Part shown: positions 1-47,169 of the stretch, piece after piece
How the letters are laid out: each line of letters begins with the position of its first letter
Position numbering within the stretch: position 1 is the first letter of the stretch
Virus record (IMG/VR): IMGVR_UViG_3300020470_000026
Coordinates: 1-47,169 of that record
Direction: 5' to 3' (one strand)
DNA length: 47,169 nt
From: a virus
The notes under the pieces: generated by a model
Told to the model about the DNA's origin: nothing
The model's input: only the letters and a program-made list of their open reading frames with translations
The model's database searches: none
Made by a program: the position numbers and the translations under genes

Positions 1-950
1 CGGATCTCTCCTGTGTTAGCGTCGTATACAAGTTTGTTACGATATCGCATCATCACATCTCTGAGATATTGCTCTGCCTTGACTTTGGGTAAATTACCTA
101 CATCAATATAGAAAATTCTACGTTCTGGAGCACGAGATAGTCTGTATATTACTAAAGAATCCTCAATCATTCTAAGTTGATTGATGGATTTAATCGCTTT
201 ATGCAAATAAGAGAGTGTATTTCCTTTATTTCTATCTACTAAACCTGATGTACAATACGTTACTGCATCTTTTGCTAGCTTAATTCCTTGACTTGCACCT
301 GTTGCATTTATATTTCCTGTTGGATATTGTTGCTTTGGATTGTATATAAAGTATTCTTCTAATTCTGGCCATTTAAAACCCAATGGGTCTTGAGTACTAG
401 CACCACTACCAACATTTAAATACTTATCCTTTTCATGTTTCTTTTCTTGTCTAACATAACGCATTTTCATTGCGTCAATATAACGCAAATCCTGAATACC
501 ATCTTGTGGATTCTTTAAATCAATGACTTTATGATAAAAAATTCTACCATCAACATACCAATTACGATAAATTTCGTGAGATTTTTTACCAAAGTCTAAA
601 AGATCAAGAATATATTTAAATTCTTGTCTTATTTTTTTCTTAATACCATCACTAGCATTAAGATTGGAAAGTTCAATTTGTACAGGACTGTCGTTTTGAT
701 CTGATACAATTGCTTCATTTACGATATCTTCAATAGCACTATCCGCTTCAGGATGAAGTGCCATCTCTCTATATCGTTTAATTAACTCATATTCAGTTCT
801 GTAAACACCTTCAATATCAACATAAGAACCAAAAAAACCACTACTCGCATAATGGTCAACCCCGTCCTCATCATTAGGAGCAACGGGGGAGACCGCATTA
901 GGTGGTAGTGATTCTGTGTCCTCAATAGAGAACCCAAATAACTTTGACAT
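1..950 (-). CDS. 20: Portal vertex protein gp20 (3' part missing)
   Basis: The ATG at 948-950 opens a frame that stays open for about 316 codons to the left edge, so the C-terminus is missing. The translation begins MSKLFGFSIEDTESLPP and contains RYREMALHPEADSAIEDIVN near residue 65 and SRAPERRIFYIDVGNLPK near residue 267. These are hallmarks of the T4-like portal, the region used for g20 marker surveys of marine myoviruses. The family forms a dodecameric ring at the capsid vertex through which DNA is packaged by the gp17 motor. It lies directly downstream of gp19, with a CATAAATA late-promoter motif between the two genes and an AGAAGGA ribosome-binding site about ten bases before the start. 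T4 gp20 is 524 residues, so roughly 60% is present. Confidence 0.95.
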   Translation of the reverse strand, partial: MSKLFGFSIEDTESLPPNAVSPVAPNDEDGVDHYASSGFFGSYVDIEGVYRTEYELIKRYREMALHPEADSAIEDIVNEAIVSDQNDSPVQIELSNLNASDGIKKKIRQEFKYILDLLDFGKKSHEIYRNWYVDGRIFYHKVIDLKNPQDGIQDLRYIDAMKMRYVRQEKKHEKDKYLNVGSGASTQDPLGFKWPELEEYFIYNPKQQYPTGNINATGASQGIKLAKDAVTYCTSGLVDRNKGNTLSYLHKAIKSINQLRMIEDSLVIYRLSRAPERRIFYIDVGNLPKVKAEQYLRDVMMRYRNKLVYDANTGEI

Positions 951-974
951 GATTTATTAAATTTTCCTTCTTAC

Positions 975-982
975 TATTTATG
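975..982 (-). promoter_or_regulatory. Late promoter motif CATAAATA before gp20
   Basis: Minus-strand CATAAATA matches the NATAAATA late promoter of T4-like cyanophages. It directly follows the gp19 stop codon and lies 25 bases before the gp20 start. Confidence 0.65.
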
Positions 983-1570
983 CTAGTCAGCAGAACCGTT
1001 TCCAGCAAGACTGAAGGACTGAACTTGGAATTCAACAGTGAATTCTTCTATAGTATCACTTGATTCGTATGATAAGTCAATAGCAGAGATGTTTGTTGGG
1101 AAAATATCAACAAACTCATACTCTCTAAGAACTACATTCTTCTCACCAGTGTTATCTTCGCTGCTTGACTTAGATCCTCTACCAAGTTGATATACCTTAG
1201 CATTAGTCATGTAAGACTGTGGATTAGTAGCACCCAAGTTGTTCTCCAACTTAGAAATCTGATCCATCCACTCTTCCATCGCAGTTCTAAGGATAAATCC
1301 TTCGTCGTTGATGATAGTTACAGTCCATGTATCGAATGTTCTGTCTCCAGCAACTTTAAAAATACGACCTCTAAATGGAACATCTATTGCTGCTACGTTA
1401 GATGCAGGTAAAGCTGCTGCCTTACACATATATCTAAAACTATCAGCATTCCATTCTATTCCAGCAGGTAGAGTAGTTAACTCTACCTCAAACAGATTAG
1501 GTCTTGCACCGCCCCCAATAAGAGCACCTTTAAATTGAGAAATAGTTTTGTTTTCTCTTGTCTTGGCCAT
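983..1570 (-). CDS. 19: Tail tube protein gp19
   Basis: A 195-residue protein (T4 gp19 is 163) that builds the inner tail tube through which DNA leaves the capsid. The N-terminal segment GGGARPNLFEVELTTLP and the central FRGRIFKVAGDRTFDTWTVT are typical of T4-like tube proteins. It starts at ATG 1570 with a strong AGGAGG ribosome-binding site and sits between the sheath gene gp18 and the portal gene gp20, as in T4. It should be among the most abundant virion proteins, which fits the strong initiation site and its own upstream late-promoter-like motif. Confidence 0.94.
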   Translation of the reverse strand: MAKTRENKTISQFKGALIGGGARPNLFEVELTTLPAGIEWNADSFRYMCKAAALPASNVAAIDVPFRGRIFKVAGDRTFDTWTVTIINDEGFILRTAMEEWMDQISKLENNLGATNPQSYMTNAKVYQLGRGSKSSSEDNTGEKNVVLREYEFVDIFPTNISAIDLSYESSDTIEEFTVEFQVQSFSLAGNGSAD

Positions 1571-1591
1571 GGTTGGTTATCCTCCTGTGTT

Positions 1592-1599
1592 TATTTAGA
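1592..1599 (-). promoter_or_regulatory. Late-promoter-like TCTAAATA before gp19
   Basis: Minus-strand TCTAAATA lies 8 bases after the gp18 stop and 22 bases before the gp19 start. It differs from NATAAATA at one position and belongs to a recurring YCTAAATA set in this window. Confidence 0.5.
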
Positions 1600-1607
1600 T
1601 AATGTGA

Positions 1608-3797
1608 TTAAACTCGACCTGCTACTTCCTCGAAGCTAACACCAGTACGTGTAGCAACAAAGGTAAGAGTAACATAGTTGATTGACTTGGCAGGCTTCAG
1701 GAAGATGTCTGCTCTGAATTCATTATTATCGATAACATCAGGTGTGTTATTTGTAGTGTCACAAATAACGAGGAATCCATAAAGACCTCTCTTTGCCTGA
1801 ATGTCACGTAGATAAGGTTCTACGATATTCTTAAAGTTTGCTCTTGTGAGCTCATCATTTAACTCGAAGAGCTGTGCTTCTGCTGCTTTCTGTAATGCTT
1901 GCTCAACTGTTAAGAACAGACGACGAACATTGATTCTATCGAAAGCAGATGCATAACCTAGACCAGTCTTGTCTCCAAATAATAGAGTACCAATTCCTGG
2001 TTGTGTTATGACTGAGTTAATCCTTTGAGGATAAAGTTGATCTCTTTGTGCCTTACTTGGATTGTATGCAAGTTTAATTGCATTATTGATGATACCACGC
2101 TGTTGTCCAGCAGGTGAGAACCAAGGATAGGAATTGATTCCTGTACGACACATTAGACCAGCAACGTCAGCATTTGTTGCTACGTAGCGGAACTTATTGT
2201 TAAATCTATCGTAAGTGTACTTATAACCACTATCAAATACTGCATATGATGAAGATGCAAGTGGTGAGAAGTACTTAACTAGGTTATCAGTCTGAGTATC
2301 AGTGTTGGTTAATCCAACAATGTCTCCTCTATGTGGTCCAACAGTTGCCACACAATCTTTTCTAAGATTAGCAATAGAAATTAGAGAATTTGCTTTTGCT
2401 TGTGACTCTGCCTGTGTATCACCACCAGGACCCATGATTAGGAAGTCTACTGCGACTTCATCCTTATTACTAAACTTCTGATATGCAGTTATCTGATCTG
2501 CAAGTTCTGCTTTCATTCCACCAGTAGCAGAATAATCAGCACCACCAGCAAATGTATAAGTTACATTACCTAATGCATTATACTTAATACCTTGAGCATC
2601 TTGTCCCCAAAGTCCAGCAGCAGTAGTAACTTTAGTCCAACCAGAAGAGAATGCTGTTGCTTGTGGAGTTGTACCCCAATATGCGTCAGCAGCAGCAGAT
2701 GGGTTCTTACCAGCATAGATATTTGCTGAGTAATCTGCTAAGAACTGATTGTACCAGATCTTTTGTGGAGCATTGACAGATGAAACTGCGTCTTTTGCCT
2801 TAGAGATGCCTACATGCTTCTCTAAAATATTTCCTTTTATTCCACTAATTGTTCCTTTATCATCAACTACAACAATATGTAAACTGTCACCTTTACCTTG
2901 TCTGTCAGAAACAAAAACGTTGGTAGTAGGTTTTGGAGCAATTTGCTTCCAGTAAATTGTTGAGTTTGTTAAACCTAATGTTTGCTGATTGTACCAGTCA
3001 ACAGAAGCTTCTATAGTTGCATCTGCACCAACTTGAGCACCTGCAGAACTAATAACCTGAAGTGTGTTAAAATTAGCAGCAGTTGTCAATGATGCATAAT
3101 TAGTTCCTTCTGCATAATCTATTGCTGTTTCTGTACCATCTATAGCAACTCTTGATGTGATCTTAACATCAACTTTCTTTGTACCAGCATCGATACCAGT
3201 AATAATACCTTTAATATATCCACTAAATGCAGATGTACTTCCTGTACCAGGAATTACTGTATCATTTGGAACTGAGACTGAAACACCTTGTCCAACAGTA
3301 GCACCAGCTGGTACTGCTGATAGAGTTACAGTTTGATCTGCTAAATCATCGATAAAGCAAACTTTTAATCCATCTGCCCATGTACCAGAGTTCTTTGCAG
3401 CATATACATAAGTGTTATCTGTATCCTGATGATTATTAGTATAATCATCGTAGTTGTCAATTCTTGCTGCACCAGTCATGGTTGCATTTGCACTACCAGC
3501 ACCAGCATTAGCATTTGCAAGTGTAGTACCTGCTGCCCTAGTTACTTTTAGAACTCCACCATATGAAAGGTAGGATGCTGCACTCATCCAGTACTCATAT
3601 TGAGCATCTGTTGAGATAGGCTTACCAAATACATTGATAAGATCTTGTTCTGTGGTTATATCAATTGGGTCATTTACTGGTCCAATTGGGAATGGTCCCG
3701 CAATTGCACCGATGTTATCCAATACATTATCAGCTCTTCCTACTGTTAAGTCAACCTCCCTTACCAGTACTCCAGGAGATAATTGAGGAGTCGCCAT
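1608..3797 (-). CDS. 18: Contractile tail sheath protein gp18
   Basis: A 729-residue tail sheath protein (T4 gp18 is 659). The N-terminus has the family signature SPGVLVREVDLTVG (residues 7-20). The C-terminal third carries the conserved sheath core, including GINSYPWFSPAGQQRGII, RDQLYPQRINSVITQPGIGT and VRRLFLTVEQALQKAAE. The variable middle (about residues 90-300) is the expected protruding domain and holds most of the extra length. The sheath contracts to drive the tube through the cell envelope. A GGAG ribosome-binding site lies 11 bases before ATG 3797, and an AATAAATA late motif lies further upstream. Confidence 0.95.
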   Translation of the reverse strand: MATPQLSPGVLVREVDLTVGRADNVLDNIGAIAGPFPIGPVNDPIDITTEQDLINVFGKPISTDAQYEYWMSAASYLSYGGVLKVTRAAGTTLANANAGAGSANATMTGAARIDNYDDYTNNHQDTDNTYVYAAKNSGTWADGLKVCFIDDLADQTVTLSAVPAGATVGQGVSVSVPNDTVIPGTGSTSAFSGYIKGIITGIDAGTKKVDVKITSRVAIDGTETAIDYAEGTNYASLTTAANFNTLQVISSAGAQVGADATIEASVDWYNQQTLGLTNSTIYWKQIAPKPTTNVFVSDRQGKGDSLHIVVVDDKGTISGIKGNILEKHVGISKAKDAVSSVNAPQKIWYNQFLADYSANIYAGKNPSAAADAYWGTTPQATAFSSGWTKVTTAAGLWGQDAQGIKYNALGNVTYTFAGGADYSATGGMKAELADQITAYQKFSNKDEVAVDFLIMGPGGDTQAESQAKANSLISIANLRKDCVATVGPHRGDIVGLTNTDTQTDNLVKYFSPLASSSYAVFDSGYKYTYDRFNNKFRYVATNADVAGLMCRTGINSYPWFSPAGQQRGIINNAIKLAYNPSKAQRDQLYPQRINSVITQPGIGTLLFGDKTGLGYASAFDRINVRRLFLTVEQALQKAAEAQLFELNDELTRANFKNIVEPYLRDIQAKRGLYGFLVICDTTNNTPDVIDNNEFRADIFLKPAKSINYVTLTFVATRTGVSFEEVAGRV

Positions 3798-3833
3798 GTT
3801 TTCTTTCTCCGAATCTCAGAATTAATCTGAAAT

Positions 3834-3841
3834 TATTTATT
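3834..3841 (-). promoter_or_regulatory. Late promoter motif AATAAATA before gp18
   Basis: Minus-strand AATAAATA, a full match to NATAAATA, in the 85-base gap between gp17 and gp18 and 37 bases before the gp18 start. Confidence 0.6.
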
Positions 3842-3882
3842 GTTTTTAACCTTTACAAATGCTATAAACAGTGCGTGAACAA

Positions 3883-5538
3883 CTAAGAGAGGTATTCCCA
3901 CATGTATGATCTGTCTCCATACTCATCTGCATTAAACCATTTATCTCCATCTGCATCTACAAATGAATCATCACCCAAACCATCGTCCATAAAACCAAAG
4001 GGAGCCATGTCCTGTTCTATTTGATTTTTTTGGTCTTCATATAATCTTTTTCGTACATCTTGGTCAGTCAGTTCTTTAAAGTAGTCGCATTGAACTAACC
4101 ATGCATATATTACCAAACACATTGCAAGGTCATCATTACAACCTTCTTCTGCCTCAAATGAATTACTCTTCTGAATGAATGTAGTTAATTCACTCATGAT
4201 ATCATAATCGCATGAAAGAAGTTTATCTTCTTCAATCAATGTTTTTAAACTAAGAGCACCAACTTTCTTAACAGTCTTGGACATCTTAACTCCAAGTTGA
4301 GTCTTCTTACCAGAGAATCCTTGACCAACAACTTGACCTGCTCTACCTCTCATAGAACACATAAGAAGGTTTTTATACTCTAAATCATAATTCAATATAG
4401 ATGCTACTTGGTCTCCTATATCATTTACCTCACATAATACAAAAGCATCATTATATTTCTTTCCTACATTCTCAATTATAGTGGGAAACAGCATAGGTTT
4501 GATTTCATTATTCCTATACTTTGCAACAACTGCATGGGGGAATTCTGTAATATCAATTACTACAAATGCAGAATAATCTTTAGAAACACCTCTTGCTACG
4601 TCTACAGTAATTGTATAATCATGTCCTTTTTGTGGGTCAACATATACATCTAATCCAGCACTTCTCTTTTCTGGTTCTTGATAAACCATACTCCTCAATT
4701 TACTTGGAGCAATAAGAGTATCAACAGAACCTAAAAACTCACACTCAAACTCAACTCTAAACTGCTGGTCTGATGTGTTTGCAATAGTTTGTTCTTTCCA
4801 TTTAGAATCCCTACCAGGAACTTCCGACCAGTGAACATCAGTTGGTACATATTCATTTTTACTTCTTTCCGCATCGTGCCACATACGGTAGAAGTGATTC
4901 ATTCCGTGGGGGGTCGAGACAATAATAACCTTAGTAGACTTACCAGAAGTAATAGTAGGATAAACAGAGGCAAAAAACGAATCAGCAATATGATTTGGAA
5001 CGAATGCAAACTCATCCAAAAACAATATATTGAATGACATTCCTCGAACAGCTGAGGCAGATGTTGAAGCAGCCAAGATTTTGGAACCATTTTCTAACTC
5101 CAGTGAACCTCTATTCCAAGACAAGACACCTTGTTGCATCCACTTGGGAACATTCTCATATGCAGTTTGTAGTCTGCCAAGAAGTTCCCTTGCGGTTGCT
5201 GCCTTGTTAGCAAGAATACCAATATTTACACTATCATTAAATAATAGATAATGCAATAGGTATGATATAACAGTTGTAGACTTACCAGTCTGTCGTGGCA
5301 TTTTACAAATGTTAAATCTATTATTATGGAAGTTACTAATTAAACCTTCTTGAAAATCATATGGTTCAAATGGCATTAAACCCCTATCAAGAGTAACAAT
5401 CTTAACGTGATTTTTTGCAAAGTATACAGGATCTTGTTTACATGCCATAAACTCAAGAATTTGTTCTTGAGTAAATTCGATTCTTGTATTTGCCCTTTTT
5501 AGATTCGGGTTGCCTAAATAAATGTCATGTTCTGCCAT
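3883..5538 (-). CDS. 17: Large terminase subunit gp17 (packaging ATPase/nuclease)
   Basis: A 551-residue packaging motor (T4 gp17 is 610). The N-terminal ATPase has Walker A MPRQTGKST (residues 80-88, Lys86), Walker B ILFLDEF (171-177, Asp175/Glu176) and a coupling motif VSTP (207-210). The C-terminal RNase-H-like nuclease shows TVDVARGVSKDYSAF (311-325, Asp313), CEVNDIGDQ (369-377, Glu370) and CNDDLAMCL (467-475), which supply the acidic metal-binding residues. It docks on the gp20 portal, pumps DNA into the prohead and cuts headful lengths. The AGGAG ribosome-binding site overlaps the TAG stop of the small gene before it, which suggests translational coupling. Unlike in T4, it is separated from gp16 by about 5 kb of fibre-type genes. 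Confidence 0.96.
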   Translation of the reverse strand: MAEHDIYLGNPNLKRANTRIEFTQEQILEFMACKQDPVYFAKNHVKIVTLDRGLMPFEPYDFQEGLISNFHNNRFNICKMPRQTGKSTTVISYLLHYLLFNDSVNIGILANKAATARELLGRLQTAYENVPKWMQQGVLSWNRGSLELENGSKILAASTSASAVRGMSFNILFLDEFAFVPNHIADSFFASVYPTITSGKSTKVIIVSTPHGMNHFYRMWHDAERSKNEYVPTDVHWSEVPGRDSKWKEQTIANTSDQQFRVEFECEFLGSVDTLIAPSKLRSMVYQEPEKRSAGLDVYVDPQKGHDYTITVDVARGVSKDYSAFVVIDITEFPHAVVAKYRNNEIKPMLFPTIIENVGKKYNDAFVLCEVNDIGDQVASILNYDLEYKNLLMCSMRGRAGQVVGQGFSGKKTQLGVKMSKTVKKVGALSLKTLIEEDKLLSCDYDIMSELTTFIQKSNSFEAEEGCNDDLAMCLVIYAWLVQCDYFKELTDQDVRKRLYEDQKNQIEQDMAPFGFMDDGLGDDSFVDADGDKWFNADEYGDRSYMWEYLS

Positions 5539-5546
5539 AATAACTC

Positions 5547-5693
5547 CTACATCATTTCATATTTACCAAAGTGTTGTTTGTCGTGGTCGATAGTTTTTTG
5601 AGTCAAATCTATAATTTTTTCCAATTTCTCAATTTTCTTTTTTAATTCCTTATTCTCTAACTCCGACTTGGAGGAGTGGTTCTCCTGGGTCAT
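5547..5693 (-). CDS. Small coiled-coil protein overlapping the preceding gene and leading into gp17
   Basis: A 48-residue frame from ATG 5693 to TAG 5547. It overlaps the last 44 bases of the Cys/Asn-Gly-rich gene in a different frame and ends 8 bases before the gp17 start. The sequence is strongly charged, with heptad-spaced Leu/Ile (ELENKELKKKIEKLEKIIDL, residues 11-30), so a short coiled coil is likely. The C-terminal part is HDKQHFGKYEMM. Its stop codon forms part of the gp17 ribosome-binding site. It fills what would otherwise be a 111-base gap. The function is unknown; a packaging accessory role is only suggested by position. Confidence 0.65.
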   Translation of the reverse strand: MTQENHSSKSELENKELKKKIEKLEKIIDLTQKTIDHDKQHFGKYEMM

Positions 5694-6258
5694 ATTCAGA
5701 TACTTGGTAGTTCCAGAGTTTAGCATTAGGATACACTTTTCTCACTTGATCCTGTACTTCTCTGCGGGACGGGATTTTGACTTGGGGGAAGAACATTTGT
5801 AAGATGTAGTTCTTTCCTCTCCATGCCAAATAGACATGTATTATTTTTCCTGTTTTCCTTGGGACATACGTTGTCTTTTCTGGTATTGTGTATTGTATAT
5901 TATTTTTTGGGGACTTCATTGGTTCGGGTTTAATTATATCAATGACTGTAGTATTGCCGCCATCAATATGATCTATTTTAACACTATCCTCTTTAAACTG
6001 AGATAGTGTTTTAGATTCACTCATTCCTCCTCCATTAGAGCCATTACCACTCCCATTACTCCCACCATTGCCATTGCCATTAGAATGACCCACGCCATTC
6101 CCATTACCATTTCCGTTTGCGTTCCCATTTTTCTTTTTATTATTCTCGTCAGGATCAGTTCTTAACCATCCTCCACGAGTTACATAATGTCCACGAGGAA
6201 TTGGCATACACTTCTTTTTAGTGTTGCAATAATATTTTCCTTCAGGACACTTTTTCAT
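5650..6258 (-). CDS. Cys-rich / Asn-Gly-rich protein of unknown function
   Basis: A 202-residue protein from the ATG at 6258; a TTG one codon upstream is less likely. There are three parts. The N-terminus (1-40) is basic with three Cys (KKCPEGKYYCNTKKKC) and a GGWLR motif. A low-complexity linker (about 44-78) is almost only Asn, Gly, Ser and His. The C-terminus (about 100-202) has alternating hydrophobic residues, including KIIHVYLAWRGKNYILQMFF and YPNAKLWNYQVSEYDPGEPL. The Cys pattern could bind metal or form a small disulfide fold, and the Gly-rich linker suggests a flexible tether. It lies just upstream of gp17. I recognise this as a type seen in marine T4-like phages but know no function. 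Confidence 0.8.
   Translation of the reverse strand: MKKCPEGKYYCNTKKKCMPIPRGHYVTRGGWLRTDPDENNKKKNGNANGNGNGNGVGHSNGNGNGGSNGSGNGSNGGGMSESKTLSQFKEDSVKIDHIDGGNTTVIDIIKPEPMKSPKNNIQYTIPEKTTYVPRKTGKIIHVYLAWRGKNYILQMFFPQVKIPSRREVQDQVRKVYPNAKLWNYQVSEYDPGEPLLQVGVRE
6030..6127 (-). repeat. Hexamer-like low-complexity repeat encoding Asn-Gly linker
   Basis: Repeated near-copies of GGTAATG/GGCAATG (plus strand CCATTACCATTGCC-type units) encode the Asn-Gly linker of the surrounding gene. Such tracts change length easily by slippage. Confidence 0.7.
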
Positions 6259-6280
6259 CAAGATATCAATACCTACGTTA

Positions 6281-6288
6281 TATTTAGG
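6281..6288 (-). promoter_or_regulatory. Late-promoter-like CCTAAATA
   Basis: Minus-strand CCTAAATA, 6 bases after the stop of the 123-residue gene and 22 bases before the Cys/Asn-Gly-rich gene. It is one mismatch from NATAAATA. Confidence 0.45.
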
Positions 6289-6291
6289 AAT

Positions 6292-6663
6292 TTATGCATC
6301 TAAGGCAGTATAAATCACCTTAAAAGTTGTTGAGTTGGAAGATGCTGGAAACCCTAAAAGTCTTAAATTACCAGAATTAATATCTACAGAAAATGTTGCT
6401 ATTCCTACAGGTTGATTAATTGTTCCAAATTCAGATAGGTAAGCATTAGTATTATCATGAACTACATTAATTGTTGTTTTATTAAAATTATTTCCTTCTA
6501 CTGCTTGAATTTGATAATTGACAGATCTGTATTTTGAAGATTCTACAGATACTAAAGTTGATATACCAGTTGATGTAGTAGTAAGTATACCTGATTGAAT
6601 TACCCCTGCACTGGTGTCCAGTGTTTGGAATATTGGTGGTTTAACTCCGACGATATATGGCAT
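6292..6663 (-). CDS. Small virion-type protein, unknown
   Basis: A 123-residue, beta-strand-rich, Thr/Ser/Asn-rich protein with no charged clusters. The segment SSKYRSVNYQIQAVEGNNFN and the closing FKVIYTALDA look like a fibre or baseplate accessory domain that sits next to tail fibres in marine phages. It follows the 110-residue gene after 4 bases, in the fibre-type cassette between gp16 and gp17. No catalytic motif, signal peptide or membrane segment is visible. A structural or fibre-associated role is inferred from composition and position only. Confidence 0.75.
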   Translation of the reverse strand: MPYIVGVKPPIFQTLDTSAGVIQSGILTTTSTGISTLVSVESSKYRSVNYQIQAVEGNNFNKTTINVVHDNTNAYLSEFGTINQPVGIATFSVDINSGNLRLLGFPASSNSTTFKVIYTALDA

Positions 6664-6667
6664 GATA

Positions 6668-7000
6668 TTAATTAGCGGTTTCTAAAAGACTAAGTATTAT
6701 CTTGAGAGTGCTATTTGCACCTGCTTCAATAGTTACAGAATCATTTGTTTCCAATACTAATTTACCACTCAAAGGAATAAAAGCATCATTAACAGGTACA
6801 TTAGCACCTTTAATGATTTCTGTATCCGTACTAGATCTTTTATGGATCATAGTAACTGTAGAATCAGAACTACCATAATTGGTAATATGAGCATAAAGCA
6901 CAATAGCAGTGTAACCAGTGGGAGCAGTATAAACTGTCTGCTCACTGGTTGTTATTTCTTTAGTAACTGTTTGAAATCTATTAAGTGCTAACTGAGCCAT
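6668..7000 (-). CDS. Small virion-type protein, unknown
   Basis: A 110-residue protein with a beta-sandwich-like strand pattern (SEQTVYTAPTGYTAIVLYAH, then LSGKLVLETNDSVTIEAGA). This pattern, with a 'tAptgytaivl' start and a 'g..l.l..gdsvti.a' end, is common in small phage tail accessory proteins. Its ATG lies one base after the stop of the tail-spike gene, so it is probably co-translated with it. It may cap or decorate the spike; this is inference from position. Confidence 0.75.
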   Translation of the reverse strand: MAQLALNRFQTVTKEITTSEQTVYTAPTGYTAIVLYAHITNYGSSDSTVTMIHKRSSTDTEIIKGANVPVNDAFIPLSGKLVLETNDSVTIEAGANSTLKIILSLLETAN

Positions 7001-7001
7001 A

Positions 7002-10000
7002 TTAACTTAGTGCTAAAATAAATGGTGTCATTTCTGTAAACAAACTCTTAGTGAACGACCTTCCACTAATTGTACCAGTATTCTGATTAATTTGTAATCC
7101 ATCACCTATTCTAAAGTTTCCAGATTGATCAGTACTGGTATAAACAACTTTGCCACCATTTAAGGTTACAACTTCATTTGCCTGATTAGTAACTCCACCT
7201 CGTTTAGGTGTAGCGTTTATAATCTCATTTCCAGAACCAACATACTCAAAAGTATGTGAACTTGCTACTATTCTACTCGATTGAGCAAAATATGCTGTAG
7301 TTCCTACACCAACTGTATTAAGAAGATTTTCATCCAAAGTAACAGTAGTTATTCCAGATACAAGGGGTGTTGAACTATTTATCGTGTAATAAATGGGTGC
7401 CATATTAGCAGTTGCTGTTGCAGCATTACTTCCACTTTGAGGTGCTGAAATTGTCACATTAGGAGTACCTACATACTGACTTCCACTACTAATGATAGAA
7501 ATAGAAGCAACCGAATCTCCTTCTAAAGTTGCAAATGCAGTAGCAGTTTGCCCATTAGGTCCAGTTGGAGTATCAACTGTAACTGTAGGAGTAGCACTAT
7601 ATCCTGTCCCTCCAGAACCTACTGTAATAGTCTGAACTGAATTGTACAATTGGTCAAAATAAATTACTTGACCATCATAAGGTCTATCAACATCAAGTTG
7701 TGCTCTACCACCAGAAATATAAGTATGTCCAAGAGTAGATACACCAACATTTATAGAAAAACTCCTACCAGCATTTGAAACTGATTCAACTTCAAAAACA
7801 TAAGGTGCTTTTTCTGGATATACCTTATTACCATAACTACAATTCATTAAGATACTGGAAAGAGTAACTCCCATTCCTACTTGGAATCCATGAAGACTGC
7901 TTGTAGTAACAGTTGCTATACCACTTATATTATCATAAGCAAAATCAGTTAAATTATGTACTGGTGCAGTAACACTCATCTCCACTTGGTCTTGAGAATC
8001 AGCAGCATTTGATGTAATAATTCCTACGTATTGTGTTGGACCAACCCCTACAGATACCAATCCTTTTGTACCAAAACTGCAGTTACTGTTTGCCAAATCT
8101 GCTTGACCACCTTCATGACATGAAATTGCTTCATCACAACAAATAGTAAATACAGAAACTAATTGAGCAAATCCTTCATTGGTTACAGCAACACCAACTC
8201 CTCCTTGATTATATTGCGTAAAGGAGTCTACGTTCATTGCTTTCAAAGATCTTGCTTGATTTCCATCAATATAAATTCCTGTTCCTGTTGTAGTATTACT
8301 TGTACAGTTTTGAACATATGGACCTTTCCATGCTCCACCATTAACATTTTCTGCAATATCATCTCCTGTTGGGAATGCAACTGCTGCAGCAGGTGATAGA
8401 TGTCCAACAAAAGTCATATTTGCCAATTTATCCCCTTTCCTTACATGGAAAATATCTGAAGTATTATTATTTGGTGCAACTGTAACAGTTCTTTGATCAT
8501 CTCCAACAATAGCAACAAATGCAGGAACTTCAATTGGATTATCTTCTGTATAATTTCCTGAAAGAACTTTAATAGTAGTACCTTCTTGTGCAGCATTAAC
8601 AGCAGCCTTAATAGTTAAAAATGCATTATCGATTGATGTTCCATTATTTTTATCTAAACCATCTTTCGCAACATAAAGAACATTAGGTGCAGAGTTAATA
8701 CCAGATGCAGTTGATTTAATTTCTACATTATCACCAAGTATAATTTTAGTATGAGTAATACTAACAATACCAACTTGAATGGTTTCTGCAGAACCATCTA
8801 AAGTAATAGAAGATCTACCAACAGTAAGAACACCAACAACCCTCGCATCACCGTCCACATATAGGGCGGTATTCCCTAATCCAACATGTACGGTTCCTAT
8901 TCCATTATCAGAACCAAGGGTGGTTAACCCTACAACTGAGAGGTTTTGACCGACCCTTACATCTTCACGGGCGGTTATTACACCAATAGAATCTACATTC
9001 TTTACATCTTCATAAGTAAGAGTTCCTGCAATAGAAACGTTACCTGTAAATTCTGCATCCCCATCAACAAATAATCTCTTTCCTGGAACTGCATTTGCCC
9101 CTACACCAATATTAGATGTAGTATTAATACCAACTGCATCTGATTGCCAAAGTCCAGCACCCCCACCAGCCTCACTACTTAGAACCCAACTATAATTCTT
9201 ACGTACATATGCTTTCCCATCATAAGGAGCATCTTCTATACCACCACCGCCAAGGGTTGATAATTGTTGTTGAATGCGATTAATAAAAATCTTATACTGA
9301 TTTTGAAGATCTTCAAGAGTCGCATAATTTTTATCAAGAGGTGTTAATGGGTCTGAATTATCCTCTTCAGGAGGAATATTTAAGAGACCTTCAGTAAGAA
9401 CTTCTTCATTAAATTTACTAAAAACTTCTTCTAAATGATTAATTTTTTTAAGAAGTTTTTGATTCTTTTCTTCAAAAGAAGAATATAAATTTTTTGCTTC
9501 TAATATATACTGCTCTTGGTCAGGAATTCTTATTGAAGAATACTTTTTATAGAGACCCCTAATTTCTTTGTTTATACCTTTAATATCTTCATCATAATAT
9601 TTTACTTCAGGTACTGTTGGAATAGAATCTTCTACTGAAGAAATCTTTTCCTCTAATCCCTTTATTTCTTCATCATAATATTTTATTTCAGGAACTTCAG
9701 GAATATCTTCCCTTACCTCTTTAACAGACTCTAATATCTCTTTAATCTGTTTATCATAATATTTAACTTTAGGTAATTTAGATATAGATTTTTCAATTAA
9801 CTTTATACCCTTTTCAATGTTAGAAATTTCATCATCATAATATTTAATTTCTGGTATTACAGGTATCTCTTCACGAACCTGTTCAATTGAATCAATTATT
9901 AGATTAAGTTCATCCTCGTAATATCTAACTTCTGGAACTTCAGGAATACTTTTTCTAACTTCCTCTACTAATTCTTTAATTTTATCTAATTCATCATCAT

Positions 10001-10478
10001 AAAGAACAGGTTCAGGAACAATAGGTATTTCTGAACGAACTCTTTCAATATTTTCTTTTAGAGAAGATAGATTATTATATAAGTCGGATGGATCAAACTG
10101 TTCTGGTATACTCTCTTCTACTTCTGTTATTTCTGCACGTAAAAGATTGAGATGACCTTCATAATTAACCTGGTCAGGAATATTATCAATCCTTTCTTTT
10201 AACTCTTCAATTCTACCAAATACATCTGAAAGGTCTGTTTTCTCAGGAATGGATTTAGATAGTTTCTTTATATCCTCTCTTATCTTTGTAAGAGGGTTAG
10301 GTTTTTTGGGTTTTACTTCTTCAACTATTTCTTCTACTACTTCTTCATCTACACCAAAATATTGTTTTGGCCCAGCAACTTTTTTATTCTTTAATCTAAT
10401 TTCTTCCTCTAATTTTTTCTGAGCTAAATCATCTTTTTTTTCTTGCTCGAAAAAATCGTTAGGGTTTCTTAAAGACAC
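7002..10478 (-). CDS. Tail spike/fibre: coiled-coil stalk plus beta-helix
   Basis: A 1158-residue protein with a GTG start; there is no good ATG near it. Residues 45-60 are Glu/Val/Lys-rich. Residues 77-315 are a long helical stalk with a strict 27-residue repeat (Tyr at 160, 187, 214, 241, 268 and 295 in (K/R)YY(D/E) motifs). Residues 455-560 have fibre repeats with 'VDSIGVITAR', a hallmark of marine phage tail fibres. Residues 595-760 look like a pectate-lyase-type right-handed beta-helix (VLYVAKDGLDKNNGT..., AFLTIKAAVNAA). Later parts contain modules also found in the giant protein and gp14. A role in host receptor binding is likely. A late promoter motif lies 24 bases upstream. Confidence 0.88.
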   Translation of the reverse strand: MSLRNPNDFFEQEKKDDLAQKKLEEEIRLKNKKVAGPKQYFGVDEEVVEEIVEEVKPKKPNPLTKIREDIKKLSKSIPEKTDLSDVFGRIEELKERIDNIPDQVNYEGHLNLLRAEITEVEESIPEQFDPSDLYNNLSSLKENIERVRSEIPIVPEPVLYDDELDKIKELVEEVRKSIPEVPEVRYYEDELNLIIDSIEQVREEIPVIPEIKYYDDEISNIEKGIKLIEKSISKLPKVKYYDKQIKEILESVKEVREDIPEVPEIKYYDEEIKGLEEKISSVEDSIPTVPEVKYYDEDIKGINKEIRGLYKKYSSIRIPDQEQYILEAKNLYSSFEEKNQKLLKKINHLEEVFSKFNEEVLTEGLLNIPPEEDNSDPLTPLDKNYATLEDLQNQYKIFINRIQQQLSTLGGGGIEDAPYDGKAYVRKNYSWVLSSEAGGGAGLWQSDAVGINTTSNIGVGANAVPGKRLFVDGDAEFTGNVSIAGTLTYEDVKNVDSIGVITAREDVRVGQNLSVVGLTTLGSDNGIGTVHVGLGNTALYVDGDARVVGVLTVGRSSITLDGSAETIQVGIVSITHTKIILGDNVEIKSTASGINSAPNVLYVAKDGLDKNNGTSIDNAFLTIKAAVNAAQEGTTIKVLSGNYTEDNPIEVPAFVAIVGDDQRTVTVAPNNNTSDIFHVRKGDKLANMTFVGHLSPAAAVAFPTGDDIAENVNGGAWKGPYVQNCTSNTTTGTGIYIDGNQARSLKAMNVDSFTQYNQGGVGVAVTNEGFAQLVSVFTICCDEAISCHEGGQADLANSNCSFGTKGLVSVGVGPTQYVGIITSNAADSQDQVEMSVTAPVHNLTDFAYDNISGIATVTTSSLHGFQVGMGVTLSSILMNCSYGNKVYPEKAPYVFEVESVSNAGRSFSINVGVSTLGHTYISGGRAQLDVDRPYDGQVIYFDQLYNSVQTITVGSGGTGYSATPTVTVDTPTGPNGQTATAFATLEGDSVASISIISSGSQYVGTPNVTISAPQSGSNAATATANMAPIYYTINSSTPLVSGITTVTLDENLLNTVGVGTTAYFAQSSRIVASSHTFEYVGSGNEIINATPKRGGVTNQANEVVTLNGGKVVYTSTDQSGNFRIGDGLQINQNTGTISGRSFTKSLFTEMTPFILALS
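9570..10030 (-). repeat. 81-bp periodic repeat (27-residue units) in the tail spike stalk
   Basis: Six units with exactly 81-base spacing encode an Ile/Val-Pro-Glu turn followed by KYYDDE-type residues and a charged helix. Three looser units (23-27 residues) precede them, starting near residue 77 (about 10250). The regular Pro spacing suggests short helices broken at each unit, i.e. a segmented coiled-coil stalk. Confidence 0.85.
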
Positions 10479-10501
10479 AGAATATTACTCTATTATTCAA
10501 A

Positions 10502-10509
10502 TATTTATT
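10502..10509 (-). promoter_or_regulatory. Late promoter motif AATAAATA before the tail spike
   Basis: Minus-strand AATAAATA, a full NATAAATA match, between gp16 and the tail spike gene and 24 bases before the GTG start. Confidence 0.6.
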
Positions 10510-10520
10510 TTAGAAAAAAA

Positions 10521-10952
10521 TCAGTCTTTTTTAGTGTTCTGTTGCTTAATTAACTTTGCTAAGTCTGCAGTAGAACCAACAAATAATGCATTAGTAACAT
10601 TAGTTGGACCTTTTTTCTCTTCTTCATTAACATCCTTCAGTTTCTTCTGAAGGTCTATTAATTTATCAGTAGCATCAGAAACACTTTTGATTAACTGTCC
10701 AGCAACTTCATATGCTCTGGGCATTTCACTTTCTTGAGCAATTTCAAGAATACCATCAATTGCCTCTTGTCCTTTCTCTATTATACTATAAAGATTACCT
10801 CTTGTATACTCATAATCTCTTGTTATATCATCTTTAGTAAGTCTATCAGGTTTTTCTGGTTTGATAACTTCAGTTTTTTCCTCTACAACTTCCTCTATCA
10901 CTTCAGGGTCTATACCAAAAGTTTTATCAAGGTTTTTATATTCATTAGGCAT
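10521..10952 (-). CDS. 16: Small terminase subunit gp16
   Basis: A 143-residue protein from ATG 10952; a TTG at 10964 would add four residues. The core (about residues 45-110) has the T4-like gp16 pattern: DYEYTRGNLYSIIEKGQEAI, EIAQESEMPRAYEVAGQLIK, DKLIDLQKKL. It is mostly helical, as expected for the ring-forming DNA-recognition subunit that regulates gp17. T4 gp16 is 164 residues. The start lies 3 bases after the gp15 stop, so translation is probably coupled. The motif PEVIEEVVEE near the N-terminus is echoed in the tail-spike protein encoded next (residues 43-55). Confidence 0.9.
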   Translation of the reverse strand: MPNEYKNLDKTFGIDPEVIEEVVEEKTEVIKPEKPDRLTKDDITRDYEYTRGNLYSIIEKGQEAIDGILEIAQESEMPRAYEVAGQLIKSVSDATDKLIDLQKKLKDVNEEEKKGPTNVTNALFVGSTADLAKLIKQQNTKKD

Positions 10953-10954
10953 AA

Positions 10955-11959
10955 TTAAGTCCAAGAATCAGTAGTTCCATCGAATCCGAAGTCATCTCCT
11001 TCTTCGATAAGTTCATTATCAGCAGCAGTAATAGATTTAACAGCAGTTCCCTTAATATGAGATACTGCAGTAGTATTGTCTTGTCCCCTTTCAACAGTTA
11101 TTGTATTTCCATCTCTTGCCTTAACCCAAACTTCTTCCCCTCCAATCTCAACAAACAATTTCTCACCCTCAGATATTGCAGGAATCTTAGAACCATCATC
11201 CAATGTAAGTTCAGTATCACCCAATGTAATATTATCTGATAAGTTTGTAAGAACAACACCTGTGTAGTTCTTAATTGCTCTTGGAGTAACAGAGTAAGTA
11301 ATATCTCTCGCAGCAGACTTGGAACCTCCAGCAAGGTAAGTAACAGTAGACTTCTTGATGATATCCTTGGTAGCGTCTGTAACAGGACCAAATAGGTATG
11401 TTTTTGCAGTAAATCTTAGAGTATAAAGAAGAACTCTTCTTTTATCAAAATCTCCTTCATAATCATCTTGCATTGTAATATTTTCTAATACAATGGGTAT
11501 ATCTCTTTTTTCTTTAATACTACCAACCAAATCTACAGTAACATTATATGCTGGTTGGAAATATGGTAATATCTGTTCTGTAATTTGTAAGGCATCATCA
11601 TTTAACTTACACATAAGAGCAAGTTCAAATTGCATATTATAAGGAACTGGCATAAATGCCTTTTTAGTATCTGCTCCGCTTACAGGGTCTTTTACAATAA
11701 ACTGTTGAGTAGTAGTTACTTTTCGAGTAGGATCATAAGTAAGTCCAGTAAATTCAAATGACATCCTTGGCAAAGTAATTGCTGTGGATTTATTTAAATC
11801 TGGAGATTGCTCTAATCTTGCTAAAAATTTCTGAGTAGGTCCATATGCCAAAGGAACCTTGATAGTGGAATCTGTCTGCTTAATAGTAATTCCATTAAAC
11901 AAAGTACCGAAAGATATAATAGTCTTCCTCAGAATTTCGTTATAAAAATACTCAAACAT
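10955..11959 (-). CDS. 15: Proximal tail sheath stabilizer/tail completion gp15
   Basis: A 334-residue protein (T4 gp15 is 272). The N-terminal two-thirds match T4-like gp15: MFEYFYNEILRKTIISFGTL, LPRMSFEFTGLTYDPTRKV, VPYNMQFELALMCKLNDDAL and ILPYFQPAYNVTVDL. It caps the tail tube and sheath and joins the tail to the neck. The extra C-terminal part (about 235-310) carries an 'IGGEEVWV...TVERGQ...H..GT.V' module that resembles segments of the giant baseplate-region protein and the DUF4815 protein. A late-promoter-like CCTAAATA overlaps the upstream gp14 stop. Confidence 0.93.
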   Translation of the reverse strand: MFEYFYNEILRKTIISFGTLFNGITIKQTDSTIKVPLAYGPTQKFLARLEQSPDLNKSTAITLPRMSFEFTGLTYDPTRKVTTTQQFIVKDPVSGADTKKAFMPVPYNMQFELALMCKLNDDALQITEQILPYFQPAYNVTVDLVGSIKEKRDIPIVLENITMQDDYEGDFDKRRVLLYTLRFTAKTYLFGPVTDATKDIIKKSTVTYLAGGSKSAARDITYSVTPRAIKNYTGVVLTNLSDNITLGDTELTLDDGSKIPAISEGEKLFVEIGGEEVWVKARDGNTITVERGQDNTTAVSHIKGTAVKSITAADNELIEEGDDFGFDGTTDSWT

Positions 11960-11980
11960 TGTTATAGACCTGTTATATTA

Positions 11981-11988
11981 TATTTAGG
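11981..11988 (-). promoter_or_regulatory. Late-promoter-like CCTAAATA overlapping the gp14 stop
   Basis: Minus-strand CCTAAATA contains the gp14 stop codon TAA (11984-11986). It lies 22 bases before gp15. Confidence 0.5.
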
Positions 11989-13420
11989 GCATTCCAAATG
12001 GATTGGTCTCAGTAAAGTCTAAAATCTCATCTGCTGCTTGTTCTATGTTGAAATTATCTGCATATCCATCATCAGTAGGTTCTGTATCAACTACTCTTAA
12101 TGCATGAGAAGCATTTGATACTTTTCCTACTATCTTCTCACCAAGACTAAATGTTCCCTGAATAGAAGAGACTTCAAGTATATTAGATACTGCATCCCAA
12201 GATCTTACTTTACCTGTTGCTCCACTTACAGAACCTTCTACTTCTTCATTGAATACGTAATTACCAACAGAATCCATTGAAGGATCTGAAATACTAATTG
12301 TTGGTACTTCTGTGTATCCAGAACCTGCATTAGTTAAGTTAATAGCAGTAATTGTTCCAGCATCATTTAGAACAGCATGTGCTGTAGCAGTTGTTCCAAC
12401 ACCTGTAGGACCAGATATAGTAACAGTTGGTGTTGTTGTAAATCCAGCACCACCTGCAGTTACAGTAACGACTCCAACGACATTATTACCGATATAAGCA
12501 GTTGCTGCTGCTCCAGTTCCACCACCACCAGTTATTTCAACTAAAGGAGAAATTGTATATCCAGCACCTGGATTTACAAGGTCAATATGCTGAACAGATT
12601 TTGCTCTATCATTTACATTTAAATTACAGTATTGAACTCCACCAATCATTCTGGTAGTAGCAATACCAGTGGTTCCTCCCGAAGGTGCTGATGAGAATCC
12701 TATAGTTGGACTATAAATGTACCCACCACCTCTATTGGTGATTTGAACATATCTAATACCACCTGTAGCAACTACACTAAGAATAGCACCTGCAGTAACT
12801 CCTGTACCAACTAAAGTAAGTGTTTGAGTTGGTCCTAAAATTGTAGGAATACCATCTTCACTGGTTCCATCTAAATTATCACCTACCAATTCATCATCAA
12901 TTTCACTAATTCCAGTATCAATAACTTCATCTTCGTAACGGAAGAGTTCGCATCTTAATTCATATACATAATTTTTTCTTAACTGATAAAATGGTTTTTC
13001 ATGTTCAACATACTTAATTTCAAACAATCTATCTCCCAATGGAAAATATATCAAATCACCTTCTTTAGGTCTTGTTGTTAATTTTACATCTGCCTCATTC
13101 TTCATCAACGGTGAGATATAATCTTCAAATCTTTCTTTAGATATTGTAAGTGTTATCTCATTAGTTGCTTCTATACCAAACTTAGTTAAAAGTGTTGGAT
13201 TCTCTCCATAACCATCATAAGTGTCCACATATGCTTCTAATGGATATGCATCATCAAACTTAGATTGTACTACCTCTCTTATAACTTTATTTTCAGTAAC
13301 ATATTTTCGAGGCATATAATGCACCTCAACACCATACATCCTCAACTGTTCGTTGATTAGATCCTGAACTAAGTTCTGTTCCGACCTCGCACCTTGTTGG
13401 AAATATGGATTTAATGCCAT
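11984..13420 (-). CDS. 14: Neck protein gp14 with an inserted repeat domain
   Basis: A 478-residue protein, almost twice T4 gp14 (256). The N-terminus is a typical gp14: MALNPYFQQG, QMYGVEV-like RMYGVEVHYMPRKYV, GDLIYFPLGDRLFEIKYVEH and YQLRKNYVYELRCELFRYE (to about residue 165). The end (NPFGMP) also fits. Between them (about 190-385) sit several 'GGxGYTxxPTVTISGP..G..ATATA' modules, then a 'GEKIVGKVSNA' module. It joins head and tail together with gp13 in the neck. It overlaps the gp13 stop by one base (TAATG). The insertion may form knobs or whiskers around the neck. Confidence 0.92.
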   Translation of the reverse strand: MALNPYFQQGARSEQNLVQDLINEQLRMYGVEVHYMPRKYVTENKVIREVVQSKFDDAYPLEAYVDTYDGYGENPTLLTKFGIEATNEITLTISKERFEDYISPLMKNEADVKLTTRPKEGDLIYFPLGDRLFEIKYVEHEKPFYQLRKNYVYELRCELFRYEDEVIDTGISEIDDELVGDNLDGTSEDGIPTILGPTQTLTLVGTGVTAGAILSVVATGGIRYVQITNRGGGYIYSPTIGFSSAPSGGTTGIATTRMIGGVQYCNLNVNDRAKSVQHIDLVNPGAGYTISPLVEITGGGGTGAAATAYIGNNVVGVVTVTAGGAGFTTTPTVTISGPTGVGTTATAHAVLNDAGTITAINLTNAGSGYTEVPTISISDPSMDSVGNYVFNEEVEGSVSGATGKVRSWDAVSNILEVSSIQGTFSLGEKIVGKVSNASHALRVVDTEPTDDGYADNFNIEQAADEILDFTETNPFGMP

Positions 13421-14262
13421 TAGCCTATCATGTCAAGTGGTGGAATTTCATAAGTATTGGACATCATTTCTCTGATGGTTTCTAAATCTTTTTCACCATC
13501 ATCATAAATTTGCCGTCCATTTAATTCAACACCACCTGGTAGTTTAACTCCTTGAAATTTAAGTAAATTTTGCCCCCACTGTTTCTTCATCAATGCAGTT
13601 GTATATCTCTTCAAGAAAGAATCATTCCAAACTCTTGTATAATCATTTGGATTCAATGCTCTAAAACAATCCATAACTAAGTAATCACCAGGATTTAATG
13701 TAGCCCAATCAAAATCAAGATACAATCTATCCATTCTTTGATTAAATCTTATCTGCTTCTCTGTAGTCAATAGAAAATCAATATCAGACAAATAAGTCTT
13801 TGTCATTGCATAAGTTAATAACTCCGTAGCACCCCAATAATAAATGTCATTTAAGAACATTTGATATTTAACACTGAACATATTATTTGTTACAGTATTA
13901 GAACCATCAAAGTGGAATACTTTAGTTACTCCAATAACAGAAGGAGGAACCTGCAAATAATTACTATTTTCTTCGTAATTGAATTGTGTAGTAGCACCAA
14001 CAACTTTATCTACAGTAGTTGTTGTTATACCACTTCTACCTGATTGACCTGGTCCTTTTCCTCTATCAATATCATCCTGCGTTACTTTATATTTTAAATA
14101 TACTTGCCCAACACCATCAAAATGCCTTTCGTTGAAATACTGAATAGCATCATCAACAATATCTTCTACTTGCTCATCGGCAACATTAATCTCCAACACG
14201 GGAGCACCCAATTGCCTTTTGCAATAGTCGATAAATTCTTGTCTACTTGCTGGTTGTGCCAT
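13420..14262 (-). CDS. 13: Neck protein gp13
   Basis: A 280-residue protein (T4 gp13 is 309) with the family N-terminus SRQEFIDYCKRQLGAPVLEI and DIVDDAIQYFNERHFDG. Later come MFLNDIYYWGATELLTYAMT, the segment RFNQRMDRLYLDFDW and NDSFLKRYTTALMKKQWGQN. gp13 forms the head-completion/neck ring on the portal and works with gp14 to attach tails. It starts at ATG 14262, about 20 bases after a CCTAAATA motif that overlaps the preceding stop codon, and has an AAGGTAGAG ribosome-binding region. Confidence 0.94.
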   Translation of the reverse strand: MAQPASRQEFIDYCKRQLGAPVLEINVADEQVEDIVDDAIQYFNERHFDGVGQVYLKYKVTQDDIDRGKGPGQSGRSGITTTTVDKVVGATTQFNYEENSNYLQVPPSVIGVTKVFHFDGSNTVTNNMFSVKYQMFLNDIYYWGATELLTYAMTKTYLSDIDFLLTTEKQIRFNQRMDRLYLDFDWATLNPGDYLVMDCFRALNPNDYTRVWNDSFLKRYTTALMKKQWGQNLLKFQGVKLPGGVELNGRQIYDDGEKDLETIREMMSNTYEIPPLDMIG

Positions 14263-14283
14263 TTACACACTCTACCTTTTTAT

Positions 14284-14291
14284 TATTTAGG
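14284..14291 (-). promoter_or_regulatory. Late-promoter-like CCTAAATA overlapping a stop codon, before gp13
   Basis: Minus-strand CCTAAATA contains the TAA stop (14287-14289) of the 128-residue gene. It lies 22 bases before gp13. Confidence 0.5.
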
Positions 14292-14673
14292 GTGCAGAAG
14301 AAATACCAGGATAAACCATAATATTTCCATTTACTATATTATAAATTGTTGCTCCTGAACTAACTAAAACATTATAAACATATCTACCTTCTGCCAATGT
14401 TCTGGTATCTGTAGAACCTACTGATACTTCAAAAACACCTCCTGCTGCACTTGTTATACCCACAGTAAATGTAGTAGCAGGAACTGTAGTTGCACCTATA
14501 CCTGCACTCTTTTGCATCTGAGATGATGCAGTATATCCTGTAAAGTCATATGGTGAATTGGAAGTATCAACAACATTAAATGTAGCATTAAAATCTGCTC
14601 CAGCATAAAGAGTTAAGTTGGCAGCATAAGGTACTCCAGCAGAAGGATCAAATGTTAAATTTTTACTTGCCAT
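14287..14673 (-). CDS. Small Ig-like/baseplate accessory-type protein
   Basis: A 128-residue beta-rich protein. The pattern 'YAGADFNATFNVVDTSNSPY', 'DFTGYTASSQMQKS', 'TDTRTLAEGRYVYNVLV' and a closing 'IVNGNIMVYPG' resembles small phage proteins that carry an N-terminal baseplate-attachment beta-sandwich and sit beside fibre genes. It overlaps the preceding 72-residue gene by 11 bases. No enzyme motif is present. A virion accessory role is inferred from fold-like pattern and position next to the neck genes. Confidence 0.78.
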   Translation of the reverse strand: MASKNLTFDPSAGVPYAANLTLYAGADFNATFNVVDTSNSPYDFTGYTASSQMQKSAGIGATTVPATTFTVGITSAAGGVFEVSVGSTDTRTLAEGRYVYNVLVSSGATIYNIVNGNIMVYPGISSAP

Positions 14674-14881
14674 TGACTATCTCCTTGAGTAAAGATTTAA
14701 TTTCATTTATCTCATTTTTTAAATTAGAAAGATCCTCTTCCATAGTAGAAACTTTTTCACTCTTCTTCTTTTTAATTGCACGTTGAGTTAAATATGTTTC
14801 ATAACCAGAATCATTAATATTAATCAATGACCCTGATTTAGGATCCCTTACAAGATCATAGTTCCCTTCTACTTTAATCAT
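14663..14881 (-). CDS. Small protein with C-terminal coiled coil
   Basis: A 72-residue protein with two parts. The first (EGNYDLVRDPKSGSLININD) is a short motif I have seen in marine T4-like phages between baseplate and neck genes. The second is a Glu/Lys-rich heptad segment, residues 46-68 (MEEDLSNLKNEINEIKSLLK). It overlaps the DUF4815 gene stop by 4 bases (ATGA), which indicates translational coupling, and overlaps the next gene by 11 bases. The function is unknown; a scaffold or assembly partner is possible. Confidence 0.78.
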   Translation of the reverse strand: MIKVEGNYDLVRDPKSGSLININDSGYETYLTQRAIKKKKSEKVSTMEEDLSNLKNEINEIKSLLKEIVNGK

Positions 14882-17800
14882 GCTAATGCGAGAACTCTTA
14901 ACTTCCTTATTCTTGGAACATGTACTTGATTTGTAGATGTTAGAATAAGTTTGATTCTATAATAACGATATGATGGAAGTTCATCTGCTGTAAATACGTA
15001 CTCAGGGAATGATAATGATTGTGGATCTTGTCCATAATCATTAGACTTAGTTACAAACTTATCAGGTAAACCATCACTATTTTCAGGATTAATAATTTCA
15101 CCCTTACTATTCAAATTAGAATATCCAGGGAAAGGTACGAATACTGGATCTTGATTTGGTGCATTATTAATGGCATAGAATGCTCTTATATCTGTATTAA
15201 CATGCATATGAGCATTTAATATTATCTTCAATGAAGTTCCTGTATTCTCCAATTCCATTTCTTTAGAAATGTATTGACATGCATTAGGATCATTATTAAG
15301 AGTCTTAACCTGTGCATTAGTCGCATAATCAGATACTGGCACATTAACTCTATTGGAAGTTAAGATTGTAGATAATCTTTCACCATCAACTATAGGACTT
15401 AACCAACTATCTGATGTAGTAAGAGTTAATTTCATATCCAATGATTTTCCACCAGGAAGATTAGTCAACTTGTTGTTAGAGTTAATATTAGAAGCAATGA
15501 GTCTTGGTGTACTCAAATAATTACTGGTATTTGGATTAATAGATTCAAATCCATTATCAAGGAATGGTACTTCACTACCATTCAAACTTGATGCTGTAAC
15601 AGTTCTTATATCTGCATTAAGACTTGTTCCTGGTAGAGTAACATTTCCAATCATAGGAGTAATTATTTCATAAGGTATATTTTGTGATGCCTGTATTTCG
15701 TCTCCACCAGCAGACTTAGTTTGACCAATGAATAATTGAGGGAAACCTACATCATTACTTCTATCATCATTATCAGTATTAAACTTAGTGGACATATCCA
15801 ACTTAATATGATAATAATCAAAACCAATTTCACCTACAACATCATGACCATCAGTTGCTCCCCATCCCTTATTAATTCTCATCAAGTTAACTCCACCCAA
15901 TTCATACTTAACAACAGGTGTTCCTACAGGATGAGGTAATCCAGTCAGACCAACGGGGTCTTCTCCTTGATAACCAACAGCTCTTTTAACATTACCTAAA
16001 ACGTTACCAGAAACAGTGGTATATGAAATAATCTCATGCCCAACTGTTGCATAACCAATATTAGTCGATCCAATTCCTACTCCTTCAAAAGTAGTAAATT
16101 GTGATGCATTTTCAACAGATATTTGAGTTTCATTTCCAGAAGTCAAAGCAACTGCTAACTTAGTAGGTAGAACATCAGACTTTACGTCCATTATACTCAC
16201 TTTATCCTCAGTGGAATACATTCCATGATTCTTATGATTAACTTTAATATGTAAACCATCAGATACAGTTTCAATAGACGCTACTTGTACATCACCACCC
16301 TGTCCACCATTTAACTCAGTACTAATACCACTAACACTGCTAATATAACTTAAAGTATTGGCAGAACCAACAACAAAATTACCTTGAACGTTTTCTAATA
16401 TTAATTCAGATGTACTTCCTATAGAAGTAATGGATAGTTTAGCATTTCTTCCTATGGAATTAGCACCAATAGTCGAAATACCTAAGACATCACCTACTTG
16501 ATAACCAGTTCCACCATTAACAATGGTAGCACCAGATGAAACGATAGAACCATTTCCAATAGTAATATCTGCAGTTGCATTTCTTCCACTACCAGTAAGA
16601 GATACTAAATTAACACCAGAGAAGGTTATTTGACCAGATGCAGGAGTATAACCTAAACCTACATTTGTAATATCCAATCCTATTGCTGTTCCTGCGGAAC
16701 CAACATAATTAGCAGTTGCTTGTGTTCCACCCTGTATAACAGTATTACCTAAAAGTAATCCTGGGTCAGCAACTGTTGTACCAAGACCTACTCTAATAGT
16801 CTTAGAGATAAGACTTAGAGAATCTGGCATCAACCGAGCAATTTGATCATTTCCAAGATTCAATTGAGGATTATATACATCTAATGTTCCACTTTCTAAG
16901 AAATCTGCTCTATAAAGATTGAATTTAAGATCTTCCCACTGACTTGGTTCCCAAGTAGAAGCATTCTGAGATTTAAATAATGAACCAAGAAGAGGTTGGT
17001 TGGCAACATATGTTTGGTTAGATAAATCAAATTCACCAACTCTGGAAATATAAACACTATACTTAGCAGAATTTGAAAGTAATACCATTGCATATTCTTT
17101 TCCTGCTTCAAGATAAATTGGAGACCTGAATTGGAAACTTGTAGCAACAGTTGCATCTGTAGATAATTGTACATCATCTGGAGGCATAATAACCTCAGAC
17201 ATTGGAACTATTTGTTGCGTAGGAATTCCATTCTCCATTGTTCTGATGGAGAAATTAACAGGAACATCAGAATCATCTTTTGTTCTAAAGTAACAATCAC
17301 ATCTTGATAAAAATACTCCAGCAGGATTGTCAATAGTAAATGATTGTGCTAATGGGTCACCACCAGTTCTCCATCTACTGGTAACTGTCTCTTGAACATC
17401 TCTCTCAAGAACCGCATTTATTGCATCCCTATCTGTTACTTCTCTTATAGTAAGAGTAGCATTTCTGGTGGAAACTATATCTTCTCTAACAGTATTAAGA
17501 GTACCTTGTGCTAAGTATTCTTGTTCCGCACTTGTAACTGCATCTACACCATCAGAAGGATCGCTTGTCAATCTAAAGAGATTAGCACCTGTTTCAAATG
17601 ATGGGAATGTATTATTATTAGGATTAGGAATAAAGAAAGAACCTGACAAATTACCAGCTAATGTAGCAATAAGTTGAACATCAGTAATAGTTGCTTGTGC
17701 ACCACTGGTCTGTCCAGTAAGTTGCATTCCTGTAGTAACCCATCCATAGAAATCAGTTTGACTAATATCAGATAAACTTGCAACATCTACATTTAAAAGA

Positions 17801-20800
17801 GTTGATGTTGAAGAGTATATTGTAGGAATGGATTGTTGAGTATATGGATCATATGAAACGGTACTTGTAGGAACATTAAATCCACCTTCACTATGATTTG
17901 GATTAGCAACCCTAAATTGAATATAAGCAGAAGTACTATTTCTATTTGATGAACCATTCGATCTACCAATAACAGTTTCACCTGATTGGAATGCTCCAGT
18001 AGTCATGCTTATTTGCAATAACTTAGGTACACAGAAACGACTAACCTCTCTACCATCAAAGAAAGAATATAATCTTGTCAATGGTTTTATTCCTTGTGCA
18101 GTAAACTGAACATTACGTGACCTTACAAATGTAATAAGGTCTCTACTTATAATTCTATCACCCAATGAAACATTGTTCATTGTTTGGGTTACTAAAACTT
18201 CAGTTCCAGACCTTCTTCTCCTTTGATCTTGAGTAGTTACTGTTGTCAATCTCTGAACTGATTCTCTCCATCTACCGCCAGCACCTCTGTTAAAACTATC
18301 CTGTCTTGTTGTAGTTTCTGTTTGTCCAGCCCAAGTAATTTCCCAAGCATTCCATCTGGTGTTAACAAATCCTATCTGAGGATCTCTACCAAGAATATCC
18401 CTTGCTCTTGCTACTTGCTCATTAAAGTTACCCTCTACAATAGTTCTTGCCTGAACTCTAACTGTATCTGTCCAAGTATCTGATTGAGGTGTTAAGAAAA
18501 GAACACCATTCCAATAAGGAACAATAAATGGAGTAACACTAACAGATCTGGTAGCAAATTCTTGCTTTAACCACTCAACCTCAGAATAATCTAAGGTTAC
18601 TATACCATTATTACGTCTAACATTAACTCCTTCAATTTGAGCAGTAGTAGGATCTTGTAATGGGTCAACATTAACTACTGGACCAAACATAAGGTCTACA
18701 GCAGTTGTATAATGACTTGGCCTTAATTCTTTATTAGTTGTATCAATACTGTTCTTGATATAACGCTCATCTTGAGTAAGGAAATTCTCAAAATTATCAA
18801 CAAAGAAACCAGATTTAAATCTGTTCAAACCTTCATTATCTGAAACAAATAGATTAGAAGTATCAGTTTCTAATAAAGTCAAAGAAGTGTAATATTCTAA
18901 ATTCTGAATTCTCTTTTCCAACCTTCTAATATCAGCCATTGTATATCTTTGCTGCTCTTCAGAAGAAATAGATACTTGATCCGCATTCTCAAGATATGGA
19001 GGAAGAGTAATAACAGCTAATTCTATAGAATCATCATTTGGTGCTGGTTTTTGTGGATTTTCTGAAGGAACTCCTGTTACTAATTGTAGTTTTCCAGTCT
19101 TATTTAAACATAAAACATCAATTCTACCAAGATAATAAGAGAAAGTTGTTAAAATTGTTTCATCAGATGCTAAAATATTAGCTGATGAATTTCCATAAGC
19201 ATCGAAATTTCTTCCATAGAATTCTAAAGGAGAACGAGTGCCTTCAGCAACACTATAATCATTAACTCTTGGTCTTATATCAATAATATCACTATTTTTA
19301 ACACCATTATATACCTGCACCTCTGTACCATAATCAAATGTTCTATAAGAATCTACAGTTGTTATAGAACCTCTATCATTAACATCATAATATGCACTTA
19401 AGAAATAAATTTTTACTTTCTTAGTGGGTGCATCAGCATCAGCATTTCTCTTTATATAACCAAAGTTATAAATTGTATCTGCTTGTCCATCAGTCCATTT
19501 ATAACTATCTGTAATATCAAAACTGGTTGTATCAATAGTTGTAACAGTAGCAGTTATTTTTGACTCTTTAGAATTGACCTTTTCACCGTCATCAAATCTT
19601 GCTTCATTGCAGTAAATAAATTCAATTTGATTAGCAGTTTTAACTGATGCAACAACAGCAGCAGCACCAGATGATTGACCTACAATTTTTTCACCAACAA
19701 TATACTCTGAAGTCGTAGTAGATGCACTATTAATAGTATTAAGAGTCATTAATGGTGCAGATGGGTCTGAAGTATCTCCTGATTCAAATATACCATGCAA
19801 TTCGATCACATCTGGAGTATTAAGAGAAATGATATTATCTTCTACTCTTGTACCAAATGGATAATTACCATAAGTTAATCCATTATCTATTGTAGTTGAA
19901 CCTATACCAGAACCACCGATTTTCGTCTTATCTACAATAATAGAATTAACTCTATCTCTTATTTTTATCTTTGCAGTAGGTCTTAGCCTTGTTAAGGTAG
20001 CAATAAGAGTAACATTGGTAGTATTACTTCCCAAATTACCAATCTTTAAAGTAGCACCTCCATTCGTAAATATAAATTTATCTGAAGTTAATACCTCAGT
20101 AGTTCCATCAGTTCTTATTAATGAATATCTTTCATCATCAAAAGGTAAAAATCTTTCATCTTCTCCTGCAGTTACTGAACTTGTTTCACCACCATTAATA
20201 CTAACAGTATATGATCTTCTAACTGTAAGAGATGCATTTGTTAAATCTACATTAGATATTGATGTATGTGGAAGTTCCGTGTATAAGGTATTATCAGAAG
20301 ACTTTGCTAATTCAGTATTTAAAATTTTAAAGTCTGTTACATTCTTAATGGTAGTTGGTAAACTTCCATTTACTATACCATCTACATCAGCAACATTTGT
20401 AATTGTTATAGTATCAGTTCCAACAGCAGTTACTTTACCGTAAGTTGGATCATTTGATTTATCTGGATTACTAAATTCAACTAAATTATTTATTTTTACT
20501 ATAGTACCTGGGAATCTTGGATTTGGACTTGTAACAGTACTAACGCCACCAGAAGCAGCACTAATAGTAGCAATACCAACAGATACTCCAGTTGATTGAA
20601 TTACGTCAGCATTAAAGATGGATGATAATCCAACATTACCTACATATGGTGTTGCACCAACATCTCTGGTACTAAATATGGATTTTACATCTGATATAGT
20701 ATGAGCAGTAACTGCTATTGCAATTTTTCCTGATTGAACTCCATTAAGTATTAGAGGTTCAAACCTAGCAAAATTACCATTAGTTTCATAAAGTTCTATA

Positions 20801-22338
20801 GTAGCATTATCTGTGACTGGATTAAACAAGTATCCTGTTGCTCCACTATTAGCACCTTCTACATGTGTTGGAGTAGTAAGAGTAGATTGTGTATTAAGAG
20901 TGAGTTCAGTAGTTGTCTGTATATCGTATAAAGATATATCCCATTCGTTTAAATTTGATACTGTATTGTAAGATCCAGACTCCAATCTAAAATCATAAAT
21001 TCTTGCAACACCTATTTCATTACCTGCTGCACCAGTATGTCCAGCACCAATTCTACTATCTCGTAAACTTACAATAGTATTATGTGCTGTAGTTATTCCA
21101 GGTGTTCCAAAAACTCTATTTAATTTTAGAGTAGGACCAGTATTGTAAATAATAGATTCATCTACTACAGTAAAGGTAGTTCTTGGTTTTGGTACATCAA
21201 CTAAAGTAGGTCTTACCTTCTTAACCTCATAACCCTTAACAAATGCTTTACCAGCAGAAACCTTATATACAATTTTATCTTCGGTTGGAACATCACCTGA
21301 TTGTGTAAATTGTTCAACATCATATAATCCATTATTACCTTCATTATCATTTAAAGATTCTTTAGCAGTAACATCAAATGGTAATAAAGTATAATCTCCA
21401 TTAGTCTCAAATGTTCTTTTTGCAGTTGTATCTGTTAATTCCTTTTTAAAAGGACTATCTGCTGTTTTTCCTGGTTTTCTTAAAATACCATTTTTAACAG
21501 TTGCCAACTCAACAAAATTGGAATCATTAAAATCATCTAAAGGTTTTTTAAATAAAGACGCTGTAATTCTTAATCTATCAGCTCCAGGAGCAGCATAATT
21601 ATTATATCCTTGAGAATTATCATTAAGACTTTCATCTAAATCTGAATTTATTATCTCTTCATTAATGTTTAAACCAATTCTATAGTTTGGAGTGCTGCTA
21701 TATTGGTCCAATACAAGGGTTTCATCCCCAACATTAACAAAATTACCATGTAAAAAATATACACCTTCTTCAATAGAAAAGGAAGATCCTACAATAGATG
21801 CTTTATTTGGTACTGTTTGTGCAAATGGGGTATTAGCATTAATTGTATTGTTACCAAGCAACCCAGAACGAATATCAGTATTGCAAGTTAATTGTTCTGA
21901 ATTACTAAATTCAACTTGAGAATTATTTACAGTACTTGTGCTTAAATAATCAACATAAAGAGTTAAATTACCCGTATCTGATGCTGAACCAGGTAAAACT
22001 TGTTTTACATATGCAGTTACACCAGAAATCATTCCAGTAATCTTAGTTCCAACCAACTGGTCAGCATAAGCAGATACAGGAACTCCCTGATAACTATTAT
22101 TTAATTGAACGCCAAGATATGTTCTTTGGTAAGTTGTATTACCAGGAATTACTTTTGTACCTTCCTTAAAGAAATGTTGACCAAACTGTTCAACCTGATT
22201 TTGAAGTATTGACTGAAGTGTTGTTAACTCTCGTGCTTGAACTGGAAATCCAGGCTTAAATAATACCCTATGGAAATCATTAGCCGCATCAAAATCGTCA
22301 AAATACGGAGCTACATTTAGATTCGTTTGTTGTGGCAT
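14878..22338 (-). CDS. DUF4815-type large virion structural protein
   Basis: A 2486-residue protein. Its N-terminus (APYFDDFDAANDFHRVLFKP, then VQARELTTLQSILQNQVEQF, residues 10-55) is the DUF4815 signature of large tail/baseplate proteins in marine phages. A short helical segment (RRLEKRIQNLEYYTSLTLLE, about 1135-1155) marks the central part. The C-terminal half holds beta-rich repeats, including 'GLGYTP...' and 'GGTGYQVGD' modules (about 1880-1980) and a 'GHEIISY...KRAVGYQG...HPVGTPV' module (about 2080-2145). By position after gp8 it replaces the T4 gp9-gp12 baseplate/fibre-connecting proteins. That role is inference, while a virion location is well supported. Confidence 0.87.
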   Translation of the reverse strand: MPQQTNLNVAPYFDDFDAANDFHRVLFKPGFPVQARELTTLQSILQNQVEQFGQHFFKEGTKVIPGNTTYQRTYLGVQLNNSYQGVPVSAYADQLVGTKITGMISGVTAYVKQVLPGSASDTGNLTLYVDYLSTSTVNNSQVEFSNSEQLTCNTDIRSGLLGNNTINANTPFAQTVPNKASIVGSSFSIEEGVYFLHGNFVNVGDETLVLDQYSSTPNYRIGLNINEEIINSDLDESLNDNSQGYNNYAAPGADRLRITASLFKKPLDDFNDSNFVELATVKNGILRKPGKTADSPFKKELTDTTAKRTFETNGDYTLLPFDVTAKESLNDNEGNNGLYDVEQFTQSGDVPTEDKIVYKVSAGKAFVKGYEVKKVRPTLVDVPKPRTTFTVVDESIIYNTGPTLKLNRVFGTPGITTAHNTIVSLRDSRIGAGHTGAAGNEIGVARIYDFRLESGSYNTVSNLNEWDISLYDIQTTTELTLNTQSTLTTPTHVEGANSGATGYLFNPVTDNATIELYETNGNFARFEPLILNGVQSGKIAIAVTAHTISDVKSIFSTRDVGATPYVGNVGLSSIFNADVIQSTGVSVGIATISAASGGVSTVTSPNPRFPGTIVKINNLVEFSNPDKSNDPTYGKVTAVGTDTITITNVADVDGIVNGSLPTTIKNVTDFKILNTELAKSSDNTLYTELPHTSISNVDLTNASLTVRRSYTVSINGGETSSVTAGEDERFLPFDDERYSLIRTDGTTEVLTSDKFIFTNGGATLKIGNLGSNTTNVTLIATLTRLRPTAKIKIRDRVNSIIVDKTKIGGSGIGSTTIDNGLTYGNYPFGTRVEDNIISLNTPDVIELHGIFESGDTSDPSAPLMTLNTINSASTTTSEYIVGEKIVGQSSGAAAVVASVKTANQIEFIYCNEARFDDGEKVNSKESKITATVTTIDTTSFDITDSYKWTDGQADTIYNFGYIKRNADADAPTKKVKIYFLSAYYDVNDRGSITTVDSYRTFDYGTEVQVYNGVKNSDIIDIRPRVNDYSVAEGTRSPLEFYGRNFDAYGNSSANILASDETILTTFSYYLGRIDVLCLNKTGKLQLVTGVPSENPQKPAPNDDSIELAVITLPPYLENADQVSISSEEQQRYTMADIRRLEKRIQNLEYYTSLTLLETDTSNLFVSDNEGLNRFKSGFFVDNFENFLTQDERYIKNSIDTTNKELRPSHYTTAVDLMFGPVVNVDPLQDPTTAQIEGVNVRRNNGIVTLDYSEVEWLKQEFATRSVSVTPFIVPYWNGVLFLTPQSDTWTDTVRVQARTIVEGNFNEQVARARDILGRDPQIGFVNTRWNAWEITWAGQTETTTRQDSFNRGAGGRWRESVQRLTTVTTQDQRRRRSGTEVLVTQTMNNVSLGDRIISRDLITFVRSRNVQFTAQGIKPLTRLYSFFDGREVSRFCVPKLLQISMTTGAFQSGETVIGRSNGSSNRNSTSAYIQFRVANPNHSEGGFNVPTSTVSYDPYTQQSIPTIYSSTSTLLNVDVASLSDISQTDFYGWVTTGMQLTGQTSGAQATITDVQLIATLAGNLSGSFFIPNPNNNTFPSFETGANLFRLTSDPSDGVDAVTSAEQEYLAQGTLNTVREDIVSTRNATLTIREVTDRDAINAVLERDVQETVTSRWRTGGDPLAQSFTIDNPAGVFLSRCDCYFRTKDDSDVPVNFSIRTMENGIPTQQIVPMSEVIMPPDDVQLSTDATVATSFQFRSPIYLEAGKEYAMVLLSNSAKYSVYISRVGEFDLSNQTYVANQPLLGSLFKSQNASTWEPSQWEDLKFNLYRADFLESGTLDVYNPQLNLGNDQIARLMPDSLSLISKTIRVGLGTTVADPGLLLGNTVIQGGTQATANYVGSAGTAIGLDITNVGLGYTPASGQITFSGVNLVSLTGSGRNATADITIGNGSIVSSGATIVNGGTGYQVGDVLGISTIGANSIGRNAKLSITSIGSTSELILENVQGNFVVGSANTLSYISSVSGISTELNGGQGGDVQVASIETVSDGLHIKVNHKNHGMYSTEDKVSIMDVKSDVLPTKLAVALTSGNETQISVENASQFTTFEGVGIGSTNIGYATVGHEIISYTTVSGNVLGNVKRAVGYQGEDPVGLTGLPHPVGTPVVKYELGGVNLMRINKGWGATDGHDVVGEIGFDYYHIKLDMSTKFNTDNDDRSNDVGFPQLFIGQTKSAGGDEIQASQNIPYEIITPMIGNVTLPGTSLNADIRTVTASSLNGSEVPFLDNGFESINPNTSNYLSTPRLIASNINSNNKLTNLPGGKSLDMKLTLTTSDSWLSPIVDGERLSTILTSNRVNVPVSDYATNAQVKTLNNDPNACQYISKEMELENTGTSLKIILNAHMHVNTDIRAFYAINNAPNQDPVFVPFPGYSNLNSKGEIINPENSDGLPDKFVTKSNDYGQDPQSLSFPEYVFTADELPSYRYYRIKLILTSTNQVHVPRIRKLRVLALA

Positions 22339-22354
22339 AATTCTTTAGTATCCG

Positions 22355-23905
22355 TTAGAACTGCAAAATGACTTTGATGTCTTCTTTTTGGTTTGATGAT
22401 CTAGTAATAGAAGGTCTATTATCAACGTATATAATATTTCCTGTGTATTTTTCAACCTCTGGACTGGAGATTCCATTCGTAAAGGCTTGACCCAGGTAAT
22501 AGGTTCTATTATTTATTACGGTACTTATACCGCTAAATGATGATTCTATGGAAAGATTGGCGACAGAAGCATGATTAATATTTAAAGTTCCAGGTGAAGT
22601 TGGATTGCTGGTAAAATCTACCAATTCATATCCATAAGTGGGGTCTGTTTGAGCAGTACCAACAGTATTAAATCCAGCAAGTGTTCTATCTTGCCAATAC
22701 TTTAATACTCCAGTAGTCTGGTCATAACTAACCACTCTACCCACCGCAGTAGAACCAGCAGCAACTGTTTGTGTTACTTCACCGTCAAGAGTGAATACAG
22801 CACTACTATAACCAACACCTGTTATCTTTAATGCACCCAAAGCACTTGCTTTATCTGCAACTAATAACGATGTTGGTGTAGATTTTGGATTTTCTACAAT
22901 ACCAATCCTTGCAAATTCATTTCCCGTTACGAAATCTGGATTTTCATTATCATTTTCAAGTCTTGAATATATTAAAACATTATATGCTCCAAGTTCTCTA
23001 TAAATATCCTTTCCATGACCTCCTTCAGGAGTTATTATAACATCAAAAGTAGGAATAGTAGTTCCTGATGGAACACCACCAGCATCTAAATCAAGACTTC
23101 CGTAAGTATATCCAGAACCCTGACTTGAAACAGTTACAGAATCTACTGTTTGGTCATTGTTAATAACCACAGTCGCCTCTGCTCCACTACCATTTCCTCT
23201 AATAGGAACTCTGGTATATGTTCTATTTGCAGTACCAATTCCAACACCACGATTAGTGATAGTTACTATCTTAACAGAACCATTAACAGCATTATTACGC
23301 ACTGCTGCAGTGTCTGGAGAAGTTTCCCAATTATTAGGTACAGGGATAAAATTAGTAGACTCAAATTTTACAATATCACTTGGTTTAATAGTAAACAAAT
23401 ACTTCCATATATAACCATCACCACTTGTTCCTGCTGCCCTTGGTTCCAAATCAATAAATGTCGGTTCATCTAAAGAAGATTTACCATTAGGTGTTTCAGG
23501 AGTTGTTCCGTTTTGAAGACAAATATAAACTCTATAATCTGCGTTAATTACATAATATGATGCTTGATATAAATTTGTTGCTCCAGAAACCTTAGCAGTA
23601 TTCGTTCTACTATAATCAGACCGATACATATCATAAACAGTACCAGATGTCCATTCTCTTCTTGTCACTACCTGTCTTACATCTGCTGCAGTAATCTTCT
23701 TCAATGCAAGCATATTATCCCAATATTCATTCTCATCATTAAACGAATCTTTGGGAGCTGGTGGATTGTTATCCCAATCAGTCTGAAGATCCGTAGGATT
23801 TGGCAATCCTATCCAAGAATAATAAGAATTTGAACTAGAAGATACACCAGCAACAAAGTTTTTGGCATTTAATATTCTAATCTGGTCAGTTATAATAGCA
23901 GACAT
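22355..23905 (-). CDS. 8: Baseplate wedge protein gp8
   Basis: A 516-residue protein (T4 gp8 is 334). The N-terminal half follows gp8: MSAIITDQIRILNAKNFV, SSNSYYSWIGLP, WDNMLALKKITAADVRQVV, VYDMYRSDYS, YVINADYRVYICLQNG and DGYIWKYLFTIKPSDIVKF. gp8 is a dimeric part of the baseplate wedge and contacts gp6 and gp7/gp10. The C-terminal half adds 'ITNRGVGIG' and 'VSSQGSGYTYG' modules like those in gp14 and the giant protein, which explains the extra length. Just upstream is a perfect TATAAATA late promoter; no strong ribosome-binding site is visible. Confidence 0.92.
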   Translation of the reverse strand: MSAIITDQIRILNAKNFVAGVSSSSNSYYSWIGLPNPTDLQTDWDNNPPAPKDSFNDENEYWDNMLALKKITAADVRQVVTRREWTSGTVYDMYRSDYSRTNTAKVSGATNLYQASYYVINADYRVYICLQNGTTPETPNGKSSLDEPTFIDLEPRAAGTSGDGYIWKYLFTIKPSDIVKFESTNFIPVPNNWETSPDTAAVRNNAVNGSVKIVTITNRGVGIGTANRTYTRVPIRGNGSGAEATVVINNDQTVDSVTVSSQGSGYTYGSLDLDAGGVPSGTTIPTFDVIITPEGGHGKDIYRELGAYNVLIYSRLENDNENPDFVTGNEFARIGIVENPKSTPTSLLVADKASALGALKITGVGYSSAVFTLDGEVTQTVAAGSTAVGRVVSYDQTTGVLKYWQDRTLAGFNTVGTAQTDPTYGYELVDFTSNPTSPGTLNINHASVANLSIESSFSGISTVINNRTYYLGQAFTNGISSPEVEKYTGNIIYVDNRPSITRSSNQKEDIKVILQF

Positions 23906-23920
23906 TTTGACAGAACTTTT

Positions 23921-23936
23921 TATTTATTTATTTATA
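23921..23936 (-). promoter_or_regulatory. T4 late promoter TATAAATA (with two overlapping NATAAATA) before gp8
   Basis: The minus strand reads TATAAATAAATAAATA. TATAAATA (23929-23936) is the exact T4 late consensus; two AATAAATA registers follow at 4-base steps. It lies 15-30 bases before the gp8 start. Confidence 0.7.
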
Positions 23937-23937
23937 G

Positions 23938-24195
23938 TTAAACAGAGGCTGTTTGGAGATTACCAGAGTTATCGACAGTAACCCGATATTTAGTTCCATT
24001 AGGAGCTGTTAGTATCATACCTTGAGTATTTCCTACTCCAACATACACGTCATTAGTGGTAGAAACTATTCCAACCAAACTAATAGTAGAACCAACTGCC
24101 ACTTTTACATGGACATTAGTAGGACTGGTGAGAGTAGGAGTTCCACCTGCACCTATTATATTAACTTCCTTAGCACCAAAACTTTTATCAGCCAT
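23938..24195 (-). CDS. Small virion-type protein, unknown
   Basis: An 85-residue protein, Gly/Val/Thr-rich and beta-like, with the segments NIIGAGGTPTLTSPTN, GIVSTTNDVYVGVGN and a closing 'GTKYRVTVDNSGNL'. It lies between the subtilisin-like gene and gp8. A late-promoter-like CCTAAATA that overlaps the subtilisin stop codon lies 17 bases upstream. I recognise no family with known function; a virion decoration or fibre accessory is plausible from composition. Confidence 0.75.
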   Translation of the reverse strand: MADKSFGAKEVNIIGAGGTPTLTSPTNVHVKVAVGSTISLVGIVSTTNDVYVGVGNTQGMILTAPNGTKYRVTVDNSGNLQTASV

Positions 24196-24211
24196 TGTAG
24201 TATTTTTTTAG

Positions 24212-24219
24212 TATTTAGG
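24212..24219 (-). promoter_or_regulatory. Late-promoter-like CCTAAATA overlapping the protease stop
   Basis: Minus-strand CCTAAATA contains the TAA stop (24215-24217) of the subtilisin-like gene. It lies 17 bases before the next gene. Confidence 0.5.
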
Positions 24220-26341
24220 TTTGAAAGTTTAAAGTTAAGTCACCACTCATATCAACTCCCGATATAGTTATAGCCTCAACAGGTTCAGAACCTGTTGGGG
24301 CATCCCAAAGAATTCTTGGAGGACCACCTTCAAGAGAATAGTCATCAGTCCAATTTGAATCAGTTGCAGTAGATGATTCGGTACCTATGTATAATTCAGA
24401 AGAAGTCAAATCTCCTACTTCAGACTCAATCCATGATAATACATCTTCTACAGTCCAATCTCTATTATATTGAAGTTTAGTAGCAATCATCCCCGCAGAA
24501 GTTGGACAAGCAGAACTTGTTCCACCAAACTTTCTATCATAACTGGTAGCAGAACTTGTAGTACTTCCACCCTTTTCCGTAGATTGATATGTAGATCTAT
24601 ATCTTGAATAAACTGTTGAATAGTTAGAACTTGATGATACAGTATTTCTACCTGGACTATAATGACTAATCAAATTACCCATATTACTATAATCTGCTTT
24701 TCTTTCTATATAATTACCACCACCAATAGATTGCATATCTTCATCCAATGCACCTACTGGGATAGTCCTATACTTAGTATTACTACCAGTTCCTGTTTTT
24801 CCTATTTGTCCAGGATAACCCTGTCTACTGGTAGTATTATATCTTTTGATTCCAGCATAAGTATCATAGGCAGAAGATAGTGGTGTATAACTTCCAGATG
24901 CATAATAATTATTATAATCTGCATGATCTGCTTTTACTAATTTCTGATTGGTATTTCCAGAAGAACAAACAAAAATTACACCCTCATCAATCATCTCCTT
25001 ACCTGCTTCTGTTGCACTCCAATCTTCATATTCATATCTAATAGATGATTGTGAGAAATTTGCCATAAATGCAGGATAAGTTGAATAATATGTACCAGTG
25101 GCACTTCCATCTACTCCTTGTCTAAAGTAATAATATCCAGTACCTAACATATCCTTTCTGGAACCCCAACTATTACTTGATACTGTTGGATTCTTGGTAT
25201 TATCAGATTTTCTATTGGGTTTATATTTGTGGAATAATTTAATCATATCGTAATACTCTTCAGGAGTACAACTACTTGTACCAATTATATTACAAAACCA
25301 CTTATTAGCATTAAATGCCCATCCACTTGTTTTACCATATGATTGTGCAGCACATGATGTTCCATGATAATCGGGATAACCAGATGCATTATCAGTAGCA
25401 GGATCTCCATTACAATTTGCTCTTGTATAAGATGTTGTAATTGTACTTACTTCACCTATACCTGCAAATGCTGCAGACCTTTTGGTGCTATCACTCCACC
25501 AAAGTCTTGCAGGTGTTTCTGCTGCTGTTGTAGTTCCATCCCATCTCACTATAGTCCTTGATGGGTCTGCATTAAAGAAATCTGGATCAATATAATATGG
25601 AGCATCTAATACCAAATCTAAAACATCACAAAATCCAAAGGTTGTAGAAATTCCTGCTCTATACAATGCATTCATTCCTTTATTCTGATCAGGACCAAAG
25701 GATATACCACTTGTTACATGAGTACATGCTGGATTTGCATTATTACCTTGACATGATGCATTTAAAAATTCCTCATGACCAAACCAACATCTTGTATCAC
25801 CAACTATAATATCAACATCTGAACCATCTCCATAGTATTGTAATCTATCAGGAAGAACATCATTTATAGTTGCATATGTCCAAGGATCCTCTTTTTGCTG
25901 CAATCTTTTTATTTGATATCCTACTCTATACTCTTCTTTTTCATTGTTTGCAGAAGCTGGAGGTGTTGCATTTCTATAATTATAAACGGTGTCAGAATAC
26001 CTATAAGTTTTATATCCTTCTATCATATTACTGGGATCTTCCCTATATGTTCCAGGATAATGTTCCTGACTTATATTAACAAACTTTACTTGAGGGTGAT
26101 TTCTAAGAAAAGCAGCTTGTTCATCTGTCAAAAGATAAACTGCTCTTGTTTGACTATGAACCTTACTATCAGGACATTGAATAGATTCTGAAGGAATTGC
26201 TTCTTCACTACTTCCATCTTCTTTTAAGACAGAATCAATATGCTGCCACTGAGATGCAGTTTCGCATCCAACAGCATAATACTTTTTACCAGAATCGGGT
26301 TCTTTGGTAAGTGTATCTTTCCAATCTGTAAAATCTGACAT
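24215..26341 (-). CDS. Subtilisin-like serine protease (peptidase S8) in the structural cluster
   Basis: A 708-residue protein with the complete S8 triad in the correct order: Asp182 (VDIIVGDT), His326 (DYHGTSCAA) and Ser609 (GGTSSACPTSAG). The oxyanion Asn463 is in VCSSGNTN. Residues 20-95 (YYAVGCETASQWQHIDSVLK, LTDEQAAFLRNHPQVKFV) look like an I9-type inhibitory prodomain that could chaperone folding and be cleaved. The roughly 280 residues between His and Ser are longer than in small subtilisins. No signal peptide or membrane segment is visible. The ATG follows the tail-fibre stop (TAAAATG), with AGGA just upstream. Candidate roles are processing of neighbouring giant tail proteins, or a virion-borne enzyme that degrades host surface protein. 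Confidence 0.93.
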   Translation of the reverse strand: MSDFTDWKDTLTKEPDSGKKYYAVGCETASQWQHIDSVLKEDGSSEEAIPSESIQCPDSKVHSQTRAVYLLTDEQAAFLRNHPQVKFVNISQEHYPGTYREDPSNMIEGYKTYRYSDTVYNYRNATPPASANNEKEEYRVGYQIKRLQQKEDPWTYATINDVLPDRLQYYGDGSDVDIIVGDTRCWFGHEEFLNASCQGNNANPACTHVTSGISFGPDQNKGMNALYRAGISTTFGFCDVLDLVLDAPYYIDPDFFNADPSRTIVRWDGTTTAAETPARLWWSDSTKRSAAFAGIGEVSTITTSYTRANCNGDPATDNASGYPDYHGTSCAAQSYGKTSGWAFNANKWFCNIIGTSSCTPEEYYDMIKLFHKYKPNRKSDNTKNPTVSSNSWGSRKDMLGTGYYYFRQGVDGSATGTYYSTYPAFMANFSQSSIRYEYEDWSATEAGKEMIDEGVIFVCSSGNTNQKLVKADHADYNNYYASGSYTPLSSAYDTYAGIKRYNTTSRQGYPGQIGKTGTGSNTKYRTIPVGALDEDMQSIGGGNYIERKADYSNMGNLISHYSPGRNTVSSSSNYSTVYSRYRSTYQSTEKGGSTTSSATSYDRKFGGTSSACPTSAGMIATKLQYNRDWTVEDVLSWIESEVGDLTSSELYIGTESSTATDSNWTDDYSLEGGPPRILWDAPTGSEPVEAITISGVDMSGDLTLNFQT

Positions 26342-26342
26342 T

Positions 26343-28220
26343 TTATCCTATGGAAGTTCTATTAAACGTATAAGTTGTTAGACCAGTGACTCCTGCTTGT
26401 GGAGTAACTTCTAATCTTAAAAATCCACCAGATACAGTTGCACCAACAGCAACTTGCAATCCAGAATTATGCATTATTGCATATTCGTTAGAGTATGCAT
26501 TAGTACCATCCTGCATTACCAATATCTTTTGTGATTGTATATTACTTCCTCTTTGGAAAGAAAGTTGATATTCAGAAGATTTAAAATTATTCTCTGCAAT
26601 AGTGAAACTATCAATAGTTGTGGCAGTACCTACAGCAGCAATAAATGTTCCAACACCTGGATTAATATCAAGTGATACATTTGGAGCTCCTCCAGTTGGA
26701 GTTCCCCCATTATAAACGGTAACTCCCACTCCAGAAGTTGCTAATCTCTTGTGACCATTATGGAAAAGAGAAACATCCTCAACTACCTTTGCCTCCAAAT
26801 AAGACTGTGCATCACTATAATCTCTAAGTTTAGTAGATTCTGATCGTATTTTTAAAGAGTTACCTCCTGAATTTCTGATCATAGAATCACCACCAGCATC
26901 ATGCCATATCCAGAATTCCTGATTATCTCCAAACTGTATTGTTTTGGCATCCTTCATCTCAATGTGATTAACATATAATCCATTATGAATAGTAGTTACG
27001 CCCGTAACATTAAGAGAACCTTTTACTGCTCCTCCATCTCCAAACCCTTGCAAATCTATATTACCACGAACAGTTAAATTCGGGGTTGAATTAAATACAT
27101 TTGTTATTGTGGTAGTTCCTATACCAACACTGCCTAATGTATTAATACCAAGTGTATTCTCTGCCCAATGATTAACATCTCCAGTAAATGATACTGTAAC
27201 AGCAGCACCAGAAATAGGAGTTACTGATAAACCATCAGCAAAGTTAATTGTTCCTGCAGTTCCTACTGCACTACCACCATCTTTAACAACAATACCAGAA
27301 CCAGAACCAACAACACCTGTTAATCCTGAACCATCTCCAACAAAACTTGTTGCAGTTGCAATACCAGTAATACTTACACCAGAAGAATTAGATTCAAGTT
27401 TTATATCACCACCAGCAGTTTGAACATTAGTAACAGCAATACCAGTAATATTAGTTCCATCACCTATGAAATTACCATAAAAATTATTGGCAGTTACAAC
27501 ACCAACATTTAATACTGATGTATTACCTGTATTAACAGCACCAGTTGCAGTTGTAGTTCCAATACCAACACTTGATAAGGTATGAATACCAGTAGCATTA
27601 GCAACGAACTTACCACCAGTACCACTAGCAGAAATACCAGTTAATAGTGATCCATCACCTCTGAATGATGTTGCACTTACAATACCCGTTGAAGGGATAA
27701 ATTGAATATTTGTACCAACTTTTGTACTACCAAGATTAGATTTATTTAATTGAACATCATAATAATTTGTAGCACTACCAAATACTGCAGCATTGTCATT
27801 AAATTCAATTGCCTTTGTAGCAGTTGATTTTAAATGCAACCCTCCCATTTGACCTTCAATGGTTCCTGGCATAGCACTACCAGACAAGAATCTAAGAGTA
27901 GGTTGAGCATAATATGCTACTTCTAATCTATGAGTACCATCGTCTGGATTTGCAAAACTTGTAAGACCAGTTATCTCAGTATTTCCTTTTACCGTGAGAG
28001 AATATGTTGGATTAGTGGTTCCAATACCAACACTACCTAATGTATTAATACCAACATCAGTTTCTACCCATCTACCACCTGCAAAACTAAGTTCGGTACC
28101 AGTTCCAAAATAATCATATATCTCATCAAAATTACTATTAATTCTTGCAGCACCTACTAACAGACTAGTACCTGTTCCGTCATCGGGTGTGGTTCCTGTT
28201 GATATACCTAACTTTGCCAT
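26343..28220 (-). CDS. Tail-fibre-like protein with repeated GDGSxLTGI motifs
   Basis: A 625-residue protein, Gly/Thr/Ser/Asn-rich. It has repeated units: 'GINTLGSVGIGTT' or close variants at about residues 58, 215 and 360, and 'ATSFRGDGSLLTGI', 'FYGNFIGDGTNITGI', 'ATSFVGDGSGLTGV' (about 183-305). These are typical of marine cyanophage tail fibres. The N-terminus (TPDDGTGTSLLVGAARINSNF, of which the 'ARINSNFDEIY' end is common) resembles phage fibre attachment domains. The C-terminus has 'DGTNAYSNEYAIMHNSG'. It probably binds the host surface or connects fibres. It lies between the giant gene and the protease, after a TCTAAATA late-promoter-like motif. Confidence 0.85.
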   Translation of the reverse strand: MAKLGISTGTTPDDGTGTSLLVGAARINSNFDEIYDYFGTGTELSFAGGRWVETDVGINTLGSVGIGTTNPTYSLTVKGNTEITGLTSFANPDDGTHRLEVAYYAQPTLRFLSGSAMPGTIEGQMGGLHLKSTATKAIEFNDNAAVFGSATNYYDVQLNKSNLGSTKVGTNIQFIPSTGIVSATSFRGDGSLLTGISASGTGGKFVANATGIHTLSSVGIGTTTATGAVNTGNTSVLNVGVVTANNFYGNFIGDGTNITGIAVTNVQTAGGDIKLESNSSGVSITGIATATSFVGDGSGLTGVVGSGSGIVVKDGGSAVGTAGTINFADGLSVTPISGAAVTVSFTGDVNHWAENTLGINTLGSVGIGTTTITNVFNSTPNLTVRGNIDLQGFGDGGAVKGSLNVTGVTTIHNGLYVNHIEMKDAKTIQFGDNQEFWIWHDAGGDSMIRNSGGNSLKIRSESTKLRDYSDAQSYLEAKVVEDVSLFHNGHKRLATSGVGVTVYNGGTPTGGAPNVSLDINPGVGTFIAAVGTATTIDSFTIAENNFKSSEYQLSFQRGSNIQSQKILVMQDGTNAYSNEYAIMHNSGLQVAVGATVSGGFLRLEVTPQAGVTGLTTYTFNRTSIG

Positions 28221-28243
28221 TTATTCAGCACTAGATTTAGAAG

Positions 28244-28251
28244 TATTTAGA
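28244..28251 (-). promoter_or_regulatory. Late-promoter-like TCTAAATA overlapping the giant gene stop
   Basis: Minus-strand TCTAAATA contains the TAA stop (28247-28249) of the 4476-residue gene. It lies 24 bases before the tail-fibre start. Confidence 0.5.
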
Positions 28252-31200
28252 TAATGTAATTAACAGACTTCAAGTGATTTGTCCGTTGTACTACAGGCCA
28301 TGTAGATATTCCACTGATACCATTATCTGGATAAGTGTCATATACAGAATTCTCAGACCTTCCTGTTAAGGTAATTTTACCCCAACTAAAGTTACCGAAG
28401 AAGTTAGATGCAGTCATAACTCCAACAAATCCACTTCCTGCACCTTCACCATTATTATCGAAGGTGAAATTATTAGAATCAAATGTAAGATTAGAACTTC
28501 CAAAAGTAACAGTTGAAAGACCACTTATATTTGCATAAACTCTTCGTACCCAAGTATTTCCTACACCTACAACATCTCTTTGCTGTATAGTAGAAGCACT
28601 TACCTGATAAATGTTATCAATAAATTGTGTTCCAACACCAATAACCTCATTAGCAATAGATTTGGAAGTTATAGATGTAGTAGCAGAACCTGCATTTGAA
28701 GCAGATACCATAAAGTAATCTCCAACATCCAAAGAACTTACTGTTACTGCAGTTCCAACTAATTTTGTCTTTCTAAGGTCTGAATATGTTGGAATATAAA
28801 GATCGAAAATCATCTTATCAATGTAACTTGATGTTGTAGTTCCAAATCCAACAACAACACCATAATCTCCAATATATGAATCTACAGTATTAACTTCTGA
28901 GACCAATGTAGGAGGTTGAATCAAGACTTGTGCACTATCAACATACCCAGTTCCAGCGAAGGAAACAACCACTCCTGTAACTGTTCCTGCAGCAGACACT
29001 GTAGCAGTGGCAGTAGCAGTAGAACCATAACCAACAGGATTAGATACAACTACACTTGGAGCAGAAGTATATCCACTTCCACCATCAAGTATATCGATAG
29101 AAGTAATTGCACCACCCGTAGAAACAATACATGTTGCAGAAGCACCTACCTTAGAATCTTGAGATGTTAAAGTAATCTTATTCTGGAAGGTTAAATTTGA
29201 ATCACTTTCATTCTGAGAATCAAAGATTGGTCTTACATTATCAACAAATATTTGAGTTGATGAAACCCCAACTGACTTAATAACGAAAGCAGCAGGATTA
29301 ATACGTGGTTCATACAGTGACCTATCCTTACCAAGGGGTTTTCCGTTAAGAATCATATCCTCAGTTTGTCTTGTCCAAACAACTGGTCTTTCTAAATTAG
29401 GATCTCCTGTGATACCTGGTCCATAATATGGCATAGTATCTACAGTATTTGTAGATTTAATCTTAGTAACTGTTCTATCTTCTTCTTGTAAATATGAAGG
29501 AATTGGGTCGTATGCACTTGGAGTTAAGATATCACCAGGTTTAACTGATTCGACAACATCTCTAAATTTAACATCTTGTTCACCACTACCCTTATAGAAA
29601 ACTATCTTACATGTATCTCCTGCTTTAGGAGCTTCAGTAAATGTAAGAATACTTCCTCCATCAAACTTATATCCTTTACCAGGAACTTGAAGAACATCAT
29701 TAACAAATACAAGAAGAGTATCTTGAATACTGATAGGAGAACCCTTACTTGCTCTAATAGAAACGGGAACACCTGAGTCTTCTAATGGGAATGTTAATCT
29801 ATTTCCATCAAATAGATATGAAACGTCATCTAATGACTGTAACATACCCACAGACCATCCAGTAAATTCATCAGTAAATACATTCTCAATATTAACTTGG
29901 AATTCTCTATATCCAGAAGTTGTAGGTATTCCAGTTGTTCCACCAATTGGTAAAGTTAAGATTTGTCCATTACCATAACCATATCCAGTATTCTTAATAG
30001 TAAAGTCTATAACACTTGAACCTTGACCAACTGTAACATCAATCGTTGCATTTGAACCAATTCCAGAAGAAACTGAACTGTATTCTAAAGGAATATCAGC
30101 ATATCCAATAGGAGAATCTACAACAACTTTCATTGGAATACTTACAGTTCCACCTCTTGCATAGAAGTGTCTTCTTGTAGAAATTCCACTATTAATAATG
30201 AAAGAATATTCGTCAACTACCTGTAGAACATCTGTTTGAGATGCTACAGGATCATCTGCTCTTGGTGCAATAATAACTCCTTGAACAGTTCCACCAGACT
30301 TATAGAATGTTGGTACTGTAGAAACACCTACATTTACATCGAATTTAGTAGGACTATTAACACCAATAATTTTTACTCCATTATATCCAGGATCTCCACC
30401 TCTTGGATACTTATGCACAGTTGCATAACTGTCCTTAGAACACTTAAATCCTAATGACTCTTTCTTTAATTTAATACTACTTCCTGATGTTAAACTATGA
30501 CTTCCAATTATAAGTTCTAATTCACCACTTCCAGCATTATAATTGGCATCAGTTACATTGTAATTTACTATAGGAGATGAACCAACATTGATAGTAAATG
30601 TATCAGCACTTACTGCAGTAACAGCAGTAGCAATACCTGCAATAGGATCTGTTGTGCGAGGGTATGAATGATTAGTGCTATGGGAATCCATATCACAAGT
30701 AAATGTAATTCCATCAGTAGCAACAGACACTGTATTACTTGTACTCAATCCATGTGCTGTACTGGTTATTACCAATTCACCATTTACAGGATTATATACA
30801 GCATTAGATGGAGTAAATGCAGTTGTCCATCCAGTAACAGTAACAGCATTTGGTGATGAACCCACAAACTGATGTCCATAATTACCACCAGTAATTACTG
30901 CTCCAGAAGTTGCACTATCAAATTGATGAGTGTACTGATCACTTAATCCAGCAGCTGTTACATTTACAGTTATGGATGTAGAACTTGTACCTGTAATAGA
31001 AATAGCAGTATCATATACTCTATCTCTATTTCTTGGATAGTAATGGTCTGAAGCACCATTATCTAAACCACAAGTCATTGCCAATCCAGTTAATATAACA
31101 TCTTTACCAACACTGAAACCATGTGCACTGGATGTAGTAACCGTCATGGTTCCATTAGCATTATTATAAGAAACAGTGCTAATATCCTTTGCAGGTGAAT

Positions 31201-34200
31201 ATGTACATGTAAAGGCAATACCAGATACAACCACATCACTACCAACATTTAAATTATGAGGAGTAGCAGTTGTAATTTTTGTTATTCCAGTTATTGAGTT
31301 ATATCCTACATTCTGTATATCTCTTGGTTTGTAAATTACAGCTGTGTTAGTAACAGCAATTCCTGTGACATGTCCTCCTTCTACTATTGCAGTTCCAATA
31401 CCTATAATAGAAGTTGCATTTAAATCTTGAGTTTGAATTCCAACATTAGCAATTTGAGAACCAGACCTATAACCAGAACCACTATTACCAATGGAAACTG
31501 ATGAAATTGTTCCACCCGTAGATACTACCGCAGTACCTCCTGCAGCAACTAATGGTTGATATCCAAAACCTTCTGTTGAACCAACAGAAACTATAACTCC
31601 ACCAACAGGAAGATTTGAAGTATTAACATCAGAAGCAATTGAAGATGCCGTTCCTGTGAATGAAATTGTTGTTATACCAGTAGAACCTGATTCTTCTAAC
31701 TCATAATCACTGCCTCTTCCTGGTCCTTGGAACACATCATTGATTAGAATGATAGCATTATCATTTTCAATTCCAGTTACTGTAGAACCAGCAGAAGTTA
31801 AAGTAAAATCTCTTTCAGTTCCAGTAAATCCTGCTGAAATATCATCAAAAATATAATTACGTGCATATGTTTCAGTTGCAGTATTAGGAATACCAGAACG
31901 CATAAAGGTTCTTCCTTGGAAATGAGATCCTGTAGATATTCCTGTCCAATCTCTATCATCTGGAGGATTAGTAGTACTTCCTATTGGAACATTTCCATAA
32001 GGTGCTTCAACAAAGTTTAGAGTATTTTCTACAATGTTGTAATTACCAATAACCTTAGTTACAACATCACCAGTACCATATCCAGCAAGAGATGTTCCTA
32101 ACCATGATCTACGAACTCTTATTGCATTTGTATTACCAATACCAATTCCTTCAATCTTCATTATCTCATTACCAACCTTAATTAAATCTCCACCAAAGAA
32201 TGATGTAATTCCAGCAAACTCAATAATGTCACTTGTAGTAAAGACTTCATCTGCCAAATGAGTTGTTACTGCAGTAGAAACAACAGGTGATTGAATAATA
32301 TTGTCTAAAGTTACAAGAACTTTAGAATTTGCATTCTTAGAAACAAATCTATGAGATGTACCAATACCTACATTTGTAAAATCAACAGTATTAACAATTC
32401 CCATTAATGCCTTTTGAGCAGTCTCTGCAACTTTTATCTTATCTTCACTAACTTTAACTGCAAAAACAGTAGATGGTAATTTATCAGTTGTACCAACTCC
32501 TACAAATCCATCAGTAGATGCAATACCAAGTGCTTGACTTGAACCAGCACCAGCATGGATATATTGTATTTCTTCACCAGTAACAAAGAAATGATTTGCT
32601 ATCTGAATGGTATCATTTGTTAAACTAACTACATCAGTGCTACTTCCATCAAAACTCCTTTCAAAAATTGGGTTTGTTGCATGTTTTAATTCAAATGATC
32701 TCTTAATGTCTCTTTCTGTACCAAAATATTCATTAAATTCAGTTTGAATAGTTGCATTATTTAAAGACACAATATCTCTTGTATCATCTTGCTCTCTTAG
32801 AGCATTCATAAAGACATTTACATGTGCATCAATATTAGGCAATGGTGTGAATACTAATTCAACTACTGCATCATTACCCACTCCAGCCCCTGTTATACGG
32901 GTTCCTATTGTGCCTAATCCAGCAACTGTCTCTATTATGCCATATTCTGCATTATAAGTGTCTCCAGTGCCGTAAGCACTATCATAATCATCAACAACAA
33001 TTACTTCAGATATTTGATAATTGTCATTAGTTGTGTCTGATATTTGAACAACAAAATATGCTGCGTCATAGTCATTGATATAACTTCCGATCACATTTTC
33101 AGTTGGAGAACCAGAAGCACTAATACTTGTACTTCTACCTTCAAGTTTGGCATGTTTCATATCAAACGTACCAATTCCAGTAGAAGTCTCACTACTTATT
33201 GCTACCTGAATTGTATTGACTATAGAAGTAGTTCCAACACCAGCAGTGCTATTATGTGGATGGAAATCAATCTTCACTAAAGATCCATCAATATAACCAG
33301 AATATGTTCCAAATCCAGGTATAGGATTAGTTGAACCAGGACTTGTAATTAACTGTGGATATTCAACTATATCTACTGTAGTTCCATCATGAATAACATT
33401 AAGTTCATCAAATTCAAATTCTCCACCTGCATCAATCTTAGTACTATCAGCAGTAAGAGATACTAATACTTTTGCTGCACGATATGTACTTGCAAGACTC
33501 ACAATTGTTGTAGGAGTATTTGCAGGTATTTCTACACTACTTGTTTTAACTTCCGCAGCAGCACCAAATACACTACTACCAATAGATAAAAGATTATCAT
33601 TTATATTGTATGAAAGACATGTAATATCAAAATCATTTACCTGATACTTAGTAGGATAGAATAATAATTGACCTTGTGTACCACTGATATTAAAGTCAAA
33701 AGAACCTAAATCATAAACATTCTCAACTCTACCATATTGATTCAAATAACCAATATAATTATCATGAACAAGATCGACAATCATTAATTGTCTTGTACCA
33801 TAGAATCTTCTATCTTTTACATAAGTAATATACTTTTGAGACCTAACATCTGCTAAATCGAAAGAAGTAACAACACTGAATGTTGCTGTCCTTGGATTAC
33901 TATTGAACTGACTACTAATATCATCAACAGTAAGAACTCTATTACCAATTGATTCATAATAATCGGTAAGAACTCTTGCACCAGATAAAGTTAGTTCAGT
34001 AGAAACTAATTTAGAATTAATATGGAAATTATTTTCTGTAGCAATCTCAAAATCCTGTACAGTATTTAAATTTCCATATCCTATAACATCAATTAATCTA
34101 ACAACAACATCCTGAACAGGTGCGACTCCCATTTCAGATTCTGAAGCATTAGATTGCTTATCTTCAGCACTACCAACCAATCCATATTCACCAACATTAG

Positions 34201-37200
34201 ATGATTCTGCTTGCAAATCACCAAATTTTTTAAATCCTAAAGTATGGTTTAAAGAACCAACAACATCTTCCCATGTAGAATAAGGAACTGTTGTTTTTAG
34301 AGAATATGCAAATCTTTGATAGTAAAGATTATCCTGAACTCTTTGAATATTATCATTAAGAATTCCAGAATCACTCTGCCATCCATTTTTAACTATAGAG
34401 TAGTAATTTAAATCAAGAGAAGAATCATAAGTTGTTACAGAAGAAGCAATTCCTTGACTATCAGAAGAAGATCCTTTAATAACTTCTCCAACTACAAAAT
34501 CATCATCTCCAGTAACATTAAGTACTCCATTAATAGAATTCCATGACTGAACAATACCAGTTGCTGATGGAGAAGTAACAGTTTCTCCAACATAGTATTC
34601 TTTAGACTTTAATTTAACATTAAAACTTGGGAAATCTTTCTCAGGAATAATTCTACCAGCAGAATTGAAAACATCAATATTACCAGGAGTATCTGAACCA
34701 GAGAAATGCTCAGACATGTTATATCTAACCGTTGCGATACCACCAGGATTCTGAGCAACTCCTAATATAGTGAATAATTGATAATTATAACTTTCTGAAT
34801 TATATCCCTTTCCAGTAGAATTTAAACCAACATTTACACCCTCAATCATTACCTTATCGCCGTAAGCAAATGGGAATGAAACATTTGTACCAAATCCAAC
34901 CTCTAAACTAACTGTTACATCTTGAGTTGCTGTATTGAAATTGATAGTACTAATACCAACACCATTACTATTCTTTACAGGAAGTATTTTAGGAGGAGCA
35001 TTATTAACACCATCAGTATTAGATAATATTGTTACTGATTGTGATTTTAAGTCATAAGATAAATCTAAACCTGCTATTTGCTTTCCTGTTTTACCATCAA
35101 ATGCAATTAGACTTGGTGCACCAGCATATCCATTTCCAACAGATGTAACTCCGATATGATCGATTGCCTGAAGAGTATCAATTCTTAAAACTTGAGGTAA
35201 ACTTAAAGATGGTCTTAAAGTTTTATCTGATGGGAAATCAAATCCAATATTATTCAAGGTAACATCTTTAATATTTCCGATACTTGAACTAAATGGTTCT
35301 ATAATTGCATTTTTACCAAATTCGGTACTAACTGTAGAAATTCCAGGTAAATCGTAATAATTAGTACCACTTTGAATAATTTCAACTTCTGATATTGGAC
35401 CAACAGCAGTTTTAGAATTAGTAGTATAATTAAGTCGAGAAGTTGATGAAATATAAGAAGACCTCTCTGGATCAACTGCTATAGTAAATGTAAATGAATT
35501 AGTTGAACCAATTCCAACAGTAACTTGTTGTGAACCATCATATAAACTATCCTTTGTTTCTACTTGATTATTAGGAGCAACTTCTTTGTCAACTACTATT
35601 CCTTCTTTAGAAGCAGGAATATCAGACTCAAAAATTGGATTAAACTTATAATATAAAACAGAAGGAGTATTATTATCTGCTGTTAACGTTACTTTAGCAT
35701 TAGTTGATATACCAGATTTTCCTACTGAATTGACTGAAAATGTAGAAGCGTTTTCACTCTTCTCCCACTTAGTAGTCATATTTTCATCAGTATAGAAATC
35801 TAATGTAAATGCAGAATACTGTGCAGTTAATTTAAAGTATGAAAGTGAATCATCAGTTAAATCAAATTCAACTGTAGAATTTTTATAGGCAGAAATTGCT
35901 GGATTAATTGGAGATATTGTACCCGAAGCAGCACTAGTAATGTCTATAACATATGGTTTCCATAAGGTGGAGTGATAATGTGTATCAGATAATCTAATAG
36001 TATTATCATCAATTACAACAACATAATACATTCCATTATCTAATAAACCAGTCGAAGGTGTTGCTGCGGTATGAATAACCTTCTGTCCAGTAAAATATCC
36101 ATGATCTACTATTGTTATTGAATTAGTAGTAATATCAACATCACCAGTAGCAAAATCTCTTGGGTTGATTACAATACGTCTATTGTAATCATTATATTTT
36201 ACGATATATGTAGATGCTATAGAAGGATTTACATCAATTTTTACAATATCACCACTGGTTAATCCATGAGTCTCTCCTGTAGAAACTGTTACAAGATTTC
36301 TCTTAACATTTCCTGTTATAGGTTCGTAATTAGTCTTAAAGCTATGATACACACCTGTTCCAATTCCACTAAAGAATAATGTAGAAGAATCTTTATATTC
36401 TTGGTCAATACCAACAAAATTGCCTGTAGTACCTAATCCAACAACTACTGTTGATACCCCAACTAAATCAGGAGTAATTTTAGCAGCATATAATGTTTGA
36501 CCAGATGTTAATGAAACTATAGGAGAAGATTCATTATATCTTACTGAAATCCCAGTACCAGTATTAGTAAAATATGTTAATTTATCACCAGTATCTAATT
36601 TATGATTTGGAAGATATATTGCTCTTGAAGGAACAAAAAGATCTGTTATACCTGCTCCAGGATTAGAGAAAGTAATAGTGGTTCCTGCACCAGTTCCTAC
36701 AGAAACAGACTCTAATGGATTAAAATATATCTCTGTATTAAGTTTAGCACTATCAACTGTATTAAATCCTACATTAATAGTAAATCTTCTTTGAAGATCA
36801 AAAAGAGTTGTAGTTACAGTATGTGCAGAACCTGCTGTACCATCTTGTCCTCTTAAAAATCTAATTCTTCTCTTTGTAGGTTCTATATTAAGAACTTTTA
36901 ATCTTTCATTACCAATTTTGTAAATATCATTCGGTCTTGAAACTATATTTCCTTCGATAGAGAAATAAGTAACAATACCAGTTGCTGCTATATCACCAAT
37001 TCCCGTCGATTCTGTAGTAAACCCACTTAAGGAATAATTATTAGTAGTAATTCCTATATTATAAGAACCTTCGAGTTGGGTGGATGTTGTAGATAATCCA
37101 GAAACTATAATAAGATCATCTAAATCAAAATTATGAGGATTTGCTGCAATAACCTCATATGTATTATCAGAATAAGGATATAATTCAACATCATTAATAA

Positions 37201-40200
37201 TACTTGATCCTAAACTTATAGACTTTAATTCTGCACCTTCAAGAACAGATATTTTCGCATTTGCACCATTTCCTTGAGTAGATGAATTCTTAAATATTAC
37301 TCTTTCACCAACTTTGTAATAATTACCACCTGTAGTCACACCAACCCTATCAATCCCACCAGGTGTTACAGAACTAACATCAGCAGTCTGAGAAAGGTTG
37401 TTTGGAATTGCAAGATACTGATAATTAAGAGTTCCGTCAATTAAATTATATGGAGCAGTATTTCTTAACCAATTTGAATTGTTTATATCAATTGTGGTCT
37501 GATTAGAACCAATATCAAAGTTAAAATCGATTGGTTTAGCATTAAATTTATCTCCAATCAAATAAGGGAATACAGGACTCTTATATCCTTCAAAAGGACC
37601 ATCAGAATCTATTAAAAACGGTCCTTGGTTGATTGTTGTAAAATATGCATAAGTTCCATTAGGATAATCAGGAGTAATACAATATCTTCCATTGTTTTCA
37701 TCCAATGTCATTTCATCATTAACATTAGTATAAACATAATCCTCAATAAAGAATCCCTCTGGGAATATATTAAGAGGTGGTCTATCGGAAGCTAATTGAA
37801 TCTTATATCCCGACTTTAATTGACCTATAGATCCTCCAGTTTTGGATGTATATCCATAAGGACCATAAATTGGGTTTCCATCATATGCCCAACCAAGAAT
37901 AGGAGAATGGTAAATTGATTTTGCCTCTTCTCCATTAATAATCTTTAAATCTGGTTGTCCGTATAAAACTTTTCCATCAGAATCTATAGAATATGACTGT
38001 TCTCTTAATTTTCTTGGTGCATATAAATGAGAATATTGAAGTCCAGAATTAACGTCTCTTGGAATAGTAATAAATCCATCATCAGCAGTAAATGTATGCT
38101 GATTTTTCTTAACTAAGTTTACTCTCCAACTTTGAACATTAGATTTAAATGCAGCTCCTCTTCCTGGAGTAACTATAGATGCAGTTGTATTGTTCTGGTT
38201 ATATCCAGAACCTGTATCCATAACTCTAACTTCAGTTATTGAACCATTAGTAATAATAGGAACAAGATTGCATCCAGTACCAGCACCATATATTAAAATA
38301 TCAGGAGAAGAAGTATATCCAGCTCCTCCATAATTAACAAGGACTTCAACTATCTTGCCATCAGACACAATAGGAGTTATTTGTGCATGTACTACAGTTG
38401 AAAGTTCTACTAAAGGTTGTCTATCAAAATTAACAATTTCTGATGAACCATAACCTACACCATTGTCCGTTAAATTTAAAGATGTAACCTCTCCTCTAAA
38501 AATAGGGTCAATACTAATAGGATATTTTCTTCCTTGAATTAATTCTGCATCATCACTTATATTAACTTCAATTGGAGGGTAATTGAATAAATGAGTTCCA
38601 ATACCTGCCGTTGTCAAATCAATATATTGCTTTCTATCGTAATTAATTAATGGTCTGATACCACCTAATGCAGAAAGTTTAAATTTATTATCATCAACCT
38701 TCTTTACAACATATGAATTGCCATCATTTAAACCACCAATAGCAGTTCCTTGTGCATTGTAAACTATAGTATCTCCAGATTGATAATTGTGATTATGAAT
38801 ATTAATTTCATTAGTTGCGGTATTAATTCCAACTGGAAGAGTTGCTGTTTTATTATTTTTATAACCAAAACCGCTATTATCAATAGTAAATGAGTCTACA
38901 ACTAATCTTTTATTATATGATCTAATGTATTGTGTTCCACGACCATAATCGGTTAAAGTAATAGTATTAATACCTGCTCTTGCATCAGAGTATTTGTTAT
39001 ATAATGCAATTTTAGTAGAATTCTTTAAACCAGCATAATAAACAGTATTAGTGCTTAGCCCACCAATTGCTTGTTCGCCATTAGTAATGTAAATTACCTT
39101 CTCACCATTATGTAACATATGATGAGTAGCAAAACCAATTGTTGAATTTGTTGCACCTAATCCAACATACTCTTTATTATCAAAAACTTGAGCAACAAAT
39201 GGAACTTCATGAATGGCATTCTTCATTACAGGATATGCCAATGCTCCACTACCTCCACCACCAGTAATAGTTACTTTTGGTGCTCTTTCGTAAGTAGAAC
39301 CACGGTCAGTTATTCTAATTTCCTTTAAAGTACCAGAAACCCCCAAATATCCAGTAGCACCTATACCAACTTGGTCTATAATTTTTATATTTGGTGGATT
39401 TATGATGTCATAATCCAATCCTGATGCTAAAACTTCGACATCATTAATTTTTCCATAATTAAGAACATCTTCTGACTTATAATTTAAAATTTCAACACCA
39501 TTTTTTAAAATACCCGTAAATCCAGGTTTAGTTGGAACTTTCTCCCCATCATTTAAAGGAGGATTAATTTCTCTCCATAATTTTTGACTTTGTAAAGTCT
39601 TTTTCCTAAACTTATAAGGTTCAAGTACTTGATTGGTTACAGTAGTCGGTGCAACACTAACAAATCTGTTATTATAGATGTCTGATTGACTTACAGCAAA
39701 TTGAACATTTCTATTATCAAGTCTTTTAATAAAATATAGACCTTCAGCAGGAAGTAATAGATTTACTGAAGTACTAATTCCAGCAACACCAGTAATTGGA
39801 CTAATTGTGGATGTAGATACTATCTCTGGAGTGTAATATACCTCATCACCAGTATAGAATCCATGATCATCAATAATTGTACCATTAGAAAGACTGGTAA
39901 TATTAAAAGTATCTCCACTAAATGCACCTTGGAAAGAAATAGACCTATCAGACGCATTAAGAGGTTGTGAATCGTATGATGGTATAGATGGAGAAGCAAT
40001 TAAAGTCTTATCACCATCCTTGTAAACGTTTTGTACGTTAGTGGTGAATTCTGAGATGTTAGGGAAAGGATTTGAAGAACCTCTTGATAGAGTTCTCTTA
40101 ATATTGTAAGTTTGCTCTGGAGGAAGTACTCCTTGACCCTGAATACTAAAAGATTTTGAAGAAATAACATCAACAATTTTAGTTGTAGTAGATTCTGCCT

Positions 40201-41677
40201 GTTGAACACCTGAAGTAATAACCTGAGCAGAATCACCACTATTAAAATAATGTTCAGTGTCTACAGTAATCTTATAAGTGTAATTTGAACTATCAATTAA
40301 CTCTAATGTTCTAATCTTATATGTTGGTGCACTATTATAAATCCAATTTCTATATTTAAATGTAGTATCATTTACTCCAAGAGTTTTAATAGTAGCAGTT
40401 TCATTTTTAGAATGACCTGAAGTATTAGAAGGGAAAGAAGCATTTTCTAATACGGAAGCAATTCTAACTTTAATTTCTGACCCATCTTTAAAAGATTTTC
40501 CATATGCATAGGTATTAATTCCGACAATAGTACCGTCTAAAATATCTCCTGCAATATTTGAACATCCATAGAATTGGTTTATAGATGTTGAAGTATATGA
40601 AACAACACCTACAGTGTTATCTTCATAAGTTACGTATATTTCACCACTATCTGGAAAACTTATAGTTGAATCTACATCAATAACAGTAGTTCCTGGAGTT
40701 ACTCTTCCTATAGTTTTTGATTTAGCATGAACTGCAAAATCACCATAAATCGCACCATCAACTCTTAAGTCTCTATTGTATCCAGAGTCAACACTAAGTC
40801 TATAAAAAGTCTTTCCTGCTCCAACTGGAATTTGCTCTACAGAAGTAATAGGAGCATATCCTTTAGGTATATCTGCGTATGCGTCTTGATACAGTGTTGC
40901 CTCTGTAAGGTGTGTAGGATCGCCTGTAACGCCTTCTACAACAATATCCTTAGTTAATCTATACTCAGCATTAGAAGGGGTAAATAGGCGGTCTTTTGGC
41001 TTTATGACTTCAACGTCTTCGTCATAAAGTGCCTTAAATAAAATTTCAAAAGACCTGTCAGTACCCTTACTTAAGTAAAAATCCTTTGCTTGTTTAATAA
41101 AAACGTTTTGATTAAGTTCTGAATTTAATTCTCTTCCTTCAAATCCTGGTAATAATTGGAATTTTGTTTTTACTAAAAATTCTTTAAGAAATAAAGTACT
41201 TAAATTGGTTATAGTATCGCCTTCAGTGTGAATTGAAGCAGCAGAAGTACTAAAAACTAATTGATCTGGAGTTAAACTACTCTTATAATCAGTTGTTCCA
41301 ACAAATCCTCTAATACATCCCTCAAAAGAGGTAGCAGTTTTGGAAGTATATGTTATTATTTCGTCACCAATCTTAATTAAACCGTAACTATCAGGAAATC
41401 CGTTAGTACCAACCTCAGATTTAATCATATCGACTTCAATTGAGGTGTTTTCTACCCCAATAGTCTTCTCAAGAACAACACTTTCAGTTAAATTTGTAAT
41501 ATCATCAACCTTTACATACTGATCTATGTTCTGTATTAGGTCAATAGGTCCCGACTGATATTCTTGAGCAAGATAATATTGCTTTAAGAACTCAGATATT
41601 AAAGGAAAATCTGTCCTAACATATGCAGGAAGCTGATTTTGGACAATATTACTAAATTGAACTCTTTTTTCTGTCAT
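28247..41677 (-). CDS. Giant baseplate-region structural protein (4476 aa) with YHYH domain
   Basis: One uninterrupted 13.4-kb frame directly after gp6, where T4 has gp7 (1032 residues). The N-terminus (FSNIVQNQLPAYVRTDFPLI, residues 8-27) and ISEFLKQYYLAQEYQSGPID are of the type found after gp6 in marine T4-like phages, some of which are named VrlC. Residues about 1250-1350 hold a YHYH domain (LGWAYDGNPIYGPYGY; NGRYCITPDYPNGTYAYF). Short modules recur along it: 'GGxGYTxxP' (near 800, 1110-1160, 3380, 4195), 'VGExVxGxxS..G' (near 2365) and four 'HGF.VG...C....YPR' units (about 3470-3810). The YHYH region is not known to me as catalytic. It probably forms a large part of the baseplate wedge or fibre network. 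Ribosome-binding site weak. Confidence 0.88.
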   Translation of the reverse strand: MTEKRVQFSNIVQNQLPAYVRTDFPLISEFLKQYYLAQEYQSGPIDLIQNIDQYVKVDDITNLTESVVLEKTIGVENTSIEVDMIKSEVGTNGFPDSYGLIKIGDEIITYTSKTATSFEGCIRGFVGTTDYKSSLTPDQLVFSTSAASIHTEGDTITNLSTLFLKEFLVKTKFQLLPGFEGRELNSELNQNVFIKQAKDFYLSKGTDRSFEILFKALYDEDVEVIKPKDRLFTPSNAEYRLTKDIVVEGVTGDPTHLTEATLYQDAYADIPKGYAPITSVEQIPVGAGKTFYRLSVDSGYNRDLRVDGAIYGDFAVHAKSKTIGRVTPGTTVIDVDSTISFPDSGEIYVTYEDNTVGVVSYTSTSINQFYGCSNIAGDILDGTIVGINTYAYGKSFKDGSEIKVRIASVLENASFPSNTSGHSKNETATIKTLGVNDTTFKYRNWIYNSAPTYKIRTLELIDSSNYTYKITVDTEHYFNSGDSAQVITSGVQQAESTTTKIVDVISSKSFSIQGQGVLPPEQTYNIKRTLSRGSSNPFPNISEFTTNVQNVYKDGDKTLIASPSIPSYDSQPLNASDRSISFQGAFSGDTFNITSLSNGTIIDDHGFYTGDEVYYTPEIVSTSTISPITGVAGISTSVNLLLPAEGLYFIKRLDNRNVQFAVSQSDIYNNRFVSVAPTTVTNQVLEPYKFRKKTLQSQKLWREINPPLNDGEKVPTKPGFTGILKNGVEILNYKSEDVLNYGKINDVEVLASGLDYDIINPPNIKIIDQVGIGATGYLGVSGTLKEIRITDRGSTYERAPKVTITGGGGSGALAYPVMKNAIHEVPFVAQVFDNKEYVGLGATNSTIGFATHHMLHNGEKVIYITNGEQAIGGLSTNTVYYAGLKNSTKIALYNKYSDARAGINTITLTDYGRGTQYIRSYNKRLVVDSFTIDNSGFGYKNNKTATLPVGINTATNEINIHNHNYQSGDTIVYNAQGTAIGGLNDGNSYVVKKVDDNKFKLSALGGIRPLINYDRKQYIDLTTAGIGTHLFNYPPIEVNISDDAELIQGRKYPISIDPIFRGEVTSLNLTDNGVGYGSSEIVNFDRQPLVELSTVVHAQITPIVSDGKIVEVLVNYGGAGYTSSPDILIYGAGTGCNLVPIITNGSITEVRVMDTGSGYNQNNTTASIVTPGRGAAFKSNVQSWRVNLVKKNQHTFTADDGFITIPRDVNSGLQYSHLYAPRKLREQSYSIDSDGKVLYGQPDLKIINGEEAKSIYHSPILGWAYDGNPIYGPYGYTSKTGGSIGQLKSGYKIQLASDRPPLNIFPEGFFIEDYVYTNVNDEMTLDENNGRYCITPDYPNGTYAYFTTINQGPFLIDSDGPFEGYKSPVFPYLIGDKFNAKPIDFNFDIGSNQTTIDINNSNWLRNTAPYNLIDGTLNYQYLAIPNNLSQTADVSSVTPGGIDRVGVTTGGNYYKVGERVIFKNSSTQGNGANAKISVLEGAELKSISLGSSIINDVELYPYSDNTYEVIAANPHNFDLDDLIIVSGLSTTSTQLEGSYNIGITTNNYSLSGFTTESTGIGDIAATGIVTYFSIEGNIVSRPNDIYKIGNERLKVLNIEPTKRRIRFLRGQDGTAGSAHTVTTTLFDLQRRFTINVGFNTVDSAKLNTEIYFNPLESVSVGTGAGTTITFSNPGAGITDLFVPSRAIYLPNHKLDTGDKLTYFTNTGTGISVRYNESSPIVSLTSGQTLYAAKITPDLVGVSTVVVGLGTTGNFVGIDQEYKDSSTLFFSGIGTGVYHSFKTNYEPITGNVKRNLVTVSTGETHGLTSGDIVKIDVNPSIASTYIVKYNDYNRRIVINPRDFATGDVDITTNSITIVDHGYFTGQKVIHTAATPSTGLLDNGMYYVVVIDDNTIRLSDTHYHSTLWKPYVIDITSAASGTISPINPAISAYKNSTVEFDLTDDSLSYFKLTAQYSAFTLDFYTDENMTTKWEKSENASTFSVNSVGKSGISTNAKVTLTADNNTPSVLYYKFNPIFESDIPASKEGIVVDKEVAPNNQVETKDSLYDGSQQVTVGIGSTNSFTFTIAVDPERSSYISSTSRLNYTTNSKTAVGPISEVEIIQSGTNYYDLPGISTVSTEFGKNAIIEPFSSSIGNIKDVTLNNIGFDFPSDKTLRPSLSLPQVLRIDTLQAIDHIGVTSVGNGYAGAPSLIAFDGKTGKQIAGLDLSYDLKSQSVTILSNTDGVNNAPPKILPVKNSNGVGISTINFNTATQDVTVSLEVGFGTNVSFPFAYGDKVMIEGVNVGLNSTGKGYNSESYNYQLFTILGVAQNPGGIATVRYNMSEHFSGSDTPGNIDVFNSAGRIIPEKDFPSFNVKLKSKEYYVGETVTSPSATGIVQSWNSINGVLNVTGDDDFVVGEVIKGSSSDSQGIASSVTTYDSSLDLNYYSIVKNGWQSDSGILNDNIQRVQDNLYYQRFAYSLKTTVPYSTWEDVVGSLNHTLGFKKFGDLQAESSNVGEYGLVGSAEDKQSNASESEMGVAPVQDVVVRLIDVIGYGNLNTVQDFEIATENNFHINSKLVSTELTLSGARVLTDYYESIGNRVLTVDDISSQFNSNPRTATFSVVTSFDLADVRSQKYITYVKDRRFYGTRQLMIVDLVHDNYIGYLNQYGRVENVYDLGSFDFNISGTQGQLLFYPTKYQVNDFDITCLSYNINDNLLSIGSSVFGAAAEVKTSSVEIPANTPTTIVSLASTYRAAKVLVSLTADSTKIDAGGEFEFDELNVIHDGTTVDIVEYPQLITSPGSTNPIPGFGTYSGYIDGSLVKIDFHPHNSTAGVGTTSIVNTIQVAISSETSTGIGTFDMKHAKLEGRSTSISASGSPTENVIGSYINDYDAAYFVVQISDTTNDNYQISEVIVVDDYDSAYGTGDTYNAEYGIIETVAGLGTIGTRITGAGVGNDAVVELVFTPLPNIDAHVNVFMNALREQDDTRDIVSLNNATIQTEFNEYFGTERDIKRSFELKHATNPIFERSFDGSSTDVVSLTNDTIQIANHFFVTGEEIQYIHAGAGSSQALGIASTDGFVGVGTTDKLPSTVFAVKVSEDKIKVAETAQKALMGIVNTVDFTNVGIGTSHRFVSKNANSKVLVTLDNIIQSPVVSTAVTTHLADEVFTTSDIIEFAGITSFFGGDLIKVGNEIMKIEGIGIGNTNAIRVRRSWLGTSLAGYGTGDVVTKVIGNYNIVENTLNFVEAPYGNVPIGSTTNPPDDRDWTGISTGSHFQGRTFMRSGIPNTATETYARNYIFDDISAGFTGTERDFTLTSAGSTVTGIENDNAIILINDVFQGPGRGSDYELEESGSTGITTISFTGTASSIASDVNTSNLPVGGVIVSVGSTEGFGYQPLVAAGGTAVVSTGGTISSVSIGNSGSGYRSGSQIANVGIQTQDLNATSIIGIGTAIVEGGHVTGIAVTNTAVIYKPRDIQNVGYNSITGITKITTATPHNLNVGSDVVVSGIAFTCTYSPAKDISTVSYNNANGTMTVTTSSAHGFSVGKDVILTGLAMTCGLDNGASDHYYPRNRDRVYDTAISITGTSSTSITVNVTAAGLSDQYTHQFDSATSGAVITGGNYGHQFVGSSPNAVTVTGWTTAFTPSNAVYNPVNGELVITSTAHGLSTSNTVSVATDGITFTCDMDSHSTNHSYPRTTDPIAGIATAVTAVSADTFTINVGSSPIVNYNVTDANYNAGSGELELIIGSHSLTSGSSIKLKKESLGFKCSKDSYATVHKYPRGGDPGYNGVKIIGVNSPTKFDVNVGVSTVPTFYKSGGTVQGVIIAPRADDPVASQTDVLQVVDEYSFIINSGISTRRHFYARGGTVSIPMKVVVDSPIGYADIPLEYSSVSSGIGSNATIDVTVGQGSSVIDFTIKNTGYGYGNGQILTLPIGGTTGIPTTSGYREFQVNIENVFTDEFTGWSVGMLQSLDDVSYLFDGNRLTFPLEDSGVPVSIRASKGSPISIQDTLLVFVNDVLQVPGKGYKFDGGSILTFTEAPKAGDTCKIVFYKGSGEQDVKFRDVVESVKPGDILTPSAYDPIPSYLQEEDRTVTKIKSTNTVDTMPYYGPGITGDPNLERPVVWTRQTEDMILNGKPLGKDRSLYEPRINPAAFVIKSVGVSSTQIFVDNVRPIFDSQNESDSNLTFQNKITLTSQDSKVGASATCIVSTGGAITSIDILDGGSGYTSAPSVVVSNPVGYGSTATATATVSAAGTVTGVVVSFAGTGYVDSAQVLIQPPTLVSEVNTVDSYIGDYGVVVGFGTTTSSYIDKMIFDLYIPTYSDLRKTKLVGTAVTVSSLDVGDYFMVSASNAGSATTSITSKSIANEVIGVGTQFIDNIYQVSASTIQQRDVVGVGNTWVRRVYANISGLSTVTFGSSNLTFDSNNFTFDNNGEGAGSGFVGVMTASNFFGNFSWGKITLTGRSENSVYDTYPDNGISGISTWPVVQRTNHLKSVNYII

Positions 41678-41686
41678 TTTATAGTT

Positions 41687-43675
41687 TTAGTATGCTGTTC
41701 CTGATGTAGTTATTGATGAAGTATCACTTCCTCTTACCAAATTTCCATTCTGATAACTGGAAGATGTCTGATAATTAGCTGTTGATGGGTTCAATCCCGA
41801 TGAAATTGAATCAACAATGGGTTCAAATGTACTGTTACTTATATCTAGCTGCAAATAAAGATCCTGTAATCCGACAACATCGTTAGATTTAGGACAAGCA
41901 GATATTTCTATGATACTTTGACCATCTTTTACCTTACCTGATGTGACTACTATAGGATTTATAGTAACAATTCCATACTTATAATTGATATTACCAACAC
42001 CTCTACGTATAATTGTTGGGTTTTGTGATGCTATTGAAGGAACAGTGAATAAAAATAGTGATCCAGTTATCCTATCTGGGTTTGGAATGTCGGAAATAAA
42101 GACATTTGGGGTGACTCCTTGCACTTTAAAGGCACTTGACTTGATATTATAACCACTCATATTCTTAATATGGAACTCATTTCCAAATCCAATCGAATAT
42201 TCAGCAAAAGAATTAAGAACAGTTCTCAAATCCCTCCTCATTTGGACAGTAGTTATGTTAGAAGTGATGGCATCATGACTATTATCGATGATATTTAAGA
42301 ATTTACTATACTTAAACCTTGCACCATACTTATTCAACTCAGTAGAATCAGCATATTTTGTTGCATTATTATTGACTATGGTTCCAATTGTTGCTCCATT
42401 AGGTACTTTATTAGCATCATAGTAAACTTTTGAGTCAACTTCAAGGTAAAGATACTTCAAATCAAGTATTTCTGGTACAATTCCTGCAACAGCATACTTT
42501 TTCAACTTATTTTTGATGTTATCTTTTGTTAAGTTAGGTAAAAAATCGCCTGATCTTGGTTTTATGCTGATAAAAACCTTTCCATATTGAGGTGGAACCA
42601 ATTCTTCACCTCCAAAAACGGAAATTGACTCTGTTTCGGGGTAAATTTTCGATGGAACCAGTGCTTCATAGTCATTTGCGGTCAATGCACGGTTCTGAGA
42701 GGCATAAATTCTTGGTGCAAACTTCTTAACTGACTCAACAGACTCAATACTTTCGCCTCCTGTACCCTTTACATTGGTTGTAATCAGTGAAATACCAGTT
42801 GTTATGGGTGTTTCCGTCCTTCCTTGACCTGCACCTGCTACTAAATGAACAATTCGACCAGAAAAGTCAAATTGATTGACTCCATTTGCTTCATTTCCTG
42901 AAGAAACGATATAATCTACGGTTATAAAGTTACCATCTTCCAATTTTTTACCAAAAATACCATCTCCGAAGAAAATTTGGTATTGTTCATCTTCAATTTC
43001 TTGTAAATAGAAGACTTTTGAGTCAGATTTTACGTCAAGAAGACTATCTTGAAGAGTATAAGTGTATTTTTGCGTTACATTTACAGAATTTGCGTTTGGT
43101 TCGACTGTAACATACAATAATCCACTATCCACACCAGCATTTGGCAAAATAAACTTCTGATTTGGGTCTCTACTGCTATATGTGAAGTTGGCCGTTAAAA
43201 CTGTGCCTTGATAAACGGGAATATTACGGAATGTTGCAATATTATTGACTACTGGAACGGTAATATCTTCTAAAATTGAAAAAACATAAGAATTTCCACC
43301 AAAAGATCCTCTTGATGAAACTACTGGACCTTTTTTAAGAACAATTGTTGATGGAGCTGGTGTTATTGCTGTTGTATCAACGAAAAATGTGATATTTGCC
43401 TTTGCTGCTTTTCTTGATCTTGGTAAATATCCAATATTTCTTGCTAAACTGACTACATTCTCTCTTAATGTCGCACTATCAATAAAAACTTCATTCGTTA
43501 CCATATTGGCATTGTATGAAGTGATGTATGTATTATATGCCAACACATCCATGATAGTTGAAAGGTTAGACCCTTCAAAATCATAGTCAGTAAAATTCGA
43601 GTTTGACTGAATATATTCTTTAAGTGTTGTTTTAACCTGATCAAAATCAAGGTTAGAGAAATTTACTAATGGCAT
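41687..43675 (-). CDS. 6: Baseplate wedge protein gp6
   Basis: A 662-residue protein, essentially the T4 gp6 length (660). The N-terminus is characteristic: VNFSNLDFDQVKTTLKEYIQ, NSNFTDYDFEGSNLSTIMDV, LAYNTYITSYNANMV and RNIGYLPRSRKAAKA. The middle has EDEQYQIFFGDGIFGKKLEDG, a baseplate J-type motif. gp6 forms the continuous inner baseplate ring and couples wedge movement to sheath contraction. It starts one base after the gp25 stop (TAAAATG), with AAGG as a weak ribosome-binding site. Confidence 0.95.
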   Translation of the reverse strand: MPLVNFSNLDFDQVKTTLKEYIQSNSNFTDYDFEGSNLSTIMDVLAYNTYITSYNANMVTNEVFIDSATLRENVVSLARNIGYLPRSRKAAKANITFFVDTTAITPAPSTIVLKKGPVVSSRGSFGGNSYVFSILEDITVPVVNNIATFRNIPVYQGTVLTANFTYSSRDPNQKFILPNAGVDSGLLYVTVEPNANSVNVTQKYTYTLQDSLLDVKSDSKVFYLQEIEDEQYQIFFGDGIFGKKLEDGNFITVDYIVSSGNEANGVNQFDFSGRIVHLVAGAGQGRTETPITTGISLITTNVKGTGGESIESVESVKKFAPRIYASQNRALTANDYEALVPSKIYPETESISVFGGEELVPPQYGKVFISIKPRSGDFLPNLTKDNIKNKLKKYAVAGIVPEILDLKYLYLEVDSKVYYDANKVPNGATIGTIVNNNATKYADSTELNKYGARFKYSKFLNIIDNSHDAITSNITTVQMRRDLRTVLNSFAEYSIGFGNEFHIKNMSGYNIKSSAFKVQGVTPNVFISDIPNPDRITGSLFLFTVPSIASQNPTIIRRGVGNINYKYGIVTINPIVVTSGKVKDGQSIIEISACPKSNDVVGLQDLYLQLDISNSTFEPIVDSISSGLNPSTANYQTSSSYQNGNLVRGSDTSSITTSGTAY

Positions 43676-43676
43676 T

Positions 43677-44078
43677 TTACCTTGTTGGTACTAAAACAAA
43701 TTGTAATTCTTGCGGAGGAACATTTGCTCCTACAATAATGTAAGTAATAATGACATCAAAAGCATTTGTCTCAAAATTAGGGAATACTTGTACTTTTTGT
43801 AACTCTACCCTTGGTTCATAGTTTATAATTGCTTGTTCTATTTCATCTTTTATTGCAGTTGCACTAATATCATCCACATTTTCAAACAGAGATGCCGATA
43901 TTTGTGAACCAAAGTTTTCATTAAAGAACTTTTCACCAGGAAGGGTAAAAACAATGTTTCTAAGTGCCCTTGCAATTGCATTTTCATTCTTAAGTCCAAT
44001 TAGGTCACCATTAAGTGGATTAGCCTGAAAAGTCATGCTAACGTCCTTAAAACCTTGACTTACCCTCTGTAAAGGCAT
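43677..44078 (-). CDS. 25: Baseplate wedge protein gp25
   Basis: A 133-residue protein (T4 gp25 is 132), member of the gp25/GPW family found in all contractile injection systems. Visible family features are GLKNENAIARALRNIVFTLP, the glycine-rich PGEKFFNENFGSQIS (48-62) and YEPRVELQKVQVFP near residue 90. It sits at the centre of the baseplate, where sheath and wedge meet, and nucleates sheath assembly. It is the first of the long series of baseplate genes; a GATAAATA late promoter lies 23 bases upstream. Confidence 0.94.
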   Translation of the reverse strand: MPLQRVSQGFKDVSMTFQANPLNGDLIGLKNENAIARALRNIVFTLPGEKFFNENFGSQISASLFENVDDISATAIKDEIEQAIINYEPRVELQKVQVFPNFETNAFDVIITYIIVGANVPPQELQFVLVPTR

Positions 44079-44100
44079 GAAATTATATTAAACCTTACTT

Positions 44101-44108
44101 TATTTATC
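44101..44108 (-). promoter_or_regulatory. Late promoter motif GATAAATA before gp25
   Basis: Minus-strand GATAAATA, a full NATAAATA match, in the 44-base gap between the 46-residue gene and gp25. Confidence 0.6.
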
Positions 44109-44122
44109 TTTGTTAATAATAA

Positions 44123-44263
44123 TTAAATATCGCATGGTACGAATACATCATTATCATAATCAAGACCATCATTTTCATATAAATCATTCTCTACTTTAAG
44201 ATCCGTTTTCTTAGGAGTATTTTTATCATTTGCAATTTCTCTAAGCATTTGTGGGTTTTCCAT
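44123..44263 (-). CDS. Small acidic protein, unknown
   Basis: A 46-residue frame from ATG 44263 with a clear GGAG ribosome-binding site 9 bases upstream (minus strand GGAGAATTATTTA before the ATG). It starts MENPQMLREIANDKNTPKK and ends in an acidic Asp/Asn/Tyr-rich tail (ENDGLDYDNDVFVPCDI). No family recognised. It lies between the terminator hairpin and gp25, so it is probably transcribed with late genes. It is a good small-gene candidate because the start, ribosome-binding site and length all fit the gap. Confidence 0.65.
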   Translation of the reverse strand: MENPQMLREIANDKNTPKKTDLKVENDLYENDGLDYDNDVFVPCDI

Positions 44264-44280
44264 TAAATAATTCTCCGTAT

Positions 44281-44309
44281 AAAAAAAGGACTTATCAAAA
44301 GTCCTTTTT
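44281..44309 (-). terminator. Hairpin terminator after the glycosyltransferase operon
   Basis: AGGACTT (44287-44293) pairs with AAGTCCT (44299-44305), extended by flanking A and T runs. On the minus strand it ends in a run of seven T. It lies 8 bases after the stop of the 48-residue basic gene. The symmetrical A/T flanks could also stop plus-strand transcription. Confidence 0.8.
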
Positions 44310-44316
44310 ATTTATT
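44309..44316 (-). promoter_or_regulatory. NATAAATA motif just before the terminator hairpin
   Basis: Minus-strand AATAAATA immediately follows the TAG stop at 44317-44319. It would start transcripts inside or just before the hairpin, so it could serve the 46-residue gene and gp25. It could also be a chance match in A+T-rich DNA. Confidence 0.35.
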
Positions 44317-44463
44317 CTATTTTTTCCCTTGTCCTCTGTATCGCTTTTTTGCTTTGTTACGAGAGGTCGCCGCATAGGTAGTATGTTTACCCAATCCTTG
44401 ACGAGTCTTTTTCGGTTTTGATTCAACTGTATCCTTTCCTGATACTGAATACATCTTTGCCAT
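44317..44463 (-). CDS. Small basic protein, unknown
   Basis: A 48-residue Lys/Arg-rich protein starting MAKMYSVSGKDTVESK, continuing KKTRQGLGKHTTYAATSRNK and ending KKRYRGQGKK. The ATG directly abuts the stop of the preceding gene (TAAATG), with a GGAGG ribosome-binding site inside that gene's end. The net positive charge suggests nucleic-acid or ribosome contact, but no domain is recognised. It is the last gene before a terminator. Small proteins of this look occur in marine T4-like phages. Confidence 0.72.
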   Translation of the reverse strand: MAKMYSVSGKDTVESKPKKTRQGLGKHTTYAATSRNKAKKRYRGQGKK

Positions 44464-44664
44464 TTAACAACCCTCCGAGTCGTGTGTGTTTTCTTCTATC
44501 AAATCGAGTTTCGCCGTGATAGATGCCTCTGTAGCACGGATGCGGTATCGAACCGAGTCACGCTCGGATAGTTCTGTAAGAATCGCCGCACTTAAGTCCC
44601 ATAGTTCATCTGAACTCTTACTGGATAGGTGATGGTCTATCCACTCCTGAATAGCATTTTCCAT
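44464..44664 (-). CDS. Small helical protein downstream of the glycosyltransferase
   Basis: A 66-residue protein starting at ATG 44664, which overlaps the glycosyltransferase stop by one base (TAATG). A longer frame from 44712 is less likely because it would read 49 bases inside the upstream gene. The sequence is helical and acidic: ENAIQEWIDHHLSSKSSDEL, ILTELSERDSVRYRIRATEA, KLDLIEENTHDSEGC. No family recognised. Coupling to the glycosyltransferase suggests the two are made together. Confidence 0.75.
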   Translation of the reverse strand: MENAIQEWIDHHLSSKSSDELWDLSAAILTELSERDSVRYRIRATEASITAKLDLIEENTHDSEGC

Positions 44665-45431
44665 TAGATTATACGAGTTTTTTCGTGCCCTACACGAATA
44701 CGAGGATCGCACCAGATTTCGTATCCTTTCTCCTTAGCATCCAGACAGAATGATACGTCTTCACCACACATGTCTTGTACACTACCAGACTCAAAGACTT
44801 GCATCTTAGGAGCAAACCAAGGGTATTCAAGATTCTCAAAGACTCCCTTTTTAATGAGCACCCATCCAAAACCTGTGTAATCTACAGTGAAAGGTTTCTT
44901 ACGCTTGCTGATACCATCCACCATTTCGTGGTTCATCACTCCACCATTAGTACGGAAATCATCTTCCTCTAACCAGTGTGCGACAGATGTAGTTTTGCCA
45001 TCCTCTGTAGCATACCAACCTGCTGTAATCTCTTTCTCATCACCTTCAGCAGGAACTGCAAGGTCACATAACTGCCAGAACTTGTTTGTGTCAAAGACAA
45101 TATCCGAGTCAATCCAAAGTTGGTAATCATACTGTAATTTACCGTCCCAAGGAATTTGCTTAGGTCCACGTAAAACATTTGCTCCAAGACACTTACATCT
45201 TGCAAAGTTTACCATAGAAGAGTAATCCTGAGATATCTGAATACTCATTCCATTCTGTACCATGTCAAAACATAACTGTACAAAATTCTTTAAAAAGATA
45301 TATGAACAACCTCTACCTGGTAAGCAAAACACTATGGTCTTACCTTTCATTCTTTCCTTAATCGCAGCAATGTCCCACTCTTCTTTTTTCTTTGCGGGAG
45401 CATTGGCTTTAACAGTAAATCCTTTTGCCAT
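44664..45431 (-). CDS. GT-A type glycosyltransferase (Anp1-like)
   Basis: A 255-residue protein with a metal-binding DxD motif in LWIDSDIVFD (Asp108, Asp110), preceded by the 'ARCKCLGANVLRG' helix. The C-terminal part has DYTGFGWVLIKKGVFENL, a CGEDVSFCLDAKEKGYEIW acidic site (Glu224/Asp225) and His249 (RVGHEK), as expected for GT-A enzymes. The overall pattern resembles Anp1/GT62-type transferases often annotated in cyanophages. It may glycosylate virion proteins or alter host surface sugars; the substrate is unknown. A consensus sigma-70 promoter lies 23-51 bases upstream, so it is probably an early or middle gene. Confidence 0.82.
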   Translation of the reverse strand: MAKGFTVKANAPAKKKEEWDIAAIKERMKGKTIVFCLPGRGCSYIFLKNFVQLCFDMVQNGMSIQISQDYSSMVNFARCKCLGANVLRGPKQIPWDGKLQYDYQLWIDSDIVFDTNKFWQLCDLAVPAEGDEKEITAGWYATEDGKTTSVAHWLEEDDFRTNGGVMNHEMVDGISKRKKPFTVDYTGFGWVLIKKGVFENLEYPWFAPKMQVFESGSVQDMCGEDVSFCLDAKEKGYEIWCDPRIRVGHEKTRII

Positions 45432-45453
45432 AATACCTTGTAATTACACTTCA

Positions 45454-45482
45454 ATTATACTTCGGTATTATGTATATGTCAA
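45454..45482 (-). promoter_or_regulatory. Consensus sigma-70 promoter for the glycosyltransferase operon
   Basis: On the minus strand TTGACA (45477-45482) and TATAAT (45454-45459) are separated by 17 bases, a perfect match to the bacterial consensus. The -35 box overlaps the TGA stop (45479-45481) of the preceding gene. Confidence 0.85.
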
Positions 45483-45715
45483 TATGAATCTTCTTCCCAT
45501 TCTTGTTTAGAGATAACCCTACCTGGTCCTCCAACGCCGCACTTTGGTCCTAACTTGATATACGACAAGTCTTCTGCACTATACTTACTGTCCAACAAAT
45601 CTACCATTACTTTCAACATCTCCCATGTCTCTTCAAAATCTTCTTGGGGCAAATTACAATACAATACCTTATCTCTTGCATATATGTGATAGGTTGTATC
45701 TTCCAATTTTTTCAT
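45479..45715 (-). CDS. Small conserved-type protein, unknown
   Basis: A 78-residue protein starting MKKLEDTTYHIYARDKVLYC, with NLPQEDFEETWEMLKVMVDLL and the Gly-rich LGPKCGVGGPGRVISKQEWE before the acidic end. No family with known function recognised; the type is common in the small-gene regions of marine T4-like phages. ATG 45715 has no strong ribosome-binding site and is preceded by a very A+T-rich leader of about 170 bases running from a strong sigma-70 promoter at 45895-45924. Its stop overlaps the promoter of the next operon. Confidence 0.8.
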   Translation of the reverse strand: MKKLEDTTYHIYARDKVLYCNLPQEDFEETWEMLKVMVDLLDSKYSAEDLSYIKLGPKCGVGGPGRVISKQEWEEDSY

Positions 45716-45894
45716 GGGAATTTTTTTTATATATCAACCTAAAAAAGGTCAAAAAATTTTTTCAAGATTTTTATATATACATCTCGAATTGTCACCTCTG
45801 TAGGTTAGGGTCTCTATCTTTTTTATATACGGGCAACGCAACCCACGCAAAACATCAACGAACCGCAAAACACTGCTGATTCACGATATAAACA
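45716..45894 (-). other. Long A+T-rich leader with repeats, no gene seen
   Basis: This is the transcribed leader between the 45895-45924 promoter and the 78-residue gene. It contains two copies of CGCAAAACA (plus strand 45846-45854 and 45864-45872, 18 bases apart), a GGGCAACGCAACCC near-palindrome, and A/T runs near 45725-45775. No frame longer than about ten codons was seen on the minus strand. The paired repeats just downstream of the promoter could be an operator; a structured leader is also possible. Confidence 0.4.
45846..45872. repeat. Paired direct repeat CGCAAAACA
   Basis: Two exact 9-base copies with 18-base start-to-start spacing (about 1.7 helical turns), 22 bases downstream of the promoter -10 box. 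A related CGCAACC lies beside them. Confidence 0.55.
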
Positions 45895-45924
45895 ATTCTA
45901 CCATATTACACTGCTATTTGTCAA
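45895..45924 (-). promoter_or_regulatory. Sigma-70 type promoter upstream of the 78-residue gene
   Basis: Minus-strand TTGACA (45919-45924), 18-base spacer, TAGAAT (45895-45900). Same box sequences and spacing as the promoter at 46443-46472. Confidence 0.75.
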
Positions 45925-45961
45925 GAACTGTGCAACGGCATTGTTAACATTTAAGACTGAT

Positions 45962-45994
45962 AAAAAACCCCCACTAAGTGTTAATTAGCAGGGG
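45962..45994 (-). terminator. Rho-independent terminator after the 42-residue gene
   Basis: On the minus strand CCCCTGCTAA pairs with TTAGTGGGGG (10 bp with two G-T pairs, 7-base loop) and is followed by six T. It lies 16 bases after the stop at 46010. Confidence 0.85.
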
Positions 45995-46009
45995 AACAGT
46001 TGTTGTTAC

Positions 46010-46138
46010 TTATAGTGCTGTATTTTCCACCTCTACGATATCATCTAAAACTGCTAAGATTTCATTACCATTGTTTGCATTTTCCAAGAGGAATTCTGCA
46101 AAGTTAGGTGATACAAACTGTGTAGTACTGTTTGACAT
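46010..46138 (-). CDS. Small acidic protein, unknown (42 aa)
   Basis: The ATG at 46138 opens a 42-codon frame: MSNSTTQFVSPNFAEFLLEN, then ANNGNEILAVLDDIVEVENT. It is acidic and probably helical. It is flanked by a plausible promoter (46168-46196) upstream and a strong terminator (45962-45994) downstream, so it appears to be a self-contained transcription unit, which is strong evidence that so short a frame is real. The ribosome-binding site is weak (AGGTCTTAATT). Function unknown. Confidence 0.72.
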   Translation of the reverse strand: MSNSTTQFVSPNFAEFLLENANNGNEILAVLDDIVEVENTAL

Positions 46139-46167
46139 AATTAAGACCTGTAATTTAGGTTTGATTG

Positions 46168-46196
46168 TTTATACTAACAGTTTAAAGACTTGTTAA
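46168..46196 (-). promoter_or_regulatory. Sigma-70 like promoter before the 42-residue gene
   Basis: Minus-strand TTAACA (46191-46196), 17-base spacer, TATAAA (46168-46173); each box has one mismatch. It lies 30 bases before the start. Confidence 0.55.
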
Positions 46197-46239
46197 GGTC
46201 GTATACTATTAGGACAGTTTATTAGTCCCCCTATTGTTA

Positions 46240-46413
46240 TTACCAACTGACAGGATTACTCATGTCTTCGATATAACAATTAACCTCCTCATTGTCTTGC
46301 ATATTTAATACTTTATGCCAGTCAATTTGATGAGGATTATAATCACTTAGTGCATCAATTTCCAGTGTTATTCTATACTTACTCTTTGCCGCTTGACTGT
46401 AAAGAACTGACAT
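46240..46413 (-). CDS. Small protein, unknown (57 aa)
   Basis: ATG 46413 begins a 57-residue frame: MSVLYSQAAKSKYRITLEID, ALSDYNPHQIDWHKVLNMQD, NEEVNCYIEDMSNPVSW. A GAGGAT ribosome-binding site lies about 10 bases upstream and a TTGACA-18-TAGAAT promoter lies 30 bases upstream, so both transcription and translation signals fit. The protein is acidic with hydrophobic alternation, and no domain is recognised. The look is typical of early host-takeover-type small proteins in cyanophages, but no function can be assigned. Confidence 0.75.
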   Translation of the reverse strand: MSVLYSQAAKSKYRITLEIDALSDYNPHQIDWHKVLNMQDNEEVNCYIEDMSNPVSW

Positions 46414-46442
46414 GGAATTAATCCTCGTGAGTAATACTTAGT

Positions 46443-46472
46443 ATTCTATCATATACTGGGAGTTACTGTCAA
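46443..46472 (-). promoter_or_regulatory. Sigma-70 type promoter before the 57-residue gene
   Basis: Minus-strand TTGACA (46467-46472), 18-base spacer, TAGAAT (46443-46448), 30 bases before ATG 46413. Confidence 0.78.
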
Positions 46473-46551
46473 CAATTATGGGGTATATTAGAACCCTATT
46501 GTTGTGAATAACTCATAACCCTACAAAATGTTAACGAGGGTCTTGTAATTA

Positions 46552-46581
46552 AAGCGAGTTAGTGTTATACTACGCTCGCTT
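46552..46581. repeat. Inverted repeat / hairpin in the candidate origin
   Basis: AAGCGAG (46552-46558) pairs with CTCGCTT (46575-46581), and inside it TAGT pairs with ACTA around a GTTAT loop, giving 11 bp with a small 1x2 internal loop. No T run follows on either strand, so it is not an ordinary terminator. Confidence 0.6.
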
Positions 46582-46638
46582 AGATGACGACTCTGAGTAA
46601 CATTTAAGAGACCTAATTCCACAACATAACTAACAAAT

Positions 46639-46746
46639 TGTGGAAAACTTGTGGAAAACAGGGTTATATTTATTTAACCATTTTTCACTCTTAATTAACA
46701 CTTTTAAGCATAGTTTTCCACAGAAAGTGTTATAAACTGTGGAAAA
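46639..46746. other. Cluster of four cyanobacterial-type DnaA boxes
   Basis: Exact TTTTCCACA occurs at 46714-46722 (plus), and its complement TGTGGAAAA at 46639-46647, 46650-46658 and 46738-46746. The first two are 11 bases apart, about one helical turn. A roughly 55-base A+T-rich spacer separates the left pair from the rest. TTTTCCACA is the DnaA box reported for cyanobacterial chromosome origins. Confidence 0.7.
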
Positions 46747-46755
46747 CTCCATGTC

Positions 46756-46989
46756 TTATGTGTTATTATAGTAGATACGATTAACCTCATTAATGTTTAA
46801 GTATTCAGGGTCATGTATGTCCTCTTCAGTGTTATCATCTACTACAAATTCTTCTACAAAGTATTCACAACTGATGTCACTAAGTTTTTCACATGCCCTT
46901 AATAATTCGCCTATTTGTTCATTACTAAGGTCTAATTCGTCAATACAAAATGCAATATCATTCTGTAATTTGGTTGATGTTGTTGTCAT
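46756..46989 (-). CDS. Small acidic protein, unknown (77 aa)
   Basis: A 77-residue acidic protein: QNDIAFCIDELDLSNEQIGE, LLRACEKLSDISCEYFVEEF, then an Asp/Glu-rich tail ending NINEVNRIYYNNT. The helical N-terminal half could be a small interaction domain. Its stop adjoins the candidate origin. It overlaps the upstream 51-residue frame by 32 bases. No clear ribosome-binding site was seen before ATG 46989. No family recognised. Confidence 0.68.
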   Translation of the reverse strand: MTTTSTKLQNDIAFCIDELDLSNEQIGELLRACEKLSDISCEYFVEEFVVDDNTEEDIHDPEYLNINEVNRIYYNNT

Positions 46990-47113
46990 TTAATGGTGGA
47001 TAATTGAGTGGATTAAATTTACCAAATCTGTAATTATGGTCTTTCACTATTTCTTTATAGAACGATTCATCCCATTCGTATACTCTCATGCTAAGTGATT
47101 TGTCTGTGTTCAT
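46958..47113 (-). CDS. Small protein, unknown (51 aa)
   Basis: The frame from ATG 47113 encodes 51 residues: MNTDKSLSMRVYEWDESFYK, EIVKDHNYRFGKFNPLNYPP, LNDNNINQITE. Residue composition looks protein-like (aromatic and charged mix), but it overlaps the next gene by 32 bases and has no strong ribosome-binding site. Its ATG lies two bases after the stop of a partial frame that enters from the right edge. Real gene likely but not certain. Confidence 0.5.
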   Translation of the reverse strand: MNTDKSLSMRVYEWDESFYKEIVKDHNYRFGKFNPLNYPPLNDNNINQITE

Positions 47114-47115
47114 TG

Positions 47116-47169
47116 TTAGTAATTCTTGAGAGTACGGTATGGTTTATAACATTTAGCATAGTCACTTTG
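47116..47169 (-). CDS. C-terminal fragment of a gene cut by the right edge
   Basis: Seventeen codons ending in TAA at 47116-47118 and reading QSDYAKCYKPYRTLKNY. The spacing to the next ATG (2 bases) is typical of this genome. The start lies outside the window, so identity cannot be judged. Confidence 0.4.
   Translation of the reverse strand, partial: QSDYAKCYKPYRTLKNY

Follow-up and report, generated by a model that had tools for sequence, protein, structure and literature searches.

The window, that is, the whole stretch of 47,169 bases analyzed here (IMG/VR record IMGVR_UViG_3300020470_000026), is a fragment of a T4-like cyanophage (Kyanoviridae). Its minus strand carries genes for the portal, tail tube, tail sheath, terminase and baseplate, gene 25 included, and a glycosyltransferase-like gene in the window is also known from T4-like cyanophages. 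The position of gene 7 (baseplate wedge initiator) is occupied by an ORF of 4,476 amino acids (28247–41677), and related cyanophages possess similarly giant genes at this place. Close to the right end of the window, 5' of gene 25 and amid small genes without assigned function, lies an array of 9-mers which match the cyanobacterial DnaA box (Table 1). An earlier note, made from the sequence alone, had placed these in non-coding DNA. The array does sit in a 342-nt gap separating small ORFs at 46240–46413 and 46756–46989, but mechanically called ORFs of 28–40 amino acids overlap the boxes.

Table 1. Features of the array and its surroundings (positions in the window)
Feature	Position	Strand	Remarks
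Baseplate wedge gene 25	43677..44078	-	phrog_261; syntenic landmark
Glycosyltransferase-like gene	44664..45431	-	phrog_1574; anchor for relatives
Forward sigma-70-like promoter, TTGACA-N18-TAGAAT	46443..46472	-	11 of 12; toward gene 25
Reverse sigma-70-like promoter, TTGTAA-N17-TATACT	46543..46571	+	in the conserved block; toward the boxes, away from gene 25
Conserved non-coding block of ~60 nt beside the boxes	46546..46609	-	profile E=4.7e-12; alignment of relatives
Variant box AATTCCACA	46615..46623	+	TATTCCACA in L121; second convergent pair with the 46639 box
Exact DnaA box TTTTCCACA	46639..46647	-	same in relative L121
Exact DnaA box	46650..46658	-	11 nt (one helical turn) from the 46639 box; spacing same in L121
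A+T-rich core between the box groups	46659..46713	.	candidate unwinding region (putative role); segments conserved in relatives
AATAAATA	46667..46674	-	fits the cyanophage late-promoter motif NATAAATA (PMC2984593)
Exact DnaA box, left of convergent pair	46714..46722	+	invariant in alignment of relatives
Exact DnaA box, right of convergent pair	46738..46746	-	gap 15; invariant in alignment of relatives

The four exact copies of TTTTCCACA/TGTGGAAAA at 46639–46746 are the only ones in the window. Their grouping within 108 bases, which the earlier note had pointed out, is confirmed and was reproduced in 0 of 1,500 Markov-1 simulations; two or more boxes within 130 nt arose in four of 1,500. The direct copies at 46639 and 46650 are indeed one helical turn apart, and the spacer is A+T-rich as claimed (74.5% versus 65.7% for the window). 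Copies with one mismatch show no overall enrichment in the whole window (15 found versus 22 expected). When the variant box at 46615 is included the array becomes a tandem repeat (99 nt) of a convergent pair; several host-type 9-mer boxes, four exact and one variant, are what one would expect of a DnaA-box array.

The same four boxes with identical spacing occur in L121, a single-cell marine virus contig, where 36/36 box columns are identical to those of the window, versus 191/297 positions (about 64%) outside the boxes. In an alignment of seven sequences (the window and six relatives) three boxes are invariant, one of the direct copies and both members of the convergent pair, and A+T-rich segments between the boxes are conserved. 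Exact clusters were found in nine of 20 complete Kyanoviridae cyanophage genomes (S-SM2, S-RIM8, QB2, Syn9, S-PM2, P-SSM7, S-RIM2, ACG-2014d and S-SZBM1), exclusively at the uvsW-like helicase/gene 25 locus. Of 39 glycosyltransferase-anchored relatives whose upstream sequence extends for 1.8 kb or more, 14 have a cluster. The remaining 11 complete cyanophage genomes have no exact cluster, and among the 22 complete phage records it is likewise absent from T4 and a Pelagibacter phage. There are 2–8 exact boxes per genome, and copies outside the clusters are few and unclustered. Counting the box elsewhere and comparing relatives were both proposed in the earlier note as checks, and in both respects its case is upheld.

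A search without positional constraint, spanning gaps of 12–18, located the pair TTTTCCACA-N14/15-TGTGGAAAA in at least 120 viral DNA stretches; the total for a reversed control motif was 21. Among the matches listed there were 80 contigs, 63 of them cyanophage-like. Markers could be mapped in 58 of the listed cyanophage contigs, and all 58 have the pair in a single interval, from the UvsW-like helicase to gene 25; this count may be biased in that proteins from the same region were used to call contigs cyanophage-like. The whole-genome cluster counts are free of this bias and agree with the contig result. Where the markers are visible in the listed matches, the pair is 2.1–8.6 kb upstream of gene 25 and 4.3–8.9 kb downstream of the helicase; in those contigs showing neither, it adjoins a small gene of the Kyano_Gp96 family. 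As a further check on bias, ORFs from five whole cyanophage genomes were compared with the 17 other contigs and with those lacking markers. Among the matches listed, these 17 are mostly GC-rich and have nil or weak similarity to the five genomes. A 186-nt query comprising the S-RIM2 boxes and the adjoining block matched 220 phage records, all cyanophages, and in the matches listed the stretch either has no annotation or is covered by a hypothetical protein.

A coding explanation for this conservation was rejected: small annotated ORFs do enclose the boxes in Syn9, S-RIM2 and P-SSM7, but the frame in which the boxes are read differs, and those of S-RIM8 lie between genes. A tRNA explanation was likewise dismissed for S-PM2, in which annotated tRNAs overlap the boxes, yet ARAGORN detects none there; these GenBank tRNA coordinates (AJ630128, L144:17414–19333) look wrong.

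Several viruses outside this group carry related arrangements. The GC-rich phages L178, L179, L184, L195, L201, L209 and L210 share an inverted box pair with a gap of 18 and common flanks, which is perhaps a parallel DnaA element; in L195 the pair lies near a distant Kyano_Gp96 relative. Two non-T4 viral contigs (L159:3902–3934 and L202:11919–11951) have three boxes TTTTCCACAggccTGTGGAAAAacTGTGGAAAA. L159 encodes an S-CBS4-like ribonucleotide reductase and so probably belongs to a different family of cyanophages.

The assignment of the boxes to DnaA, made in the earlier note on the strength of the cyanobacterial consensus, has strong support. TTTTCCACA is the DnaA box published for cyanobacteria (PMC4674748), and both it and TATTCCACA occur in a dnaN-side origin of Prochlorococcus. 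The variants enriched near exact boxes (TTaTCCACA, TaTTCCACA, aTTTCCACA and TTcTCCACA) include no substitution in the last two bases, a pattern of tolerance which is DnaA-like. Same-strand boxes are spaced at 11, 12, 20–22, 31–33, 42, 52–53 and 64 nt, in helical register as in a DnaA-box array (R=0.89 by the Rayleigh measure at 10.5 bp, the p-values being indicative only, since the loci are related and independence was assumed). Convergent boxes cluster at 23–25 nt. Eight other 9-mers treated in the same manner yielded one close pair in all. A phage-encoded DnaA was ruled out, no DnaA DNA-binding domain being found in any of the 22 phages, and each of the eight host genomes (8/8) encodes one DnaA. 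We therefore predict, from the motif, its variants and its phasing, that host DnaA very probably binds the array.

Not all of the host data are as simple. In one marine Synechococcus exact TTTTCCACA is absent from the thrC–dnaN region (oriC; L374:1120–1500), where weaker box-like sites are present, and this counts against a simple DnaA story. Host dnaN-side origins have few exact boxes. Marine picocyanobacterial genomes also carry further intergenic TTTTCCACA groups away from dnaN (L382:2560–2579 in G021 and L383:1474–1773 in G019), and one such group is an 11-nt direct repeat like that of the phage. One might argue that the boxes are bound by some other host or phage protein with a DnaA-like motif, as DnaA binding is a prediction and the locus is surrounded by many phage genes without assigned function. 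With the motif, the tolerated variants, the helical phasing and the host origin all fitting DnaA, we regard this as quite improbable.

The earlier note had also described a hairpin. The 46714/46738 pair does form a perfect 12-bp inverted repeat (46712–46723/46737–46748), the one point in favor of an RNA or DNA hairpin or a terminator at this place. Neither a covarying stem nor a GC stem followed by a T run was found, however. The flanking positions of 58 thinned pairs lack stem covariation, the first outer stem position being complementary in 52% versus 56% when shuffled, and boxes without a partner show the A-G-box-R flank preference to the same degree. Moreover, the direct phased arrays contain no inversion, Rfam gave no match, and no terminator-like site was seen. 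A separate AAGCGAG..CTCGCTT repeat, which starts at 46552, varies among relatives: some have it inverted, while in others it is direct or missing. The hairpin is thus not supported as a structural element; we reject it, together with structured RNA, and consider such a role for the inverted pair extremely improbable.

The conserved block came to light through word enrichment near the clusters, and lies just downstream of the boxes in the gene direction. The word ATAAATA is likewise enriched near the clusters in this direction (19 versus 4.2 expected). The block profile finds one copy apiece in six whole genomes and none in S-SZBM1 or P-HM1; the block is also found in phages without boxes, for example SynMITS9220M01 and Bellamy. 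The boxes are therefore not universally required, since 11 of 20 genomes have no exact cluster and some of these keep the block, and they constitute an optional module of the locus. A reverse promoter-like sequence scoring at least 10 of 12 is present in 23/56 blocks, versus 2.2% of background windows, and is stronger in some relatives (e.g. TTGACA-N18-TATACT) than in the window. In the other direction, 54 of 73 clusters have a near-consensus promoter on the downstream side of the boxes, no more than 350 nt away, which is perfect in 21 of the 54, against a background for perfect sites near zero. Early cyanomyovirus genes are thought to be transcribed by the unmodified host polymerase (PMC2984593). 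A search for a gene served by the reverse promoter ended in rejection, as past this promoter there is no reverse-strand protein family conserved in more than six loci.

These divergent promoters raise the possibility that DnaA acts here as a transcription regulator and that no replication begins at the locus. Bound DnaA might block the reverse promoter, or activate or repress the forward, early one, and so tie early phage transcription to the replication state of the host. DnaA does regulate promoters in bacteria (PMC7198777), two conserved promoters adjoin the boxes, the block and promoters persist in phages lacking the boxes, and a late-promoter motif lies within the core. The geometry is less accommodating: the boxes are downstream of the reverse promoter and often 100–280 nt upstream of the forward one, which is unusual for an activator. 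Because no reverse-strand family is conserved past six loci, regulation of the reverse promoter would also have no obvious target. On balance we think a purely regulatory role rather unlikely.

In textbooks, the T4-like phages exemplify replication begun from transcripts and by recombination, with the phage's own proteins. T4 oriF, whose annotation places it between uvsW and gene 25, has a MotA middle promoter, and T4 is not known to employ DnaA. Like oriF, the cyanophage array is found between the gene for a UvsW-type helicase and gene 25, the position expected of a T4-type R-loop origin. In oriF a promoter reads into an A+T-rich unwinding element (PMC3016281); at the cyanophage locus an enriched promoter-like sequence is directed into a candidate region of this kind, the A+T excess near the box pair being modest (4–5 points). 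The resemblance has its bounds. The cyanophage helicase shares PHROG 16 with T4 UvsW and direct similarity is weak and distant; uvsY, unlike in T4, is located elsewhere; and the cyanophage interval is filled, again unlike that of T4, by several kb of small genes. The T4 uvsW–25 stretch contains no TTATCCACA and one lone TTTTCCACA, where the cyanophages have a DnaA array. T4 oriE offers a second parallel, repeated short sites at a candidate origin: its iterons are 12-nt repeats without known role, conserved at syntenic places of related phages (PMC3016281). The iteron sequence is different, and it is the cyanophage boxes which match the box of host DnaA. With the dnaN side of cyanobacterial oriC the phage locus shares TTTTCCACA and its variants, several boxes lying beside A+T-rich DNA. 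It differs in having no adjacent dnaA or dnaN, in the fixed geometry of its box pairs, and in belonging to a phage with its own replisome.

DnaA-box clusters outside oriC also occur at titration sites of the datA type, and the earlier note had offered both recruitment and titration of host DnaA. As a decoy the array would titrate host DnaA as phage copies rise, thereby halting new rounds of host chromosome replication. The boxes are exact and dense, host dnaN-side origins being poor in them, and the phages encode no DnaA domain of their own, all of which such a role would accommodate. Yet 2–8 exact boxes per genome would be too few early in infection, and the locus is, unlike datA, a fixed place with a conserved promoter block and few boxes in a lytic phage. 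Since a sponge needs no single position, no fixed pair gap and no neighboring promoters, the titration half of the proposal loses ground and a pure decoy is improbable.

The best explanation for the array, to which we give about an even chance, is an origin-like control locus which recruits host DnaA. Host DnaA would occupy the helically phased boxes and form a nucleoprotein complex over the A+T-rich core, while the promoter of the adjoining block, read by host RNA polymerase (sigma-70), would transcribe into the box and core region. Opening of the core, aided by DnaA and by transcription, would then provide an early-infection entry point for the phage replication proteins. Both the firing of the promoter and the start of replication at this locus are inferred. 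That the locus functions as a replication origin, as the earlier note suggested, is plausible and evenly poised: its position and the adjoining promoters favor this, but the cumulative GC skew lacks at this place the switch which a single bidirectional theta origin might be expected to produce, and this check, also proposed in the note, is negative. Skew is a weak test here because replication is driven by recombination and transcription runs one way.

More generally, we would tentatively suggest, at somewhat less than even confidence, that a widespread group of T4-like phages with their own replisome start or license replication at one fixed locus through DnaA acting on an origin of the T4-oriF type, with promoter and unwinding region, and that some lineages which lost or never had the DnaA module retain the promoter block. 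The open-access literature yielded no earlier description of the array and nothing relevant on DnaA in cyanophages; subscription journals may contain one. The origins of these phages have yet to be mapped, a review citing just one prediction, for Syn9 (PMC2984593), and the locus provides one candidate. Some relatives naturally carry the boxes and others do not, so that comparisons are ready to hand. That marine cyanomyoviruses conserve such an array at a single place suggests a coupling of part of the T4-like family to the replication control of its host.
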